The position numbers and the translations under genes are program-made. From Methanoculleus frigidifontis (GTDB lineage Archaea > Halobacteriota > Methanomicrobia > Methanomicrobiales > Methanoculleaceae), in assembly GCF_030464345.1 (NCBI RefSeq), contig NZ_VCYH01000005.1, positions 124,001 through 188,000 of the forward strand: a stretch of DNA of 64,000 nt. Direction: 5' to 3'. The notes beneath the pieces are model-generated. The model ran no database searches. It was given only the letters and a program-made list of their open reading frames with translations, and was not told the origin of the DNA. The number at the start of each line of letters is the position of its first letter. Within the stretch, counting starts at the first letter, position 1. Positions 1 through 64,000 of this stretch are shown here, piece after piece.

Positions 1-45
1 GCACATTGTGCGTAAAATTACAAACGTTAGTGAAATAAGTAATCC

Positions 46-53
46 TTTTATAC
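46..53 (+). promoter_or_regulatory. TATA-like promoter of the Gate-domain permease
   Basis: An AT-rich stretch with TTTTATAC lies about 115 bases before the permease start. Transcription about 25 bases downstream would leave a leader of roughly 85 bases. GCCCGG (84-89) can pair with CCGGGC (138-143) in that leader, and GAGGAG sits just before the start codon. This is a sequence-pattern call only. Confidence 0.4.
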
Positions 54-167
54 AATATTGTCATACCGGTTGGATAGAGCAGCGCCCGGAGACTCGTATG
101 CACCGGAAGGCCGCATCTCCCTGTTCTCTGCACGGCGCCGGGCTATGACATCCCGTTTCGAGGAGCC

Positions 168-1130
168 ATGTACGACAGTATCGTTCAGACGGTGACGCTG
201 GCGGCCGGCCTGCTCGGCGAGATGGTTCCGATGATGGTCATCGGCGTCTTTCTCGCCGAGCTGCTCGTCGCCCTGAAGGTTGCCGGGAGGATTGCGGTTC
301 TCTCCCGCCCGCTCACCGCATTCGCCTGCCTCCGTGAGGAGTGCGGCACCAGTTTCCTCATGGCCTTCGTCTCGCCTCCTGCCGCCAACGCCATGCTGGT
401 GGATTACCACGCAAAGGAGATCATTACCCGGCGCGAGCTCGTCATTGCAGCCATCATGAATTCGTTCCCGACGGTCGTCATGCACTGGCGCTACCTCCTC
501 CCGGTCTACATCCCGCTTCTTGGGATCCCCGGCCTCATCTATTTCGGTCTGCTGATGCTGGTGGGGCTTGCAAAGACCGCGGTCATCATGGTTGCCGGGC
601 GGGTCGTCCTCACGCCCGCTCCACCCGTTCAGGTTCGGGCTGTGGAGGAGCCGGCCGCTGGTACGTTCCGTGACGCGCTGCGGGAAGCAGGTGCCTCTTC
701 CTGGAAAACCCTGACACGCCTGCTCAAAGTCACCGTCCCTACAATCATCATTGTCGCATTCCTCATCAACGCAGGTACCTTCGACCGGCTCGCTGAGCTG
801 ATGCAGGGTGCAGGCGGGTTCTTCCCGGTTCCTCCGGAGGGCTTTGCGATCATTGCCGCTCAGTTCGGGAGTTTCGTTGCGGGCGCAAGCGTCGCGTCCG
901 CCCTGCTCGCTGCAGGGGACATGACCTGGCAGGAGATCGTGCTCACGCTGCTTGTCGGCAACATTCTCACCAGCGTAACCCGGAGCATCCGCTGGTTCGG
1001 GTCGTCCTATGCGGCGATCTTCGGGATGCGGACCGGAACGGAGATCATGCTGATCTCGACGGCGCTCCGGAACGGTATTATGGCGGTGCTGGTCGTCGTG
1101 CTGGCCTACGGTGCCGGATGGGCACTGTGA
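168..1130 (+). CDS. Nucleoside-recognition (Gate) domain membrane protein
   Basis: A 320-residue polytopic membrane protein with about eight hydrophobic segments spread over its length. Its style (a short polar tail before each membrane pair, SPPAANAML and TSVTRSIRWFG blocks) matches archaeal proteins annotated as nucleoside-recognition or Gate domain proteins, which are probable transporters whose substrate is unknown. The start is supported by GAGGAG seven bases upstream and a TATA-like box further up. It stands alone, convergent with the next leftward gene. The family assignment is from recalled sequence character, not a search, so substrate should be left open. Confidence 0.7.
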   Translation: MYDSIVQTVTLAAGLLGEMVPMMVIGVFLAELLVALKVAGRIAVLSRPLTAFACLREECGTSFLMAFVSPPAANAMLVDYHAKEIITRRELVIAAIMNSFPTVVMHWRYLLPVYIPLLGIPGLIYFGLLMLVGLAKTAVIMVAGRVVLTPAPPVQVRAVEEPAAGTFRDALREAGASSWKTLTRLLKVTVPTIIIVAFLINAGTFDRLAELMQGAGGFFPVPPEGFAIIAAQFGSFVAGASVASALLAAGDMTWQEIVLTLLVGNILTSVTRSIRWFGSSYAAIFGMRTGTEIMLISTALRNGIMAVLVVVLAYGAGWAL

Positions 1131-1234
1131 GCAAATCTTCCGTGATATGCGCATGTGCCGGGAATCAGGATTCGCCCCCCCTCTGGGAATATTACTGCTT
1201 TAAATTTAAGGATTAATTAGTAATATTAATATTG

Positions 1235-1400
1235 TATAATTTCATACTGAGTTCGGGGGTCGGTGCCTGCCGGGAGAAGGAGATGGCATGAGCACGCCAT
1301 CTCTCCAGTCAGCACCCGGAGCAGGACTTCACATCCTTCCTTTCCATACGCCAGGGAATTCCCTTCCTGAACAAGGGATTTGTGCGGCGCTCCCTGTTCC
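1235..1400 (+). ncRNA. Candidate structured small RNA with its own promoter
   Basis: A very AT-rich block ends in TATAAT (1235-1240). About 25 bases downstream begins a GC-rich segment in which GGTGC (1262-1266) can pair with GCACC (1312-1316), enclosing a perfect 8-bp hairpin GAGATGGC (1280-1287)/GCCATCTC (1296-1303). A second hairpin uses CCCTT (1361-1365) and AAGGG (1373-1377). No convincing reading frame covers it, and it lies between two convergent genes. It could be a small RNA or merely terminators and a chance fold; RNA data are needed to decide. Confidence 0.3.
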
Positions 1401-1470
1401 GGCATATCGACCCCCACGGCGATTTATTGCCTGAAATCCGGCAGACAGCATACTACGCGGGCTCCTCCGC

Positions 1471-1818
1471 TTACAGCACCCCGCATTCCGAGAGGTGGTA
1501 GAGCCTTCTGACCCGTTCCGCCGCATCTTCCGATACGTGCGCGGTGATCTCCGCGAGCACTGCTTCGACGTCTTCTTCGGGTATGCACGAAAGGCTCTCG
1601 CGCCCTTTCAGTATCGCTTCGGTGAGGTACTGCCAGTCCTCATCCGAGAGGCGGCGGATGCGTTCTGCAAAATCATCTGCATCGTCTGCAACATGGTTCG
1701 AGACCGGTGGGAGGATCGACTGGAATGCATGCCCCGCTCCCGGGCAGATGACATCCGCGTACTCGGGGGCGAGTTTCCGGAAGATGGTCAGGTCTTTTTC
1801 GTCAAGTTTACGTGGCAT
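1471..1818 (-). CDS. Hypothetical protein, acidic, helical
   Basis: A 115-residue acidic soluble protein that I do not recognise. It begins MPRKLDEKDL and looks mostly helical with many Asp and Glu. No signal peptide or membrane segment is visible. GGAAG lies about ten bases before the ATG. The motif CPGAGHAF near residue 30 and a pair of later cysteines (SCIPE, ECGVL) could bind a metal but do not form a known site. It is read leftward, like the tautomerase upstream of it, about 100 bases away, and is probably transcribed separately or at the end of that unit. Confidence 0.65.
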   Translation of the reverse strand: MPRKLDEKDLTIFRKLAPEYADVICPGAGHAFQSILPPVSNHVADDADDFAERIRRLSDEDWQYLTEAILKGRESLSCIPEEDVEAVLAEITAHVSEDAAERVRRLYHLSECGVL

Positions 1819-1922
1819 GGCAATCGCTTCCGCGGCAATGCGCCGTAGTGCATACGTGCTCCCGGGGAGTATGTATCGTTTCCGCCTGCCGGCGGGAAGA
1901 GAAGAAAGGATTGTCAGAGTCT

Positions 1923-2108
1923 CTACGATTCACTGAGCAGTTTTCCGGACTTTGCGATGTTCTCGCGATCGAGTTCTTCGATCAGAATGGTGACCCAGTC
2001 CGGACTGACGCCGAGCGTGCTGGTGATTGTGGCCGTGATCTCTTCTGCCAGACGGCGCTTCTGCTCGAGCGTTTTGCCCTTCGACATCTGTATGGTAACA
2101 ACAGGCAT
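1923..2108 (-). CDS. 4-oxalocrotonate tautomerase-family protein
   Basis: A 61-residue protein of the tautomerase superfamily, the usual length for 4-OT monomers. After removal of Met the N-terminus is Pro, the catalytic general base of the family (MPVVTIQM), and the following beta strand, the helix KTLEQKRRLAEEI and the strand DWVTILIEE fit the fold. The natural substrate in methanogens is unknown. The start is firm: GAAGGAGAT lies seven bases upstream. It follows the polyprenyl synthase by 33 bases on the same strand, so the two are probably co-transcribed. Confidence 0.88.
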   Translation of the reverse strand: MPVVTIQMSKGKTLEQKRRLAEEITATITSTLGVSPDWVTILIEELDRENIAKSGKLLSES

Positions 2109-2141
2109 GGTATCTCCTTCTCATGTTGACCGGTCGATTAT

Positions 2142-3134
2142 TTATATCCGGCTCATACGGTCTTCGGTGGGCACTCGCTCGGCAAGCATCATGGCCGCTA
2201 TCTCGTGGGCTATGCGGGTGAACGCCGTGCCTTCGGCAGGGGCTACGACGCTCCGGTCGGGTGTGGTGAGGCTGTCGGCAGCATGCGCGATCTCGCGGTC
2301 CAGCATCGCCGTCAGAGCCCGCTCGATCCCTTCCGATGACCAGAGATACTTCACCTTCGCGATGCTCGGGCGCTTCTGCAGAAGGTCGCGGACCAGTTCG
2401 CTGCAGAGCCTGTCTGCACAGACACAGCGCAGCAGCAGCATCTCCGAGCCGAAACCGCTCCGCTTCCTGCCTCCCGCAATCGCCGAAAGATCGGCGATGT
2501 CGTCGGCTATCTGCATCGCTTTGCCAACACGGAGGCCGTAGTCGGCAAAGGCTCCCACGGTGCTGCCGTTCCTGCCGGCGGCCATACTGCCCCAGGCGGC
2601 GGTGAGCGAGAAGAGGTGCCCGGTCTTTCGGGTGATGATCGCATCGTAGAGTGATGTCGCCGGGAGCTCCGGCCGCAGGAAGAGCTCTTTCATCACCCCA
2701 GACGCCATGCTCCGCTGCGTTGCCGAGAGCATGGTGACGTAATCCGGCCCGTATGGGGCTGCGAGCGCGTACGGCAGCGAGAGGACACCGATGGTATCCA
2801 GCATTGCCTGTTTCTCTCCCCTGGTCACGTGGAGCGTGCGGACTCCCCGGCGGACGGTATCCTCGTCCAGCATGTCGTCGAGGATCAGGCTGGATGCATG
2901 TGCAAGCTCCACGGCGCATGCCAGGTCGAGCACCTTCTCCGGGGTATTCCGCCGCTGCGTGAGGTTCCGGTGAACGTAAATCAGCAGCCCTGCCCGCATC
3001 CGCTTGCCTTTCAGGAGGAGCGGGAGCAGCTCCTCGTCGAAGGCTTCGTCCGTGGTCATCACCTCCCTGACCCGCCGGTTGACGGCCGGCCGGATCTCTG
3101 CGAGGAGATCGCGCAGCGCAGTCAGAGAGGCCAC
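2142..3134 (-). CDS. Polyprenyl (isoprenyl) diphosphate synthase family protein
   Basis: A 330-residue trans-prenyltransferase-fold protein that condenses isopentenyl diphosphate with an allylic diphosphate to make isoprenoid chains for archaeal lipids or quinone-like carriers. The first Asp-rich motif reads DDMLDED near residue 87 and the second reads ADDIAD near residue 210; GKRMRAG near residue 43 matches the substrate-binding Lys/Arg region. The start is GTG at 3132-3134 with only a weak Shine-Dalgarno. Its 5' end overlaps the remnant of a UbiA-like prenyltransferase, which is a natural partner because UbiA enzymes use such chains. Product chain length cannot be read from the sequence. 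Confidence 0.85.
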   Translation of the reverse strand: MASLTALRDLLAEIRPAVNRRVREVMTTDEAFDEELLPLLLKGKRMRAGLLIYVHRNLTQRRNTPEKVLDLACAVELAHASSLILDDMLDEDTVRRGVRTLHVTRGEKQAMLDTIGVLSLPYALAAPYGPDYVTMLSATQRSMASGVMKELFLRPELPATSLYDAIITRKTGHLFSLTAAWGSMAAGRNGSTVGAFADYGLRVGKAMQIADDIADLSAIAGGRKRSGFGSEMLLLRCVCADRLCSELVRDLLQKRPSIAKVKYLWSSEGIERALTAMLDREIAHAADSLTTPDRSVVAPAEGTAFTRIAHEIAAMMLAERVPTEDRMSRI

Positions 3135-3454
3135 CCCCGGGAGGATCCGGGATCATGATGGACGCTCACCCCGAGGCGGACGAGCGGGAGGGCGAAGGAG
3201 TAGGCGATGCTGAGATAGAACTGCCCAGGACGGAGGGCGCCGGTGCTCGCCTCGAGTTTCGTTCCCCCATCGCGGAGGCACGCCTGCCGGGCAGCATCGA
3301 CGCGATCTCCGAGAGCGATGAGGAGGAGTGGCCAGTCCACACCGACATATCTCGCCTGCCGGGCCGCAGCGCCGATCCCGATGAGGGAGCCGCCGATGCT
3401 CCATGCCGTCAGCGGTTTGACCCGTGCAGGGTGAAGGAGTGCGCGATAATCCAT
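3122..3454 (-). pseudogene. UbiA-family prenyltransferase remnant with internal deletion
   Basis: An open frame of 110 residues with a good ribosome site (GAGGAGG before the ATG at 3454). The first 48 residues (MDYRALLHPARVKPLTAW..., then a hydrophobic segment) look like the N-terminus of a UbiA-type membrane prenyltransferase, and the last 50 or so (KLEASTGALRPGQFY, then another hydrophobic segment) look like the family C-terminus. The middle, with both catalytic Asp motifs and most of the membrane helices, is absent; the family is usually near 280-300 residues. The join lies near 3305-3312 (IALG/DRVDA) and is in frame. I infer an inactive internally deleted gene; the C-terminal match is weaker than the N-terminal one. 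Confidence 0.5.
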
Positions 3455-3526
3455 AACACTTAAGTTCCTCCTCTTCTGGTGATCGGGTAGTCTGGTACGT
3501 AACCGGTTGTGTAGGAGTGCCAGCAT

Positions 3527-3835
3527 GGATTAATAATGTGTGGGTGGCACGCCACTTCTCCTTCTTCTCTTCAGTTCCGCTCCGGTGATACATCTGCGGT
3601 TTGCCGGGACCGTCCGATGGCCGAAACGTATTTACGCCTCATCCGGATAATCGGTCTTCCCCGTCCCAGGTCGATCCGGGCGGCCGGACCCTGTGAGCGG
3701 AGGGGAAAGTATGGGAACAAAATTTTCAGAGTCTGGCTTTGTCTACGCGGGTGCCGCAGAAGGATTGGTCTGTCGATAAAGACTGCAGAAAACCCGGGTG
3801 CACTACCCGGCGGATCACGAGGAGGTTTTTGAAAC
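3527..3835. other. Intergenic region before the kinase gene
   Basis: About 310 bases with no frame that has a supported start. It contains the promoters for the leftward UbiA-remnant unit and the rightward kinase unit. Near the kinase, ACCCGGGTGCACTACCCGG could form a short hairpin, followed by the ribosome site GAGGAGG. I see no tRNA or repeat. Confidence 0.5.
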
Positions 3836-4783
3836 GTGGCGGAGCAGTACGTTAATACACTGAAACCGGGCGACCCATTCAGGGACTGGTTGGTCGAGGT
3901 GCTCGGCGACCGGGTGCATAACCCGGCGTGCAGAGTACGGGTGTACCGGATCAGTCCGGCATCCCATACGGTCTGCCGGTATGCGTTCTCCGGCGAGAAG
4001 TTCAGCGTAGTCGGCAAGTTCTTCGGCGAGCCGACAGGCGTGATGAGACACTATAATGAGGAAAAAGCGATGAGGAACGAGTACCAACGCCTCAAACAAG
4101 CTTCAATGGTGATCCATGTTCCCCGGCCGATCACGTGCCGAGGTAACTTCCATAATGTCGTTATTACCGACTACATCAAGGGTGTAGCGCTCAGGAAGTA
4201 CCTCCGGCATGAACATCATCTCTATGATCGCCTCTCGTCGGTCGCAGCGCTGCTCCGGAGGCTCCATGACGGAACACGTGGTCCATGCAATATTCAGCGT
4301 GAATTCGGACAGTTTCACAAAGTACTCGATCAAAATCGGCTGGACGCCGATCAGCGGGAACAGTTCAATCACCTCCTTGGAGGGTGGTGGGATGCCGGGC
4401 TGCTGCATGGTTTCCACGGGTCACTGATCCATGGGGATGCGACCCCGGCCAATTACATCCATGTCGATGGAAAGGTCTACGCAATCGACTTTGAAAACGG
4501 GTTGCGAAATGCGCATCCAATCCACGACCTGGGCGTTCTCTCTGCCGAGATGAAGCATTTTTTTGCGTCCCGTTTCGACGATGGTGAGAGGAGCGAGCCT
4601 TACATCGGTCATCTCCTCTGGCGCTACAGCAGAGGTGAGGATGATTTTTACAAAATAACTGATGTACTGCCGTTCTTCATAGCGTTTGGATATATGCGGA
4701 TCGCACGGCTCGGATGGGCACCATCGCACCGGGAGTATCTCATAGGGGAGGCGAAAGCATGTTTGAGGTCACGTTTAACATAA
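3836..4783 (+). CDS. Aminoglycoside phosphotransferase (APH)-fold kinase
   Basis: A 315-residue kinase-like protein that would phosphorylate a small molecule with ATP. The catalytic loop is visible as HGDATPANYIH (residue 200 region) and the metal-binding motif as AIDFENG about 15 residues later; VITDYIKG is the hinge before the C-lobe. Start is GTG, chosen because GAGGAGG lies eight bases upstream. The following HAD phosphatase overlaps its 3' end by 25 bases, so the two are co-translated and may act on related phosphorylated compounds. Base composition is lower in GC than the flanking genes, which could mean transfer. The substrate is unknown; antibiotic resistance should not be assumed. 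Confidence 0.8.
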   Translation: MAEQYVNTLKPGDPFRDWLVEVLGDRVHNPACRVRVYRISPASHTVCRYAFSGEKFSVVGKFFGEPTGVMRHYNEEKAMRNEYQRLKQASMVIHVPRPITCRGNFHNVVITDYIKGVALRKYLRHEHHLYDRLSSVAALLRRLHDGTRGPCNIQREFGQFHKVLDQNRLDADQREQFNHLLGGWWDAGLLHGFHGSLIHGDATPANYIHVDGKVYAIDFENGLRNAHPIHDLGVLSAEMKHFFASRFDDGERSEPYIGHLLWRYSRGEDDFYKITDVLPFFIAFGYMRIARLGWAPSHREYLIGEAKACLRSRLT

Positions 4784-5430
4784 AAAAGGTGAAAGGCGTT
4801 CTCTTTGATTGTTACGACACCCTCGTCGACATAAAAACCGATGAGGGGAGCACACAGACCTATGAAGTGCTGAGCAACTGGCTCATCTATCAGGGTGTCC
4901 GGATAACGCCGGACAGGCTGCGCGACGCCTATAAACAACGGGTACGGGAACGGATAGAGGCGTCGTGGGAGCGGCACCCCGATGTCCGGGTGGAGGAGGC
5001 CTTTGCAGAGATCTGTGCGGAGCACGCCATCTGGGAGATCGACGAAAAGCACCTGGGAATCCAGGCTGCCCGCTCGTTCCGGGCGGCCTCGCTCCGGCGA
5101 CTGCATGCGCATATCAAGAGCCATCGGCTGCTCGATATTTTTCAGGATCTTCCCAAAGGGGTTGTTTCGAACGGACAGCGGGTCTTCTCGGAGCGTGAAA
5201 TGCGGGCGCTCGGCTTTTACGACCGGTTCAATTTTGTGATCTTCTCTTCGGACGTTGGGTGCAAGAAACCGAATCCGCGGATCTTCATACTGGCGCTTGA
5301 GAGGCTGGGCCTTGAGCCCGAGGAGACGCTCTTCATCGGCGACGGCTATGAGAATGATATCGTCGCGCCGATGAAGATCGGGATGCAGGCGCTTTTCATC
5401 GACGAGGCATGGAAGTATTTCAATCTGTGA
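4759..5430 (+). CDS. HAD-family hydrolase
   Basis: A 223-residue haloacid dehalogenase-type phosphatase. Motif I is DCYDTLVD with the nucleophile Asp near residue 14, the motif II Ser/Thr region is VVSNGQ, the Lys is in GCKKPNPRIF, and the last Asp motif is FIGDGYENDI. The cap between motifs I and II is helical, as in subfamily I. I chose ATG at 4759 because AGGGGAGGCG precedes it; a longer in-frame start at 4714 lies well inside the kinase. It overlaps the kinase gene and is part of the same operon. Substrate is unknown. Confidence 0.87.
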   Translation: MFEVTFNIKKVKGVLFDCYDTLVDIKTDEGSTQTYEVLSNWLIYQGVRITPDRLRDAYKQRVRERIEASWERHPDVRVEEAFAEICAEHAIWEIDEKHLGIQAARSFRAASLRRLHAHIKSHRLLDIFQDLPKGVVSNGQRVFSEREMRALGFYDRFNFVIFSSDVGCKKPNPRIFILALERLGLEPEETLFIGDGYENDIVAPMKIGMQALFIDEAWKYFNL

Positions 5431-5468
5431 AGAAACTGGCAGGCCGTAATCGGGGAGGGGTGAAGGAT

Positions 5469-5552
5469 ATGGAAAGGCAGATGCGTGCATGCAGGATGTG
5501 CTACGGTGGCATGGACGTTTGTTGCCGATGCTTTTCTGGTGCATCCGGGTGA
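5469..5552 (+). CDS. Possible Cys-rich microprotein (27 aa)
   Basis: A 27-codon frame starting at ATG 5469, preceded by a strong Shine-Dalgarno run (GGGGAGGGGTGAAGG) and only 38 bases after the HAD stop. It has five cysteines arranged CxxC, then CCxC, in the second half, an unusual density for random sequence. If real it could be a metal-binding peptide in the kinase-HAD operon. Nothing else supports it, and the ribosome-site match could be chance in a G-rich stretch. Confidence 0.3.
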   Translation: MERQMRACRMCYGGMDVCCRCFSGASG

Positions 5553-5760
5553 CTTTAGCCCGCTCCCCTGTATTCCTCGTTGGTGGTGGAAATATGTAAA
5601 TCCCTATACTTCGACTCTCATGTTCTATACTCAATGCGAAAATTATATATTATGTAGGGGCAGAGGAGTATCTAAGCCCGGGAGGTGAATCAGATAGACG
5701 TACCAAACCTGGCACCCAGAAACCCTTCATGTATCGCTGTCGGAGATCCAGACCGGAACG

Positions 5761-6537
5761 GTGATGGCAATTTCCAGGACTGATCCCCTGCCGGATCACT
5801 GGATCGGTGTAGATCTGAACACAACCGGTCATATTGCCGTCGTTGCCCACCCAACGACCGGTAAAGTGATGAAACTCGGGAAGAAAACCCCGCATGTTCA
5901 CGCGAAGTACAGCCACCTTCTCCAGCGCTACCGCACGTCCGGGAAGCGTGCGAAAGTAAAGAAGATCCGGAACCGGGAGCGCAGTATTCTCAAGGATCTG
6001 AACCATCAGATCAGCAAACAGATCGTCGGTCTGGCACGGGTGCTCGACTGTGGCATCAAACTGGAAAGACTTTACAGCAAAGGACAGATCCAGAAGCGTA
6101 AACAGACCGCTTCGTACGAATTTTCGTTAAACAACGGCTCTTTTTATCAGCTCCAGAAGATGGTGGAGACCAAGGCACGCAAAGCAGGGGTCTCTGTCGC
6201 ATACGTAAATCCTGCCTTTACCTCGAAGAACTGCAGCCGGTGCGGCATGAACGGCATCCGGAAACGCAAACGGTTTGAGTGTCCGCACTGCGGGCACGCT
6301 GATCACGCTGATGTGAACGCGGCGTTCAATATCGCGTCCGTATCGCTGGGCGTCGATCGCTTGTACGCAGACAGGGATGCGTGCGACGGGAGCACTGATA
6401 CCCCGAAGAAGGCGCTTGCGAGAACGCCGCAGCACTCAAAGCCCGGTGTGTACCGCCGCCCGGGCATGTCAGAGTCCATTCATGCAGAGAACATCTTCGC
6501 GATTCTCGAGCAGCTATCGATCGCGGGCGTCGGATAA
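5761..6537 (+). CDS. TnpB-like (IS605 OrfB) protein, N-terminally truncated
   Basis: The C-terminal two thirds of a TnpB, the RNA-guided nuclease of IS200/IS605 elements. RuvC-I is WIGVDLNTTGH (Asp near residue 18), RuvC-II is IKLERL, the zinc finger is CSRCG...CPHCG, and RuvC-III is HADVNAAFN, so all catalytic acids are present. Full TnpBs are near 370-420 residues with an N-terminal RNA/DNA-binding lobe before RuvC-I; here the frame is open only back to a stop at 5695, giving 258 residues from GTG/ATG 5761. No TnpA transposase lies nearby. The element is probably inactive unless the missing lobe is supplied otherwise. GC content is lower than the neighbours. Confidence 0.8.
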   Translation: MMAISRTDPLPDHWIGVDLNTTGHIAVVAHPTTGKVMKLGKKTPHVHAKYSHLLQRYRTSGKRAKVKKIRNRERSILKDLNHQISKQIVGLARVLDCGIKLERLYSKGQIQKRKQTASYEFSLNNGSFYQLQKMVETKARKAGVSVAYVNPAFTSKNCSRCGMNGIRKRKRFECPHCGHADHADVNAAFNIASVSLGVDRLYADRDACDGSTDTPKKALARTPQHSKPGVYRRPGMSESIHAENIFAILEQLSIAGVG

Positions 6538-6538
6538 C

Positions 6539-6560
6539 GGGGCGGAATCCGCCGCCCCCT
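6539..6560 (+). terminator. Hairpin just after tnpB
   Basis: GGCGG (6541-6545) AAT CCGCC (6549-6553) is a perfect inverted repeat, extended by flanking G and C runs and followed by TTTT. It begins one base after the TnpB stop. It may be a terminator or, since TnpB elements encode their guide RNA over the 3' end of the gene, the end of an omega-RNA scaffold. Confidence 0.5.
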
Positions 6561-6726
6561 TTTGCGTGGGTATCGGGCAAGTCCGGCGTCTGCCTCCCTC
6601 CGCCGCTCTGCGTTGTGGTGGAAAGAAAGCAAGGGAGTCCAAAACCGGCCAGTTCCCACGCACGATCTTCCGCAGAGCCCGCTCACCGATCCTTAATGGG
6701 GGGCTCGAACGAAGAGAAGATTCAGG

Positions 6727-7468
6727 ATGAAAGACTCGCACTGGCTGATCACCGTTGCATTTGGGCTCATCACCTTTTTCACCGGTCTTTACGGCCCTCA
6801 CTTTCTCGTGTTTCAGGATCTCCACCCTATCCGGGATCTATACGCTCGGCGACATCGCGTTTGTCCCCCTCGAGGTGCTGCTGGTGACAATCGTCATCCA
6901 CCAGATGCTCGATATCCGGGATAGGCGAAAGAGGCTTGAAATGCTGAATATGATCATCGGAACGTTCTTCTCGGCGGTCGGGACGCAGCTGCTGACGTAC
7001 CGCTCCGACAACGACCCCCATATTGCCAATCTCCGGGAGCATCTGATCGTTGCAAGCGACTGGACGGACGAGACGTTCCGGAAGGTCGGCCGGGAGCTGC
7101 GCGATCACGCGTACGCGGTGGCTATCGACCGGGTCGACCTCTCCGGGCTGAAGGAGTTCCTGGACTCACGGGAGGAGGTTCTGCTCCGCATGCTCGAGAA
7201 CCCGACGTTGCTCGAGCACGAATCGTTCAACGAGCTTCTCCGTGCCGCCTCCCACCTCGCCGAGGACCTCCAGCGCCGCCCTGACGTTGCGTCGCTGCCG
7301 GCAACCGACCTCGGGCACCTCGGCGGCGACATCAACCGTGTCTACCGCCTCCTTGTCCACCAGTGGCTCGACTACATGCAGTATCTGCAGAAGAACTATC
7401 CATACCTCTTCTCGCTTGCCCTGCGCACGAACCCGTTCGACGAGACGGCGTCGGCGATCGTCGGGTGA
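6727..7468 (+). pseudogene. Two-TM membrane protein gene broken by a 2-nt deletion
   Basis: Two frames together make one protein of about 247 residues. Frame one runs from ATG 6727 (MKDSHWLITVAFGLITFF, a clear first membrane helix) to about HPIRD at 6837. Frame two continues as IYTLGDIAFVPLEVLLVTIV (second helix) and a soluble domain to the stop at 7468. Adding two bases between CGGGAT and CTATACG would join them as PIRD-IYTLGD. The second frame alone has an in-frame ATG at 6755, but its first 25 residues look unlike a protein N-terminus. The soluble part is helical, of unknown function. The break is either a real mutation or a sequencing error. Confidence 0.65.
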
Positions 7469-7486
7469 GGGGGAGTTCCCCCTTTT

Positions 7487-8314
7487 TCAGGCCTGCAGGA
7501 GGATCTCCCGGATCTCTGCGGTTGCATCCGGGAACCTTTTATCGAGCCTGCTCTTCTTGACGTTCTCCTTGACGATCCACCTGATATCGGTGTTCTGGAG
7601 TTCGGCGAGCTGGCGGAGGTATTCGAACCCCTGGTCAGGCAGAGCGTTGACGACGACGCTCAGCGTATACCCGAGCCCCTTGCGGAGCACCCGGAACTCT
7701 TCGGAGGCCTGGTGCGGCGCCGTGTACACCCGGATCAGGATCTTGCGGTGCAACATCAGTGCCGCCTCTGCAACGGCAGCGTCCTGGAGGAGATCGGGTT
7801 CGGCGATGCCTGCGGCCGCAGCTCGCATGGGGAGCCATGCGCCGCTCTCAACCCAGGTTTCGAGCTCCGAAAGGGTTCTGTCCCGTGCCGCCGCGAGCAG
7901 ATCTGCGACGCCCATCGCCGCCGCCTCCCGCTCCCGCCAGCGGGGGTCGGTGGAGGCCTGGTGGATCTGCAGGAGAGCGAGGTCGGCAAATGCAGGGGAT
8001 ATTGCGCCGACCGCCCCGATCCCGCGGATGCCGCAGAACGAGAGGAACTCGTGCGGGTCGCCGGTGGGCGCATCGTCGGGTTCGATGGCTGCCAGTTCCA
8101 CGCAGAGGTTCCAGAGGATGCGCCGGTCCTCGGCATCCTGCGTTGCGTATTCACGGACGGTCTCGGTGAACGCACGGGCGAGTTCCAGGTTGGCCCGCGG
8201 TCCCGGGAGGTTGCTGCCGGCGACCAGGTAGGCTATCAGATCGTCCGCGTTTCCGCTCGCCAGAAATCCGGAGAGGTGGCGGGAGACGTCCTGAAGGTAG
8301 TTCTGTTCGGTCAT
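7487..8314 (-). CDS. HEAT-like helical repeat protein paired with a small GTPase
   Basis: A 275-residue soluble, almost wholly helical protein with Ala/Leu/Arg-rich segments of about 35-40 residues, resembling HEAT or DNA-alkylation-repeat solenoids. No catalytic motif is visible. I chose the ATG at 8314 (MTEQNYLQDV); a longer frame to 8512 runs into the GTPase gene and has a low-complexity translation. It follows the GTPase by 56 bases on the same strand, so it is a candidate effector or partner of that GTPase. The solenoid call rests on helix pattern only. Confidence 0.75.
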   Translation of the reverse strand: MTEQNYLQDVSRHLSGFLASGNADDLIAYLVAGSNLPGPRANLELARAFTETVREYATQDAEDRRILWNLCVELAAIEPDDAPTGDPHEFLSFCGIRGIGAVGAISPAFADLALLQIHQASTDPRWREREAAAMGVADLLAAARDRTLSELETWVESGAWLPMRAAAAGIAEPDLLQDAAVAEAALMLHRKILIRVYTAPHQASEEFRVLRKGLGYTLSVVVNALPDQGFEYLRQLAELQNTDIRWIVKENVKKSRLDKRFPDATAEIREILLQA

Positions 8315-8370
8315 GGGTACCACGGTCCTGCTCTTCAGATCAGCGACCCGGTACCTGTAATACTTATTGA

Positions 8371-8859
8371 TCACCCGGATTCGACGAGTGATGCCACGAA
8401 CGCCTCCATCGCCGGACGGACGTTCGCCTTCTCCCGCGCCGATATCCGGTGGGTCATATCGGCCTGCAACAGGTCGGCATAGGCGTCCGGCCGGGCGCCG
8501 GGAAGATCGCATTTGTTGAGCATGACGGCGATTGGCGTGCGCTGCTCTTTCAGCCAGGCGTAGGTCTGCATCGTCGTCGCATCACATCCGACCGTGGCAT
8601 CGACGACGATGATCGCTCCGTTCATCCCGCGTGCGAGGATCTCCCTGACAAACTCAAACCGTTCCTGTCCCGGCGTTCCGAAGACGTACACCTTCCGGCC
8701 GTTCGTCTCGAACCGCCCGAAGTCGAACGCCACCGTCGTTGTCCCGCCCTCCGTCTTCGCCTCGATGTGGCGTGCCCCTGCATCGAGCGCACGGACGAAG
8801 GTTGATTTACCGGCATTGAACCCGCCGAAGACTACGATCTTGAGCCTGTCTGCTGCCAT
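8371..8859 (-). CDS. Small Ras-like GTP-binding protein
   Basis: A 162-residue single-domain P-loop GTPase. G1 is GGFNAGKST (residues about 11-19), G2 Thr lies in EGGTTTVAFD, G3 is FGTPGQERF and G4 is NKCDLPG. The TPGQ form of G3 and the compact size are like the Arf/MglA group of prokaryotic Ras-like switches rather than translation GTPases. The start MAADRLKIVV at 8859 was chosen because it places G1 where the family has it; the open frame upstream to 9045 is low in coding character. No Shine-Dalgarno is visible, so the mRNA may be leaderless. It is followed by a helical-repeat gene, a probable functional partner. Confidence 0.88.
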   Translation of the reverse strand: MAADRLKIVVFGGFNAGKSTFVRALDAGARHIEAKTEGGTTTVAFDFGRFETNGRKVYVFGTPGQERFEFVREILARGMNGAIIVVDATVGCDATTMQTYAWLKEQRTPIAVMLNKCDLPGARPDAYADLLQADMTHRISAREKANVRPAMEAFVASLVESG

Positions 8860-9460
8860 TAGCGAATCTTTGACGCCTGGAGGTTTTAGGGTTTCGATAT
8901 TCAATGCTGATTTATTCGGATTTTCCTCTCCATCCGGGGATTGGCATGCACTCGGAACATTCCTGGCGACGTACATCTCAGGAAAGTATTGTGGGCTATG
9001 TTTTACAGTGCTGAGACTATATGGTAATTCGAATAATCCTATCACCTGGTACAGTGAAAACCGATCCGCGAGGAGGTGAGCGGAAAGATTTTTGGGGGAA
9101 CGATCAACAGGCGTTCGGGGTGGACTGAAGAATGCATCTCATGGTGGGGGTATCCCGTTGTATCCGGTGCCGGCCGCCTTCCGGCATCGGGCAGCATTCC
9201 GTGTCCATCCGTTTGATTTCCATGGCAGTTTCTCAGCATATACAATGCAGCGAGTCTATCTGGAGATGACACCTCTCGCACCAGAAACTTCCATTTCCTG
9301 TGGCTTCACAACGGGAATCAGACCCACACCAATTCCGGGGAGAGACGGGTGGAGGCACAGACACCCGGCTATCCCCTCCCGATCATACTTTTTTCCGTGA
9401 TCCGGCGCCCGCCATCACAATACTTAATGCAGATATACCGGGGTGCTCCAGTACAGAGGT
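8860..9460. other. 600-base region without a supported gene
   Basis: No frame here has both a plausible start and protein-like composition; the longest (9092-9400, rightward) is rich in His, Pro and Arg and reads like a shadow. GAGGAGGTG at 9070-9078 looks like a ribosome site but leads only to a 46-codon frame with little character. The left part must hold the GTPase promoter. Lower GC than neighbours at 8940-9060. Confidence 0.5.
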
Positions 9461-9820
9461 ATGTCTCCTGACGATGTGGTCGACATCATCCCCCGGCTGC
9501 AGGCCGTCCTCGAAGGGGCTGCTCTGCGGGAGCAGTATGCCCGGCTTCAGGCATCTGCCCTTGAAGAGCAGCGGTACGCTCTCAGCAGAACCTACGAGAT
9601 GACCACGGAGATGGAGTGCGATATCGCCGTTGAAGACGAACTGACCGCGCTTGGCTTCCAGTTCTATCCCCTCGGTGGGGACTCGGACGCGGAGATCTGG
9701 ATCTCGGAGGAGCACGGACTGATGGTCTTCCTCGACTTCGATGCGAACGACGGGCAGTTCTATCAGTACCGCCTGCTGGCCTTCGACGTCGTCAGCGAAT
9801 CTGTGGAAGAGGCGGCGTGA
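9461..9820 (+). CDS. Hypothetical protein, acidic
   Basis: A 119-residue soluble acidic protein I do not recognise. The first half is helical (SPDDVVDIIPRLQAVLEG) and the second half has alternating beta segments with aromatic residues (DSDAEIWISEEHGLMVFLDF), suggesting a small alpha/beta domain. ATG 9461 is used; an in-frame GTG at 9443 is possible because GAGGT touches the ATG too closely to serve it. It lies 67 bases before the HEAT-repeat gene on the same strand and may share its transcript. Confidence 0.6.
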   Translation: MSPDDVVDIIPRLQAVLEGAALREQYARLQASALEEQRYALSRTYEMTTEMECDIAVEDELTALGFQFYPLGGDSDAEIWISEEHGLMVFLDFDANDGQFYQYRLLAFDVVSESVEEAA

Positions 9821-9887
9821 CCGTCCCGGGCACGCGTACCGCAAACCACTTCTGGAGGAGCACCTATACTGGTGCAGGTGTCAGAGA

Positions 9888-10424
9888 ATGGTTCATGAGC
9901 ATCCCATGAAGCGATTGCTTGCCGACAGGGAGAAGCGCCAGGAGGAGAGTTTCGAGATTCTCGTCCGCCAGCTCGGGGACGAGAGCGTTCCATACCGGTT
10001 GCGGGCGGCGGAAGCCCTCGGCAAGACCGGCGATGAACGTGCCGTCGAGCCGCTGGTGCAGGTGCTCGGTGACCCCTCGGACGAGGTCCGGTGGGTCGTC
10101 GCCCGGGCGCTCGGGAAGCTGCAGGACGAGCGGGCGGTCGAACCGTTGCTGCCGCTTCTCAGAGATCCGGAGCGGTGGGTGCGGCGCGGTGCGGCATGGG
10201 CGCTCGGCGAGATAGGCGATTCGCGGGCGGTGCCGGGGCTTATCCCATTGCTCTCCGAGCGGAAGAAGGACGTCCGGATGGCGGCGGCCGAGGCGCTCGG
10301 CAAGATCGGCGACGCGCGTGCCGTCCCTTCCCTGGAAGCAGCGCTCGAAGATGACGAGCCGGAGGTGCGGACAGCCGCCCGGACGGCGCTCCGCAGGATC
10401 GCCGGGGAGCCTCTCTGCGAATGA
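9888..10424 (+). CDS. HEAT-repeat (PBS lyase-type) protein
   Basis: A 178-residue protein made of about five repeats of roughly 31 residues with the consensus RxxAAxALGxxGDxRAVxPLxxxL, the E-Z/PBS-lyase HEAT type used as a protein-binding scaffold. No lyase activity is implied. Clear repeat units start near RLRAAEALG, VVARALG, GAAWALG, MAAAEALG and TAARTAL. Starts at 9888 (MVHEHP) or 9906 are both possible. Its stop overlaps the start of the M1 aminopeptidase gene by four bases (ATGA), so the two are translationally coupled and the scaffold may act with that peptidase. Confidence 0.87.
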   Translation: MVHEHPMKRLLADREKRQEESFEILVRQLGDESVPYRLRAAEALGKTGDERAVEPLVQVLGDPSDEVRWVVARALGKLQDERAVEPLLPLLRDPERWVRRGAAWALGEIGDSRAVPGLIPLLSERKKDVRMAAAEALGKIGDARAVPSLEAALEDDEPEVRTAARTALRRIAGEPLCE

Positions 10425-13264
10425 CCGACGCTCTCTACAAATACCGGCCTGCCGATTTCGGGGCGCTTCCGGTCGCCGTGATCCACATGGACCTGACGTT
10501 CGACGTCTACGATGGCCACACCCGCGTCGTTTCGCATCTGACGGCCGAGACACTCGACATCCCGCTCTCCGTGCTCGACCTGAACGCACGCGATCTGGAC
10601 GTCCTGCACGTCACCTGCGACGAGTACGGCATCGCCTCTACCTATGACCGGGACGCGGCCGTCCTCTCGATCACCTTCGCCTCACCGGTGCCGCCCCGCA
10701 CCCGGTTCACCCTCAAGACGGAGACCATCTGCCGCCCCTCGCATCATATCCTCGAAGGGCTCTACTACGACGCGACACCGCCCGGGGCGCCGCCCACCCA
10801 GATCACCCAGTGCCAGCAGTGGGGGTTCCAGCGCCTCGTCCCCTGCCTTGACGACATGACCGCGAAGTGCACGTATAGAACGACGATCGTCGCCGACTGC
10901 GGCTACTCGCATCTGATCACGAACGGCGACGTTGCCGGCGACCGGATCTACGTCGGGCTGAACCGCAGCTCTATCCGATATCTGAATACCCGGACGCCGA
11001 TGGCTCCCTACCTCTTTTTCCTCGGAGTGGGTACCTACGAGACCTTCCGGCGGGAGGTCGAGTACCCGGGCGGCAGCACGTTCATGCTCGAGCTGCTGGT
11101 TCCGCCCGGGTCCGATCCCGCCGCCGCAGGACAGGCACTCGAGGTCCTTGCCGATGCGGTCATCTGGGTGCACCTCTTCACCGGCCCCGAACAGTACCGG
11201 AACGGAGAGAGCCGGCGGGAGATTTACCGGCTCATCCGGGAGCGCGACCGCCTGAAAGAGGCGGGGGGCGATCCCGCGGCCCTCGAACGGTGTCGGGTTG
11301 CCCTCGTCAATCTCACATCGACGATCGTGACCGGCTACGCCTATACCGGCTCCGTCTATCGGGAGATCGGGATGCAGAACTCCGACTTCGGCGGGATGGA
11401 GAACGTCGGGAACACCACGATCACGACCAACCGGATCATGCCCTTCCCGGCGATGACCGATACGGCTTTTGACTACATGATCCGGGTGAAGGTGCACGAG
11501 TACTACCACAACCTGAACGGCTCGGAGGTGACGGGAGAAAGCCCGTTTGAGATCTGGCTCAACGAGGCGGCCACCGTCTATGTCGAGGAACAGTACCACG
11601 CATTCCTCTTCGGCGAGGCCTATACGCGCCTTGCCACCGTCCTCGGCCTGCTCGCACCGGAGGGCGGGACGCTTGTCCTCGACCGGGGAGCCGGCTCCAT
11701 GCCGATCGAGCCGGACGGCTTCAACGACCCGAACGAACTGATAACCGGGGTGACCTACAGCAAGGCACCCGAGTTCGTCCGAATGATCGAGACACTGGTT
11801 GGGAAGGAGACGTTTGTGCAGGCCCTCGCCCTCTACCATACCCGCTACCGCCACGCGAACGCCTCCCGCGCCGACTGGATACGCTGCATGGAGGAGGTTT
11901 CGGGGCTCGATCTTGCCGGGATGGCGGAAGTCTGGCTGAAGGAGACCGGGTATCCAACCGTCACCGCAGCGCCGTCGTACGACCCCGCGGTGCGGCGGTT
12001 TACGCTCGCGCTGCACCAGAGCCGTTCCCCGACGGGGCGTCTCTGGGAGTTCCCCTTCCGGTTCGCCATCGTCCGCCCGGACGGCAGCATGATCGCGGAG
12101 CGGACGGTTCGGATTTTTAAGGAGGATACGGTCGTCGTCCTCGATGACGTCGATGCGCCTGCATACCTCTCGCTGAACCGCGGCTACTCCTTCTACGGCA
12201 GGGTCGAGGATACGGCGACGGTGCCGGAGCTCCTCCTCCAGGCACGGACCGAGACCGATATTGTCAACCGGTTCATCGCTTTTGCGCGGCTCGCCGACCG
12301 GGAAACGATCGGATTGGTCGACGATCCGGGCGCTGCGCCGGATCCGGCATTTCCACGCCTCTTTCTGGACCTTCTCACCGATACCACCCTCATGGACGAG
12401 GCCGGCGGCCAGCTCCTGACGATCTTCGCATCGGTGAGCGACGAGCGGTATGCCTACCGCTACCGCGCTCTCGCGTTCGCCCGGCGCCGGCTCTACGTCG
12501 CGATCGCCGGGGAGCACGAGGATGCCCTGTATGCAACGTATCATCGGGCGGCGGCATCCGTGCCGGAGACGCCCGACGACCTTTCGGGCGAGGTCACCGC
12601 CATCAAGCATCGGCAGGTGAAGAATACCGCTCTTGCCGTGCTCGCCGCGCTTGATACCCCCGCCGTTCACGCCCTGCTCCGGGATCAGTTCAGCGTGGCG
12701 ACGTCTGCAACCGATCGCATCGCCGCATTTCGGCTGTACCTGGAGAGCACGGCGCCGGACCGGATGGAGATCTTCACGGAGTTCCTTGCAGAGTCACGGC
12801 AGAATCTGGTCGCCTGGGAGACGTTCCTCGGCACTGTCGCCGCGAGCGATGCCGCCGATATCGTCTCCCTGCTCCGGCAGATCGAAGCCTCGGATGCATT
12901 CCGGATAGAGCAGGCGAATGAACAGCGGGCGCTCTACGCCAGGTTCGCCCTGAACCGGAAACACTCGCTTGAGACCGAAGCCGGAAGGGCGTTCCTGACA
13001 GATGCACTGCTCCGGCTCGCACCGATAAACGAGTACAGCACCGTCCGGGCGCTGGATGCATTCGCGTTCATCGACCGGATGGAGGAGCGGTATCACGCCC
13101 CGGTGGTGCGCATCCTCGCCGTTCTGCTGGCTACCCTCGATCCCGCGAAGACCCCCTCCGTCTACAATACCGGCAGGCGCCTCCTCCTCGGGGCGCCAAG
13201 CGCAGTGCAGGCGTATGAAAAAGAGTATGGCCGAATTCCGGCCCTTGCCGGGGATCCGGACTGA
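10421..13264 (+). CDS. M1-family zinc aminopeptidase
   Basis: A 947-residue gluzincin aminopeptidase that removes N-terminal residues from peptides. The exopeptidase motif appears as FGGMENVGN, followed about 55 residues later by the zinc site HEYYH and the third ligand Glu in WLNEAATVYVE 18 residues beyond it, the M1 spacing. The N-terminal beta domain (VAVIHMDLTFDVYD) and a long helical C-terminal domain complete the usual architecture. There is no signal peptide, so it is cytoplasmic. It overlaps the upstream HEAT gene by four bases and converges with the MBL-fold gene six bases beyond its stop. Confidence 0.93.
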   Translation: MTDALYKYRPADFGALPVAVIHMDLTFDVYDGHTRVVSHLTAETLDIPLSVLDLNARDLDVLHVTCDEYGIASTYDRDAAVLSITFASPVPPRTRFTLKTETICRPSHHILEGLYYDATPPGAPPTQITQCQQWGFQRLVPCLDDMTAKCTYRTTIVADCGYSHLITNGDVAGDRIYVGLNRSSIRYLNTRTPMAPYLFFLGVGTYETFRREVEYPGGSTFMLELLVPPGSDPAAAGQALEVLADAVIWVHLFTGPEQYRNGESRREIYRLIRERDRLKEAGGDPAALERCRVALVNLTSTIVTGYAYTGSVYREIGMQNSDFGGMENVGNTTITTNRIMPFPAMTDTAFDYMIRVKVHEYYHNLNGSEVTGESPFEIWLNEAATVYVEEQYHAFLFGEAYTRLATVLGLLAPEGGTLVLDRGAGSMPIEPDGFNDPNELITGVTYSKAPEFVRMIETLVGKETFVQALALYHTRYRHANASRADWIRCMEEVSGLDLAGMAEVWLKETGYPTVTAAPSYDPAVRRFTLALHQSRSPTGRLWEFPFRFAIVRPDGSMIAERTVRIFKEDTVVVLDDVDAPAYLSLNRGYSFYGRVEDTATVPELLLQARTETDIVNRFIAFARLADRETIGLVDDPGAAPDPAFPRLFLDLLTDTTLMDEAGGQLLTIFASVSDERYAYRYRALAFARRRLYVAIAGEHEDALYATYHRAAASVPETPDDLSGEVTAIKHRQVKNTALAVLAALDTPAVHALLRDQFSVATSATDRIAAFRLYLESTAPDRMEIFTEFLAESRQNLVAWETFLGTVAASDAADIVSLLRQIEASDAFRIEQANEQRALYARFALNRKHSLETEAGRAFLTDALLRLAPINEYSTVRALDAFAFIDRMEERYHAPVVRILAVLLATLDPAKTPSVYNTGRRLLLGAPSAVQAYEKEYGRIPALAGDPD

Positions 13265-13270
13265 TCCGCT

Positions 13271-14107
13271 TTACCAGGCGAGCCGCAGCCCGACGCCGAC
13301 CTCGCACACGTTCACCACCCGGGCGAGCGCTATTTTGGAGGCGAGGTCGGTGCAGTGGCAGGCGTGCACGGCAGCCGGTGCGAGGTCGCGGAAGTACGCA
13401 AGCGTGCCGGTGAGCCGCTCCGGCGAGGGCTCAAGGAGGTGGAACCCGCCGATGACGTCGACCACCCGGTCGTCTCCGCAGACCTCTTTCGCCTGCTCGA
13501 TGGTCGAACAGATCCCGGCGTGCGCACAGCCGGTGACGACAACGAGCCCCTCTTCTGTCCTGCAGGCGAGAGCGCTGTCATCGACGACCGTATCCTCCTG
13601 CACGCCGTCGTGCGTATAGACCTCACCGATCGGCGGTGCCGCCTCGAAGTCGAACCGCTGCTCGATCTGACCGAGGAAGACGAGATTGTCCGTGAGCCAG
13701 AGGGGCGATGCGGTGAGGAGGACCGATCCGTGACGGAAGAGTTCCTCCACCGAGAGGTGGGACCCGATCTCACCGATGCCGCCGGCGCTCCGGGTCAGGA
13801 ACGCGTCGGGGTGGGCGATGAAGGTCGGGCGCGTGCGGGGCAGCTGCTCGAACGCCGCCTCGGTGTGCAGCCTGATGAAGGGCTCGAGTCCCCAGGTGTG
13901 GTCGAGGTGGCCGTGAGAGATGACAACGTCGTCGGTGCGGAGGAGATCGATCCCCATCTTCCGGGCGTTCTCGATGAAGATCCCGGAGTAGCCGAGATCA
14001 AAGAGGATGCGTTTTCCGCCCTCCTCGATATGGAGCGAGATTCCCGGCTCTGCGGTGAAGTAGTGGTCGATGAGGGCATTATTGTCGACGAGCACACGGA
14101 GCTGCAT
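13271..14107 (-). CDS. Metallo-beta-lactamase-fold hydrolase (MJ0301-like)
   Basis: A 278-residue MBL-fold protein. The metal motif HxHxDH is SHGHLDHTWGL near residue 62, with later ligands in VVTGCAHAG and GGFHLLEPS. Length, the N-terminal VLVDNNALIDHYF block and the final ACHCTD block match the archaeal group annotated as dihydropterin-6-methyl-ribofuranosylaminobenzene phosphate synthase-like, linked to tetrahydromethanopterin, but that function is uncertain. ATG 14107 (MQLRVLVDN) was chosen by family fit; no good ribosome site is visible there, and an in-frame ATG at 14182 exists. Confidence 0.85.
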   Translation of the reverse strand: MQLRVLVDNNALIDHYFTAEPGISLHIEEGGKRILFDLGYSGIFIENARKMGIDLLRTDDVVISHGHLDHTWGLEPFIRLHTEAAFEQLPRTRPTFIAHPDAFLTRSAGGIGEIGSHLSVEELFRHGSVLLTASPLWLTDNLVFLGQIEQRFDFEAAPPIGEVYTHDGVQEDTVVDDSALACRTEEGLVVVTGCAHAGICSTIEQAKEVCGDDRVVDVIGGFHLLEPSPERLTGTLAYFRDLAPAAVHACHCTDLASKIALARVVNVCEVGVGLRLAW

Positions 14108-14191
14108 GACGGTCACAGTTGTTTCCGTGAGCGATGATAAAACATGCTGAAACGCACCCGGTTTTCTCCGGGAAGCAGGCATGGCAGAGTC

Positions 14192-14674
14192 TTAATAAGG
14201 TGCGGGAACTTGCTTCGGCTCCTTTTCCGCCCGCCGATGCTCCTCAACCCTTTCTGCCCGTTCCTTCAGGGCGCGGTTCATGGCCGCAAACCCCCGCTCC
14301 GTATCGGCGATCGCCCCGGGCAACAGCGGGACGAGGAATCCTGAGAAGACCTCCGCCTGAACGAACCTGACTTGTCCGTCCGCCAGCGGTTCGATGGTGA
14401 ACCGGTGCTCGCCGTCGAAGAGTCCGGCCACCAGCAGCCTGCCGGTCCACCGGAGTTCGCGCCCTTTCAGCGCCCGGATAACCTTTGGGCGGGAGACCAT
14501 CTCCCGCCGGCCTGGCGGGCGGAGATGCACCTCAAGCCGCTCCCCTGCCTTCGGGGCGCCCCTGATGCTTCGGACAAACGGGTTCCACTCCGGATAGGCG
14601 GGAAAGTCCGTCAGGATCTCCCACACGTCGTCCGGGGACGCGGTAATGATGATATCCGATAGGATTTCCTTCAT
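14192..14674 (-). CDS. SRPBCC (START/Bet v1-like) domain protein
   Basis: A 160-residue single-domain protein of the SRPBCC ligand-binding fold. The N-terminal strand and helix (IIITASPDDVWEILTDF), the typical PEWNPFVRS segment after it and the long C-terminal helix (GFAAMNRALKERAERVEEH) match the polyketide cyclase/dehydrase group, whose members bind hydrophobic ligands. The start is strongly supported by GAGAGGAGGT 9 bases upstream. The ligand is unknown. It is leftward, upstream of the MBL-fold gene, and 85 bases apart from it. Confidence 0.88.
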   Translation of the reverse strand: MKEILSDIIITASPDDVWEILTDFPAYPEWNPFVRSIRGAPKAGERLEVHLRPPGRREMVSRPKVIRALKGRELRWTGRLLVAGLFDGEHRFTIEPLADGQVRFVQAEVFSGFLVPLLPGAIADTERGFAAMNRALKERAERVEEHRRAEKEPKQVPAPY

Positions 14675-14682
14675 AGCCCCAA

Positions 14683-14974
14683 CCTCCTCTCACATTTTTT
14701 CACATGGCATCCCGGGGAACCGATAAGAATGTACTGCCACCGGCAGCAGGCCATTCAGGGTAGTAGCATGGACTTTCCCTGGATTCTGCATCGTATCCTG
14801 GCCATGCGATGCGTTTGAAATTTTTATTCCATAATAATTATAATAAATGCCGATTATATGGCTCCACCGTCTTCGGTACGGGTGTGGTGAGGGTGCCGCC
14901 CGGGTATCTCTCAGGTGCCTCCGGGGATTCAGCCCTGCACCTGCCCGTACCCGGACGCCATGGAGGTATCCGTC
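14683..14974. other. Intergenic promoter region of the surface protein
   Basis: About 290 bases. An AT-rich core at 14818-14860 (runs of TTTTTATT and TAATAATTATAATAAAT) is a likely promoter for the rightward surface protein gene, leaving a leader of about 100 bases. The leftward SRPBCC ribosome site sits at its left edge. No gene or repeat seen. Confidence 0.5.
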
Positions 14975-17900
14975 ATGAAACCAGAACTGCCGATAGTGAT
15001 TCTAATCTTTGCATGTATACTGAGCCTGCTCGTGGGAAACGCCGCAGCGTCGGTGATTTCCGGCGGCGACCAGTCGTCGACCGACGTCTCCGTATCGACC
15101 AACACCTCGGTCACCACGTCGACCGATGTTGCGGTGAGCACCGGCACGGCCGGCACCGCCGCTTCGGCGGAGGGGGTACGTGCGGTCGATGTCGCCCTCG
15201 CCATCGACAGCTCCGCCAGTATGCGCAACACCGACCCGGACGATCTCCGGATAGATGCCGCCCGCCTCTTCGTCGATCTGGCGGCGGATAACGATCAGCT
15301 TGCCATCGTCGACTTCGACCATGAAGCAACGCTGCTCGAACCGCTCTCCCTGGTCGGGGACAACCGGACGGCACTGAAATCGGCGATCGATCGCGTGGAC
15401 TCGTCGGGTGAAACGAATATCGGCGGCGGAATGCTTGCTGCCTTCGATCAGCTCGCCGAGCGGGGCGTGCCCGGCCACGGCAAAGCGACGGTGCTGCTCA
15501 CCGACGGCGTGCACAACACCGGAACGGATCCCGCCGAGGTGATACCGCTCTACGTTGAGCAGGGTTGGCCGGTCTACACCGTTGCCCTGACCGACTTTGC
15601 GGACGAGGCGCTGATGAAAGAGATAGCGGCCAGGACGGGCGGGCGCTACTACTCGGCTCCGACGAGCAGTGCGCTCCTTGACATATACAACCGGATCAAA
15701 CAGACGATCAAGGGGCAGGACCAGGTAGCACGCTCAGTCGGTACCGTCCAGGTGAACCAGACCGTCCAGAACACGGTCAACATCGACACCTCGGTGCAGG
15801 TCGTCGAGTTCACCTATATCGGCCCGACGACCGAGGTCAACTACTATATCTTCTACCCGAACGGAACCCGGGTGGAGCTCGACCCTGCAAGCCCGAGCGG
15901 CACCGAAAGCCCCGATATCACCTACGTATCGGCGGACACCTACGAGATCTACCAGGTGAATAACCCGGCTCCTGGGGACTGGTCGTATGCGGTCGACGCA
16001 AGCGAGGCGAACGTCTCGGTCGACTACTCAAGCACGGTTGCGGTCAGCGCGACGGTGAACCTCTCGGCATCCATCGGAGCCTTCGACTACGCGCCGGGCG
16101 ATCCGGTCACCGTCACCGCAAACATCCGGAACGAAACGACGGGGATCGATAACGCTACCGTTAACGCGACATTCACCCTTCCGGACGGCGCGAACGAGAC
16201 GGTGCTCCTGAATGCTGCCGGGAACGGCACCTATACCGGAGTCTTTACCAATACGAGCCAGCTCGGCACCTACCAGGTGCAGATGCAGGCGGAAGTGGAC
16301 GAGATCGTCCGGCAGGAGGTGCTGGAGTTTGAGGTGACCGAGGCGCCGGTCACCACTCCCACTGCAACCCCGACACCGACGCTCACGCCGAATGTTACCC
16401 CGAATGCCACTCCGACGGTGACACCGACGCCAACACTCACGCCGAATGTCACGCCCACTCCCGAACCGACGCAGCCGGTGCAGCAGCCGTCCGGCGCCTT
16501 CATGCAGGTTACCGACGACCCTGCGGACCAGATGTACCCCGACATCTCCGGCGACCTCGTGGTCTGGCAGGACAACCGGGACGGGAACTGGGACATCTTC
16601 CGCTACAACCTCTCGGACGGGGCGGTGACGCAGATAACCACCGATCCCGCGAACCAGGAGAACCCGGCGGTCTCGGGGATCTCGCGGCTGATCGTCTGGG
16701 AGGATGACCGGAGCGGCGATGAGGATATTTTCTGGTACTCGCCCTTCAGTGGCGAAGCCTCTCCGGTGACGACTGCTCCCGGGGAGCAGAGAAATCCGTC
16801 CATCGCCTTCCAGTACGTCTGCTGGCAGGATAACCAGAGCGGCACCTGGACGACCTACGTTGCAGACCTCTCCCCGCAGCCGGGGAACGGTACACCTGCC
16901 GGCATGCCGGTGGGCAGCCAGGAGAACCCTGGAATTGCCTTCGGCGGCCCCGACGGCCCGACGGTCTGGCAGGATGACCGGAACGGGAGCTGGGACATCT
17001 ACTGGTCGAACCTCGGCAACGGCGAGATGCCGGTCTGCATTGATGCGGCCGACCAGCAGTTCCCGGCGATCGACGGGCTCTCTGTCGTCTGGCAGGACAA
17101 CCGGAACGGGGGCTGGGATATTTATGCTGCCGATCTCGAGACCGGGAACCGGACGCAGGTAACTGACGATCCCTCCGACCAGATGTACCCCGACATCTCC
17201 GGGGACTCCATCGTCTGGCAGGACAACCGTGACGGGAACTGGGATATCTTCCTCTACGACCGGACGGATGGGACGGTCACCCGGGTGACCGATGATCCGG
17301 GCGATCAGATGTATCCCTCGATCTCCGGGAATTACATCGTCTGGCAGGACGACCGTGACGGGAACTGGGACATCTTCCTGTACGCCATCGACGGCATACT
17401 ACCCGCCCCGCCGGTAGAGGCCGGCCCGGCAGAGATGCCGGCACCGGTCGTCCCGCCGCTCGCCGTGAGCATCAGTGCAAATAGCACGAGCGGCACTGTG
17501 CCGCTGACCGTGGCGTTCAACGTGACGGTCGCCGGCGATCCGACCACCTGGAACTGGATGTTCGGCGACGGAACGAGCGCGACGGTGGAGGGTCCTGTAG
17601 CGTACACCTACACCACACCCGGCACCTATACGGCAGCGCTGACGGTGAGCAATGCAACCGGGGCAGAGGCGACTGATACCGAGACGATCACGGCGCTCCC
17701 GCCCGATGGGGCCGTGATGGAGAACATTACCGGAAACGAAACTCCCGGGCCTGAGGCGCCCGATGCGGCCTTCTCCGCCGAACCAATGATCGGTGTTGCA
17801 CCGCTCAATGTGACCTTCCTGGACCGATCGACCGGCAGCATCGACGACTGGCGCTGGGAGTTTGGGGACGGGAACGTTTCGTTCTCCCCGAACACCACCT

Positions 17901-18025
17901 ACACCTACACGGAGGCCGGCAACTACACCGTGACACTGATGGTCGGGAACGCTGCCGGGAGCGACACGGCGAACGAGACTGTCCAAGTCCTCCAGGAGGC
18001 GGGGCAGGACCAGGGCCGCACCTGA
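14975..18025 (+). CDS. Secreted surface protein: VWA, seven propeller repeats, two PKD domains
   Basis: A 1016-residue exported protein. A signal peptide (about residues 1-30, ILIFACILSLLVGNAAA) is followed by a Ser/Thr-rich stretch, then a von Willebrand A domain with MIDAS motif DSSAS and LTDGVHNTG. A TPxPT-rich linker near residue 470 leads to seven repeats of about 43 residues with the core WQDNRDGNWDIF, a TolB/WD40-like beta-propeller. Two PKD domains follow (WMFGDG, WEFGDG). No C-terminal membrane anchor is visible. Start ATG 14975 has GGAGGT seven bases upstream. Likely a cell-surface adhesion or S-layer-associated protein; partner unknown. Confidence 0.88.
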   Translation: MKPELPIVILIFACILSLLVGNAAASVISGGDQSSTDVSVSTNTSVTTSTDVAVSTGTAGTAASAEGVRAVDVALAIDSSASMRNTDPDDLRIDAARLFVDLAADNDQLAIVDFDHEATLLEPLSLVGDNRTALKSAIDRVDSSGETNIGGGMLAAFDQLAERGVPGHGKATVLLTDGVHNTGTDPAEVIPLYVEQGWPVYTVALTDFADEALMKEIAARTGGRYYSAPTSSALLDIYNRIKQTIKGQDQVARSVGTVQVNQTVQNTVNIDTSVQVVEFTYIGPTTEVNYYIFYPNGTRVELDPASPSGTESPDITYVSADTYEIYQVNNPAPGDWSYAVDASEANVSVDYSSTVAVSATVNLSASIGAFDYAPGDPVTVTANIRNETTGIDNATVNATFTLPDGANETVLLNAAGNGTYTGVFTNTSQLGTYQVQMQAEVDEIVRQEVLEFEVTEAPVTTPTATPTPTLTPNVTPNATPTVTPTPTLTPNVTPTPEPTQPVQQPSGAFMQVTDDPADQMYPDISGDLVVWQDNRDGNWDIFRYNLSDGAVTQITTDPANQENPAVSGISRLIVWEDDRSGDEDIFWYSPFSGEASPVTTAPGEQRNPSIAFQYVCWQDNQSGTWTTYVADLSPQPGNGTPAGMPVGSQENPGIAFGGPDGPTVWQDDRNGSWDIYWSNLGNGEMPVCIDAADQQFPAIDGLSVVWQDNRNGGWDIYAADLETGNRTQVTDDPSDQMYPDISGDSIVWQDNRDGNWDIFLYDRTDGTVTRVTDDPGDQMYPSISGNYIVWQDDRDGNWDIFLYAIDGILPAPPVEAGPAEMPAPVVPPLAVSISANSTSGTVPLTVAFNVTVAGDPTTWNWMFGDGTSATVEGPVAYTYTTPGTYTAALTVSNATGAEATDTETITALPPDGAVMENITGNETPGPEAPDAAFSAEPMIGVAPLNVTFLDRSTGSIDDWRWEFGDGNVSFSPNTTYTYTEAGNYTVTLMVGNAAGSDTANETVQVLQEAGQDQGRT
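16500..17395 (+). repeat. Seven in-gene propeller repeats, three near-identical in DNA
   Basis: Blades recur about every 125-130 bases. The copies beginning near 16500, 17160 and 17290 are almost the same at DNA level, including GACCAGATGTA(C/T)CCC and GACGGGAACTGGGA, while the middle copies have diverged. This points to recent copying of outer blades by recombination within the gene. Confidence 0.8.
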
Positions 18026-18102
18026 TCGCTTCCCTCCCGAAAACACCTTTTTTATTCCGGCAGGTACGTACTGTGAAAAAGTACACGGATAGGTGACTGA
18101 AT

Positions 18103-18519
18103 ATGGATCGTGAGTATTTTTGCGGCACACCGGCTGCGTTCGATGAAATACCCGGACGGAGTGCGCAGGAACGCTTCGCCTCCCTCGGCCTTGAGTCCGG
18201 GAAGCGTCTCGATCTCGGCAGCCTTGCAGGCCTGCACGAGCGCTACGGTTTTGCGGTCTACCTCTACTTCGACGAGCATCTTGCCCGGACGTCCACCCTG
18301 CAGGACGATCTTGAGGACTTCCGGATCGTCCCGGAGGCGGCCCGGCCGTTCATGCCGCTGCCGCTCTTTCTCCGGACGATCCGAGAGCACGACCCCGGTT
18401 TCTCGCCCGAAAGCGTGGTCGTTGAAGTGATCGACTGCAGTGCAATGCAGGAGACCTACGGGTGCGTCTTAAGGCCAATGCCCTACGTCCGCGGCCTGCT
18501 GCTCGAGCCGGGGCAGTAG
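18103..18519 (+). CDS. Hypothetical protein
   Basis: A 138-residue soluble protein I do not recognise, beginning MDREYFCGTP. The middle has an alternating strand-helix pattern (GFAVYLYFDEHLAR, then an acidic helix) and three cysteines without a metal-site spacing. The start is well supported by AGGTGA seven bases upstream, and it lies 77 bases after the surface protein gene. No signal peptide or membrane segment. Function open. Confidence 0.65.
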   Translation: MDREYFCGTPAAFDEIPGRSAQERFASLGLESGKRLDLGSLAGLHERYGFAVYLYFDEHLARTSTLQDDLEDFRIVPEAARPFMPLPLFLRTIREHDPGFSPESVVVEVIDCSAMQETYGCVLRPMPYVRGLLLEPGQ

Positions 18520-18655
18520 TGTTGTCAGATGTGGGTTTCTGATTTGTATAATGCTGTTATTCCCTCTCCGAAGCCCTCCCTTCATTCTTTCAGCTTCCTC
18601 GCAATCCATAAATATCATCATCAACAGTTCCAGCACTGGTCGTATTTTCCTGAAG

Positions 18656-20017
18656 ATGAAATGGGGGGTATGTCTTACGGCGCTGGATGACCTGGTGATG
18701 GGCGCTGCCACCTTCGGCCTGTACAGTCTCTGGAAGGCTACACGGCAGGCACGCATGACGGTCCGGAAGACAGAGGTTGCTGTCGAAGGGCTTACGGATG
18801 GTATTGAGACTTCGACGGCAGCGCTTGGAGCAACGGCGGCTCAGATCGCCGGTGACCTTTCCGTCTTCGCCAGGGAGCTTGAGGGCCTCATGATAGCCCG
18901 GGGAGCGGTTCCCCGCAGCGAAACCGACCTTGGAGATGTGGCTGCCGGACGGCTCCGGGCATTGCGGGCGAAGGAGACGGAGCTGCTCGATGAGCTCGCC
19001 CGGCGCGGGATCGATGCGGAGGCAGCAGGTGCGTGGGGCGGCGTCCCCCCGGACGCCATCGCGGGTGAATCAGCCGGATCAGAGGAGGATATCCTGCTTT
19101 TGCGCAGGCTTGCGATAGTACGCAGCGCCATAGACGAGATGCTGTATGTGGAGCCCGGTGTCGTCCCCGCCTGTCTGTATGACGTCGAAGAGGTTCTCAG
19201 ACGGTTCAATACACTGGAACAGACCGGGATCGAAGACCTCCTTGGGGCAACCCGGGACACCATCGAGGGATCCGAGGCAGTTCTCAGGGAGTTTGAGAGC
19301 CTTTTTGTCGCCAGGACGTACCGGCTGGTCGACACTGCGGCTCTCTCTGCCGGAGAGCAGGAGGAACTCGCCCGGCTCCGGTCGTCGGTCGACCTCTACA
19401 ACCAGCTGATCGCGAAGAACACAAAAGCGTTGAGCCGGCTGCAGGAAGAGCTCCTGTATGCCCATCCCGATGCTTGGGACGGCTTTCCCGGTGGAGCGGC
19501 GTCGGGAAGCGGGGGAGAGACGGAGTCTTCCGAAGCCCGCTCGGGCGATCCGGTGCAGGTCGTGCCGAAGAGTGCCCGTATCGCCCGGAGCCTTCGCCGC
19601 ACTGATATATCTGCGATCCTCGTGAACCACGCTGCGCTCCTTGGTATCAACCGCTATTACCAGCGGGAACGGCTCAGGGCGGAGAAGAGGATCGCGTCGC
19701 TCACGCACGCCGCCGTCGAGGAGCCCGGCGTCGTTCCCGGAACACTCGAAGAGACGAGGCTGACGATCGCACGGTTCCGCACAGAGGGTCAGCCCCGTCT
19801 CGAACTCCTGATCGATAACCTGAACGAAGCCCTCGTCGCATCGCGGAACGTGGCTGCACGGACCGATCGCGTCCTCGCGAGGGCTGAGACGGTATCAGCG
19901 CTCATCCCGCAGAACCCTCTCGTGCTCTGGATCGGCGGTGCTCTGATCCTGGGGCTCGCCGCGGCCGTTCTGGTCGTTCTCCTCATCCTGCTGGTGCGGC
20001 TCGTGCTGGTGCTGTAG
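18656..20017 (+). CDS. Coiled-coil protein with C-terminal membrane anchor
   Basis: A 453-residue protein with a short hydrophobic N-terminal segment (LDDLVMGAATFGLYSLW), a long central region of predicted coiled coils rich in Glu, Arg and Leu (for example RLRALRAKETELLDELARR), and a strong C-terminal transmembrane helix ending at the stop (ILGLAAAVLVVLLILLVRL). Two related segments, VEPGVVPACLYDVEEVLRRF and EEPGVVPGTLEETRLTIARF, suggest an internal duplication. No enzyme motif. The ATG at 18656 is chosen by protein character; no Shine-Dalgarno is seen and an in-frame start at 18551 exists. A membrane-tethered structural role is possible but not shown. Confidence 0.7.
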   Translation: MKWGVCLTALDDLVMGAATFGLYSLWKATRQARMTVRKTEVAVEGLTDGIETSTAALGATAAQIAGDLSVFARELEGLMIARGAVPRSETDLGDVAAGRLRALRAKETELLDELARRGIDAEAAGAWGGVPPDAIAGESAGSEEDILLLRRLAIVRSAIDEMLYVEPGVVPACLYDVEEVLRRFNTLEQTGIEDLLGATRDTIEGSEAVLREFESLFVARTYRLVDTAALSAGEQEELARLRSSVDLYNQLIAKNTKALSRLQEELLYAHPDAWDGFPGGAASGSGGETESSEARSGDPVQVVPKSARIARSLRRTDISAILVNHAALLGINRYYQRERLRAEKRIASLTHAAVEEPGVVPGTLEETRLTIARFRTEGQPRLELLIDNLNEALVASRNVAARTDRVLARAETVSALIPQNPLVLWIGGALILGLAAAVLVVLLILLVRLVLVL

Positions 20018-20062
20018 GGCGCCCGCCGCAATCTATTTATCTATTTTTATAAATTCTGTGTG

Positions 20063-20377
20063 ATGTCTCTGGATATTCCTGACGCCTGGGTGAAGGCGGC
20101 TGTAGAGCACGTCGCGGTGCAGATCATCCATCGCACGCCGGGGGGTGAGATTGTTGCTCTGGAGATTGAACCGGACGCGATCGAGTTCTCCGGTGGAGAG
20201 GCGGTCGCTTTTATCGGTCACACTCCCGGCGCCCGCCCGATCCTGCAGTGCTACAGGCCGGAGAGCATCCTCGGCTTTGCCGTCACCAACCGCCGGTTCC
20301 GGCCGCCCGTGCACGGGCGGTGGAGAGCTTTCGTCCCGCTCTACGAAAGCCGCGGGCTGGCCAGCCGCGGGTGGTAG
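20063..20377 (+). CDS. Hypothetical small protein
   Basis: A 104-residue soluble protein of unknown function starting MSLDIPDAWVKAAVEHVAV. It alternates beta and turn segments (GGEIVALEIEPDAIEFSGGEAVAFIG). A GTG directly before the ATG offers an alternative start three bases earlier. TATTTTTATAAATT just upstream is a TATA-like box only about 20-25 bases from the start, so the mRNA may be leaderless. It converges with the 2H phosphoesterase gene. Confidence 0.6.
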   Translation: MSLDIPDAWVKAAVEHVAVQIIHRTPGGEIVALEIEPDAIEFSGGEAVAFIGHTPGARPILQCYRPESILGFAVTNRRFRPPVHGRWRAFVPLYESRGLASRGW

Positions 20378-20397
20378 GGGAAAAACCCTGTGATGCG

Positions 20398-21036
20398 TCA
20401 TCTCCCGTTTCGCTTCAGTTCGAACTCGGCGAGGATCTCTTTGCAGGTGCAGTGGTTGCCGAGATGGCAGATTGCAACCCTTGTTGCCTCGAACCGGAGC
20501 GGGAAGTCAAGGCCGGGAAGATACGGTTCGATCTCGCCGAAACCGAGGGTGATATGCGGGGAATACTGTGCAAAGCTCGACCGCTCCCGGAACCCGCGAA
20601 GGCAGTCGGCCGAGGAGGGGGAGACGGTCTCGTCCGCAAACATCTCCGGCGCAGCCTCCGGAACCGTGTACCGGGAGACGGTGCTCATCACCGTCTTGTG
20701 GAAGAGCTGGATGATCTCCGGGCGGAGGACGTGAAAGGCCGAGACCCGCTCGCCCGTCGAGATTGCGGAGTGCTCGATCGCATCGATGGTCAGCGTCATT
20801 GGCGTGCAGTGCCGGGCGATCCGTCCGACCGCCGCCTCCACCTCACCGAGGTTCTCCCGCCTGACGGCAGCCATCGCAACGGTGATATGCGGGATGCAGG
20901 CCTGGCGGCCGAGGCGGATCTCACCGGCCGAGTTGCCGGCGAGCAGCGCCCGGTTGATTCGGATCGCTTCGTCAATCACAGGGCCCGGTGGGATGAGGGC
21001 GACATCGACGGCAAGAGTATCGGTTGACGTGTTCAT
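20398..21036 (-). CDS. 2H phosphoesterase (2'-5' RNA ligase-like)
   Basis: A 212-residue protein of the 2H phosphoesterase superfamily, which acts on 2'-5' or cyclic phosphodiester bonds in RNA or nucleotides. The two catalytic His-x-Thr motifs are visible as IPHITVAM (near residue 48) and SPHITLGF (near residue 163). Both halves are about equal, as expected for the duplicated fold. The start has no convincing Shine-Dalgarno. The true substrate is not evident; RNA ligase is only the family's historical name. Confidence 0.85.
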   Translation of the reverse strand: MNTSTDTLAVDVALIPPGPVIDEAIRINRALLAGNSAGEIRLGRQACIPHITVAMAAVRRENLGEVEAAVGRIARHCTPMTLTIDAIEHSAISTGERVSAFHVLRPEIIQLFHKTVMSTVSRYTVPEAAPEMFADETVSPSSADCLRGFRERSSFAQYSPHITLGFGEIEPYLPGLDFPLRFEATRVAICHLGNHCTCKEILAEFELKRNGR

Positions 21037-21095
21037 GGAGGGAGAGAGATCCGGGATGATGAAAAGCGTTGCGGGGAAGCGAAGCGTGGCCGGGG

Positions 21096-21848
21096 TTACA
21101 ACCGCAGGGTGGTGCAGAGGGTGCCGATGCCCTTGAGAGTCTTGTAACCCTTCTCGGTGATGATAGAGTCTCCCCGCTCGTGACGCTGCAGGATCATCCC
21201 GGCGTCCTGGAGTTTCTTAAGGTGAAAGAGCAGGTTTCCTCCCCGGAGATCTGTCAGTGTCGAGAGATCCGAGAATGTCTGCTTTTCGACGGAGAGTGAC
21301 TGCAGTATCCGGAAGCGGTGCCGGTTTGCAAGCGGTTCGAAGAGACCCCTGGCCAGAACCTCGCCCGGGAGACCTGCAATGGATCCTGAGGCCTGCTGGC
21401 TGCTCCGGTAGATCCCGGGCGATCGCATCAGATCGATCTGCTTCTCAAAGAGCCGGTTTGTCTCGGTAAAACAGGTGGAGCAGTCATCGAATTTCCCTCC
21501 CTTTCGCATCGCACCGAGACGGTCGCGGTATGACCGGATGACTTCTTCGCTCACCTCCCCGTCTCTGATATGTTCTGCAGCGTTTTTGAGAAACTCATAG
21601 AAGGCAGCGTAACATCGATCCCGCATGGGACATTCCTGTATCACCCGCTCCCGAAGGCTCTGATCCGCGTCGGTGAGATGCTCCCGGGCGAAGACCTCCG
21701 CGTACTCCCTGCGGAGCCCGCCGAGGATCGTATCGATGTGCTGCTCGCTCGCATGCTCGATGAATCGCCGGATCCCGCCTCTGATACCTGCTATCTCGGA
21801 GCGGAGATCTTCGATTTCACGGCCGTGATGTTCTGTTCCATCGGTCAT
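21096..21848 (-). CDS. ArsR-type winged-helix regulator with N-terminal sensor-like region
   Basis: A 250-residue protein. The last 90 residues form a winged helix (LANRHRFRILQSLS, recognition helix region TDLRGGNLLFHLKKLQDAGMI, wing RHERGDSIITEKG), typical of ArsR regulators. The first 150 residues are helical and contain CPMRDRC and CSTC, four cysteines that might bind a metal or act as a redox sensor. The start has AAGGGA nearby. It is leftward, close to the 2H phosphoesterase, and its target cannot be named. Confidence 0.82.
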   Translation of the reverse strand: MTDGTEHHGREIEDLRSEIAGIRGGIRRFIEHASEQHIDTILGGLRREYAEVFAREHLTDADQSLRERVIQECPMRDRCYAAFYEFLKNAAEHIRDGEVSEEVIRSYRDRLGAMRKGGKFDDCSTCFTETNRLFEKQIDLMRSPGIYRSSQQASGSIAGLPGEVLARGLFEPLANRHRFRILQSLSVEKQTFSDLSTLTDLRGGNLLFHLKKLQDAGMILQRHERGDSIITEKGYKTLKGIGTLCTTLRL

Positions 21849-21986
21849 CCGGTTCCCTTACCTGGTACGGTGTTCGATTGCGGGCGTGCTGCTCACGGTG
21901 AGCAGAGTGCAGCACAAAACCGTGGTGTAATTTACTGACGGGCATCTATGTTGTCCTAACTGGCCCCTGGGTGATCGGTGAGAACC

Positions 21987-22378
21987 ATGCCTGAGTGGAG
22001 GTACACCGGAACGTCCGTATCGGACGAAAAAGCAGAGCAGGCGCTTGCGCTGCAGTGAAGAGTGCCTGCTTCGGTTGTGCAAAGCACAGTGGCGACTGTT
22101 CGCTGGCAAAGGCGGTCAGGGATATCGCCGGGATGCTGGAGGCAAAAGAATGAACGTTCGAGAAGAGATCCGGAGCCGGGATCACCGGTGCGACGTTTCC
22201 CATCGGGACTCCCGAAGAACCCCTCGCTGCATTCCCCGACGGGGCGGCGACAACCTGCAGAGCGGGCGACGTGGAGATGACCGCAGGTGAAGCGGGCGGC
22301 CTCCTAAAACCGGAGGATTTCCCTTTCACCGGCCCCGGGCAGGTGGCCGATACCATCCTCTCCCGGGCGGGAATGTAA
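21987..22378 (+). pseudogene. Decayed gene with frame break and in-frame TGA
   Basis: From ATG 21987 (ribosome-like GGTGAG just upstream) the frame reads MPEWRYTGTSVSDEKAEQ and stops at 22056. A second frame, open across this point, reads CAAVKSACFGCAKHSGDC...GMLEAKE to a TGA at 22151 and, in the same frame after the [20 protein letters not shown]...[15 protein letters not shown] to the TAA at 22376. All three pieces look protein-like and in order, so I infer one gene of about 130 residues with a frameshift near 22045 and a nonsense codon. The family is not recognised; CxGC and C at DCS suggest a metal or cofactor site. Recoding of TGA cannot be ruled out. Confidence 0.45.
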
Positions 22379-22411
22379 CACCCTTTTCCTCCTCCGCGGC
22401 CGCCACAGCCC

Positions 22412-22612
22412 CTACCAGGTGATGCCAAAGAGCGGTTCTTCGTTGGTGAGGTTTGTCATCCTCCGTGCGACCGCCTGCATCGAGAGTTCTTCTCCGTCCC
22501 TGATTCTGTTCTGCATCGCCTCTATCGCGGCTTGTACTGCTTCATCCTTCGATCGCTCGCCCCGGACGGTCATTCTGACGGTCAGCGTCACGACCCACTC
22601 GGTGTCAGCCAT
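22412..22612 (-). CDS. Small hypothetical protein (66 aa)
   Basis: A 66-residue protein beginning MADTEWVVTLTVRMTVRG: a beta strand pair, then a helix (KDEAVQAAIEAMQNRI), then a final strand and turn. This beta-beta-alpha pattern is like small dodecin-type or phage-like domains but no family is certain. It reads leftward toward the decayed gene. Composition is good for a real gene despite its length. Confidence 0.55.
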   Translation of the reverse strand: MADTEWVVTLTVRMTVRGERSKDEAVQAAIEAMQNRIRDGEELSMQAVARRMTNLTNEEPLFGITW

Positions 22613-23291
22613 TGATTCCCCCCAAGGGTTCGCTGGCTACTGTACCCGGAGAGGTATAAATGCAGCTCATGTGTGCGGATCGACGGCATGTACACCGACT
22701 GCCCGGATTGCAGAGGGAGGAAGAGATCTTGCGCCGGCACCGCATCATATCCGGCGTTCCCGCCTCTCTGATGCCGGAAAAGGGGTAGTGCTCCAGCATA
22801 TACCTGATACTTGATCTCAGAGAATCCGACCGAATTACACTACCCGCCAACCCGCGTTCATGAAAAAAGAACATAGGGAGAAAATTTCCGTTATCGGGCT
22901 TTGGTGAAACTCTATTCCGGCCGTCATGCTTCCCTGACGGGATTGGTGCCGGACCTGGCCTGTTCCCAAAGTTCGGCCTTTTTTCTCACGCATGCCCTTA
23001 TGCCGTGAACCGTGGTGGCTATCGCCATGGGGGTGGCGCCGACGGGGAGGGGTCTGCCCCTCCCCTGTCTTACGCAAAGATCCGCATACTTCACCCGCCC
23101 CCAGGGGCGGGGGCAGTCATGGCGATACCCAATGGAAAGCCGTGCCCCGGGGTGCAATCAATCGGGAACGCCCGGATGCGATCTCAACAAAGGTAGTATC
23201 ATTTGTTTCGTAGGGCACTACCGGAAAAGGAGACGGGCAGGAACCCCCCGCCTGCAGAGTTAAAAGTGTGCTGAAAATATCGCGTGAGATG
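22613..23291. other. Gene-poor stretch with nested inverted repeats
   Basis: About 680 bases without a supported gene; a 42-codon frame at 22660-22788 has a ribosome-like GGAGAGGT but no other support. At 23020-23127 TATCGCCATG and CATGGCGATA form 10-bp outer arms around two inner inverted repeats: GGGGAGGGG/CCCCTCCCC (23044-23065) and CCCGCCCC/GGGGCGGG (23094-23111). This layout could fold as a three-way junction. It may be a structured RNA, a small mobile element or overlapping terminators. Confidence 0.5.
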
Positions 23292-23468
23292 TTACTTCAT
23301 CGCTTTGCGTATCTTCTCCTGGGTCTCCGGCTGCTGGACGTCCATCTGGTGCATGGTCTGGACATGCCCCTCGATACGCTTCATCAGTTCATTCTCGCCC
23401 TCTGCTTTCTCTTCATACTCGCACTCGAGGCCGAGGTCTTTGCACCGGAATGTCTTCACCTCTTTCAT
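23292..23468 (-). CDS. DUF1059 small protein
   Basis: A 58-residue protein matching the DUF1059 pattern: FRCKDLGLECEYEEKA, a helix ENELMKRIEGHVQTMH with conserved His residues, and a short tail. Two Cys and two His are placed as if for a metal site. Function is unknown. ATG 23468 (MKEVKTF) is preferred because GGTGAAGACG precedes it; an upstream GTG at 23477 would add three residues. Confidence 0.82.
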   Translation of the reverse strand: MKEVKTFRCKDLGLECEYEEKAEGENELMKRIEGHVQTMHQMDVQQPETQEKIRKAMK

Positions 23469-23638
23469 CGTCTTCACCGGTCGGTTGGATATACTGGGAA
23501 TAATATATAATTATTGATGATAGATCCCTCTCCGGGTGCTCCGGGACAGATCCGCAGAGTTCACGACGGCACCGCCTATCCGGTGATCCGGGTTGGCCGG
23601 TTACCTTCAATACCCAGGCCCGCGGATACTGCGGTGAA

Positions 23639-24232
23639 ATGATCGAAGAGTCCGACTTCTCCCTGTACTGGACGCTGTTTGTGCGGTATTCCGGGATTAT
23701 CGGGTTCCTTCTCCTGGTCGGGGTGATGAACCTTCTGGCCGTCGTGATCCCGGACCCGGAATACCACTATGCTGTGGGTTTTCTGAACAGCACGATCTGG
23801 CTGCTCTTCACCGTCTCGTTTCTCATCTTCATCGGAGCCGTCTTTCGGGCGCTCCCGTTCCCCCTGAACCTTCCCGGCCCGGTCTTCACCGCCACAGGAA
23901 GCCTCTTCATCATTGCGTATCTCTTCCGCATCGTTCTGCTCGCCGACGATCTCTTCGGGATCGCCCTCTCGCCGGTGGTTCTGTCGGTGTCGGTGACGCT
24001 CGCCATTGTGGTCTTTTTCGCTGTCCTGATCCTCGGCTACGTCCGCATCCTCCGCCCGATCGTCGCGCGGCAGCAGGATTTGGAGATCCCCGTCTGCCGC
24101 GAAAAGCGTGAACCGACCCGGCAGGAGAAAGAGCAGATCACCTGGGACGACGTCGAGCGGGAACTGCGGTATGCGGTATACGAGATCCTGCATCGGATCC
24201 GGGACGAGATCACTACGGACGAAAAACGGTAA
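23639..24232 (+). CDS. Four-TM membrane protein, unknown function
   Basis: A 197-residue protein with four transmembrane helices in residues 15-145 and a charged cytoplasmic C-terminal tail (EKEQITWDDVERELRYAVYEILHRI) that is helical. No catalytic residue pattern is visible. ATG 23639 is used, with GCGGTGAA just upstream. It is convergent with the ABC exporter operon, its stop lying 16 bases from the ATPase stop. Confidence 0.7.
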   Translation: MIEESDFSLYWTLFVRYSGIIGFLLLVGVMNLLAVVIPDPEYHYAVGFLNSTIWLLFTVSFLIFIGAVFRALPFPLNLPGPVFTATGSLFIIAYLFRIVLLADDLFGIALSPVVLSVSVTLAIVVFFAVLILGYVRILRPIVARQQDLEIPVCREKREPTRQEKEQITWDDVERELRYAVYEILHRIRDEITTDEKR

Positions 24233-24248
24233 AACCGGCGAGCGCCGC

Positions 24249-24938
24249 TCACCTGCCTGCATCGCATTCGCGCATGCTGTTGATGAGCCCGTCCTTGAGG
24301 TCGATGATCCTGCAGAAGTAGCGCTCATGCCACTTCTCATGCGAGACCATCACGATCGTCTGGTTCAGGTCCTCATTCAGCTGCTTGAAGAGATCGAGGA
24401 TGCTCTTCGAGGTTTCCGAGTCGAGATTGGCGCAGGGTTCGTCGGCGAGCAGGATGCTGGGCTTATTCACGATCGCCCGGGCTATCGCCACCCGCTGCTG
24501 CTCCCCGCCGGAGAGCTCGCTCTGCCGGTGATTGATCCGGTCCCCAAGGCCGACCTCCCGGAGGACTTCCGCACCCCGTTTGAGATACTCCTTCTCTGAA
24601 ACACCCCGGGCGAGCGAGGTGACGATAACGTTCTCGATTGCGGTCAGCTCCGGGATCAGGGCGTAGTCCTGGAAGACGTAACCGAGCCGGTTCAACCGGA
24701 AGAGCGTCTGCTGCCGGTCGGAGAGTTTCTGAACGTTCCGGCCGTTGATGAGGACTCTCCCCGACGTCGGCCGGTCCAGAAGCCCGAGAATATGCAGCAG
24801 TGTTGATTTCCCGCTCCCGCTTGCACCGGTTATCCCGACGAACTCCCCGTCTGCGATGGTGAAAGAAACACCTTTGAGTGCCCGCACCTCGACCTTCCCC
24901 ATCCTGTAGACCCGGGTGACCTCTTCTGCAACGATCAT
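24249..24938 (-). CDS. MacB/LolD-type ABC transporter ATPase
   Basis: A 229-residue ATP-binding subunit. Walker A is GASGSGKST (near residue 38), the signature is LSGGEQQRV, Walker B is ILLADEPCANLD, and the H-loop His is MVSHEKW. The FQDYALIPELTAIENV segment is typical of the MacB/LolD group, which drives FtsX-type permeases that move or shear extracytoplasmic substrates. ATG 24938 has GAGGTG eight bases upstream and lies five bases after the permease stop. Third gene of a three-gene operon with a permease and a CARDB-like exported protein. Confidence 0.93.
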   Translation of the reverse strand: MIVAEEVTRVYRMGKVEVRALKGVSFTIADGEFVGITGASGSGKSTLLHILGLLDRPTSGRVLINGRNVQKLSDRQQTLFRLNRLGYVFQDYALIPELTAIENVIVTSLARGVSEKEYLKRGAEVLREVGLGDRINHRQSELSGGEQQRVAIARAIVNKPSILLADEPCANLDSETSKSILDLFKQLNEDLNQTIVMVSHEKWHERYFCRIIDLKDGLINSMRECDAGR

Positions 24939-24943
24939 TGTTT

Positions 24944-26146
24944 TCACCTCTGAATTGCGTCCAGAATATCCTCGCGTGCGGTCTTCCATGCAGGGATGTA
25001 TCCGGCGACGATCGATACGGCGAAGAGACTTGCGATGCTTCGTGCGACCGTGGCCGGTTCGACCACCGGGAAGACCGGGCCTCCCGGGAAGACGAGGGGA
25101 TTGATCGTGAGATAGTAGATCACGCCGCTCGTGAGGACAATCCCGACAAGCGCACCCAACGTGGCGATAAAGAGCACCTGCAGGACGTAGGAGTTGATGA
25201 TGATCTGCTTGTCGATCCCGATCGCCTTTAAGATCCCGATCTGGCGGCGCTTGTTTACGGTGTTGATGAAGATGACGATGAAGACCACAACGACGGCGAT
25301 GATCAGGCTGACCAGGGTCGAGATGGCGTTGATGATCTCAAAGCTCTGGATGGCCTGGTCGACGAACCCTGCCGCCTTCTGCCGGAAGGTGAAGACCTGC
25401 TGCTGGATGCCGTACGAGAGCAGGCGTGTCCGGTACATCTCCTCCTGGCCGTTGACGGCGGTCTTCACCAGGATCTCCGAAGCCTGGTTTTCCAGCCCCA
25501 GCACCTGCGCCACGGCACCGGTGGTCGTGAACGCGGAGGTATCGACCCCGATGGACTGGGTCTCGTAGATCCCCTTCACCTGGAACGTCCGCCGCTCCCC
25601 ATTCGGGAACGCGACCTCGACCGAGTCGCCGACCTGGACTCCCTGCAGCGTCGGGAGGCCGCCCCCTGCCTCCCCCTCGGTCCCGGCGAGGGTCGCCCCC
25701 ATCACGATCTTGTCGGTATCGCCCGCGCTCAAAAACTCTCCCCTGACCATATTCTCGTGGATCGTCGTCACCGATCGTTCGTCCTGCGGGTTGATGCCGT
25801 AGAGGGTGCTCCGGGCGTCCCTCCCTTTGTAGAAGTAGGTAACCCCGGTCGAGATGCGGGGCGAGGTGCCGACGATCCCGGGGATCCGCTCGACCTTCTT
25901 CTGGAGGGTGTCGGCGTCGCTGATGTACTGGTCGCCTTCCCGGGGTTCGATGACCAGGTTGCCGTAGTTGAAGTTGATCGACTGCGTGTTGAAGGTCTCG
26001 ATGACCCCCGAGATGATCGAGGGAAGAAAGACCAGGTTGACGAAGACGAGGGCGATGATCATAATGGTGAGGATGAGTGTGCCCTTGCTCCCCCGCTGGA
26101 CCTGTTTGAAGGCCAGAAAGGATGCGACCCTGAGATTCTCCAGCAT
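24944..26146 (-). CDS. FtsX/MacB-type ABC transporter permease
   Basis: A 400-residue permease of the MacB-like group: one N-terminal transmembrane helix (TLILTIMIIALVFVNLVF), a large extracytoplasmic domain of about 220 residues, then three C-terminal helices and a short tail. The KRRQIGILKAIGI segment after helix two is the family's coupling region. It lies between the exported-protein gene and the ATPase gene with 5-9 base gaps, so all three form one transport or mechanotransmission complex. The transported substrate is unknown. Confidence 0.9.
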   Translation of the reverse strand: MLENLRVASFLAFKQVQRGSKGTLILTIMIIALVFVNLVFLPSIISGVIETFNTQSINFNYGNLVIEPREGDQYISDADTLQKKVERIPGIVGTSPRISTGVTYFYKGRDARSTLYGINPQDERSVTTIHENMVRGEFLSAGDTDKIVMGATLAGTEGEAGGGLPTLQGVQVGDSVEVAFPNGERRTFQVKGIYETQSIGVDTSAFTTTGAVAQVLGLENQASEILVKTAVNGQEEMYRTRLLSYGIQQQVFTFRQKAAGFVDQAIQSFEIINAISTLVSLIIAVVVVFIVIFINTVNKRRQIGILKAIGIDKQIIINSYVLQVLFIATLGALVGIVLTSGVIYYLTINPLVFPGGPVFPVVEPATVARSIASLFAVSIVAGYIPAWKTAREDILDAIQR

Positions 26147-26155
26147 ACCTGTTTC

Positions 26156-27403
26156 CTACTCGATCTCCTCTTCCTGCTGCCGCCGCCGCCACCACCAGAA
26201 GGCGACCGCCGCCGCGATGAGCACGATCACCAGAACGGCGATCAGGAGGACGGTATTGTTCGACTCGGTGACGGTCATCTGCAGCGTCTCCTCCGTCGTG
26301 TGCGTCCCGAAGTCGTCGGTGAACGTGATTGTCAGGGTATAGTCGAACGTACCCGCCTCGTCGGCCGCGAGGGAGAATACCGCAGGGGCATCGTTCTGGG
26401 GCTCGATGGTACCCATGAACGCTTCTTTTCCTCCCGGCAGGGGGAGGCCGTCGATCGTCGCCCGGACCGAGTTTGCATCTCCGGTGCCGGAGTTCTCGAC
26501 CCTGATGATCAGGTCGATCGGATCGCCCACGGTTATCCGGGTCGGATCGGTGCTGACCGAGGCGATCCCGAGATCCGCTCTGCCCTGAATGGGCACGCCG
26601 ACGGTCGATGTTTCGCGGAAGACATTTCCGTCGGCGTTTCGGTAGGCGACGGTGATCAGAACGGGCTGCAGCCCGAGCTCGGTCTCCGTATCGGTCAGAA
26701 ATCGCATAGGTATCGTCTTCTGCTCGCCGGGCGCTATCTCCCGGAAGTAATAGGTCTGCGGTGTGGCTGCGGTCATCGACCGGGTGGTCGCGTTCGCGTT
26801 GACGGTGACATCGCCTGCCGTCGCTTCTCCGTCGTTGAAGAGCACCAGCGTGAGATTGAAGGGGTCTCCGGGGGTCACGCTCTCCGGGACACTCCGTTCG
26901 ATCCGGATGGCCGGTTTCTTGATAAGCGCATACTGCGAGTTCACGTTCACCGGTATGGGATACTTCAGATCCGTCGCCCCGCGCACCCTGATCCAGACTT
27001 CGGGGAAGTAGATGCCCTCCTCGGCGGGCGCCCGGAAGAGGAAGGTGAGGGGCATCGACTGTCCGGGTCCGATCTCCCCGACACGCCCGAAGCTCCCGGT
27101 CAGCACGTCGACCCCGTTGCCCTGCAGGGTGGCGTCTTCGACGAACGCATTGATCTGGGTATTCGTCGTCGTGGTCTCCTGCGTCTGCCCGGGCCCCATC
27201 TCAACGTTCGCCTCGGTACGGCTCGCAGCCGTTGCGGTGCTGGTCAGGATGACGGTGACGGTTCCGATATCCCCCGGCTGCAGCACGTCCGGGGTGACCG
27301 TGTAGTTGGAGACGAGCACCGTGGGTTCGTCGGCGGCAGCAATGCCGGGAATGCAGGCCGCCAGAAGTATCAGCGCCAGAATATATGCTCCCTGTCCGTT
27401 CAT
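26156..27403 (-). CDS. Exported CARDB/COG1361-like surface protein with C-terminal anchor
   Basis: A 415-residue protein with a signal peptide (AYILALILLAACIPGIAAA), three beta-sandwich segments of the CARDB/S-layer-like COG1361 type (for example PGDPFNLTLVLFNDGEATA and VGDPIDLIIRVENSGTGDA), a C-terminal transmembrane helix and a basic WWWRRR stop-transfer. It would be anchored outside the cell. The start at 27403 follows GGAGGAAGG. It opens the ABC operon and is probably the extracellular partner of the permease. Confidence 0.88.
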   Translation of the reverse strand: MNGQGAYILALILLAACIPGIAAADEPTVLVSNYTVTPDVLQPGDIGTVTVILTSTATAASRTEANVEMGPGQTQETTTTNTQINAFVEDATLQGNGVDVLTGSFGRVGEIGPGQSMPLTFLFRAPAEEGIYFPEVWIRVRGATDLKYPIPVNVNSQYALIKKPAIRIERSVPESVTPGDPFNLTLVLFNDGEATAGDVTVNANATTRSMTAATPQTYYFREIAPGEQKTIPMRFLTDTETELGLQPVLITVAYRNADGNVFRETSTVGVPIQGRADLGIASVSTDPTRITVGDPIDLIIRVENSGTGDANSVRATIDGLPLPGGKEAFMGTIEPQNDAPAVFSLAADEAGTFDYTLTITFTDDFGTHTTEETLQMTVTESNNTVLLIAVLVIVLIAAAVAFWWWRRRQQEEEIE

Positions 27404-27428
27404 CCTTCCTCCCTGGTCTATGGGACGA

Positions 27429-27446
27429 TACACTTCACCTGTTTAT
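27429..27446 (-). promoter_or_regulatory. TATA box of the CARDB-ABC operon
   Basis: On the leftward strand the sequence reads ATTATATAAAC, about 35-45 bases before the exported-protein start, a textbook archaeal TATA position for a short leader with the ribosome site GGAGGAAGG. Confidence 0.55.
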
Positions 27447-27534
27447 ATAATCCTTTTGCCCCGGCCGCGCAGCCGTGGTGCAATCATTCAATACGGGGGA
27501 CGGGTAATGGTGACTTTGCGGAGCGCTGGTGCAA

Positions 27535-28116
27535 ATGACCCGGGAGAAGCATCACTATCATGACGATCGAGAGCGGCGGACATGGCAGAACCCGGAGGCA
27601 ATCCTGATCGGGATCGGCCTCACTCTCGACCGGACGTTCGTCGATATCGGGTGCGGCGACGGTTTTTTTGCCATCCCCGCAGCAAAGATCGTCGGCCCTC
27701 GCGGACGGGCATACGGCATCGACATCGATGCGGACGCCCTCGACCGGCTTCGGGCGAAGGCACATGAAGAAGGCCTCACGAATATCTTTCTCCATCAAGG
27801 GGCGGCCGAGGAGATCCTTCTCTGCAAAGACTGCGCCGATGTCGTCTTCTTCGGCATCGACCTGCATGACTTCGATGACCCCGCACGGGTACTTCACAAT
27901 GCACGGGAAATAATCCGGGACGGCGGCATCGTCGTGGATCTGGATTGGAAGAAGGAGCCGCAGCCGCTCGGGCCGCCGCTCGCAAAACGGTTCGACGCGG
28001 ATCAGGCCGTAGCCCTGATGGAGTGTGCCGGGTTTCGGGTTGTGTCTGTGGCGGAGTCGGGCATCTATCACTATCTGATCGTGGCAGAGCCGGCGGACCT
28101 GCCAACGCCGGAGTGA
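27535..28116 (+). CDS. Class I SAM-dependent methyltransferase
   Basis: A 193-residue Rossmann methyltransferase. Motif I is VDIGCGDGFFAIPA, the acidic residue after beta-2 is in YGIDIDADAL, and ADVVFFGIDLHDF stands at motif IV. The short C-terminal half fits the broad Methyltransf_11/31-like group, so the substrate could be a small molecule or a metal species such as arsenite. ATG 27535 is used; a GTG six bases upstream is an alternative. It stands alone between the ABC operon and the inhibitor gene. Confidence 0.85.
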   Translation: MTREKHHYHDDRERRTWQNPEAILIGIGLTLDRTFVDIGCGDGFFAIPAAKIVGPRGRAYGIDIDADALDRLRAKAHEEGLTNIFLHQGAAEEILLCKDCADVVFFGIDLHDFDDPARVLHNAREIIRDGGIVVDLDWKKEPQPLGPPLAKRFDADQAVALMECAGFRVVSVAESGIYHYLIVAEPADLPTPE

Positions 28117-28142
28117 CGCGGGGATCCGGGTTTGAGAAAGAA

Positions 28143-28167
28143 TTTATATCATTGTGGTGGTATCCAC
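28143..28167 (+). promoter_or_regulatory. TATA box and small palindrome at the inhibitor gene start
   Basis: TTTATATC (28143-28150) lies 26 bases before ATG 28172, so the mRNA is probably leaderless. GTGG-TAT-CCAC (28157-28167) is an inverted repeat between the TATA box and the start site, where a repressor could bind. Confidence 0.45.
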
Positions 28168-28171
28168 TACC

Positions 28172-28630
28172 ATGACGCAGATGAAGAGAATCTACGGCAC
28201 AATGGCAGCCCTTTTCCTTGTGGGATGTCTGCTGGGCGCCGGTTGTACCGGGCAGGAGACCGGTGTGAACGAGACGCCGACGGCGACCACGGCTACGGCT
28301 ACGACCATACCGGTCGAAGAGCCGGTCTTCACCATGGATGATAATGGAACGACGGTAACAGTCGCCCGGGGAAGCGAGTTTGCCATTCGGCTCGATGAGA
28401 ATCCGACGACCGGATACGAGTGGAACGCGACCTACTCCGACAATTTGAGCCTTGTCAACGATACTTTTGTGCCTCCCGAAACGCAGCTTGTGGGCGCCGG
28501 CGGTGTCCGTGTCTGGCAGTTTGAGGCAGCCGAAACGGGAACGGCCGAGTTCATGGCGGTCTACAAGCGGCCGTGGGAAGAGGCGACCGGAAACGAGACG
28601 ACGTTCGAGATGACGTTGATCATCGAGTAA
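28172..28630 (+). CDS. Chagasin-type (I42) protease inhibitor lipoprotein
   Basis: A 152-residue exported protein whose N-terminus ends in a lipobox (LLGAGC), followed by a Thr-rich spacer and a chagasin-like domain. The three inhibitory loops are visible: ENPTTGYEW, the Gly-rich GAGGVRVW, and YKRPWE. Chagasins block papain-type cysteine proteases. The start at 28172 is supported by a TATA box 26 bases upstream without a Shine-Dalgarno. Target protease is unknown; no C1 protease is in the window. Confidence 0.88.
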   Translation: MTQMKRIYGTMAALFLVGCLLGAGCTGQETGVNETPTATTATATTIPVEEPVFTMDDNGTTVTVARGSEFAIRLDENPTTGYEWNATYSDNLSLVNDTFVPPETQLVGAGGVRVWQFEAAETGTAEFMAVYKRPWEEATGNETTFEMTLIIE

Positions 28631-28748
28631 ACCATCGCGGCTGTCCGTGGGGTAGGAGCCCCGGACACCTGCCGTTGTTCGGGCGGAGCCGCTTTCGAGA
28701 CGCAATCCAGAGCGTTTATACCGGCAGCAGACGTTTATCATCGTACGT

Positions 28749-29816
28749 ATGGCTGATTCCGGACAGCATGCCGATCGGCTCACGCTCCTCCTCGTCGCAG
28801 GAATCGGGATTGCGGCTGCTGTTGCGTTCTTGCAGCTTGCAGGGGCGTTCTGTGTCGCCGCGGCGTCTGCGCTTCTCCTGCTGCCCCTCCACAGGAGCAT
28901 CTCCCGCCGCATCCCGGCCTGGCTCTCGGCAGCTCTGCTCACGACCGCCCTGATTGCAGTTCTCGCAGGCACATTCGCATTTCTGGCGGATCTCCTGATC
29001 CGGAATGCCGACGAAGTTCTCCGGATGCTCGAGGCCCTCGCTGCGTGGACCGAACCGCTCATCGCTCAGAACGCCGTGGGGATGCTCCCTGACGCGAACG
29101 CCTGGCCGGCCGGGCTGACCGCCCGGTTCACGCAGAGCCTGACGGATCTCATTTTCGAAGTCCCGCTGCTGGTTGTGGAGATCATCGTCTTCGCGCTGGC
29201 GGTCTACAGCGTCCTCCTCGGGGGCGACAGGATCTACCGGGAGGTCGCGGCAGTCCTTCCGGAGCGTTCGCAGCGGGGCGTCCGAGCTCTTTCCACCACC
29301 TTCTCGGATGCGCTCTCCTCCGTCGTTGTCCCGAACATCGCCGCTGCCGCCGTTACATTTATCATTGCAGTCCCGTTCTTCGCCGTCTTCGGCTACGGCG
29401 ACGTCCTCTTCTTCGCCTCTCTCACCGCACTCTTCCGGCTGCTCCCGGTCCTCGGGCTGCTCGTCCTTATCACCTTTCTTGCCGTCTATGCCGCCGCCTC
29501 CGGCGATCACCGGGGTTGTTTCCTGCTCGTCTTCGTCGGATATCCGCTTCTTGCGGTCGCTCCCGGCTTTCTCCTTCGCCCCCTGCTGGCGGAGAAGAGG
29601 ATTTTCGTGCGTCCGGCGCTCGTGCTCCTCGGGTTCATCGGCGGCGTCGGGGCGATGGGATTCATCGGTGTCGTTCTCGGCCCGCTCTTCGTGGTGCTGC
29701 TGATCACCGGGTATCGCGTGCTGGTCGAGGAGCTCGAGGGTGTGACTGATGCGGAGCATGCACTGCCGGAGAACCGGGAGACCAGTACGGGTGAAGGGGC
29801 GATGCCGGGCGAATGA
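28749..29816 (+). CDS. AI-2E family transporter
   Basis: A 355-residue membrane protein of the AI-2E (PerM-like) exporter family. About eight hydrophobic segments are present, with paired helices at the N-terminus, a central soluble part after residue 90 and the conserved ALFRLLPVLG and FIGVVLGPLFVVL blocks near the C-terminus. The C-terminal 25 residues are polar and cytoplasmic. Despite the name, the transported solute in archaea is not established. It is a single gene. Confidence 0.88.
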   Translation: MADSGQHADRLTLLLVAGIGIAAAVAFLQLAGAFCVAAASALLLLPLHRSISRRIPAWLSAALLTTALIAVLAGTFAFLADLLIRNADEVLRMLEALAAWTEPLIAQNAVGMLPDANAWPAGLTARFTQSLTDLIFEVPLLVVEIIVFALAVYSVLLGGDRIYREVAAVLPERSQRGVRALSTTFSDALSSVVVPNIAAAAVTFIIAVPFFAVFGYGDVLFFASLTALFRLLPVLGLLVLITFLAVYAAASGDHRGCFLLVFVGYPLLAVAPGFLLRPLLAEKRIFVRPALVLLGFIGGVGAMGFIGVVLGPLFVVLLITGYRVLVEELEGVTDAEHALPENRETSTGEGAMPGE

Positions 29817-29905
29817 CCGTCCGCTCCGGTCCGGATCTCACTGGGACGTCATGCCTGCTGAAATAATCCAACAGGCATAAATATCTGGGCAAAAGAGGTA
29901 GTTTC

Positions 29906-30466
29906 ATGTTTGAACACAGGTGTATCCTGAAGACATTTGCCGCAGCGCTGCTGGTGGCGATGCTCATCACCCTGCCGGCGGCGGCGCAGAGCACGGTGCC
30001 CGTCGACGTGAAACCGGGGGATACCATCGAGATCGGCCAGGAGGAGATTGTTCTCGAACTCGTCGACCTGCGGAACCAGTCGACGCTCAACCCGATCACC
30101 GAGCTTCGGCAGTACAAGATGGACGACCCTGCCATGCAGGTCACCAAGGTCATCCCGGTGAACGACGACACCTACGTCAAGATCAACTCCCGCAGCCTTG
30201 GTGGGACATACGGCCGCTACTACCCGTATAACGCGAAAGACGGCGTCATCAAGAACTCGATTATCTTTGTGCAGGCACCGCCCACCGTGACGATGCAGCC
30301 GGTGACCGCAACGCCGACCGGCCCGCCCACGACCATGGCGACACCCGCGACACCGGCAGAGACCACGGCGACGCCGACGACGCAGATTCCGCTCTCACCC
30401 CTCGCTGCTATCGGCGCGCTCGGTATCTCTCTGTTCGTCTATATGGCATGGTTCCAGCGTCGGTAG
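29906..30466 (+). CDS. Exported surface protein with C-terminal anchor (DUF3821-like)
   Basis: A 186-residue protein with a signal peptide (AAALLVAMLITLPAAA), a beta-rich domain of about 90 residues beginning VKPGDTIEIGQEE, a Thr/Pro/Ala-rich stalk, and a C-terminal hydrophobic helix ending in WFQRR. This layout resembles DUF3821-type surface proteins of Methanomicrobiales and their PGF-like sorting ends. GAGGTAG precedes the ATG and ATAAATATC lies about 30 bases above it. Function is probably structural. Confidence 0.8.
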   Translation: MFEHRCILKTFAAALLVAMLITLPAAAQSTVPVDVKPGDTIEIGQEEIVLELVDLRNQSTLNPITELRQYKMDDPAMQVTKVIPVNDDTYVKINSRSLGGTYGRYYPYNAKDGVIKNSIIFVQAPPTVTMQPVTATPTGPPTTMATPATPAETTATPTTQIPLSPLAAIGALGISLFVYMAWFQRR

Positions 30467-30840
30467 TCCCATAATCTTTTTCTGCTCTTCGCTGCTCAGC
30501 TCCGCTTTGTAGCGCATACTTTATGGTAGGGATGCTTCCTCTTGATGCGTTGACGCTGTCCTGAATTCCGAACAGAGGGGGTGCCGAGTGTCACCATGTC
30601 GTCATCCTGCAGGTGAGCAAGACCTTTGGCTTTGGCGTATTCGGCGAGGGAGACGATTATCGTGCGGGGATGGGCTTTTCCTTCCCTCTCCTTCCGAAGC
30701 AGGCTACGGCGGCACGATCTGGGGAAACGTTTATACCGGTCGGCGAACACCAGAGCGCCGTGGCTGGAGAGGGGCTGAAAGCCCGGGAGCCGCCCCTCTC
30801 ACGTTTACGGCGGTCTGAACAAAAACACCGCGTCGCCGTA
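30467..30840. other. Intergenic region with a strong hairpin
   Basis: About 370 bases without a supported gene; frames on both strands there are Arg- and Gly-rich shadows. TTTATACC at 30730 is TATA-like. GAGAGGGGC (30767-30775) and GCCCCTCTC (30792-30800) form a perfect 9-bp stem with a 16-base loop. On the left strand it could terminate the Mth938-like gene. Confidence 0.5.
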
Positions 30841-31191
30841 TCAGCACGTCACGTGGAGGAAGGCCGCATACTTTCGCTTCTCTTTTTTCAGCGCCTTTTT
30901 GAGTTCTTTCGACGTCGGCATCATGATCACGTCAAAGCCGTCGAGGATCCGCTTGGCGGCGTAGGTGATCGGCAGCTGCCCGCAGAAACCGGTGCCGACG
31001 TACACGACCTCCGGTTCCTCGTTCCGGAGAAACACGAGTTCACGGTCGGTCAGCGGCGTCTGGCCGTACTCCTCTTTCAGGTGTTTCGAGAGGCTTTTGT
31101 CCCTCTTGGTGACGCTGCCGTCGACATGCACGTAGGCGTCGTTCTTGCACTTGACGCCGTTGATCTTGATCTTCCCGAACTTCCAGGTCAT
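30841..31191 (-). CDS. Mth938-like domain protein
   Basis: A 116-residue protein of the Mth938 (DUF498) family, single domain, whose biochemical role is unclear. Family marks are EEPEVVYVGTGFCGQLP, VIMMPTSKELKKAL, and the C-terminal YAAFLHVTC. GGCGG lies eight bases before the ATG. It is read leftward downstream of fusA but separated from it by 167 bases and a T-rich terminator, so it is probably its own unit. Confidence 0.88.
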   Translation of the reverse strand: MTWKFGKIKINGVKCKNDAYVHVDGSVTKRDKSLSKHLKEEYGQTPLTDRELVFLRNEEPEVVYVGTGFCGQLPITYAAKRILDGFDVIMMPTSKELKKALKKEKRKYAAFLHVTC

Positions 31192-31324
31192 AGTATCAAC
31201 CGCCGGATATCTCTCCCCGAATCGTTCGCTCCGGATATAAGCCTATCTCCGCCTCCTACCGGGTGGTATGTCCGGGAGACACCGCGGCTCCGTAGGAGGC
31301 GGGAAGTATATCGGCTACAGAAGG

Positions 31325-31350
31325 ACGAAAAAAGAAAAACAGAGGGTATT
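31325..31350 (-). terminator. Oligo-T terminator after fusA
   Basis: On the leftward strand the sequence after the aEF-2 stop reads CTGTTTTTCTTTTTTCG, two T runs as in archaeal intrinsic termination, with no strong hairpin. It ends the rps12-rps7-fusA transcript. Confidence 0.6.
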
Positions 31351-31358
31351 CGTATGGG

Positions 31359-33551
31359 TTACGCCAGATAGTCTTCGGGGCGCGGGATCTGTTCCTTAAG
31401 ACCCTTGCGCTTGCGGATGCCCTTGACGACCTCGTCGACGATGCCGCCGGGGACGACCTCGAAGCCTGCGAACTCGGTGCTCCACATTGCACGGCCTTCG
31501 GTTGCCGAGCGGACGTCGCCGGCGAAGCCGAAGAGCTCGGCGACGGGCGCCTTGCCGATGACTGTCATGGTGTCGCCCTCGCTCAGCATATCGAAGACCT
31601 GCCCGCGCCGCCCCTGGATCTGGGACGTTGCAGGCCCCATCTGCTCGGTGGGGACGGTGATCTGGATCTTCTGAACGGGCTCGAGGAGTGAGTCGCCTGC
31701 GTACAGGATACCCGCCTTGACCGCGCTTCTGACGGCGGGGATGACCTGTGCCGGACCGCGGTGGATGGCGTCCTCGTGCAGCTTGACATCCAGCAGCTTG
31801 ATCTTGAGGTTCTGGACCTGCTCGTCAGCGAGCGGACCGCCCCGGAGTGCTTCGCGCCACCCGTCGAGGACAAGCTCCATCGTTTCGTTCAGATACTGAA
31901 TACCCTTGGTCATATCGATGAACATGTTGGTGCCCTCGATAGCCTTGATATTCTTGGCCTCGTCCTTGTCCATGCCGGCGGTAACAAGGATGTCACGCCG
32001 TTCGATGACCTGCTGGTTCATCGAGACTTCGCCCTTCAGGATCAGGTCGATGACGGCGGGGTCCATCGGCTCAAGCTCGATGTAGAACCGGTTGTGGCGA
32101 TTCGGCGACTTCCCTTCGACAGGCCCGGCCTTCTGGGTGGGGGTCTCACGGTAGACGACGATCGGCGGCGAAGTGATGATCTCGACACCCTTGTCGCGCT
32201 TGATACGGCCGGTGATGATCTCAAGGTGCAGCTCGCCCATACCGGCGATCAGGTGTTCGCCGGTCTCTTCGTTGATCGAGACCTGCACCGTCGGGTCTTC
32301 CTTACCGACCTGCCGGAGCACCTCGACGAGTTTGGGGAGATCCTTCATGTTCTTGGCCTCGACCGCGACGGTCATGACCGGTTCGGAGTAGTGCTTCAGC
32401 GCCTCGAACGGGGTGATGTCCATCATCGTGGAGACGGTCGACCCGACGATAGCGTCCTTGAGGCCGGTCACTGCCGCGATATTGCCTGCGGGCAGTGCCT
32501 CGACCTCGATACGCTCGGCGCCCATGAAGATGCCGACCTGGGAGAGGCGGTTTGCACGCTTTGCCGTACCCATCACATAGAGCTCGGTTCCCCGCTTCAG
32601 CGTCCCCGAGAAGAGACGGCCGGTGGCGACTTCGCCCGCGTGCGGGTCGAAGGAGATATCGGTGACCATCAGAGCGGCGGGACCGTTCGGGTCACAGTTC
32701 ATCATGGTCTTGCCCTCGGCCGTCTCCTTGTCGCCGTGCCAGATGATGGGGATACGCCGCTTCTGCGCATCGGTGGGGTTTGGCAGGTGCTTGACGACCA
32801 TGTCGAGCAGGACATCGGAGAGGGGGCTGTTCTTTGCGAGCCACTTCATGTCGCCTGCGTTGCACTTCTCAAAGACATCCTTGAACGAGACACCGCTCTT
32901 CTGCATGAAGGGGACGGAGACCGCCCAGTTGTAGAGTGCGGAGCCGAAAGCAACGGTGCCCATGGCGGCATCGAGTTTCCAGCCGTCGTTGTACATCTTC
33001 TCGTTCATGCCCTTGATCAGCTTGTTGACCTTGTCGATCACTTTGCCGAGGCGGATCTGCATCTCCTGCTGATCGACTTTGAGCTCGTTGACAAGCCGGT
33101 CGACCTTGTTGATGAAGAGCACCGGGCGGACACCCTCTTTGAGCGCCTGGCGAAGCACCGTCTCGGTCTGGGGCATGGTGCCCTCGACGGCGTCCACCAC
33201 GACGACGGCACCGTCGACTGCACGCATTGCGCGGGTGACGTCACCGCCGAAGTCGACGTGGCCGGGAGTGTCGATCATGTTGATGAGGAATTCCTGGCCG
33301 CCGTAGGTGTGCACCATCGAGACGTTGCTCGCGTCGATGGTGATGCCGCGTGCCTGCTCTTCCTCGTCGGAGTCCATGAAGAGCTGTTTGCCTGCGAGAT
33401 CCTCGCTGATCATGCCCGCACCTGCGAGCAGGTTGTCTGAAAGCGTTGTCTTACCGTGATCAATGTGGGCGACGATACCGATGTTCCGGATACGCTCCGG
33501 TTTGTCCATCAGTTCCGTCACTCTCTCTACCATCTTCTTCCTTCGGGTCAT
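31359..33551 (-). CDS. fusA: Translation elongation factor aEF-2
   Basis: A 730-residue ribosomal translocase, GTP-driven. G1 is [10 protein letters not shown]3 is DTPGH, G4 is NKVD. Domain IV carries LHEDAIHRG, with the His that becomes diphthamide, the archaeal/eukaryotic mark. The length fits the family. ATG 33551 is used since AGGTG is at the right distance; an ATG nine bases earlier is possible. It ends the rps12-rps7-fusA operon with 34 bases between it and rps7. The usual archaeal neighbours tuf and rps10 do not follow. Confidence 0.97.
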
Positions 33552-33585
33552 GTAATGCACCTAAAAAAGTATAGTATGGCGGGCT

Positions 33586-34170
33586 CTAGCGGGCCGCCTT
33601 TGCAATGCGCTCTTTCTCTTCCTTCTTCATGACGGCGAACGAACGGGTGTCGCCGTTTGCGGCGGAGATGAGCTCGTCGGCGAGCGCTTCGCTGACACTC
33701 TTCTTCTTCTTGTGGCTCGCCTGATACACACCGGTCGTGATGAACCGGAGCGAGGCATCGACACGCCGCTGGGGAGCGGTGTCGACGGACTTCGGGACGT
33801 TGATACCGCCGTACTTCAGGCGGACGCTCTCCTCGCGAGGTCCGGTGTTCGCAACGGCGTCGACCAGGATCTGCACCGGGTTCTTCTTGGTCCGCTTGTT
33901 GATGATCTCAAAAGCGTCCTTGACGATCCGGATTGCAAGCTCCTTCTTGCCGGTGTTCTGCTCCATCTGCATCATCTTATTGATGAGACGCTCGACGATC
34001 AGCATGTTGCTCTTGTTGAACTGCTGGCCTGCAAGTTTGCCGAAGGAGTGCGGCACGATCATGGAGTGCAGGTTGACGTAGCGAACGAGACTCAGGTCGT
34101 GAACCTCAACCTCGGAGAGATCCCAGCGGTTGAAGAGCAGCTGTTTTGCTTCTGTACCTTCTTCTGCCAT
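33586..34170 (-). CDS. rps7: Ribosomal protein S7
   Basis: A 194-residue small-subunit head protein that binds 16S rRNA and contacts the exit site. It has the archaeal N-terminal extension, the [23 protein letters not shown] block and the AELADEL-type C-terminal helix. The gene begins six bases after the rps12 stop and is followed by fusA. Length and layout are standard for archaea. Confidence 0.96.
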
Positions 34171-34176
34171 AGCGCA

Positions 34177-34605
34177 TTACCTCCGCGGCTTCTCCTTGCG
34201 TCCGATGACCATTTCATGCAGACAGACGTTATTGACCTTTGTTACGACGAACCGGACGCCGGGAATGTCACCCATGGAACGTCCCAGTCTGCCGCCGATT
34301 CCCTCGATCTCGACCTCATCGTGCTCATCGATGAAGTTGATGGCGCCGTCGCCGACCGCGAATGCGGTGACCTGACGACCGTTCTTGATCAGCTGTACGC
34401 GGACGCACTTCCGGATAGCGGAGTTCGGCTGCTTCGCCTCGACACCGACCTTCTCGAGGACGATCCCGCGACCCTGCGGCGCTCCCTCGAGCGGGTCCGA
34501 CTTAACGTCGAGCCCCATCAGGCGGCGTGCATAGTTCGTGTCATGCCAGCGCCCGTTCTTGGCGTCGCGCTTCATTTTTCTGGCTGCAAATTTACCTTTT
34601 CCCAT
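34177..34605 (-). CDS. rps12: Ribosomal protein S12
   Basis: A 142-residue protein of the decoding centre. The universal [15 protein letters not shown] and the C-terminal [14 protein letters not shown] are clear. The start [11 protein letters not shown] at 34605 is the archaeal N-terminus; an upstream frame to 34818 is not. A TATA-like TATATAAAA on the same strand is 25-35 bases away, so the leader is very short. First gene of the operon with rps7 and fusA. Confidence 0.96.
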
Positions 34606-34778
34606 CGGATACCCTCTGATTTGCTGATTTTTTATATAGAGACAACTCTCAATGTGGTATAAAACAACGCGCGTCACGGATTTATGTATTGTGGAACCCC
34701 CAAGGCGCGCCGATCTTTGCCGTATATAATTGGCAGGAAGCTGATATAATATTATATCCTGGCGAGTAACCTTCAGTG
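34606..34778. promoter_or_regulatory. Divergent promoter between rps12 and queD
   Basis: A 173-base AT-rich spacer. The leftward TATATAAAA at 34628-34640 serves rps12. On the right, AATATTATATCC (34748-34759) lies about 25 bases before queD ATG 34779, so queD is probably leaderless. TGGTATAAAACAAC (34653-34666) is a further possible box. Confidence 0.5.
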
Positions 34779-35192
34779 ATGAAAACCCGGATATACAAAG
34801 AAGTTTTTTTTGAAGCAAGCCACCGCCTGATGCACTATACAGGGAAGTGTTTCCGGCTGCACGGTCATCAGTGGCGCGTTCAGGTCTGGGTCGACGGGAC
34901 GGCCGATGAGCGCACCGGGATCGTCATCGACTACAACGCGATCAAGAACGTCGTCTCCGCATTCGACCACCAGGTGATCCTGAACGAGGAGGACCCGATG
35001 GTGCCGTGCCTCGAAGCGTTCCATCCGGTTGTCACCACCCGCGGCGACCCGACGAGCGAGCGGCTCGCCGATACGATTGCAGATATGATCGATGCCGAAG
35101 CCTCGCAACAGGGCCTCGATGCGCGGGTGGCAAAGATCCGCATCTGGGAGTCGACGAGCTGCTATGCCGAGCGTGTCTATGAGAATCGTTGA
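34779..35192 (+). CDS. queD: 6-carboxytetrahydropterin synthase QueD
   Basis: A 137-residue enzyme of the PTPS/QueD family that makes 6-carboxy-5,6,7,8-tetrahydropterin, a step to preQ0 and then archaeosine in tRNA. Zinc-binding His residues sit in [10 protein letters not shown] and LHGHQWRV; the catalytic region FDHQVILNE and the C-terminal WESTSCYA are present. ATG 34779 is used, though a GTG three bases earlier exists. It overlaps queE by 14 bases. Confidence 0.93.
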
Positions 35193-35787
35193 GATCTTCA
35201 AGAGCCTGCAGGGGGAGGGGAAGAACCAGGGGGCGCCCTGCATCTTCATCCGGTTCGCCGGGTGCAACCTGCGGTGCAGCTGGTGCGATACCGCCTACGC
35301 CTGGGAGGGCGGCGAAGAGATGAGCGCCGGCGAGGTGCTCGACATCGTCTGGCGCCTCCACGGCACGCGTATCTGCATCACCGGGGGCGAGCCGCTCCTG
35401 CAGCAGCAGGCCCTTCTCGAACTTCTGCAGAAGTTCGCCGTCCACGGCTACAACGTCGAGATAGAGACGAACGGCACCATCGCCTTCACGGATATGCAGG
35501 AGTATGCCTCAATCTGCATGGACGTCAAGTGCCCCTCCTCTGGGGAGCAGAGCGACCTCGACCTGCTCCGGCATATCACCCCCCGCGACTGCGTCAAGTT
35601 CGTTGTGGCGGATGTCGCCGACTGCCGCTACGCGCAGGCGGTCATCGCCCACTACGACATCCGCGGCGAGATCTTCATCTCACCGGTTGCAGGGTCGGAC
35701 TACCTCGCGATCGCCCGCTACATCGTCGACCAGAACCTCCCGGTGAGGTTCCAGCTGCAGCTGCACAGGATCATCGGAGTGAAATGA
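35179..35787 (+). CDS. queE: 7-carboxy-7-deazaguanine synthase QueE (radical SAM)
   Basis: A 202-residue radical SAM enzyme that rearranges the QueD product to 7-carboxy-7-deazaguanine. The cluster motif CxxxCxxC is AGCNLRCSWCDT near residue 25-35, preceded by SLQGEGKNQGAPCIFIR, and the SAM motif is ITGGEPLLQ. ATG 35179 was chosen ([14 protein letters not shown]); ATG 35164 is five codons upstream. The gene overlaps queD and is followed by queC with no gap. Confidence 0.94.
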   Translation: MRIVEIFKSLQGEGKNQGAPCIFIRFAGCNLRCSWCDTAYAWEGGEEMSAGEVLDIVWRLHGTRICITGGEPLLQQQALLELLQKFAVHGYNVEIETNGTIAFTDMQEYASICMDVKCPSSGEQSDLDLLRHITPRDCVKFVVADVADCRYAQAVIAHYDIRGEIFISPVAGSDYLAIARYIVDQNLPVRFQLQLHRIIGVK

Positions 35788-36453
35788 ATGCAAGCAGTAT
35801 GTCTCCTTTCCGGCGGCATGGACTCCGCCACGCTCGCATACCTCGCAAAAGATTCGGGCTACGAGATCGTCGCCCTGCACTTCACCTACGGACAGCGGAC
35901 CGAAGCGAAGGAGCGGCAATGTGCGCAGGAGATCGCCCGCCGCCTCGATGCCGTGGAGTTCGTCGAGATAAGCCTCGAACATTTCACGAAGATCGGCGCC
36001 TCGAGCCTGACCGATCAGAGCATCGCGGTCGAGGAGTACGAGGAGGGGCGGGAGGGAATGCCGAACACCTACGTCCCCTTCCGGAACGGCAACCTCCTCG
36101 CGATCGCGACGAGCCTCGCCGAGGCGCGGGGTGCCGAGGCGATCTTCATCGGTGTCCAGGTCGGGGACTACTCCGGCTACCCCGACTGCCGCCCCGAGTT
36201 CATCGAGGCGTTCCAGCGTGCGGTCGATATCGGGACGTCGCCGGAAGCCCATATCCGGTTGCAGACCCCGTTCGTGCATATGACGAAGGCCGAGATTCTC
36301 AGGAAAGGGTTTGAACTCGGTGTTCCCTATGAGCACACCTGGTCGTGCTACCAGAGAAATGATATCGCCTGCGGCGTCTGCGACTCCTGCCACTACCGCC
36401 GTTCGGCCTTCACCGAGCTCGGGCTCACCGACCCCATCGAGTATGCGGAGTGA
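35788..36453 (+). CDS. queC: 7-cyano-7-deazaguanine synthase QueC
   Basis: A 221-residue ATP-dependent enzyme that converts 7-carboxy-7-deazaguanine and ammonia to preQ0. The PP-loop is [10 protein letters not shown] near the N-terminus, and a zinc site of four Cys is seen as [15 protein letters not shown] near residue 190-205. It starts immediately after the queE stop and its own stop overlaps the Nudix start by one base. The queD-queE-queC order provides preQ0 for archaeosine-tRNA. Confidence 0.96.
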
Positions 36454-36956
36454 TGCTCGTGACTGAGATTTACCGCGGCAAACGCCTCATTGTCGAGAAG
36501 AAGACGGTCACGCTCCCGGACGGAAGCACACGGGAGCGGGTGGTCATTCATCCCGGGGGAGCGGTCGCGATGCTCCCCATCGAGGGCGACGATTGTTACC
36601 TGATCCGGCAGTACCGATTCGCCATCGACGCCACGATCTATGAGGTGCCGGCCGGGACGATCGACGAGGGCGAGGCGCCGGACGAGACCGCTCACCGCGA
36701 GCTCGTCGAGGAGATCGGGATGAAGGCGGCGACGCTCATCCCGAAGGGATACATCTACCCCTCGCCGGGATACACCGACGAGACAATCCACCTTTATGAA
36801 GCCCGCGACCTCGCCCCTTCCGACGAGCATCAGATGGACGAGGACGAGGTGATCGAGGTCGTAAAGGTGCCGATCGCCGAGATCCGCCGGATGATCGACG
36901 ACGGAGAGATCGTCGACGCCAAGACGATCTGCCTGGTCTGCCGCTGCCTCCGGTGA
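36453..36956 (+). CDS. Nudix hydrolase, ADP-ribose pyrophosphatase-like
   Basis: A 167-residue Nudix enzyme. The Nudix box (GX5EX7REUXEEXGU) is complete: GTIDEGEAPDE...RELVEEIGM near residues 68-90. The N-terminal EIYRGKRLIVEKKTVTLPDG and the PSPGYTDE segment after the box fit ADP-sugar pyrophosphatases, which hydrolyse ADP-ribose. ATG 36453 overlaps the queC stop (TGATG). It may share the operon merely by position. Confidence 0.9.
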   Translation: MLVTEIYRGKRLIVEKKTVTLPDGSTRERVVIHPGGAVAMLPIEGDDCYLIRQYRFAIDATIYEVPAGTIDEGEAPDETAHRELVEEIGMKAATLIPKGYIYPSPGYTDETIHLYEARDLAPSDEHQMDEDEVIEVVKVPIAEIRRMIDDGEIVDAKTICLVCRCLR

Positions 36957-37864
36957 TCAGATTGCTCCGGCCGCTCCTGCTTGTCATCATGCTGCTGTTC
37001 GCGGCAGGGTGTCTCGGCACGCCCGCACCGGAGGAGTCCTCGTATGCCGTTGACGAGGACGGACATCTCACCCTCGCGGCACCACCGCCGGATGCGGCCG
37101 TGACCGTCCTCGAAGAGCAGGGGTGCGTCACCGTCAGCAGCGTTATCTTCAGGAACGGTAACGGCACGGACGTCCACGCCCTCCTCGCAGAGCCTGACCG
37201 ACCGGGCATGGCAATTGTCTTTGCCCCCGGGGCCGGCGTTCCCGCAGAAGCCCACCGGGAACGTGCCGTCCGCTACGCCGAAGCAGGAATCGCCTTCCTG
37301 GTGGTGGACATTCGCGGGAACGGCGGGGAGACGCCGGGTGAGCCCTTCAACCTCGACATGGACTACCACCGGTTCGCCGGCGGGGAGTGGCCGCAGTACT
37401 ACCGGATCGTCGCCGATCTCTCCGGTGCCCGGCAGGTGCTCGCCGGGCGGACCGGCGTGCCGGTCGTCGCGATGGGCTCCTCCAACGGCGGCCGGTATGC
37501 AGCCGTCGCCGCAGCAACCGATCCCGGTTTTGCCGGGTATATCGGTATCTCCACCTCGGGGTTCGGGCGCGCCGGCGACGGGTACACGGGCGACGCCCGC
37601 CGGTTCCTGCTGAGCATCGACCCGGACGCCTGTGTCGCGAGAATAACGCCGCGATCGGTCACGATCTTCCATGCCGAAGGTGACCCGATCATCCCGTATG
37701 CGGATGGGCAGGCGCTCTTCGATCATGCCGGAGAGCCGAAGGAATGTATCGCCTTCAACGGGACGCACGGCATCTGCAGCGAAGTGGATGATTCCGTGAT
37801 CGCCGAAAGTGCGCAGTTTTATGCACCTGTGAACGAAACATATGGTAGCTTGAAATCCTGGTGA
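36953..37864 (+). CDS. Alpha/beta hydrolase lipoprotein
   Basis: A 303-residue exported protein with a lipobox (LFAAGC) at its N-terminus, so probably anchored by a lipid. The body is an alpha/beta hydrolase: AIVFAPGAGVP, VDIRGNGGETPG, the nucleophile elbow GSSNGG, the acid in FHAEGDPIIP, and a His near GTHGI. Substrate unknown. GTG 36953 overlaps the Nudix stop by four bases (GTGA), so they are coupled. It ends seven bases before the aRF1 start. Confidence 0.85.
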   Translation: MIRLLRPLLLVIMLLFAAGCLGTPAPEESSYAVDEDGHLTLAAPPPDAAVTVLEEQGCVTVSSVIFRNGNGTDVHALLAEPDRPGMAIVFAPGAGVPAEAHRERAVRYAEAGIAFLVVDIRGNGGETPGEPFNLDMDYHRFAGGEWPQYYRIVADLSGARQVLAGRTGVPVVAMGSSNGGRYAAVAAATDPGFAGYIGISTSGFGRAGDGYTGDARRFLLSIDPDACVARITPRSVTIFHAEGDPIIPYADGQALFDHAGEPKECIAFNGTHGICSEVDDSVIAESAQFYAPVNETYGSLKSW

Positions 37865-37871
37865 ATATTCA

Positions 37872-39143
37872 ATGGCCGAATCGCAAGAGATGGATACGGC
37901 GCGAAAGCGCTATGAATTCAAAAAGATGCTCGAAAGGCTCAGTGAGAAGGAAGGGAGCGGTACCGAGCTGATCACCATCTACATCCCCCCCGACAAACAG
38001 ATACACGACGTAACCGCCCAGCTCCGCGATGAGTTCGGGCAATGCGCCAACATCAAGAGCAAACAGACCAGAACCAACGTCCAGAGTGCCATCTCCTCGA
38101 TCCTCTCACGGCTGAAATACTTCAACCGCCCGCCCGAGAACGGGATGGCCGTCTTCTGCGGGACGATAAACACCGGCGGCGATCGGACAGATCTCCAGTG
38201 CGAGATCGTTGAACCTCCCGATCCGCTGAACCTCTATATGTACCGGTGCAGCTCGAACTTCGAGCTCGAACCGCTGCAGCAGATGCTCGAGGAGAAGGTC
38301 GTCTACGGGCTGATCGTCATCGACCGGCGGGAATCCTACATCGGCTTTCTGCGGGGCAACCGGATCGAACCCATCAGCGGCGTCACCTCGACGGTCCCCG
38401 GCAAGCAGCGGAAAGGTGGTCAGTCCAGCGTCCGTTTCCAGCGCCTGCGGTTGATTGCCATCAACGAGTACTACAAAAAGGTCGGCGAGCGGGCGAGCGA
38501 GATCTTCCTTGCCGAGAAGGACTTCTTCGAGCGGTTCAAGGGCGTGCTGATCGGCGGCCCGACACCCACCAAAGAGGAGTTCGCCGATGGCGGATACCTC
38601 CACCACGAACTCCAGAAACGGATCGTCGGGCTCTTCGACGTCGCCTACACCAACGAAAGCGGCCTTGCCGAACTCGTGGACAACGCGCAGGACGCCCTGA
38701 AGGGGATGGAGGTCGTCAAGGAGAAGACCTACATGAACCGGTTCCTCCAGGAGCTCGTCAAGGACAACGGAAACGCGACCTACGGCGAGGAGAGCGTCCG
38801 CAAGAACCTGGAGATCGGTGCGGTGGACACGCTCCTCCTCTCCGACAAACTCCGGCAGGCGCGGCTGAAGGTCGCCTGCCAGACCTGCGGGCATACCGAG
38901 GAGCGAACGGTTCGCCTCGAGCCGGGCAAGTCGCTCCGGGACATCGATCTCGGAAACTGCCCGAAGGACACGGCCCCGCTTTACATCGCGGAAGAATCGG
39001 ATATCATCGACGAGCTGACACAGCTTGCAGACCAGAGCAGCACCGACGTCGAGATCATCTCCGACGACTTTGAAGAAGGAGCAGTGCTCTACAACGCGTT
39101 CGGGGGCATTGCGGCAATACTACGCTACAGGACAGGATACTGA
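37872..39143 (+). CDS. prf1: Peptide chain release factor aRF1
   Basis: A 423-residue release factor that recognises all three stop codons. The decoding motif NIKS is ANIKSKQTRTNV near residue 57, and the peptidyl hydrolysis motif GGQ is RKGGQSSVRF near residue 180. A C-terminal zinc-like CQTCGHTEE is also present. Length fits archaeal aRF1. The stop overlaps the argS ATG by one base, so translation is coupled in a prf1-argS-taw1-sepS operon. Confidence 0.96.
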   Translation: MAESQEMDTARKRYEFKKMLERLSEKEGSGTELITIYIPPDKQIHDVTAQLRDEFGQCANIKSKQTRTNVQSAISSILSRLKYFNRPPENGMAVFCGTINTGGDRTDLQCEIVEPPDPLNLYMYRCSSNFELEPLQQMLEEKVVYGLIVIDRRESYIGFLRGNRIEPISGVTSTVPGKQRKGGQSSVRFQRLRLIAINEYYKKVGERASEIFLAEKDFFERFKGVLIGGPTPTKEEFADGGYLHHELQKRIVGLFDVAYTNESGLAELVDNAQDALKGMEVVKEKTYMNRFLQELVKDNGNATYGEESVRKNLEIGAVDTLLLSDKLRQARLKVACQTCGHTEERTVRLEPGKSLRDIDLGNCPKDTAPLYIAEESDIIDELTQLADQSSTDVEIISDDFEEGAVLYNAFGGIAAILRYRTGY

Positions 39144-40807
39144 TGTTTCGGGAGAAATACCGTCAGGTTGAACGCATGCTGCAGGCATGCACGGGTGAAG
39201 AGGATGTGCTGCTGACGGGCGGAGGAGACCACGCCGACCTCGCCTCGACCGTGGCATTCAAACTGGCCAAACAGCGAAAGAAAGCGCCCCAGCAGATCGC
39301 GGCGGATCTCGCAGCAGAGATCGCCGCCCTGCCCGATCTCGGTGATATCCGGGTGGAGGCGACAGGGCCGTATCTTAACTTCCACTTCGGGGATGCGTAC
39401 CTCCGCGCAAGCGTGCAGCGAGCAATCGAACCCGGGTACGGGAAACTACCCCGCCGCCCGGAGCGGGTGGTGCTCGAGCACACCAGCGCCAACCCGAACG
39501 GCCCCCTGCATGTCGGGCATATCAGGAACACCATCATCGGCGACACCCTCGCCCGCGCCTTCCGCAAAGCGGGGTATCCCCTCGAAGTACAGTACTACCT
39601 GAACGACATGGGCCGGCAGATCGCCATTGTCTCCTGGGGGTTCGACACCCTCGGGATCGAGCGGAATGAGGGCGAGAAGGCGGATCACTACGTCGCACGC
39701 GTCTACGTCGCAGCCAACCGGGCTATGGAGAAAGACCCCGGAACCGTCACGGAGATCGACCGGCGTATGCAGCTCGTGGAGCGCGGCGACGCCGAGACCG
39801 TCCAAAAGTTCCGCGCCGCCGTCAGCCTCTGTGCGGAAGGTATCAAGGAGACGCTCGCGCAGCTGCACGGCAGCCACGACCGGTTCGTCTGGGAGAGCGA
39901 CTTCATCCGGATCGGCGACGTCGACCGGATCATCGATCGGATGAAGCGCCTGCCGCAGGCGCACGAGGACGAGACGTTCTGGATCGATCTCTCCGAGGTC
40001 GGGATCGAGAAGAAGTACATCCTCCGCAGGAGCGACGGCACCTCGGTCTACAGCGCTCGCGACCTCGCCTACCACACCTGGAAGGGCCGGAACTACGACC
40101 GGGTGATCGATATTCTCGGCGCCGACCATAAACTGATCGGTGCCCAGCTCTCCGCGACCCTGCCGCTCATCGGCGAAAACCCCCCGGAAATCGTCTACTT
40201 CGAGTTCGTCTCGCTGCCCGAGGGCTCCATGAGCACCCGGGCGGGCAAGTTCATCTCCGCCGACGAACTGATCGACGAAGTGACGGCAAAAGCAATGGAC
40301 GAGGTGACGAGCCGTCGCCCGGAGCTTCCCGGGGAAGAACGGGCCGCCATCGCCCGGTCGGTCACCATCGCGGCGATCCGCTACGATATCGTGAAGATCA
40401 TCCCGGAGAAGAGCACGGTCTTCGACTGGAAGGAAGCGCTGGACTTCGAGCGGCAGAGCGGCCCCTACATCCAGTACGCGCACGCCCGCGCCTGCAGCAT
40501 CCTCGAGAAGGCCGGGGAGTTCGAGACCGCCTTCGAGTATTCGACCGAGCACGAGATAGCGCTCGCGAAGCACCTCGCCCGGTTCCCGGTCGTCGTCGAG
40601 CAGGTTGTGGCGGAGCTGCGGCCGCACCTTCTCGCTGCCTACGCCCGGGAGCTCGCCGACCTCTTCAACGCCTTCTATCACTACGATCCGGTGCTGAGGA
40701 GCGAGGACGTCACCCGGAGCAGCCGCTTAACCCTGGTCGACGCCGTCAGGAACACCCTGCAAGAATCCCTTGAAACCCTTGGTATCGATGCACTCCGAAG
40801 CATGTGA
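39143..40807 (+). CDS. argS: Arginyl-tRNA synthetase
   Basis: A 554-residue class Ia synthetase that charges tRNA-Arg. The HIGH motif is GPLHVGHIRN near residue 115-124; SMSTRAGKF near residue 355 stands at the KMSK position. The C-terminal helical anticodon-binding domain ends at the stop. The gene overlaps aRF1 at its start and taw1 at its end by 20 bases. Confidence 0.96.
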   Translation: MFREKYRQVERMLQACTGEEDVLLTGGGDHADLASTVAFKLAKQRKKAPQQIAADLAAEIAALPDLGDIRVEATGPYLNFHFGDAYLRASVQRAIEPGYGKLPRRPERVVLEHTSANPNGPLHVGHIRNTIIGDTLARAFRKAGYPLEVQYYLNDMGRQIAIVSWGFDTLGIERNEGEKADHYVARVYVAANRAMEKDPGTVTEIDRRMQLVERGDAETVQKFRAAVSLCAEGIKETLAQLHGSHDRFVWESDFIRIGDVDRIIDRMKRLPQAHEDETFWIDLSEVGIEKKYILRRSDGTSVYSARDLAYHTWKGRNYDRVIDILGADHKLIGAQLSATLPLIGENPPEIVYFEFVSLPEGSMSTRAGKFISADELIDEVTAKAMDEVTSRRPELPGEERAAIARSVTIAAIRYDIVKIIPEKSTVFDWKEALDFERQSGPYIQYAHARACSILEKAGEFETAFEYSTEHEIALAKHLARFPVVVEQVVAELRPHLLAAYARELADLFNAFYHYDPVLRSEDVTRSSRLTLVDAVRNTLQESLETLGIDALRSM

Positions 40808-41681
40808 CGCCCTGCGCAAACAGGGCTACCAGTTTTTCAATTCCCGCTCCTCGGCCGCCGTGAAGCCGTGCCTCTGGAACAAGCGCACCCTCAAGGGCGG
40901 GGATATGTGCTATAAAGCACAGTTCTACGGTATCGAAAGCCACCGGTGCGTCCAGATGACCCCGACCCTGCGATGCAACCAGCGCTGCCTCTTCTGCTGG
41001 CGTTCGTTCGAGCACGAGGTGACGGAAGAGGAGGAGTGTCCGCCGGAAGAGATCCGCGCAAACCTCCGGCGGCTGCAGAAGAAAGCACTCTCCGGCTACA
41101 AAGTCTCGCAGTATGTCACTGCCGAGCGCTTCCGCGAGGCGCTGGCGCCGACGATGGTGGCGATCTCCCTCTCGGGCGAACCCACCTGCTACTCACCCCT
41201 CCCGGAGCTGATTGACGGGCTGAACGACGACGGGTATACGACCTTCCTGGTCAGCAACGGCACACGGCCGGAGGTGCTCCGGCGGTGCCGCCCCTACCAG
41301 ATGTACATCTCCCTGGACGCGCCCGACCGCGAGACCTATCTCCGGCTCTGCCGGCCGCAGCAGGACTACTGGGAGAACCTGCAGGAGAGCCTCGTGCTCC
41401 TCTCCGGTCGCCGTTCCGCGATCCGGGTTACGGTGGTGCGCGGCCTGAACGACTTCGCGCCCGAGCGGTATGCCGCCATGATACAGGACTCGGGTGCCTC
41501 GTTCGTGGAAGTAAAGGGTTATATGCATCTGGGATACAGTAGACACCGTCTCGAGCGCGATCAGATGCCGCAGCACGATCAGGTGCGTGCGTTTGCCGAA
41601 GCGATCGCGGAGCACTGCGATTATGAGATCAAGGATGAGAGCCCGATCAGCCGGGTCGCCTGCCTGGAGCGGATAGCATGA
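40788..41681 (+). CDS. taw1: tRNA 4-demethylwyosine synthase Taw1 (radical SAM)
   Basis: A 297-residue radical SAM protein that builds the tricyclic imidazopurine of wyosine at G37 of tRNA-Phe. The cluster motif is [12 protein letters not shown] near residues 62-71, and [11 protein letters not shown] near residue 130 fits SAM binding. Additional Cys near the N-terminus ([14 protein letters not shown]) supply a second cluster as in TYW1. ATG 40788 was chosen by homologous length; it lies inside argS. Its stop overlaps the sepS start by four bases. Confidence 0.93.
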
Positions 41682-43270
41682 GATTTGACGTGGAAGAGTA
41701 TCGGAAACGAGCGAAGGAGGACTTTGAACGAGCGTGGCACGAGGGGCCGCAGGTGCTGACGCCGCCGGGAATATCGGGCCGGTATCCGCACCGTGCGTAT
41801 GCCCGGGCACAGCCGCACCCGATCTACGAGATCGTGCAGAAACTGCGATCGACCTATCTTTCGATGGGGTTTGACGAGGCGATCAACCCCGTGATCGTTG
41901 AGGAGTCGGATATCTACCGGCAGTTCGGGCCCGAGGCGATGGCCGTCCTCGACCGCGTCTTTTACCTCGGCGGACTTCCCCGGCCGAACGTCGGGATTGC
42001 ACGAAAGCAGCTTGCCGAGATCGCGGGGATTCTGAACCGGAGCCTCGCGGAAGAGACCGAGACGGCGCTCCGCGAGACCCTGCACGGCTACAAGAAAGGG
42101 ACGATCGACGGCGACGAGCTGACGCACGAGCTCGCGGTGGTGCTCGACGCCGACGACGCGACAGTTGTGCATATCATGGACGAGGTCTTTCCGGAGTTTC
42201 GCGAACTTGCGCCCGAGTCCTCAAGGAGCACGCTCCGGAGCCACATGACAAGCGGGTGGTTCCTCTCGCTCGGGGCATCCTGGGAGAGACGCCCGCTTCC
42301 GATCCGCCTCTTCTCGATCGACCGGTGTTTCCGCCGCGAGCAGGAAGAGGGGCCGACCCGCCTGATGACCTATCACTCCGCCTCCTGCGTCGTTGCCGGA
42401 GAGGACGTGACGATCGAGGAGGGGAAGGCCGTCTCAGAAGCCCTTCTCTCCGCCTTCGGGTTTACCGACTTCAAGTTCACGCCGGACGAGAAGCGCTCCA
42501 AGTACTACATGCCCGACTCCCAGACCGAGGTCTACGCCCGCCACCCGGTGCACGACTGGGTAGAGGTCGCGACCTTCGGGATGTACTCGCCCTCCGCCCT
42601 CGCGGAGTACGGCATCGGCGTGCCGGTGATGAACCTCGGCCTCGGCGTTGAACGCCTCGCCATGATTGCCTACCAGGCAGACGACGTTCGCCAGCTCACC
42701 TACCCGCAGTTCTTCCCGCAGGCGCTCACGGACCGGCAGATTGCCGGCGCTGTCCGGCTCCGCGAGGAGCCCGCAACACTTGTCGGGAAGCAGATGGCGA
42801 CGGCCATACGGGAGACGGCGGCAGAGAACGCGGCTGCTCCCGGGCCGTGTACGTTCTCCGCATGGAAGGGCGAGATCGCCGGCCGGCAGGTCGAGGTCTT
42901 CGTCGAGGAGAGCGAATCAAATACGAAGCTCTGCGGCCCTGCCTGCTTCAACGAGATCTTCGTGCATGGCGGTGCGGTGCTCGGTGTCCCCGACGTTGAG
43001 AAATGGGCGCAGGTGAGGAGCGAGGGGGTATCTACCGCCATCACCTATCTCGACGCCGTCGCCGCCCTGGCCGCCGTCCGCATCGAGGAGGCGGCACGCT
43101 GTGGGGAGCCTGTGCACGTGCAGGCGAAGATGGCGAAGCTCCCGAGCGACATCAATCTCAGGATCGATGACTACGCCATGCGCTACATCACGGATACCAA
43201 CAAAAAGGTCGACGTCCGCGGCCCGGTCTTCCTGACCGTCCGCTCGACTATAGGGGAGCAGACCCCGTAA
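41678..43270 (+). CDS. sepS: O-phosphoseryl-tRNA(Cys) synthetase SepRS
   Basis: A 530-residue class II synthetase that attaches phosphoserine to tRNA-Cys, which SepCysS then turns into Cys-tRNA. Motif 2 is [13 protein letters not shown] near residue 210, with TYHSASCVV following, and motif 3 is [10 protein letters not shown] near residue 325. The enzyme occurs in methanogens and a few relatives, so it is strong taxonomic evidence. It is the last gene of the translation operon. No SepCysS (pscS) gene is in the window. Confidence 0.96.
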
Positions 43271-45512
43271 CGCTCTCTTTTTTCTCTTTTTTCTCAGACT
43301 TGTGTGCCTTTCCACGTTCACGCTGCTCGTCGCAGTTTGTGCACTCCCGGAGCAGTGGAAGGACGTCGCGCTGCGACGGCAGGTTGAACCGGGCTCGCGA
43401 TGCAGTCTGCCCCACTTTGAGAGAGTAGTCGCTCTCGCCGAGCACCTCGAAGAGGTCCTCGTCGGTCCGGTCGTCGCCGATCGCCATGATGAACTCCCAC
43501 GGCTTCTTCGCCGTCCAGTGGAGCGCTGCCCGGCCTTTGTTGATCATGGCGTTTTTGACCTCGATGACCTTGTTCCCCTCCATCACGGCGATGTTAAGGT
43601 TGGCGGTGAGGTGGAGCAGGTCGTCTTTGAGCTCTTTTGCCCGGAGGGAGCCGAGGACCGGGTCGGCCTTGCGGTAGTGCCAGACGACGGAGTACTCCTT
43701 CTCCTCGACGAACGCCCCCGGTGTCCGGTCCGCGTAGAGTTCGAGGAGCGGGAAGATCTCTTCTTTCCACTCGCTCGAGAGCGCTTCGGGCATCATCCAC
43801 GCCTGCCCGCGTTCTTTGATCCAGACGCCGTGCTCGGCGATGAAGCTGAGATCGAGGGTTTTGAACCATGACTCCAGGGTATGCCGGTCGCGGCCGCTGA
43901 TGACGACCACCTCGTTTTCCGGTTCGGCCGCGAGCCGGGCGAGCTGGTCCATGGCGGCACTGCTGGGCGTCGCTTTCTCGGGTTTTGCCGCAAACGGAAC
44001 GAGGGTTCCGTCGTAGTCGAGGAGTATCAGGCGGTTTGCACTGCTTCCATAATCGGCAATGAGCCGGCGGCGCATCTCCGCGGTCAGGATCCGTTCCGAG
44101 CGCTTCTCCTGCAGGAGACGGGCGTCATCGAGGCGGTTGATGAAATCTGCTGCCCAGTGGGTGATGTCGTAGCGCTGAAGCCGTTTCTGCATGATCCGGT
44201 TCCTCTCGCTCTGCTCCTCCTCGGACATCGCCATTGCGGTCTCGATGGCGTCCATGACCGCATCGCGATCGCTCGGGTTGACGATGACGGCTTCGCCAAG
44301 TTCCGGCGCCGCCCCTGCCATCTCCGAGAGGATCAGGACGCCTTTCCCTTCGGTCTTCGTGGCCACGAACTCTTTGGCCATCAGGTTCATCCCGTCGCGC
44401 AACGGGGTGACGAGGGCGACATCCGCCAGTTTGTAGTTGGCGACGAGCACCTCGAACGGAAGGTAGTTGTAGAAGTAGCGGACCGGCAGCCACTCCGTCG
44501 TGCCGTACTTGCCGTTGATCCGCCCGACAAGTTCATCGATCTGCTGCTTTAACGCCTGGTACTGCTCGATGGCCGTCCGTGACGGTACCGCGACCAGGAT
44601 GAGCGATACGTTCCCCTGATACTCCGGCTTCTTCTCGAGGAGCGTGTCGAACGCCTCCAGGCGGAGCGGAATGCCCTTGGTGTAGTCCAGCCGGTCGAAG
44701 GAGAGGACGATCGTGCGGTCGCCATACTGTTCCCGCGCCTTTTGGATCTCCTCCTGCACCGCAGGACTCTCTGCGGCCTCGGCAAACTGTTGGTAGTCGA
44801 TGCCCATAGGAAACATATCCACCCGCACAGTCCGGTTGCCGACGGTGACGTCCCCGAGGGTGTGCTCATACCCGAGGATCCGCCGGATGCTGGAGAGGAA
44901 GTGGCGGAGATAGTCGTAGGTGTGGAACCCGACGAGGTCGGAGCCGAGCAGCCCCTCCAGGATCTCTTTGCGCCAGGGAAGAAGCCGGAAGATCTCGTAC
45001 GACGGGAAGGGGATGTGCAGGAAGAACCCGATCGCGGCATCCGGGAGCTCTTCGCGGAGCATCTGCGGGAGGAGCATGAGATGGTAGTCGTGCACCCAGA
45101 TGGTGTCGTCTGGCCGAGCCACCTCCAGGACTGCTTCACAGAACGACTCGTTTACCTTCTTGTAGACGTTCCAGTGATGCTTATCGTATTCGGCGAAGTG
45201 GTTGAAGTAGTGGAAGAGCGGCCAGATGGTGTTGTTGCAGAATCCGTCGTAGTAGTTCCTGATGTCGTAGGGTGAGAGGAAGACCGGATGGCACTGCTCC
45301 GCGCTGAGCGCTTCACAGATCTCGTCCTTCTCTTTCTGGTTATTCTTGCGCACGTTCACCCCCGGCCACCCGATCCAGAGGCTCTCGTACGACTTGTAGA
45401 ACGATCCGACACCGGTTGCAAGCCCTCCTGCACTGCGCTGGAAGGAATATTCGCCCTTCTGCTTTGTGATGCTGATTGGCAGTCTGTTCGACACAATGAG
45501 TAATCTATTCAT
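43248..45512 (-). CDS. Trehalose-6-phosphate synthase/phosphatase fusion (OtsA-OtsB)
   Basis: A 754-residue two-domain enzyme. Residues 1 to about 470 are a GT20 glycosyltransferase ([39 protein letters not shown]) that joins UDP-glucose and glucose-6-phosphate. Residues about 490-740 are a HAD phosphatase ([29 protein letters not shown]) that frees trehalose, a compatible solute. ATG 45512 is used with GGGAG nearby. The end overlaps sepS by 23 bases on the other strand. Confidence 0.94.
43273..43294 (+). terminator. T-rich terminator of the sepS operon
   Basis: Two runs of six T (43278-43283 and 43287-43292) lie within 25 bases after the sepS stop. They fall inside the convergent trehalose gene, whose antisense reading there gives the Lys/Glu-rich tail SEKKEKKE. 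Confidence 0.6.
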
Positions 45513-45638
45513 ATTCTCCCGATCACCTCTCCTCCGGAAATGTCCCTGGTGTCTGAATAGTCTCAAAGAAAATTAAGTTTATGGGCTTTTTGGGGATCGT
45601 TTTATGGGCAATCCGTTCCGATGATACCACGACAATGA

Positions 45639-45657
45639 CCGTTCCTTCGGGGAACGG
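45639..45657 (+). promoter_or_regulatory. UUCG-loop hairpin in the ABC-2 operon leader
   Basis: CCGTTCC (45639-45645) and GGAACGG (45651-45657) form a 7-bp stem closed by TTCGG, compatible with a stable UUCG tetraloop in RNA. It ends about 27 bases before the ATPase start, just before the ribosome site GGGAG. It could protect the message or modulate translation. Confidence 0.4.
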
Positions 45658-45683
45658 ATCGGAGTGCGGGAGTTTTGCAATCT

Positions 45684-46613
45684 ATGGCGGTAATCGCTGT
45701 TGAAAATCTGGCCAAATCGTTCAACGGAAGTCCTGTGATCGAGGATATCTCGTTTCAGGTTTCCGGGGGGGAGGTATTCGGGTTCCTTGGCCCGAACGGT
45801 GCCGGGAAGACCACAACTATCCGGATAGTTCTCGGCCTTTTGCAACCGACGGCAGGGACGGCGAGGGTCATGGGATCGGATCTCGGGAGGAATGACGCCC
45901 TGCGGCGTTCCGTCGGGGTTCTCCTTGAGAACAACGGACTTTACGGACGCCTCTCCGCCTATGACAACCTGCGCTACTACGCAGATATCTACCGGGTAGC
46001 GGACCCCGACACGCGGATCCGCGACCTCCTCGACCTCGTCGATCTCACGGAGTTTGCAGAGAGTCCTATCGGGAACTTCTCGGTCGGGATGCAGCGGAAG
46101 ATGGGGCTTGCGCGGGCGATCATTCACGACCCCGCTATTCTTTTCCTGGACGAACCGACGAGCGGCCTCGACCCGGAGGCGCAACGGCTGGTCCGCGACC
46201 TTATCCTCGATCTTTCTCGCGAGAAGAACCGCACGGTCTTTTTGAACTCGCACAACCTCGATGAGGTGCAGCGGATCTGCACGAACGTTGCCATCCTCCA
46301 GCAGGGCCGCATCCGGGCATACGACTCGGTCGAACATCTGCGGGCCTCGGAGCAGACGCCGGTCTACCTACTCACGCTTGCAGACCCGGCGGCGGCAGAG
46401 CGTGCATGCACCCTGGTGCGGGGCGTCGAGGGTGTGGGGTCGTGCTCGGTGGACGGCGATGTCGTGACCGTTTCGCTGGATGGGGCGGCCGCCCCCCGGA
46501 TGCTGCGGGAACTTGTCCGCGCGGGTGTCGACCTCATTGAGGCGCGGCGGGTGACCCGCTCCCTTGAGGATGTGTATCTCGATGTCGTGCACCGGTCGGG
46601 AGGTGAGGTATGA
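45684..46613 (+). CDS. ABC-2 type transporter ATPase
   Basis: A 309-residue ATP-binding subunit with Walker A GPNGAGKTT, signature FSVGMQRKMGLARA, Walker B LFLDEPTSGLDP and H-loop LNSHNLDE. The C-terminal third is an accessory domain seen in DrrA/NatA-type exporters of drugs, lipids or polysaccharides. ATG 45684 is used; a TTG nine bases upstream is possible. The stop overlaps the permease ATG by four bases. Substrate unknown. Confidence 0.92.
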   Translation: MAVIAVENLAKSFNGSPVIEDISFQVSGGEVFGFLGPNGAGKTTTIRIVLGLLQPTAGTARVMGSDLGRNDALRRSVGVLLENNGLYGRLSAYDNLRYYADIYRVADPDTRIRDLLDLVDLTEFAESPIGNFSVGMQRKMGLARAIIHDPAILFLDEPTSGLDPEAQRLVRDLILDLSREKNRTVFLNSHNLDEVQRICTNVAILQQGRIRAYDSVEHLRASEQTPVYLLTLADPAAAERACTLVRGVEGVGSCSVDGDVVTVSLDGAAAPRMLRELVRAGVDLIEARRVTRSLEDVYLDVVHRSGGEV

Positions 46614-47314
46614 AGGGTACAGTGACCGTCGCACGGAAGGAGATGCGGCAGGTGGTCGGCACGAAGAGCGCGGTCCTCGTCGCCCTCTTCTTCGCCGTCT
46701 GGTTCGGCGGACTCGGGGGGCCGGCAGTTGCCGTGATCGGCAGCGAGGCGGCAGAGAGCACCCTCGACACCGGCGTCTTCTATATGGGGCTCGTCATCGG
46801 CATCTTCGTCGCGTATCTCCTCTCCGGGCAGGTCTTCCTGCGGGAGAAGCAGGAGGGGATCATCGCCACGCTCCTCGTAACGCCCCTCTCGCTCCGTGAG
46901 ATCTGGCTCGGCAAGGTGATCGGCGTGGCCGTGCCCGCCTACGCGATCGCCCTTGCGGGCGTCGGTGTGCTCGTCGGTGTGGCGAACATCCCGGCAGAAG
47001 CACTCCTCCTCCCGTCGCCGCCGGTGATCGTCCACCTCGTTGTCGCCGTGCCGCTCTTCATAGCCTCGGCGGTAGGATTGCTCGGGTTTATCCAGTTTCT
47101 CTTCGGGCTGCGGGAGAACCAGATCCTCAACATCGTCATCTTCGCCGGCCTCTTCTTCCTGCTCTTCTCGATGCAGGCGGTCTTCGAGACCGGCATCGCG
47201 GTCACCTGGGTGCAGGTCGGCGCGACGGTTCTCGCCGGTGCCGTACTGCTCGGCGTGACGAATCTCGCGGCAGGCTTCCTCTCGAAAGAGAAGATCGTCA
47301 GGACGATACCCTGA
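46610..47314 (+). CDS. ABC-2 type transporter permease
   Basis: A 234-residue membrane subunit with about six hydrophobic helices in the ABC-2 arrangement; FLREKQEGIIATLLVTPLSLREIWLG near residue 80 holds the coupling helix region. It is translated from an ATG that overlaps the ATPase stop (ATGA). Together they form an exporter with one permease type, which would work as a dimer. No substrate clue in the neighbours. Confidence 0.9.
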   Translation: MKGTVTVARKEMRQVVGTKSAVLVALFFAVWFGGLGGPAVAVIGSEAAESTLDTGVFYMGLVIGIFVAYLLSGQVFLREKQEGIIATLLVTPLSLREIWLGKVIGVAVPAYAIALAGVGVLVGVANIPAEALLLPSPPVIVHLVVAVPLFIASAVGLLGFIQFLFGLRENQILNIVIFAGLFFLLFSMQAVFETGIAVTWVQVGATVLAGAVLLGVTNLAAGFLSKEKIVRTIP

Positions 47315-47386
47315 CGTTTTCCTGCGCTTCCTTTTTCAGGTTCCTCTCCCGGCATTGCTGCATGTCTCGACACCCTCTACGGAGGC

Positions 47387-47423
47387 GTTAGAATTATATA
47401 ACATTGTGTTATACATTTCTAAC
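47387..47423. promoter_or_regulatory. 37-bp operator palindrome before the DUF2178/HTH pair
   Basis: GTTAGAA-N4-ATAACA-TTG-TGTTAT-N4-TTCTAAC: both the outer 7-bp and the inner 6-bp arms are perfect inverted repeats about one centre (47405). It includes TATATAA, the likely TATA box, and lies 30 bases before the gene start. It is where the operon's own HTH protein would be expected to bind. Confidence 0.75.
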
Positions 47424-47452
47424 TCAGTGTTTGAAATAACCAACACGCAGTG

Positions 47453-47845
47453 ATGACAATGCAGCGCAGACAGTCCTACCTCCTGATCCTCGGCATCCTG
47501 TTTATCCTTGCAGGCATCGCCCTTCCGTACACCGGTATCGCCACCGAAAGTCCGGCCTCGGCCTCGCTCATCTCCGCAGGCATCGCCATGCTGATCGTAA
47601 CGGCCGTTACGGCCATGCGGAGCCGTGACGAGGTTCCGAGCGACGAGCGGACCAAGAAGATCGGTGCCTACGGCATCACCTACTCCTGGCTGCTCACCCT
47701 GGTCCTGATACTGATCTTCTTCTGGATCGACTACCTTGACCTTGCAGTGCTCGGGCTGCAGGCCGTCCTCGGCGTCCTGCTCTTCACGATGGTTCTCTCC
47801 GCGCGGGTCTTCCAGTGGTTTCTCTTCCGGAAGGGTGATGTGTGA
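47453..47845 (+). CDS. DUF2178 membrane protein
   Basis: A 130-residue protein with four transmembrane helices (residues about 8-28, 36-56, 80-100, 104-124) and the conserved cytoplasmic loop RSRDEVPSDERTKKIG between helices two and three, which fits DUF2178. Its role is unknown, but the family commonly precedes a small Xre-type regulator. GTG at 47450 is an alternative start. The HTH gene follows after 31 bases. Confidence 0.85.
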   Translation: MTMQRRQSYLLILGILFILAGIALPYTGIATESPASASLISAGIAMLIVTAVTAMRSRDEVPSDERTKKIGAYGITYSWLLTLVLILIFFWIDYLDLAVLGLQAVLGVLLFTMVLSARVFQWFLFRKGDV

Positions 47846-47876
47846 ATGACTGCAGCCTTCCTGCGGCGGTGACCCG

Positions 47877-48083
47877 ATGCAGACCAGAATCAAGGAACTC
47901 CGGGCGAGGCTCGGACTCACCCAGGAGGACCTTGCGAAATCCGTTGGTGTCCGGCGGGAGACGATCGTCTTCCTCGAGAAGGGGAAGTACAATCCCTCCC
48001 TCAAACTTGCCTACAAGGTCGCACAGACGCTCGGCACGACGATCGACGACCTCTTCATCTTCGATGACGATGACCTGCAGTGA
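47877..48083 (+). CDS. Xre/Cro-type HTH regulator, YozG-like
   Basis: A 68-residue single-domain helix-turn-helix protein: [20 protein letters not shown], the recognition helix region [17 protein letters not shown] and a short acidic tail [10 protein letters not shown]. This is the typical small regulator paired with DUF2178. The large palindrome before the operon is its probable autoregulatory site. The ATG has CGGTGAC nearby. Confidence 0.92.
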
Positions 48084-48410
48084 CACGGCCGTGGCCCGAC
48101 GTGAATGCATAGCTGGATAAAAATCTCTATCTGCTACCAGAATGGCAAAATAACGTCTCAGAAGATATTTTCAGAAAAAGTATCTGGGGGCACTACTAAT
48201 GTAGTAGAGTTTAGGAAATAAACGTTACGGTATTATTCCCCGGAATTAAATCGACTATTTGATTTTTATCTGCTTTATTAAGTAATAAAATGGAAATTGG
48301 GCTTTTTATGGGTTTTAATATATTTTTATCTACGATAGGCGGTTTCATGCACGGATCGCGCACGCGAAGAAACGTTCATTCTTCTCCGCCCTGTTCGGCC
48401 GCATGTTTTT
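48084..48410. other. AT-rich intergenic island
   Basis: About 325 bases, much lower in GC than the rest of the window, with no supported gene. CTACTA-ATG-TAGTAG (48193-48207) is a small perfect inverted repeat, and TTTATTAAGTAATAAA near 48273 is another. Several TATA-like runs occur. It may hold promoter remnants or a trace of inserted DNA. Confidence 0.5.
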
Positions 48411-48950
48411 TCACGCGCCCGTTGCCCGTGACATCATCTCCCGGACTTCCGCCAGAAGCCGCGGCAGCATGGTGTTCCGGTTCTGCCGGGTGATCTCCAC
48501 AAGCGCGACGTCGTTTCGGTCCCGTATCGCAGCGATACCGCCGCCGGCTTTCATTGCGATTGTTGCGATGCACGGGGTCGGGGAGTCCAGCGCCTCCCGG
48601 ACGACCCTCCGGAACCTCTCCGAGCACCACTCCATCTTCCCGATCTCATCGATGACGATCAGATCCACCTCCGGGTCGCTGAACGGTACTGATGCGAGAA
48701 ACGCTTCAAATCCTTCCACGTCGACCCCATAGCGGCCGACGGTGCAGGTGCTCTGCATGCCGGTGCGGGCAAGCACCCGTCTCCTGCCATCGAGGCTCAC
48801 CAGCTCGAACCCGACCCGTGTGCCTTCGCTCAGAATCTCCTGCGTATAGAACCCGACCAGACGTCTGTCCCCAAAACTCTCCGCAATGCGGCGAATCAGG
48901 GTGGTCTTGCCGGCCCCCGGCCTGCCGGTGATCAGGAGGTTCTGCGTCAT
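48411..48950 (-). CDS. THEP1-type nucleoside-triphosphatase
   Basis: A 179-residue P-loop NTPase of the THEP1 family, which hydrolyses NTPs in vitro and is common in archaea. Walker A is GRPGAGKTT at the N-terminus; LIVIDEIGKMEW is the Walker B block. ATG 48950 (MTQNLLITG) is the family start; a longer frame to 49052 reads into the archaemetzincin. It overlaps the archaemetzincin stop by four bases, so both form one unit. Confidence 0.92.
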   Translation of the reverse strand: MTQNLLITGRPGAGKTTLIRRIAESFGDRRLVGFYTQEILSEGTRVGFELVSLDGRRRVLARTGMQSTCTVGRYGVDVEGFEAFLASVPFSDPEVDLIVIDEIGKMEWCSERFRRVVREALDSPTPCIATIAMKAGGGIAAIRDRNDVALVEITRQNRNTMLPRLLAEVREMMSRATGA

Positions 48951-49480
48951 CGACGGATCGGAACTGCCGCGATATTCCGGTGGCAGGACGGGCAGAAGCC
49001 CGGTCCTTTTCGGTCGGTCTCTGCGATGGTGCTCGAGAAGTGCATGACGCACGCCGGGTTGCGGCAGTGGGGGAGGCCGTAGGTGTGCCCGAGTTCATGC
49101 ACCGCCTCGACAAGCACCCGGTGGCAGAAGATCTTCCGGTCATCGAAAAGGCCGTAAAAGGACTGGCGGAGCCGGTGCAGCGAGATCACGGCATCTCTCT
49201 GTTTTGCAAGCCCGAAGATGAAGTTGAGGCCGGGAACGTACAGGTCGGCATCGGTGATGCCGAGTCTTCGGTCGCCGCCGGTTCCCTGTCCCAGACGGGC
49301 GACTGCGTCGAGCACGGTCTCCGCTTCGTACTGATCCCGCAGGTCGTTTCGCGCCCGCTCGGGCAGGCGCACCATCTCCCCCGTCGCCACCTCCTCCCGG
49401 AATATCCGGCGGAGCGCCTCGCGGAGATCCGGGAGAAGTCCGGGCTCAAGGTTTTCCACTGGTATCAGGATGATGCTCAT
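48947..49480 (-). CDS. amzA: Archaemetzincin zinc metalloprotease
   Basis: A 177-residue zincin. The active site reads [12 protein letters not shown], the HExxHxxGxxH consensus, followed by the family's Cys cluster ([10 protein letters not shown]...FCPSC). The length is the usual 170-180. Archaemetzincins are aminopeptidase-like in part, but natural substrates are unclear. ATG 49480 (MSIILIPVE) is the family start. Upstream lies the remnant helicase, whose old stop overlaps this start. Confidence 0.94.
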
Positions 49481-50282
49481 CGATTCACGGATGGGCGGGG
49501 GTGGTGTTGAGAGTATCGGTCGGCAGCTTCGCCGGCCAGTCTCTCGAGCAGCAGGCGTGCCGCCTGTTTGTCGAGCGGCTGGTTGCCGTTGCCGCATTTC
49601 GGGGAGTAGATGCAGGCGGGGCACAGTACTGGTCGAGGGGGTCTCTGAAGGCGACCATGACGGCGACCGCATCGCCCCTGCGCCTGCCTGCCCGCCCCGC
49701 CTGCTGCCAGACCGAGTTCATCGTCCCGGGATACCCGGAGAGGATCGCGCCGTCGAGCGATCCGATGTCGATCCCGAGCTCGAGGGCGTTTGTTGAGACC
49801 ACCCCGGCGAGGTCTCCGCGTTTCAGCGCACCCTCGATTGCGCGGCGCTCTTCCGGGAGATACCCGGCACGGTAGGAGGCGATGCTTCCTGCCCTTTTAG
49901 CGCCGAGTGCCTCCTGCGACCACCGGGTGACGGGCTCCGCCGTCCGCCGGGAGACTGCAAAACAGATGATCCGGCAGTCCTGCCGGAGCGCCTCAACGAA
50001 GAGATCCCGCGTCTCGAGGTGGGCGGACCTGTCGCGGGCTCCCTTCGCAGAGGGGTTGCTGATGACGAGGTGCTCGCCGTTCCTGACCCGCTCGATCGCT
50101 TCGCACTGGTGCGTATACAGCCGGATACCCTTCTGCGCAAGGAAGGCCGCAAGGGCGTCGGGAAGGGGGCGCGAGAGGGTGCCGTACTGCGGCAAGCGCG
50201 GTGGGATCTCTTCGATGTGGGCGATCCGGCTCCGGTATCGCGGATCCTCTGCGAGCAGGCGGACGAGGTCAGGTACTCCCAT
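49477..50282 (-). pseudogene. MrfA/YprA-type DEAD helicase gene, two internal deletions
   Basis: Remnant of a superfamily II helicase with a C-terminal DUF1998 zinc domain. From ATG 50282 (good site GGGAGGAG) the frame gives the N-terminus and [15 protein letters not shown] up to NPSAKG, where motif I should be NPTxxGKT. It jumps there to [15 protein letters not shown], losing motifs I through III, and continues through the motif IV-VI region ([18 protein letters not shown]). Near 49625, after RDPLDQY, it switches frame to [14 protein letters not shown], the DUF1998 Cys cluster, and ends at 49477. About 280 of 750-850 expected codons remain. It cannot be an active helicase. Confidence 0.75.
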
Positions 50283-51348
50283 CCCACTCCTCCCGGAGGT
50301 GAGTGAAGAGGCGGGCAAGCGTTATCAGGTCCTGGTGGTTGTGCTCCACCACCGGCACGAGAGGGCCCGGGTTCCCGGTCCGGAGGTAGGCTTCGTAGAA
50401 CTTGGGTACCATCGCGCTCGGGACATCGTCGCGCCGTTCGATGCCGAAGATCGCCCGCTCGAGCGCAGTCAGCCGGCAGCTCGCGACCTTCTTTCTCCAG
50501 CACCGCCGCGAGAAGTGAAGGGCATCGAAGTGCGGCATGCAAAGGTCCGCGCCGATGCCGTAGTAGGCGAGCCGGTCCTGGATGTACGGGATATCGAAGG
50601 CCCTGCCGTTGAAGGTGACCAGGCATGCACTTTCCCGTGCCAGGCGTTCGACCGCTGCAGAGAGCGCCGCCTCCTCTTCGTCGATCCCGCGGAGCAGGTA
50701 CTGGCGGACGACGATCGCCGCCCCACTCATCTCTGCGACACCGATGAGAATGATCGGCCGGGAGAAGAGTCCCAGCGTCTCGATGTCCAGGAAGACGAAG
50801 TCCTCGGGGTCATGGAATCGGCTCGCCGCCAGCACCAGCGGGTGGGACGCCTGGTGCCTTCTTGCGATATGCTGCATGAGATCGGCGGTCGTCCCGAAGG
50901 CGAGCGTGCGGAGGATGTGATCGGCGTTGCTCCCATACCGCGGGTGCCGGGTCAGGTCGGTGATCGTCTGGTAGCCCACCTGCCGGAGCCGTGCCTCTGT
51001 CCGGTCGCCGACCCCACGGACAAGGGTCAGATCGCCGAGGATCGCCGCTCTGACCCGTTCCCGGTCGGCAGGCTGCATCGCGAGCGGCTCCGAGGACTCG
51101 ATACCGTAGCAGGTGCCGGCATCGGTCCTCTCCTCCCTGCCGTCGAAGAGAGCGTCGAGCGGGGTGTCCCGGTACGCCGCGAGGAGCCGGTGCTGGAGCT
51201 GCCGGGCGCGGTCGTAGTCCGAGCGGAAGAGATGTGCATCATAAAACCCCGCATCACCATTCTCTCCATCGGTCAAAACCTCGTACTCACGGAGGTTCTC
51301 GACGCGCCGGTGCCACTCCCTGCCGATCTGGTCGAAGAGGCCGGCCAT
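50269..51348 (-). CDS. mrfB: MrfB/YprB-type exonuclease (RNase H-like, DEDD)
   Basis: A 359-residue nuclease. A helix-hairpin-helix segment ([18 protein letters not shown]) near residue 110 precedes an RNase H-like exonuclease domain with [19 protein letters not shown] and [10 protein letters not shown], the DEDD acids in order. This is the nuclease partner of the MrfA helicase in a mitomycin-type DNA repair pair known from Bacillus. The gene overlaps the start of the broken helicase by 14 bases. The start at 51348 (MAGLFDQIG) is the first with good composition. Confidence 0.88.
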
Positions 51349-51489
51349 TGTATGGTGATTGCGTTGGTCAGGAGAGATATATGAATCCGGTCTCCGGGGC
51401 GCGAAAGTGAACGCTGAGTCTCTTCGCCTCCGGGTCGCGCATAAATATCATCGGTGCATAGTATGCTGATAATTGCCGGGGAGCGATAC

Positions 51490-52143
51490 ATGATCACACT
51501 CTTTCAGCATGGGGAGGCGGAACCGCCTGGTTTCCTGGAGCAGATCCTCCGGGAGCAGAACCTCGAGTATCAGATCGTCCGCCTCTACGAGGGCGAGGTG
51601 CTCCCTCCCGTCGACCGTTCCCCGCTGATCTTCCTCGGGGGGCGGATGAGCGTCAACGATGAGGCGGATTACCCGTTCCTGAAGGGCGAGAAGGAGCTGA
51701 TACGCCGGAGCATCCGGTCAGGCGCGCCGGTGCTCGGCATCTGCCTCGGGGCGCAGCTGATTGCAAGCGCTCTTGGAAAAGCGGTGTACCCCGGAACGCC
51801 GGAGAAAGGGTGGTGCGGCATCGATCTGATCCGGAGCGACCTCCTGCCCGGATGCCCCGACCGTGCGGTCGTCTTTCACTGGCACAACGAGACCTTCGAC
51901 CTCCCCGTCGGCGCCGATCTGTTTGCCTGGGGAACGCAGGTTCCCAACCAGATCTTCTCCTACAAAAGTGCGCTCGCTGTCCAGTTCCATATGGAGGCGA
52001 CGCCCGGGATCATCGCCGACTGGACCGAGGAGCTGCCGCAGGATGAGCGCGACCGCATCCGTGCCGAAACCTCCCGGCACCTGCGGGGAAGCGAAGAACT
52101 CTGCAGGAGGCTTCTCGATCACGTCCTCTCAGGGGGTGCGTGA
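51490..52143 (+). CDS. Class I glutamine amidotransferase, GuaA-like
   Basis: A 217-residue stand-alone glutaminase domain. The nucleophile Cys lies in VLGICLGAQL near residue 85, and the His in VQFHMEATPG near residue 170. The N-terminal HGEAEPPGFLEQIL fits the GMP synthase-like subgroup. It supplies ammonia to an unknown partner. ATG 51490 is preferred since GGGGAGCG precedes it; a start at 51454 is unlikely. It lies three bases before the HAD gene. Confidence 0.9.
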   Translation: MITLFQHGEAEPPGFLEQILREQNLEYQIVRLYEGEVLPPVDRSPLIFLGGRMSVNDEADYPFLKGEKELIRRSIRSGAPVLGICLGAQLIASALGKAVYPGTPEKGWCGIDLIRSDLLPGCPDRAVVFHWHNETFDLPVGADLFAWGTQVPNQIFSYKSALAVQFHMEATPGIIADWTEELPQDERDRIRAETSRHLRGSEELCRRLLDHVLSGGA

Positions 52144-52146
52144 CGC

Positions 52147-52929
52147 GTGGACGTAACGGCGCTCCTCATCGATATCGACGGGGTGCTCTATGTCGGGGAC
52201 TCTCCCGTTGCGGGAGCGGACCGCACTCTCGCGTTCCTCGAGGAACAGGGGATAGCCTATCGCTTCGTTTCGAACACCACCCGCCGGTCGCGCCGCTCGG
52301 TCGCAGCGAAACTCGCCGGTCTCGGCTACGCCGTTCCCGAAGACCTGATCGTGACCTCGCCGGTCGCCGCTGTCGCCCGGATGCAGGAGCGCGGGCAGAG
52401 CCGGTGCTTCCTGCTCGCCACCGGGGATCTTTGCCGCGACTTCGAGCAGGGGGGGATCGAAGTGGCGGAGAAGGACGTGGATGCGGTCATCGTCGGCGAT
52501 GCCGGCGAGAACTTTACCTACGAGAAGATGAACGCGGCATTCCGCCTGTTGCTGGAGGGTGCTGACCTGATCGCCCTTGAGAAAGACCGCTACTGGATGG
52601 GGAGTGACGGCCTCCAGCTCTCCGCCGGGCCGTTCGTTGCGGCGCTCGAGTACGCCGCCGGTGTCCGGGCAGAGGTGATGGGCAAGCCCTCGCGGGAGTT
52701 CTTCACGCTTGCCCTCCGGCAGATGGGGGCGGAGCCAGGTGAGGCTGCGATGATCGGCGACGACATCTTCACCGATATCGGAGGAGCCCGGGCTGCTGGT
52801 CTCCGGGGGGTTCTGGTGAAGACCGGGAAGTACCGCGAGGAGGCGGTCCGGCGCTCGGGGATCCGTCCGGACCTCGTCATCGGGTCAATGGCCGCCCTGC
52901 CGGAGCACCTCGCCGACGGAAGGAGGTGA
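52147..52929 (+). CDS. HAD-IIA (NagD-like) phosphatase
   Basis: A 260-residue HAD hydrolase with the IIA cap. Motif I is IDIDGVLYVGD near residue 8, motif II is FVSNTTR, the Lys is VMGKPSREFF, and motif III is MIGDDIFTDIGGA. These match NagD/HDHD2-type phosphatases of nucleotides or sugar phosphates. GTG 52147 is the start. The stop overlaps the next start (GTGA), so the transglutaminase lipoprotein is co-translated. Confidence 0.9.
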   Translation: MDVTALLIDIDGVLYVGDSPVAGADRTLAFLEEQGIAYRFVSNTTRRSRRSVAAKLAGLGYAVPEDLIVTSPVAAVARMQERGQSRCFLLATGDLCRDFEQGGIEVAEKDVDAVIVGDAGENFTYEKMNAAFRLLLEGADLIALEKDRYWMGSDGLQLSAGPFVAALEYAAGVRAEVMGKPSREFFTLALRQMGAEPGEAAMIGDDIFTDIGGARAAGLRGVLVKTGKYREEAVRRSGIRPDLVIGSMAALPEHLADGRR

Positions 52930-54062
52930 GCGCAATTCTGCGGTCGAACCTGCCGCTGCCTGTGGTCTGCATCCTCCTTCTTCTCGTAGGTGCAGGCTCC
53001 GCCGGCTGCCTCGGTCTCGTCCAGCCCGCCGCCGTTCCCCCGGTGATCGTCCCGGTGGATGGAGCGACGTTCGACGGCGAGACCGCCTACTCCTTCCCGT
53101 TTGAGCAGCAAAACATCTCTATCCGGGTCGCAGTCGACCCGGCCGTCTACGCCGGTGCGAAACAGGCCGATAAGGCGATCTACCTCTACGAAGACTTCAC
53201 GAAGGACGAGTGGCTGCCGCTCTATTACCGGGCGTTCGTGAATGACACCCACCAGCGATCATTCTATGCCGATCTTCTCGGAGAGCTGCGTGCCGTCCGC
53301 GACCGGGAGGGGCTCGACGACGACCGTTACCTCGAGCTGCTCACGGCCTTTGTCCAGACGATCCCCTACCGGACCGACGACCGTTTGATCGAACCGAAGT
53401 TTCCGATCGAGACGTTCGCCGACGGATACGGGGACTGCGACGACAAAAGCCTCCTCCTGGCCGGCATCCTTGCTCGCGAGGGCTACGGGACGGCCCTCCT
53501 CTACTTTGCGGAGGAGCAGCACATGGCGGTCGGGGTGAAGGCCTCCGGGTGCAATTTTTCGGGAACCGGATATGCCTACCTCGAGGTTACCAACGGAAGT
53601 TACATCGGGCTGCCGCCGCAGGAGCTCGCCGACGGGACGGAGATAGTCTCCGAACCGCTCGTCATCCCGGTGGGGGCCGCAGGCCGCGAATACGGCAGGT
53701 GCGGTGAGATCGGTGCGATCCAGGATGCCCTTCTGGCCTCGCACGCCCGTTTTACGGCGCTGGGAGGTACTATCGCGACCCATGCAACCGCACTGCAGGA
53801 GATGGAACGGCAGCTGGCCTCCCTCCGTACCGAGATCGATCGGCTGCGTGCTGCCGGGGATATCAGCACCCACAATGCCCGGGTTTCTGCGTACAACGGA
53901 CTCGTGAACGAGTACAACGCTCTCTGCGGTGAATATACCCGGATGGTCGAGGACTCACAGGTGTATGCAGACATCCACAATTACATCGTCACCCACACGC
54001 ACGACCGGCCGGGGACGTATCGGTTCGTGCAGGAGCACCGGTCGGTTCTTGAGGGCGTTTGA
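52926..54062 (+). CDS. Transglutaminase-like lipoprotein
   Basis: A 378-residue exported protein with a lipobox (AGSAGC) near residue 27. The transglutaminase-like core shows Cys in GYGDCDDKS, His in EEQHMAVGV and an acid in YAYLEVTNG. The C-terminal third is a coiled-coil (ALQEMERQLASLRTEIDRL). It may be a surface protease or crosslinker. GTG 52926 overlaps the phosphatase stop. No membrane anchor beyond the lipid. Confidence 0.82.
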   Translation: MSAILRSNLPLPVVCILLLLVGAGSAGCLGLVQPAAVPPVIVPVDGATFDGETAYSFPFEQQNISIRVAVDPAVYAGAKQADKAIYLYEDFTKDEWLPLYYRAFVNDTHQRSFYADLLGELRAVRDREGLDDDRYLELLTAFVQTIPYRTDDRLIEPKFPIETFADGYGDCDDKSLLLAGILAREGYGTALLYFAEEQHMAVGVKASGCNFSGTGYAYLEVTNGSYIGLPPQELADGTEIVSEPLVIPVGAAGREYGRCGEIGAIQDALLASHARFTALGGTIATHATALQEMERQLASLRTEIDRLRAAGDISTHNARVSAYNGLVNEYNALCGEYTRMVEDSQVYADIHNYIVTHTHDRPGTYRFVQEHRSVLEGV

Positions 54063-54171
54063 AGGGGCAGATAGGGGAACCCCATCCCCCGCTTGCGATT
54101 GCCCCTATGGTTCCATGACAGGGCAGTCATGGAGTGCCCGAGCCCGGCAATCGGCCTGCGAAAGGATCCCC

Positions 54172-55041
54172 TCATCCCTGCCGTCCGTCCGTCCACCTGA
54201 TGCACCGGGGCGGCGGCGATCCACAGGGTTTCTTTCCTTTTCCAGCTGCCTGCAGCCGTGCCATCGCCACCCTGCAGTATTCGGCCGAGATGTCGATGCC
54301 GATAAACCGTCGCCCGTTCCTGCAGGCAGCGAGCGTCGTCGTGCCTGCGCCGTTGAAGGGGTCAAGCACCAGATCCCCCCGGTACGAGAAGAGTTTCAGG
54401 AGCCGCCGCGGCAGCTCCTCCGGGAACATCGCCGGGTGCCCGTAGTCCTTCATCCGGGTCTCCGATGGGAACGACCAGCGGGCGATGACCCATTCCTTGA
54501 ACTCGGCACCGGTGATATCGATGTCTCTCCGGTTCCCCGCTTTTTTGCGGGTCTCCTTTGCAAAGACCTCGATGAACTCCCAGGTGTATTTCAGGTACGG
54601 CATCGAGGGAGACTTCCAGCTTCCCCAGGCGGTGTACTTGGCGTTGTAGTTGTGCTTCTCCCAGAGTATCTCCGCCTTCCAGAGGAGCCCGAGATCCAGC
54701 AGCTGCCGCGATATCAGGTGGTGCGTCGGAACGTACTCCGAGAAGAGGGGCTGGATGTTCACGGCAATCCGGCCGCCGGGTTTCAAGACCCGGGCACACT
54801 CACGCCAGACGGCATCGAGCGCCGCGAAGTACTCGTTCCAGTCACGGGTGTCGCCGGAAGGGTCGCCGGCGTAACGGTGGCCGAAGTTGTAGGGCGGGGA
54901 GGTGACGACGAGGTCGATGCTCTCTGTGGGCAGGACCGGGAGCACTCCGGCGGCATCCCCGCAGATGACCGTATTGAGGTAGCGCCCGATACCGGGCGCC
55001 TGCCCATCCGCCTCTTCTCGGCGAAGTTTCTCCTGCCGCAT
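54172..55041 (-). CDS. DNA methyltransferase, beta class (N4/N6-amino)
   Basis: A 289-residue site-specific DNA methyltransferase. Motif IV is VTSPPYNFG near residue 40 and motif I is DPFNGAGTTTLA near residue 225; motif IV before I defines the beta class, and SPPY favours N4-cytosine or N6-adenine. A region between them (about 100 residues) would contact the target. The start at 55041 follows GGGAGGC. No restriction enzyme gene lies beside it, so it is a solitary methylase. Confidence 0.88.
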   Translation of the reverse strand: MRQEKLRREEADGQAPGIGRYLNTVICGDAAGVLPVLPTESIDLVVTSPPYNFGHRYAGDPSGDTRDWNEYFAALDAVWRECARVLKPGGRIAVNIQPLFSEYVPTHHLISRQLLDLGLLWKAEILWEKHNYNAKYTAWGSWKSPSMPYLKYTWEFIEVFAKETRKKAGNRRDIDITGAEFKEWVIARWSFPSETRMKDYGHPAMFPEELPRRLLKLFSYRGDLVLDPFNGAGTTTLAACRNGRRFIGIDISAEYCRVAMARLQAAGKGKKPCGSPPPRCIRWTDGRQG

Positions 55042-55110
55042 GCCTCCCGGCTTCCTCCGGGGCACTATTCGCTGCAGGGGTCTTTAACCTGTGGGACGGG
55101 TCAGGCCGAT

Positions 55111-55257
55111 TCAGAATGAGGTCTTCGGAATGATCAGAGATGCGGGCCGGTGCTCGCTGCTGCTCATGTAGCTGATCTTGCGCATCTGGCTCTTCCTGAC
55201 GATGACGGGATGCTGTGCCGCCCGGTCGGCAAGGTACCCGAATGTCTTTCCACTCAT
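55111..55257 (-). CDS. Possible small basic protein (48 aa)
   Basis: A 48-codon frame starting MSGKTFGYLADRAAQHPV and ending at TCA 55111, upstream of the methyltransferase on the same strand. Composition is natural for a small DNA-binding or regulatory peptide and the region is otherwise empty. The ribosome site is weak. On the same strand TATCTTATAG near 55280 is TATA-like. Not a known family. Confidence 0.4.
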   Translation of the reverse strand: MSGKTFGYLADRAAQHPVIVRKSQMRKISYMSSSEHRPASLIIPKTSF

Positions 55258-55375
55258 ACAGGAAACAGGGACGGGCGGCTATAAGATACCCGGGCGGGCG
55301 CGGTGCGAAAGTGAACGGCCGGGAGCGTCCGGCGGCTTTCCCTGCCGATCGGGACGCTGCCCCCCTGTGCAAGCG

Positions 55376-55385
55376 TTTATTGTAT
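55376..55385 (+). promoter_or_regulatory. TATA-like box of the suf operon
   Basis: TTTATTGTAT lies 31-40 bases before sufC ATG 55416, a usual distance for a short leader; AGGTGCC serves as the ribosome site. Confidence 0.5.
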
Positions 55386-55415
55386 CGTTCGACAAATACA
55401 TGAACCAGGTGCCAT

Positions 55416-56147
55416 ATGCTGGATATCAGGGATTTGTCGGTGCGCGTGGAAGATCGGGAGGTGCTCCACGGCATCAACCTTCAGATAGGGGGGGGAGAGA
55501 CGCACGTCCTCATGGGGCCGAACGGCTCCGGGAAGAGCTCGCTCCTCATGACGATCATGGGATTCGGGAACTATTCCGTAACCAGCGGTTCAATACTTTT
55601 TAAGGGAACCGACATCACGCAGATGCCGATTCACGAACGGGCGGAGCTCGGCATCGGAATGCTCTTCCAGCGGCCTCCGGCGATCGCCGGACTGAAGCTC
55701 GGAAAACTGCTCACCGCCACGTCGCAGCTCGGCGGAGAGGCCGTTGAGGCACTGGCGCAGTCGGTCAATATGGAGGACTTTTTAACCCGGGATATCAACG
55801 TCGGCTTCTCCGGCGGTGAGATCAAGCGGAGCGAGGTGCTCCAGCTGAAAGTGCAGCAGCCCGAGTTCATCATGCTCGACGAGCCGGAGAGCGGCGTCGA
55901 CCTCGAGAACATGGCGCTGATGGGCCGCGAGGTTGCACACCTTCTCGAGAAAGACGTCCACATCATCGACCGCCACCGGAGCGGGCTCATCATCACGCAT
56001 ACCGGGTACATCCTGGACTACGTGGACGCCGACCAGGGGCACGTGATGATCGACGGGCAGATCCGCTGCCATGGCAACCCCCGTGAAATCCTGAAAGTCG
56101 TTCAGGAAAAAGGCTACAAGGAGTGTCTCAGGTGCAAACAGATGTGA
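55416..56147 (+). CDS. sufC: Fe-S assembly ATPase SufC
   Basis: A 243-residue ABC-type ATPase of the SUF iron-sulfur assembly scaffold. Walker A is GPNGSGKSS, the signature is FSGGEIKRSE, and Walker B is MLDEPESGVD, whose Glu-Ser-Gly is typical of SufC. The C-terminus ends GYKECLRCKQM with a Cys pair. It overlaps sufB by 25 bases. Two-gene sufCB operons are common in methanogens, which have high Fe-S demand. Confidence 0.95.
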   Translation: MLDIRDLSVRVEDREVLHGINLQIGGGETHVLMGPNGSGKSSLLMTIMGFGNYSVTSGSILFKGTDITQMPIHERAELGIGMLFQRPPAIAGLKLGKLLTATSQLGGEAVEALAQSVNMEDFLTRDINVGFSGGEIKRSEVLQLKVQQPEFIMLDEPESGVDLENMALMGREVAHLLEKDVHIIDRHRSGLIITHTGYILDYVDADQGHVMIDGQIRCHGNPREILKVVQEKGYKECLRCKQM

Positions 56148-57244
56148 ACGAGCTCGAACAGCTCAGCCAGAAGGATAAGGAACGGCTCGCCCTGACCGGC
56201 CTCGACCTCGAGATGACGAACCGCTGCGGCAGTTTCTTCCAGATCGACCAGGATGTCGTACATACCTCGTGTGCGGCAGAGGGGATCGAGATCCTGCCGA
56301 TCGCCGTCGCCCTCGAGAAGTACGACTGGGTGAGCGACTACTGCTGGAAGGCCGTCCCGAAGGATAAGGACAAGTATACCGAGTATGTCGCGAAGCAGGA
56401 GATGCCGCAGGGCGTCGTCGTCATCGCCCACGAGGGCGCCCGGTCCGAGACGCCGTTGCAGGCCTGCCTCTTTCTGCGCCAGGAAAAGGTCCAGCACGTT
56501 CACAACATCGTCATCGCCCGGGAAGGATCCGAGATCCACCTCATCTCCGGGTGCGCGAGTTCTGCGCAGAAGGAGCATGGGGCACACCTCGGCGTCACCG
56601 AGATCTACGTCGGGAAGAACGCCAAAGTGACCTCCACGATGATCCACAACTGGAGCCCGGGGATCAGCGTCTTTCCGCGGAGCATGGCGATCGTCGAGGA
56701 GGGCGGCATCTTCCTCTCGAATTACGTCTGCATGCAGCCGGTCAAGAAGATCCAGATGTATCCGACCGCCCGGCTCGCCGGGAAAGGCGCCGTCGGCAGA
56801 TTCAGCAGCATCGTCGTCGGGACGCCCGGCTCCCACCTCGACCTCGGGTCGCGTGCAATACTCGGGGCAGAGGGGACCAGCGCGGAACTGATCACCCGTG
56901 CCATCACCACCGGCGGCACCATCATCTCCCGCGGCCACGTCCTCGGCGAGACCGATAAGACCCGGGGGCATATCGAGTGCAAGGGTCTGATCCTCAAAGA
57001 CGGCATCATTCACGCCATCCCGGAGATCGAGGGTCACCTGACCGGGACCGAGCTCTCGCACGAGGCGGCGGTCGGCAAGATCGCCCGGCACGAGATCGAG
57101 TACCTCATGTCTCGCGGGCTCAACGAGGAGGAGGCGACCGCAACCATTATACGCGGGTTCCTTGATGTTAAGATCAGCGGCCTCCCCGAGGTCCTGCAGA
57201 AGCAGATCGACGACGCCATCGACAAGGCAGAATCAGGTTTCTGA
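56123..57244 (+). CDS. sufB: Fe-S cluster scaffold SufB/SufD family
   Basis: A 373-residue SufBD-fold protein with a long beta-helix and the conserved C-terminal SHEAAVGKIARHEIEYLMSRGLNEEEA (shortened: SHEAAVGK, YLMSRGLNEEEA). It accepts sulfur and iron on the SufC-bound scaffold. GTG 56123 lies within sufC. Only one SufB/D paralogue is present, so it would work as a homodimer with SufC, as in archaea. Confidence 0.94.
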   Translation: MSQVQTDVNELEQLSQKDKERLALTGLDLEMTNRCGSFFQIDQDVVHTSCAAEGIEILPIAVALEKYDWVSDYCWKAVPKDKDKYTEYVAKQEMPQGVVVIAHEGARSETPLQACLFLRQEKVQHVHNIVIAREGSEIHLISGCASSAQKEHGAHLGVTEIYVGKNAKVTSTMIHNWSPGISVFPRSMAIVEEGGIFLSNYVCMQPVKKIQMYPTARLAGKGAVGRFSSIVVGTPGSHLDLGSRAILGAEGTSAELITRAITTGGTIISRGHVLGETDKTRGHIECKGLILKDGIIHAIPEIEGHLTGTELSHEAAVGKIARHEIEYLMSRGLNEEEATATIIRGFLDVKISGLPEVLQKQIDDAIDKAESGF

Positions 57245-57261
57245 CCCCGACGTGATGCCCC

Positions 57262-57921
57262 ATGACCGACGCTGATCCCTACGCCGAGCTCCGCAACGAG
57301 ATGGTCGAGCGGCAGATCCGGGCCCGGGGGATCAGCGACCCGCGAGTCCTCGCCGCCATGCGGAAGGTTCCGCGCCACCTTTTTGTCCCCCCCGCCTACG
57401 AGCGCTCCGCCTACCAGGATAGTCCGCTCCCCATAGGCGAGGGGCAGACGATATCCCAGCCGTACATCGTCGCCGTGATGACCGAACTCCTCGAACTCAA
57501 CCCCGAGGATACGGTGCTCGAGGTCGGCACCGGCAGCGGCTACCAGGCGGCGATCCTCGCCGAACTCGCGGCCCGGGTCATCTCCATCGAGCGCCTCCCT
57601 TCCGTTGCAGAGAACGCCCGCGAGAATCTCGAGCGGGTGGGGGTCACCAACGTCGAGGTGACCGTCGGCGACGGGACGAAAGGTTATCCGGCAGAGGCTC
57701 CCTACGACGGCATCATCATCACCGCCGCAACCCCCTCGATCCCCGAGCCGCTCATCGATCAGCTGGCGGAGGGCGGACGCCTGGTTGCCCCGACCGGTGC
57801 CCGCGAGTTTCAGGAGCTCGTCCGGCTCGTCAGGCGCGATGGCGCCGTGGAGCGCACCAGTTTCGGCGGGGTCTGCTTCGTGCCGCTCATCGGTCAGTAC
57901 GGATGGCATGGGGCTGAATAA
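57262..57921 (+). CDS. pcm: Protein-L-isoaspartate O-methyltransferase
   Basis: A 219-residue repair enzyme that methylates L-isoaspartyl residues in aged proteins. The SAM motif I is VGTGSGYQAAI near residue 90, preceded by LPIGEGQTISQPY, a hallmark of PCMT. The acid loop VISIERLP and VTVGDGTKG follow. The start at ATG 57262 is 17 bases after sufB. Length is standard. Confidence 0.95.
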   Translation: MTDADPYAELRNEMVERQIRARGISDPRVLAAMRKVPRHLFVPPAYERSAYQDSPLPIGEGQTISQPYIVAVMTELLELNPEDTVLEVGTGSGYQAAILAELAARVISIERLPSVAENARENLERVGVTNVEVTVGDGTKGYPAEAPYDGIIITAATPSIPEPLIDQLAEGGRLVAPTGAREFQELVRLVRRDGAVERTSFGGVCFVPLIGQYGWHGAE

Positions 57922-57923
57922 AC

Positions 57924-58547
57924 ATGCAGTTCTTCGATGTCACCCGGCAGCTTGGGGAGGATACCCTCGTCTACCCGGGCGACCCGATTCCCCGGATGAT
58001 CCGGGAGGATGCCGGAGACTCTCTCCTGACGGAGGTGCACCTCGGCACCCACACCGGGACGCATATCGATGCCCCCGCCCACTACCTGAAGAACGGTGCG
58101 ACCGTCGATACGATCCCCCTCCCCCTGCTCATCGGCCCCGCACGCGTCATTGACCTCTGCCGTGTCCGGGGCGCGATCACACCCGCCGATCTCTCCGGGC
58201 GGTGCGAGGGGGCGGAGCGCCTCCTTATAAAGACCTGGTTTTCGGGGGAGGACGCGTTCGATCCCGGGTATCCCGCCCTCTCGGTCGAGGCTGCCCGGTA
58301 CCTGACAGAGAACGGCATCATCTGCGTCGGGATGGATGCCCCGTCGATCGAGGCGTACGACGGCGACGGCTCCGTGCACCGGCACCTCCTCGAGCGCGAC
58401 GTTGTCGTTCTGGAGCTGCTTGATCTCACCGGTGTGCCGGAGGGGGAGTATACGATGATTGCACTGCCCCTGCGGCTCCGGGGGCTCGACGGGTCACCGG
58501 CACGGGTGGTGCTCTGCGAGAAACCGAAATCCGGAGGTATATCATGA
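57924..58547 (+). CDS. Cyclase-family metal hydrolase (kynurenine formamidase-like)
   Basis: A 207-residue cyclase-fold hydrolase. The metal motif HxGTHxDxPxH is HTGTHIDAPAHY near residue 45-56, and MDAPSIEAYDGDGSVHRHLL near residue 150 holds later ligands. The substrate may be N-formylkynurenine or another amide or ester; the family is broad. ATG 57924 follows the pcm stop by two bases. The stop overlaps the next start (ATGA). Confidence 0.9.
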   Translation: MQFFDVTRQLGEDTLVYPGDPIPRMIREDAGDSLLTEVHLGTHTGTHIDAPAHYLKNGATVDTIPLPLLIGPARVIDLCRVRGAITPADLSGRCEGAERLLIKTWFSGEDAFDPGYPALSVEAARYLTENGIICVGMDAPSIEAYDGDGSVHRHLLERDVVVLELLDLTGVPEGEYTMIALPLRLRGLDGSPARVVLCEKPKSGGIS

Positions 58548-59149
58548 GTGTCATACAGGATGCAGTCAAAGAACTCGAGCAGCGGCTGCAGGACAGCGGC
58601 TGCGAGAGCGGAATCGTCACCCTCGGAGTAAACTACGAGGCTGAGAAGTGCCAGTACCCAAAGGGCGTCTGCATGGAGGCTGAATTCGGCGGAAGCAGCG
58701 GGGAGTTCATCACGACCGATCCCCTCCGGGCGAAGACCCGGGTCTCGTTCATGTTCGACGCTCCCCTGACCGACCCGAAACAGCGGGGAGCGGCCTGCGC
58801 CATTACGAATGCCGTCTCGGCGTTTCTCTGCATGGCCCGCAAGCTCCATGCGTGCACGCCCGATAATTACCGGGAGTGTCGCGCTGATCTTGCCAGGGTA
58901 ATTGCCGGGAAGACGATCTACTGCGTCGGCCCGAACTATGTGGTTGAGGAGACGATGAAAGAGTACCTGACCGACGACCCTGCTGCGGCCGATATCTTCC
59001 TGGTCACCGGCCAGGGGCTGGTCTCGGACGAAGGCCTCTCCGTCATCGATGCTTGGCAGGGGAAGAAGCGGATGTTCTTCCTCGGCCCTTCGACCGCCGG
59101 AGTCTCCGCTCTCCTGGATCTGGAACACTGGTGCCCGTACGGGCGATGA
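58544..59149 (+). CDS. Hypothetical protein with Rossmann-like C-terminal half
   Basis: A 201-residue soluble protein I do not recognise with confidence. It begins MSVIQDAVKELEQRLQD and has about eight cysteines, including CQYPKGVC. The C-terminal half has a Rossmann-like pattern (KTIYCVGPNYVVEE, ADIFLVTGQGLVS, MFFLGPSTAGVSA), reminiscent of DUF364 and heavy-metal chelation domains. It is coupled to the cyclase-family gene. Function open. Confidence 0.7.
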   Translation: MSVIQDAVKELEQRLQDSGCESGIVTLGVNYEAEKCQYPKGVCMEAEFGGSSGEFITTDPLRAKTRVSFMFDAPLTDPKQRGAACAITNAVSAFLCMARKLHACTPDNYRECRADLARVIAGKTIYCVGPNYVVEETMKEYLTDDPAAADIFLVTGQGLVSDEGLSVIDAWQGKKRMFFLGPSTAGVSALLDLEHWCPYGR

Positions 59150-59185
59150 ATACTTTTTTCTAGGAATACGGGGTGATACAGCTCT

Positions 59186-60436
59186 ATGCTTTTTGGCTCT
59201 TCGGGGATACGGCGGCAGTTCGATCGCGCTCTGGTCGATCTGGCGCTCAGGGTCGGCGCTGCGGTTGCCGCAGGTGCACCCGGGATTCTGATCGGTACCG
59301 ATACCCGCACGACGAGCGGGCTGCTGTCACGCAGCGTCGCCGCGGGGATGCTCTCGGCAGGAGCGCGGGTCTCCTTCTGTGGGATCGCCCCGACACCGAC
59401 GGTCGCGTTCGGGACACGGGACGTCGATGCCGGGTGCATGATCACTGCCTCGCACAATCCCGAGCAGTATAACGGAGTAAAACTCTTCAACCCCGACGGC
59501 TCCTCGTTCACGCTGAAGCAGCAGGCCGAGATAGAGCGGCTGGTGACGGATATTGCCTGGAACAACTGGACGGCACAGGGCAGCGTCTTTCCGACGGATG
59601 CTGTCGGCCCTCACCGGAAGGCCATTCTTGACGCCGTGAGCCTTTCGGGCGAGATCTCCGTGGTGCTCGACTGCGGCAACGGGGCAGGCTCCGTCATCTC
59701 CCCCGGGCTCCTCGCCGATGCCGGCGCCGCCGTGACCTGCCTGAACTGCAACGTCTCCGGAAGGTTCGCCCGCCCCTCCGAACCGCTCGAGGCGAACCTC
59801 CCCTACCTCGGGGAGATGGTGCGCAGGAAAGGTGCGGACTGTGCCGTCGTCCACGACGGCGATGCCGACCGGATGATGGCCTTCGACGAGAAAGGCCGCT
59901 ACATCGACGGTGACCGTCTCCTGATGCTCTTCGCCCGGTATCTCGGCAGCGATAAGGTGGTGACGACGGTCGACGCCTCAATGGCGATCGAGGAGGTCGC
60001 CGAGGTGCACCGGACGCCTGTCGGCGACAGTTTCGTCTCCGAAGAGCTCCTCGCCTGGGGTGATTTCGGCGGCGAACCCTCCGGCAGCTGGATATTCCCG
60101 GGCCATTCCTGCTGTCCTGACGGGATCTATGCGGGAGCGCTCTTCTGCGAGATCGCGTCGGAGTGGAACGTTGCCGAAGAGATCGACCGGATGCCGCGGT
60201 ACACCATCCTTCGTGAATCGTTCTCCGTCGACGCCCCCCGCGACATCCTCACGGCGCTCGGCGCAAAGGAGCCTACCCATGGGATTCGAGTCGCTGACGA
60301 AGACGGCTGGTGCCTCGTCCGTGCGAGCGGAACCGAACCGAAAGTCCGGATTACGGCAGAGGGGAAAACCCCCGAAAAATCAAAAGAAATGATTGAAAAA
60401 GGACGAGCACTCCTACAGGGAGGAAAACATTCGTAA
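59186..60436 (+). CDS. glmM: Phosphoglucosamine mutase GlmM-like
   Basis: A 416-residue phosphohexomutase that interconverts glucosamine-6-phosphate and glucosamine-1-phosphate. The phosphoserine loop is TASHNPEQYNG near residue 90, the metal loop VHDGDADRMM near residue 220, the sugar loop GGEPSGSWIF and the phosphate-binding end RASGTEPKVRI. ATG 59186 has GGGGTG upstream. Followed by two GlmU-like genes and glmS, so glucosamine is the likely sugar rather than glucose or mannose. Confidence 0.92.
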   Translation: MLFGSSGIRRQFDRALVDLALRVGAAVAAGAPGILIGTDTRTTSGLLSRSVAAGMLSAGARVSFCGIAPTPTVAFGTRDVDAGCMITASHNPEQYNGVKLFNPDGSSFTLKQQAEIERLVTDIAWNNWTAQGSVFPTDAVGPHRKAILDAVSLSGEISVVLDCGNGAGSVISPGLLADAGAAVTCLNCNVSGRFARPSEPLEANLPYLGEMVRRKGADCAVVHDGDADRMMAFDEKGRYIDGDRLLMLFARYLGSDKVVTTVDASMAIEEVAEVHRTPVGDSFVSEELLAWGDFGGEPSGSWIFPGHSCCPDGIYAGALFCEIASEWNVAEEIDRMPRYTILRESFSVDAPRDILTALGAKEPTHGIRVADEDGWCLVRASGTEPKVRITAEGKTPEKSKEMIEKGRALLQGGKHS

Positions 60437-60451
60437 CGGGAGTTGTCAAGG

Positions 60452-61651
60452 ATGCAGTGTGTAGTACTCGCAGCGGGAGAAGGCAAACGGATGCGCCCCC
60501 TGACTGCCCGGCGGCCGAAGGTAATGCTGCCGATCGCCAACCGCCCGATGATGGAGCATCTGGTCACGGCGGCCCGAGATGCCGGGATCACCGAGTTCGT
60601 CTTCGTCGTCGGCTACTGCGAGCGGGAGATCCGGAAGCACTTTGGGGAGGGCGAGCAGTTCGGCGTGACGATAACCTACGTCACCCAGCGCTACCAGCTC
60701 GGCACCGCCGACGCGCTGCGGACGGCCGCGGGGTTGATCACAGACCGGTTCCTCCTCTTAAACGGGGATATGATCCTCCGCCGGGACGATATCGCGGCTA
60801 TCTGCCGGATGCCCGCTCCCTGCGTGGGCGTCTCGGGGACCGACCACCCGCAGGACTACGGTGTGGTGACGGTGGAGGACGGGCGGATCACCGCCCTTGA
60901 GGAGAAGTCCGAGCGGCCGAAGAGCAACCTCATCAACGCCGGGGCATACCTCTTCGACCCGGAGATCTTCGATCTCTTAAAGGGCGTCAAGATCTCGGGG
61001 CGCGGCGAACTCGAGCTGACCGACGCCCTCGAAGCCTATATCCGCACCGGTTCCCTCCGGGCATACACCCTCGGCTACTGGCTCGACGTCGGGCAGCCAT
61101 GGGATCTCCTCGACGCCAATGCGGCTCTCCTCGAGGGTATGCAGCACGAGCAGCGCGGCACCGTCGAGGCGGGCGTCACCATTCCCGAAACCGTCACCGT
61201 CGGGGAGGGAACGGTGATCCGGGCGGGCACCTACATCGAGGGGTCCTGCGTCATCGGCGAGAACTGCACGATCGGGCCGCACGCCTACATCCGGGGCGCA
61301 ACCTCGATCGGCGATAACTGCCATATCGGCCACGCGACGGAACTCAAGAACACCATTGTGATGGCCGGGACGAAGATCCCGCATTTCAACTACATCGGAG
61401 ACTCGGTGATCGGCAGCGGGTGCAACTTCGGTGCGGGCACCAAGGTCGCCAACCTGCGCCACGACCACGGCACCGTCAAAGTCTGCGGAAAGAGCACGGG
61501 GCGCCGGAAGTTCGGTGCCATCATCGGCGACGGTGTCCAGTTCGGGATCAACTGCTCAGTCAACGTGGGAAGTCTGATCGGCAGCAATGCGAGGATCGCC
61601 CCGCACGCATGGGTGGAAGGCTGCATCGAGGACGAGACGGTGATCCGATGA
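60452..61651 (+). CDS. glmU: GlmU-like nucleotidyltransferase/acetyltransferase
   Basis: A 399-residue two-domain protein. Residues 1-220 form a sugar-1-phosphate nucleotidyltransferase (VVLAAGEGKRMRPLT, LGTADALRT, LLNGDMI); residues 240-399 form a left-handed beta helix (GENCTIGPHAYI) with NYIGDSVIGSGCNFGAGT and LRHDHGTVKV, as in archaeal GlcN-1-P acetyltransferase/GlcNAc-1-P uridylyltransferase. ATG 60452 has GGGAG before it. The stop overlaps the next ATG by four bases. Confidence 0.9.
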   Translation: MQCVVLAAGEGKRMRPLTARRPKVMLPIANRPMMEHLVTAARDAGITEFVFVVGYCEREIRKHFGEGEQFGVTITYVTQRYQLGTADALRTAAGLITDRFLLLNGDMILRRDDIAAICRMPAPCVGVSGTDHPQDYGVVTVEDGRITALEEKSERPKSNLINAGAYLFDPEIFDLLKGVKISGRGELELTDALEAYIRTGSLRAYTLGYWLDVGQPWDLLDANAALLEGMQHEQRGTVEAGVTIPETVTVGEGTVIRAGTYIEGSCVIGENCTIGPHAYIRGATSIGDNCHIGHATELKNTIVMAGTKIPHFNYIGDSVIGSGCNFGAGTKVANLRHDHGTVKVCGKSTGRRKFGAIIGDGVQFGINCSVNVGSLIGSNARIAPHAWVEGCIEDETVIR

Positions 61652-62808
61652 GTCCCATGCAGGCAGTCATTCTTGCAGCAGGAGAGGGAAACCGCCTCCG
61701 TCCTCTTACGCGGAGTAGACCAAAAGCGATGATACCGGTCGCCAACCGGCCGATCATCGAGTACGTCATACACAGCCTCCTTGAGAACGGTATCCGCGAC
61801 ATCGTCGTTGTGGTGGGATACCGGAAAGAGTACGTCATCCGCTACTTAAACCAGCTCGATGTACCGATCCAGGTCGTGGTGCAGGAGCGGCAGCTCGGCA
61901 CCGCCGACGCCCTACGGAGCGCCGAATCCGAGATCGCCGGAGACTTCCTCCTCCTTCCCGGCGACAATTACATCAGCCCGACATCCATTGCGCGGATAAA
62001 GACCGAGAGGAACGCGATGCTCTATACCGAGCACCCGAGTCCCTCGAACTTCGGCGTCGTGGTGATCAAGAACGGTTTTGTTGAGAAGATACTCGAAAAG
62101 CCTGAGGACGCCCCGACGTTCACCGTCAGCACCGGAGTCTTTTCCTTCACCCCTGATATCTTCGGCTACCTCCGGAGCAACGAGATCCCCGACGCCATCG
62201 CAGGCATGCTGGCAGACGGCGAGAAGATCCGGGCGATACCTGCCGAAGACTGGCAGGACGCGATCTACTCCTGGGATCTCCTGAAGATGAACGCCCGGAT
62301 GCTGCGGGACCTTGCACCCGCGACCAGCGGCACCGTCAGCACGACCGCGTCCCTCCGCGGCCGGGTCAGGATCGGGAAGGGCACGACGATCGGGGAGAAC
62401 ACCGTCATCCAGGGTCCGGTGGTCATCGGTGAGGACTGCGAGATCGGGCCGAACGCCGTCATCATGCCGCAGACCAGCATCGCCTCAAGGGTGAAGATCG
62501 AGCCGTTCACCTACCTGAAGGACTCGCTGATCATGGACGACGTCACCGTCGGATCGCACTCCCGGATCGTCAGTGCTGTCTTCGGCCAGGGGTGCATCCT
62601 TGGCGACCACACAACGACCTACCCCAAAGAGGCCTTCTTTGAGGTCGGCGGCGGGGTGACAAAGTCGGAGTTCGGTGCGGTGCTCGGTGACGGTGTCCGG
62701 GCGGCTCCCTTCACAACATTTAAGAACTGCGTCGCCGGTAACAACGTCTCTATTGAAGAGGGGCGCGTCGTTGTCGGTCTCATCGAGGACAACACCAGGG
62801 TGATCTGA
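61648..62808 (+). CDS. Second GlmU-like nucleotidyltransferase, divergent beta helix
   Basis: A 386-residue paralogue of the gene before it. The N-terminal domain is intact (VILAAGEGNRLRPLT, LGTADALRS, LLPGDNY), but the beta-helix is shorter and lacks the LRHDHG acetyltransferase segment, ending instead in KSEFGAVLGDGVRAAPFTTFKN. It could charge a different sugar or act as a uridylyltransferase only. ATG 61648 overlaps the previous stop. Such paralogue pairs occur in methanogen operons for UDP-HexNAc. Confidence 0.85.
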   Translation: MSPMQAVILAAGEGNRLRPLTRSRPKAMIPVANRPIIEYVIHSLLENGIRDIVVVVGYRKEYVIRYLNQLDVPIQVVVQERQLGTADALRSAESEIAGDFLLLPGDNYISPTSIARIKTERNAMLYTEHPSPSNFGVVVIKNGFVEKILEKPEDAPTFTVSTGVFSFTPDIFGYLRSNEIPDAIAGMLADGEKIRAIPAEDWQDAIYSWDLLKMNARMLRDLAPATSGTVSTTASLRGRVRIGKGTTIGENTVIQGPVVIGEDCEIGPNAVIMPQTSIASRVKIEPFTYLKDSLIMDDVTVGSHSRIVSAVFGQGCILGDHTTTYPKEAFFEVGGGVTKSEFGAVLGDGVRAAPFTTFKNCVAGNNVSIEEGRVVVGLIEDNTRVI

Positions 62809-62809
62809 G

Positions 62810-64000
62810 ATGTGCGGAATTGTGGGGTATATCGGGCGGCGAGAAGCCACCCCGCTCCTGATCCAGGGGCTTAAAAGGCTGGAATACCGTGGCTACGACT
62901 CGTTCGGCATCGCCACGGTCGGCAGCGAGATCGACGTCTTCAAAAAGCAGGGTCGGATCTCGGAGAGCGAGGCGGGCACCGTTGTGCTGGGCGGTTCGGT
63001 CGGCATCGGCCACACCCGCTGGGCGACGCACGGCGAACCGAACGACAGCAACGCCCACCCGCATACCGACTGCACCGGGCGGCTTGCTCTCGTCCACAAC
63101 GGTGTGATCGAGAACTACATCGAGCTCAAAAAGCAGCTCCTGGAGCGCGGGCACATCTTCCGCTCCGAGACCGATACCGAGGTGATCGTCCACCTCCTCG
63201 AAGAGAACTTCACCGGCGATCTGCTGGAGGCGGTCAAAAAGACCGTCCCGCTCCTGGAGGGCTCCTACGCGATCCTTGCGGTATCCGCTCACGACGACCG
63301 GATCGTCGCCGCCCGTGACTGCAGCCCCCTGGTGCTCGGTATCGGCGACGGCGAGCTCTTTGCGGCATCGGACATGACGCCCCTCCTCGAGCACACCGAA
63401 CGGATCATCTTCCTGGAAGATGGGGACATCGCCGAGATATCTCCAGAGCGTGTGGAAATCTATCACGACGGCGCGAAGGTGGAGCGGTCGGTCGAGCTCG
63501 TCAACTGGGGCATCGAGGACGCCAAGAAGGGCGGGTTCGCCCACTACATGCTCAAGGAGATCTTCGAGCAGCCGCAGGCCTTCTACGAGACGATCCGCGC
63601 CGGTATCAGCGATGCAGTGCAGGAGATGATCCGGGACGCCGAGGAGATCACCCTGGTCGCCTGCGGCACCTCCTACCACACGGCGCTGATCTTCAAGTAT
63701 CTGGCAGAGCCTCTCTGCCGGATCCCGGTCAGGGTCGAGCTCGGGTCCGAGTTCAAGTACTACCCGCCGCCCCTCCGCGGCCTCGTCATCGCGGTCACCC
63801 AGTCGGGCGAGACCGCCGATACCATCGCCGCCCTGAAGATGGCCAAAGCCCACAACTGCCCGACACTCGCCATCACCAACGTGCAGGGGAGCACCGTCAC
63901 CCGCATCGCCGATACGACCCTGATGATGCGCGCCGGCCCCGAGATCAGTGTCGCCGCGACCAAGTCGTACATTGCGCAGCTGGCAGCGCTGATGGAGATC
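62810..64000 (+). CDS. glmS: Glucosamine-6-phosphate synthase (GFAT), truncated by window end
   Basis: The first 397 residues of an aminotransferase that makes glucosamine-6-phosphate from fructose-6-phosphate and glutamine. The glutaminase domain has the N-terminal Cys (MCGIVGYIG), RWATHG and NGVIENY; the first SIS isomerase domain is seen at LVACGTSYHTAL and VTQSGETADT, and continues past the edge. ATG 62810 is one base after the previous stop. It supplies substrate to glmM upstream. Confidence 0.95.
   Translation, partial: MCGIVGYIGRREATPLLIQGLKRLEYRGYDSFGIATVGSEIDVFKKQGRISESEAGTVVLGGSVGIGHTRWATHGEPNDSNAHPHTDCTGRLALVHNGVIENYIELKKQLLERGHIFRSETDTEVIVHLLEENFTGDLLEAVKKTVPLLEGSYAILAVSAHDDRIVAARDCSPLVLGIGDGELFAASDMTPLLEHTERIIFLEDGDIAEISPERVEIYHDGAKVERSVELVNWGIEDAKKGGFAHYMLKEIFEQPQAFYETIRAGISDAVQEMIRDAEEITLVACGTSYHTALIFKYLAEPLCRIPVRVELGSEFKYYPPPLRGLVIAVTQSGETADTIAALKMAKAHNCPTLAITNVQGSTVTRIADTTLMMRAGPEISVAATKSYIAQLAALMEI

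Follow-up and report, generated by a model that had tools for sequence, protein, structure and literature searches.

In Methanoculleus frigidifontis, a 110-residue open reading frame (ORF) next to a polyprenyl diphosphate synthase gene is very probably, as judged from its sequence, the remnant of a gene for a UbiA-family membrane prenyltransferase from which about 215 codons have been lost in frame. On the minus strand of the 64,000-nucleotide (nt) stretch of DNA analysed here (the window), the ORF runs from an ATG at 3454 to a stop codon at 3124–3122 as an open frame with both ends homologous to those of intact synthase-linked UbiA genes. For the most part its history resembles unremarkable gene decay; the one small peculiarity is that the reading frame may have been kept to help translate the next gene. 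The earlier note on this DNA had placed the ORF at 3122–3454 and described a ribosome site leading into it; these coordinates were borne out, on the minus strand, and the ribosome-binding site is an AGGAGG at 3467–3472 (−), 12 nt 5′ of the ATG. An archaeal BRE/TATA-like element (CACCCACACATTATTAAT) at 3529–3545 (−), further 5′ of the remnant and identical in a second Methanoculleus genome, presumably serves as the promoter.

A class-wide search returned one synthase orthologue outside the family, and the best UbiA match lies on its contig as well; a scan of genome contigs recovered three archaeal MAG contigs, OWC_0066, DTU008 and fen_33; the contig scan gave no match when the two truncated proteins served as queries. 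Each of the three contigs encodes an intact UbiA of 312–338 amino acids (aa), with PF01040 matches of 8.6e-20 (fen_33), 1.3e-21 (DTU008) and 1.4e-16 (OWC_0066), in one cluster with the orthologous polyprenyl synthase. In fen_33 and DTU008, UbiA is followed directly by the synthase, and in OWC_0066 a geranylgeranyl-reductase-like gene stands between the two. The reductase-like partners (L076 5346–6359 and L078 956–2005) yielded no Pfam hit at 0.01, and their TIGR02032 matches lie far under its cut-off; similar genes adjoin UbiA in two other genomes (G049 and G052).

In an unconstrained alignment, remnant residues 1–47 (3314–3454, −), which comprise TM1 and the start of TM2, fell on the N terminus of intact UbiA with 28–47% identity to the three relatives, and residues 48–110 (3122–3313, −), which comprise the last helix and the stop, fell on the C terminus, with 34–38% identity to the C-terminal ~55 residues of the fen_33 and DTU008 proteins. 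The deletion junction, located at 3311–3330 (−) by protein alignment and by DNA alignment with the congener, marks the loss of ~215 codons relative to the 312-aa fen_33 protein. We compared the Smith–Waterman score of each part against the three intact relatives with those of 500 shuffles: none of the 500 reached the score of the N-part in any of the three (z 6–11), and none reached that of the C-part for fen_33 and DTU008 (z 7.0 and 7.9). The C-part gave no signal in this comparison against the OWC_0066 UbiA, apart from which there is no serious counter-evidence to the remnant reading. The homologous ends and the synteny thus both point to descent from UbiA, and the reading of the ORF as a UbiA N terminus joined in frame to a UbiA C terminus, which the earlier note had offered as refutable by an intact relative with non-matching ends, has held up in relatives whose two ends match the two segments (two of the three for the C-part).

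What the remnant shares with the synthase-linked archaeal UbiA branch (PF01040; fen_33, DTU008 and OWC_0066) is the N-terminal ~47 and C-terminal ~55 residues and the clustering with a downstream polyprenyl synthase; it differs in having about one-third of the length, neither Asp motif, and at most two or three helices rather than the eight or nine of UbiA, which 110 residues do not accommodate. The first Asp-rich motif of UbiA, NDXXDXXXD (PMC4106721), is present in the congener and the intact relatives in the alignment and absent from the 110 residues, as is the second, DXXXD, which reads MDYPND, MDYRTD and MDMQSD in the intact relatives. Both absences, and that of most helices, had been anticipated in the earlier note. 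In AfUbiA, the Asp motifs coordinate two Mg ions (PMC4106721); because both are missing here, prenyl transfer by the remnant product is not credible. Judged by the loss of both Mg-diphosphate sites and most transmembrane helices, the remnant is unable to catalyse this reaction. The remnant alone does not score above the cut-off of the PF01040 profile, matches none of the Pfam families at E ≤ 10 and matches no NCBIfam model. Our literature search found no paper on UbiA in Methanoculleus.

Within the genus, the comparison was with one other genome, G001, in which a block syntenic with window positions 1480–8141 has 71–79% nucleotide identity. Its truncated UbiA (G001:C1:112618-113094) is 159 aa long from an MDYR start, or 166 aa from an earlier ATG. 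This ORF retains TM1–TM3 and the first Asp motif (QYAAHPLNDLIDRDFD; NDLIDRDFD) and then jumps to the C-terminal segment as in the window, so that everything between Asp motif 1 and the last helix is missing; its match to PF01040 (4.6e-5) falls below the cut-off. The two truncated genes are alike in their synteny, in the promoter-like element, in a stop that overlaps the synthase start and in the 3′ boundary of the loss, which lies at nearly the same codon, and they differ in that the G001 gene keeps TM2–TM3 and Asp motif I. The proteins are 57–60% identical in the N-part and 39–41% identical in the C-part. A truncated gene at this locus is thus present in a second genome that was assembled separately. 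On these alignments, the near-coincident 3′ boundary favours one older deletion, with a second to follow in the lineage of the window, over two independent events.

The loss extends further in the sister genus (g5): among its 26 genomes that have the synthase and usable DNA upstream of it, there is no UbiA-like ORF 5′ of the synthase. In most of these genomes that position is taken up by the divergent neighbour gene, read in antisense, and a promoter-like CCCACACctTTTTTA, similar to the element of Methanoculleus, lies directly 5′ of the synthase. Comparison with the synthase-linked UbiA of related genomes, as the earlier note had proposed, therefore had a mixed outcome: the three MAGs have intact genes with matching ends, the sister genus has none, and the G001 gene is itself truncated, although less so. 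In the window's own genome, full-length UbiA had no match elsewhere at 1e-5 and the missing middle was not found, nor was the geranylgeranyl-reductase-like gene that is its usual partner. The picture is one of a dismantled cluster in which the synthase is retained. UbiA may have been lost stepwise, with the gene less far eroded in G001 and completely lost in the sister genus. Split UbiA genes were also seen elsewhere. A further UbiA gene in the window's genome, G000:C10:670-1391 (L005, L006), is divided over two frames into two PF01040 pieces 2 nt apart, reflecting a frameshift or a sequencing error, and one in another family of the order, G043:C4:78746-79514 (L054), is interrupted by a change of frame at ~79131.

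The adjoining polyprenyl diphosphate synthase (2142–3134, −), which the earlier note had also recognized, is intact, with a PF00348 match of 3.1e-33 and both Asp-rich motifs (DDMLD and DDIAD). The ancestral UbiA gene was located 5′ of it and was probably co-translated with it. Between the window and G001, synthase protein identity is 61–63% and that of neighbouring genes 70–87%, including a conserved divergent APH-type phosphotransferase (3836–4783, +; PF01636 4.2e-12) at 81%. Of the neighbourhood genes compared, the synthase changes fastest; its motifs are intact and its two ends only ~36% identical. At 5761–6537 (+), the window also carries an ORF that resembles TnpB/IS605-type proteins and has a CxxC zinc motif; its counterpart in G001 is at the same position (70% aa identity), and the insertion is therefore an old one common to both.

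The junction between the remnant and the synthase suggests a tentative reason why the frame and both ends of a dead gene persist. An in-frame stop closes the synthase frame 21 nt (window) or 27 nt (G001) 5′ of its only usable start, and the start therefore lies inside the remnant: the GTG overlaps the remnant 3′ end by 13 nt in the window, and the corresponding overlap in G001 is 8 nt (ATGGGTGA). We saw no good internal Shine–Dalgarno sequence before the GTG in the window. In archaeal overlapping pairs coupled by termination–reinitiation (PMC6728339, PMC10666635), the upstream stop overlaps the downstream start, as it does here; in Haloferax, downstream translation at such junctions is lost once the upstream gene contains a stop, and coupling was strict in nine of nine pairs (PMC6728339). 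By analogy, ribosomes translating the remnant would terminate at the synthase start and initiate again at that point, such that frame-keeping deletions would be tolerated and frame-breaking ones would not. Translational coupling of this kind is our preferred candidate explanation for the persistence of the frame. Coupling here is putative, and the case differs from the known pairs in its 13-nt overlap and in having a dead enzyme as the upstream partner. The working range for coupling is −8 to +6 nt (PMC10666635). The junctions of G001 (−8, the 8-nt class), fen_33 (+2, where the sole in-frame synthase start follows the UbiA stop by 2 nt) and OWC_0066 (−4, where the synthase overlaps the upstream reductase-like gene by 4 nt) lie inside it; because the −13 of the window lies outside, the argument is weakened exactly where it is needed.

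Whether the frame is maintained can be judged in part from divergence. Between the window and G001, dN/dS of the remnant is 0.67, not distinguishable from 1, and that of its C-part is 0.33 (LRT 5.9). In simulations of neutral drift, both frames stayed free of stops with a chance of ~0.02–0.08 at 0.25 substitutions per site and lineage, and with indels at an assumed 10% of substitutions the chance was <0.002 even at 0.1. Because both frames stay open, neutral drift throughout the time since the species split is unlikely, and selection probably acted on the frame for much of that time, whether through a gene that stayed intact until recently or through some importance of the frame in its own right. 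Conservation of the 5′ nucleotides as an RNA leader had looked suggestive, with 17 of 22 shared synonymous codons identical versus 101 of 185 in the synthase; this candidate was dropped, given values of 0.59–0.67 in neighbouring genes and similar conservation of the whole intergenic stretch. The pairwise codon model gave an unusable dS for the synthase, which was left out of the comparison.

Plain recent decay competes with the coupling step only, and we consider the two about equally likely. It holds that UbiA was under selection until recently and was then cut independently in both species, in frame by chance, leaving an unmaintained remnant. The frame could be open simply because the deletions are recent, and the well-kept Asp motif 1 of G001, as expected from a recent cut, is not explained by coupling alone. 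The complete loss of the gene in the sister genus, the loss of the partner reductase and the combined dN/dS of 0.67 also fit decay, as does a helicase in the window (49485–50318, −) with similar deletions. The halves of this helicase, joined in the window, are ~500 bases apart in the 760-aa frame of G002, and a second loss with a frame change occurs near residue 221, close to the 3′ end; the likeness of lesions drawn in the earlier note consequently stands for the loss of the middle and not for the whole, and the two are similar rather than identical. G001 and G005 seem to be without a matching helicase. Plain decay must nevertheless invoke coincidence or a hotspot for the near-coincident 3′ boundaries of two cuts, and each in-frame outcome has a chance of ~1/3.

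A frame that is open in two species, a C-part dN/dS of 0.33 and a start, ribosome site and last helix retained in both would also suit a shortened UbiA maintained for a new job, such as a membrane anchor or a synthase partner. We regard this as unlikely, as the two forms differ in length (110 versus 159 aa) and content, their C-parts are just 39–41% identical, the combined dN/dS is near 1 and the AlphaFold model of the remnant is poor (three long helices at low confidence; pLDDT 60, pTM 0.31). Loss of the middle during assembly is more improbable still: the window's genome is a draft of 30 contigs with 2.86% contamination and a second window gene lacks its middle, but the missing segment was not found elsewhere in the assembly and the truncated gene recurs in the separate G001 genome. 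Least probable is a chance likeness of an unrelated small membrane protein. The remnant alone has no Pfam or NCBIfam match; against this, both ends match in the right order beside the same synthase, the G001 counterpart carries the diagnostic Asp motif along with a PF01040 match below threshold, and the intact relatives with matching ends already disfavour it.

Returning to coupling, the fullest form of our proposal, which we consider possible although doubtful, is that a dead enzyme gene has been shrinking stepwise, always in frame, and that all it still does is deliver ribosomes to the gene that follows. This would amount to decay under reading-frame selection, from a catalytic gene to a translated leader. 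One operon here offers a graded series, from an intact pair through forms of 159 aa and 110 aa to a gene that is gone, and more species would show whether genes 5′ of a coupled partner decay under frame selection alone. For annotators, the caution is that a UbiA–synthase pair in this genus does not amount to a functioning prenylation pathway.

Follow-up and report, generated by a model that had tools for sequence, protein, structure and literature searches.

The boxB module of the pneumococcal BOX repeat (boxA-boxBn-boxC) has a size of 45 bp. BOX is a dispersed composite of Streptococcus pneumoniae in which two end modules stand around variable inner modules; the inner modules fold largely by themselves, and movement in trans has been proposed (PMC3049150). 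Prokaryotic and archaeal MITEs have terminal inverted repeats and target duplications, carry no genes, occur in many copies and form strong folds (PMC10969869), and they are usually AT-rich (PMC3049150, PMC10969869). REP/BIME palindromes are paired inverted hairpin units arranged in mosaic arrays (PMC3733652, PMC2817692), and the double-hairpin elements of mitochondrial DNA are likewise repeated elements that form hairpins (PMC2800124). The excerpted text of the archaeal MITE review names no Methanomicrobiales (PMC10969869), and that of the genome paper of M. bourgensis MAB1 mentions transposases and transposable elements and not the repeat reported here. Among the matches listed from the excerpted literature on Methanoculleus and methanogens, there was also no description of such a repeat.

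We analysed a 64-kb stretch of DNA from Methanoculleus frigidifontis (hereafter the window), in which a first-pass annotation had noticed nested inverted repeats that might fold as a three-way junction. The finding is real, and its kind is explained: it is a nested MITE whose core is rich in hairpins rather than a demonstrated three-way-junction RNA. We consider it very probable that the stretch with three arms forms the core of a hairpin repeat, modular and dispersed, which arrived as the passenger of a nested MITE and which gains and loses cassettes in a BOX-like manner. As an analogy only, BOX is the nearest counterpart of the core, since in both the end modules are conserved and the hairpin modules between them vary in number. 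Unlike BOX, the inner cassettes of the core are double hairpins whose stems vary freely, its hosts are archaea, and it rides in several MITEs; the two are likened by anatomy alone and no sequence relation is claimed. The carrier in the window, E1, resembles other MITEs in its terminal inverted repeats, target duplications, lack of genes, high copy number and strong fold, but it is a nested composite with a GC-rich core that is common to carriers with different ends. The G+C content was 66% in the core and 56% in E1 (51% when the core was left out), compared with 61% in the window. The core shares with REP/BIME the paired inverted hairpin units and the mosaic arrays, but its units are longer, its carriers have target duplications, and there was no Y1_Tnp match in its own genome. 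Its resemblance to the mitochondrial elements is by description only.

A nested element at 22784-23222

When the coordinates were re-read in the sequence, the 10-base outer arms were found where the first-pass annotation had placed them, TATCGCCATG at 23020-23029 and CATGGCGATA at 23118-23127 on the plus strand, and both perfect GC-rich hairpins that it had described between them were present. The first hairpin, GGGGAGGGG-TCTG-CCCCTCCCC (23044-23065), is extended by GAC/GTC pairing to 23041-23069 (GACGGGGAGGGG-TCTG-CCCCTCCCCTGTC), and the second, CCCGCCCC-CA-GGGGCGGG (23094-23111), has 7 pairs when loops shorter than 3 are disallowed. Alignments and the covariance model R1 assign the first hairpin to a left unit at 22998-23070 (CCGTGG..TATCGCCATG..GGTGG.. 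followed by the hairpin), while the 3' arm is part of a right unit at about 23090-23148; a spacer (23071-23093) lies between the hairpins. A chance origin had been judged unlikely, and this was borne out by a search for 10-bp perfect inverted pairs with starts 40-140 nt apart that enclose at least two perfect hairpins with stems of at least 7. The nested arrangement was unique in the window, and only 1 of 60 first-order Markov shuffles contained any. The description of the stretch as free of genes needs qualification: mechanical ORFs do cross 23020-23127, though none of the seven ORFs tested (22419-23263) had a Pfam match. The flanking gene on the minus strand (23292-23477) encodes a DUF1059 protein (Pfam PF06348, E 3e-14).

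A genome search for further copies had been proposed as a check, and it yielded tens of them in the host genome and in the family. The host genome (3.17 Mb in 30 contigs) contained 51 matching pieces to the 171-bp core region, several of which are parts of one copy. With a 661-base query, long matches started and stopped at or near 22784 and 23222 of the window. The stretch between these positions, on the plus strand, is E1, a composite non-autonomous element of 439 bp with full-length homology to dispersed copies in the same genome. Its terminal inverted repeats (GGTAGTGC.../...GCACTACC) were located by matching the end pattern: the left one, GGTAGTGCTCCAGCATATACCTGA, lies at 22784-22807, and the right one lies at 23199-23222 on the minus strand, its opposite strand reading GGTAGTGCCCTACGAAACAACTGA in most copies. 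The pattern (GGTAGTGCTCCAGCATATACCTGA plus GGTAGTGCCCTACGAAACAACTGA) had 30 matches in the host genome and none when it was read backwards. A perfect 8-bp target duplication, GGAAAAGG, flanks the window copy at 22776-22783 and 23223-23230. E1 is a MITE, being short, multicopy and transposase-free, with terminal inverted repeats and a target duplication. The earlier suggestion of a small element with terminal repeats was thus right as to its kind; the 10-base arms, however, lie inside the element, which runs from 22784 to 23222 and has other terminal repeats.

The host genome contained 21 copies of E1 with both ends, three further copies with one end missing (L026, L032, and L046) being excluded. 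The 8-bp duplication was perfect in 9 of the 21 and had at most one mismatch in 13, compared with 3 of 420 combinations of flanks taken from different copies; in the other 8 copies, the flanks differed at two or more of the eight positions. The length was 294-691 bp in 20 copies, and the 21st, L105, was enlarged to 3.68 kb by two different IS110-type transposase genes and has the duplication CGATCGCG. The two genes were seen at L105:818-3557 (C1:392817-395556 of the host genome), near the A1/A2 part boundary. The insertion of IS elements into palindromic repeats has been reported elsewhere (PMC1525189). In relatives, E1-like composites with perfect duplications were found at three loci (L334, L345, and L349), and an E1-type element at L130:898-1197 in genome G041 was without the hairpin core, as if the palindrome had been deleted. 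An empty-site comparison of one flank yielded no empty site; the 170 nt beside locus L137 are repeated or not shared in other genomes.

The ends of E1 are those of E0, a MITE of 136-137 bp that is without the hairpin core. In the host genome, E0 was found at L121, where no clear duplication flanks it; its copies in other genera of the order have perfect 8-bp duplications (GAAAAATT at L353 and AAAAATCA at L358). It was also found nested in another element (L129/L338, duplication AAATTTTC). Its length was nearly constant across several genera of the order (L353, L358, L338, and L352, the last without a clear duplication). The E0 interior without an insert reads TTTCCATTATCAGTTG at L121, and its counterpart in E1 is CCGTTATC in the window and CCATTATC or CCAGTATC in other copies. 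The E0-related sequence in E1 is followed by about 300 bp beginning with GGGCTTTGGTGAAAC and ending with CTCAACAAAG, and then by AGTATCA. In the window, this inner, E3-like MITE occupies 22897-23194 on the plus strand (ends GGCTTTGGTGAAACTC / CTCAACAAAGGT); we inferred its exact ends, because the duplication that flanks it is imperfect, with 2-5 mismatches at the boundary used. Free E3 in relatives starts with GGCTCTGTTGAAACCC, ends with TTCAACAAAGCC and has perfect 8-bp duplications; such duplications were found at 9 places, 7 of them at least 279 bp in length. At six loci free of E0 (L136, L137, L097, L141, L144, and L160), E3 ends were found together with the left and right units and perfect duplications. 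The simplest reading of these sequences is that E3 would have been inserted in E0 and that the composite would have spread afterwards.

A third carrier in the host genome, E2, holds the core between largely different flanks and has about 35 nt in common with E1. The E2 copies (L038-L055) have the ends ..AGCGCTACCC / GGTAGCGT.., and the outer flanks of several of them (L041, L047, and L054) look by eye like decayed inverted left units, as if an older copy had received E2 within its hairpin. Two MITEs of 97 and 207 bp (L153:1501-1597 and L159:1501-1707) were also seen, which have E3 ends and perfect 8-bp duplications and no core. And in genome G120, contigs end at E3-type ends.

Spread and pairing of the hairpin core

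The core, which consists of left arm and hairpin, spacer, and hairpin and right arm, is wider in distribution than its carriers. The 260-nt flanks of 110 distinct cores were compared; these came nearly all from other genomes, with L105-L109 and L121 of the host genome included. Both E3 ends were present in 20 cores, only the left in 14 and only the right in 5, while both E1 ends were present in 3 and none of the tested ends in 64. At random places, both E3 ends were found in 3 of 749. Model R1, built on the left unit, had matches in 36 of 40 family genomes, with 51 in the host genome and up to 95 (G041); these counts are rough, since the calibration was short and at most 124 candidates were scored per genome. 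No R1 match was found in G001, the sole other genome of the same genus among the 40, and the 78 matches in G139 (best E 3e-7) may be partly chance. In a scan of named genomes, the matches listed (80 of at least 118 stretches) were all from Methanoculleus or from bins with no closer name than Methanomicrobiales or Euryarchaeota. Viral contigs had no exact match to the left-unit pattern, from which the window copy, too, departs. Other orders of the units (R-L, R-L-R, and repeated units) were seen at six loci (L085, L086, L087, L068, L216, and L218), and at L086 an apparent end of another element lies inside the first hairpin.

Pairing was scored at 9 pairs of the outer arm, 11 of the first hairpin and 9 of the second in an alignment of 59 cores, the window copy and 58 hand-chosen sequences from 86 other representatives (130-215 nt, thinned at 88% similarity). 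Standard pairs were found in 95.7% of the 1637 cells, compared with 53-63% when the arms were slid; the first hairpin was paired in 97.1% of its cells and the second in 94.9%. Both sides were changed in 11 of the 1637 cells (shuffled mean 6.7), and 7 of these 11 were at one pair. The covariation score was 0.062, compared with 0.057 for shuffled data, and RNAalifold found no pair changed on both sides in the 59 cores, with a covariation term of -0.11. Of the suggested structured RNA, the pairings are kept among the homologues, but almost solely as unchanged sequence, and these homologues had themselves been identified by their likeness to the arms. Beside the outer arm, positions -2 to -4, -6, -7, and -13 paired in 63-91% of 156 cores, and positions -1, -5, and -8 to -12 in 6-33%. 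Since the arms pair yet hardly vary, covariation, which had been named as a check of the fold, gave no support to a functional three-way junction of these arms. The conservation is mainly one of sequence, and as such it is neither proof of the fold nor evidence that excludes it.

In folding predictions, the 128-nt stretch was more stable than 200 of 200 shuffles on both strands (z -3.41 and -4.56). Only for the minus strand did both the minimum-energy and the centroid structure pair the outer arms with each other; for the plus strand, a local hairpin of the 5' arm is favoured. Rfam gave nothing at gathering score in the window (the best E in 22700-23300 was 0.79), and a tRNA search gave nothing.

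We think it improbable that the core functions as a structured RNA or a cis-acting RNA leader which was spread by MITEs and whose three-way fold is under selection. The conservation of the arms speaks for such an RNA. A top-base analysis was carried out on 77 cores anchored on exact TATCGCC and GGCGATA motifs, from which L105-L109 and L121 of the host genome had been removed. In the 49 cores without any of the tested carrier ends, the mean top-base frequency (20-nt bins) was 0.73-0.87 in the arms, compared with 0.40 in the spacer and 0.32-0.36 in the flanks beyond about 30-40 nt, but the arm values are partly built in, because the copies were found by arm similarity, many by exact pattern, and were anchored on TATCGCC/GGCGATA. 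Across 13 pairs of orthologues, differences were counted at 43 of 732 positions in the left arm, 61 of 593 in the right arm and 146 of 785 in the spacer, and at 560 of 2616 and 341 of 2944 positions in the flanks; this is modest evidence of constraint, because some flanks are not orthologous (L065 left and L245 right), and the right arm has changed almost as fast as the flank on its side. An optional spacer hairpin (GGCCtccGGCC/GCGCttcGCGC), which is absent from the window copy, does covary, with both sides changed in 24 of 201 cells compared with a shuffled mean of 5.7 and at most 2 in slid versions, and the stems of the cassettes vary while their pairing is retained. Replacement of whole hairpins could also cause the covariation of the spacer hairpin. 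Against the RNA stand the near lack of covariation in the two hairpins and the outer arms of the window, the poorly pairing positions beside the outer arm, the plus strand on which the three-way fold is not preferred, and the lack of an Rfam match.

Two further explanations appear very unlikely. A palindrome of the REP/BIME type, mobilised by a tyrosine transposase (RAYT), would account for two inverted hairpin units that have a common motif, are dispersed and also occur in the orders R-L and R-L-R. Membership in this class fails because the tyrosine transposase is missing: Y1_Tnp (PF01797) had no match in 33 of the 40 family genomes, the host genome among them, although R1 matched dozens of times in many of these. 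Terminal inverted repeats and 8-bp duplications of the carriers also speak against it. We give equally little credence to back-to-back transcription terminators of the neighbouring genes. Strong GC hairpins in an intergenic place are what such terminators would look like, but no T run follows either hairpin on either strand, and the copies stand at unrelated sites with target duplications. Moreover, a terminator scan of 22600-23400 gave a single site at 23236-23252, outside the element, where 0.9 were expected.

Hairpin cassettes and the proposed origin

The window copy is a minimal core without cassettes. Its spacer lacks the GGCCTCCGGCC-type hairpins and the double-hairpin cassettes that are found there in relatives. 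Cores at orthologous places were compared across genomes, and both flanks were 81-96% identical in nine clear pairs. The differences in core length were clean inserts at a few recurrent points, which follow CTGACGGGG, TAACCCC, the first spacer hairpin or GGCGATA. Inserts of at least 20 nt within the core at orthologous places were 44-49 nt in length in 8 of 12 cases. With 300 nt added on each side, L236 and L196 were 94.9% identical outside three inserts (49, 48, and 47 nt); the remaining inserts were 47, 46, 49, 44, 46, 52, 69, 79, and 24 nt, and the one of 24 nt is a single spacer hairpin. Many inserts are double-hairpin cassettes in which the stems vary and the pairing is kept, and a common form is hairpin-CTCNNNCTCC-hairpin-(A)TCG. 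Under a stricter cassette definition, the loci examined contained 93 distinct double-hairpin units with 22 first stems and 34 second stems, compared with 0, 3, and 1 units in three Markov shuffles. A loose cassette pattern gave 192 matches and 162 in the reversed sequence, which is not a valid control since reversal keeps hairpins. At L141, such hairpins on either side of the core have enlarged an element to 817 bp; its duplication, GATGCAAC, is perfect.

Several smaller observations were made on these hairpins. The spacers of 90 of 107 cores contained 67 perfect hairpins with a stem of at least 5, compared with a shuffled mean of 14 (largest 23). Read from the left to the right unit, the commonest spacer loops were C(TTC)G and C(TGC)G, and C(TTC)G is C(GAA)G on the opposite strand. 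The C(GAA)G loop is unusually stable in DNA. The loose cassette pattern also matched the window at 55525-55559 and 56818-56851; these matches are without a valid control and may be chance. A tentative idea, which we hold to be doubtful, is that the double-hairpin cassettes of about 46 nt in Methanoculleus genomes are an actively evolving mobile family that inserts at fixed points of palindromic host repeats. The process would give rise to new, perfectly paired stems, so that stems would be replaced wholesale with the pairing kept; dispersed structured loci would be rebuilt from modules within the time of species divergence, and the left and right arms would be retained as a docking and folding scaffold for it.

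Transposases of the types PF13610, PF12762, and PF01797 were searched for, and none was found in the host genome. Among the 40 family genomes, IS240 (PF13610) was matched in 1, IS1595 (PF12762) in 2 and Y1_Tnp (PF01797) in 7, and none of the 13 loci of these matches had a pair of E0 or E3 ends. The E0 end pattern was matched in 30 of 232 genomes. No autonomous element was present at the 30 E0-end loci or at the E3-end loci examined, which were MITEs or single ends only.

Most likely, E1 reached 22784 as a MITE by means of a transposase acting in trans. From the nested anatomy, we infer an order of events in which the 136-bp E0 would have acquired E3 of about 300 bp, with left unit, spacer and right unit in its interior. 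The resulting composite E1 (about 440 bp) would then have multiplied through the terminal repeats of E0. A transposase acting in trans, whose insertions produce 8-bp target duplications, would have moved it, and one copy would have landed at 22784 near the DUF1059 gene. The core in this scheme is made up of the conserved left and right ends, each with a GC-rich hairpin and an inverted TATCGCC/GGCGATA motif, around a spacer. The spacer gains and loses cassettes, either single hairpins of about 24 nt or, within inserts of 44-49 nt, double ones.

What was not expected is found beyond the studied coordinates: a family-wide modular repeat with cassettes that are not the same at orthologous places. 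An intergenic hairpin that recurs in this archaeal family is accounted for by a single modular repeat and its mobile carriers, and the orthologous loci let the gain and loss of hairpin modules be read directly. If the arms are transcribed, there would be tens of loci per genome with the same fold. And if the cassettes move on their own, an enzyme that moves hairpins of 46 nt would be of real interest.
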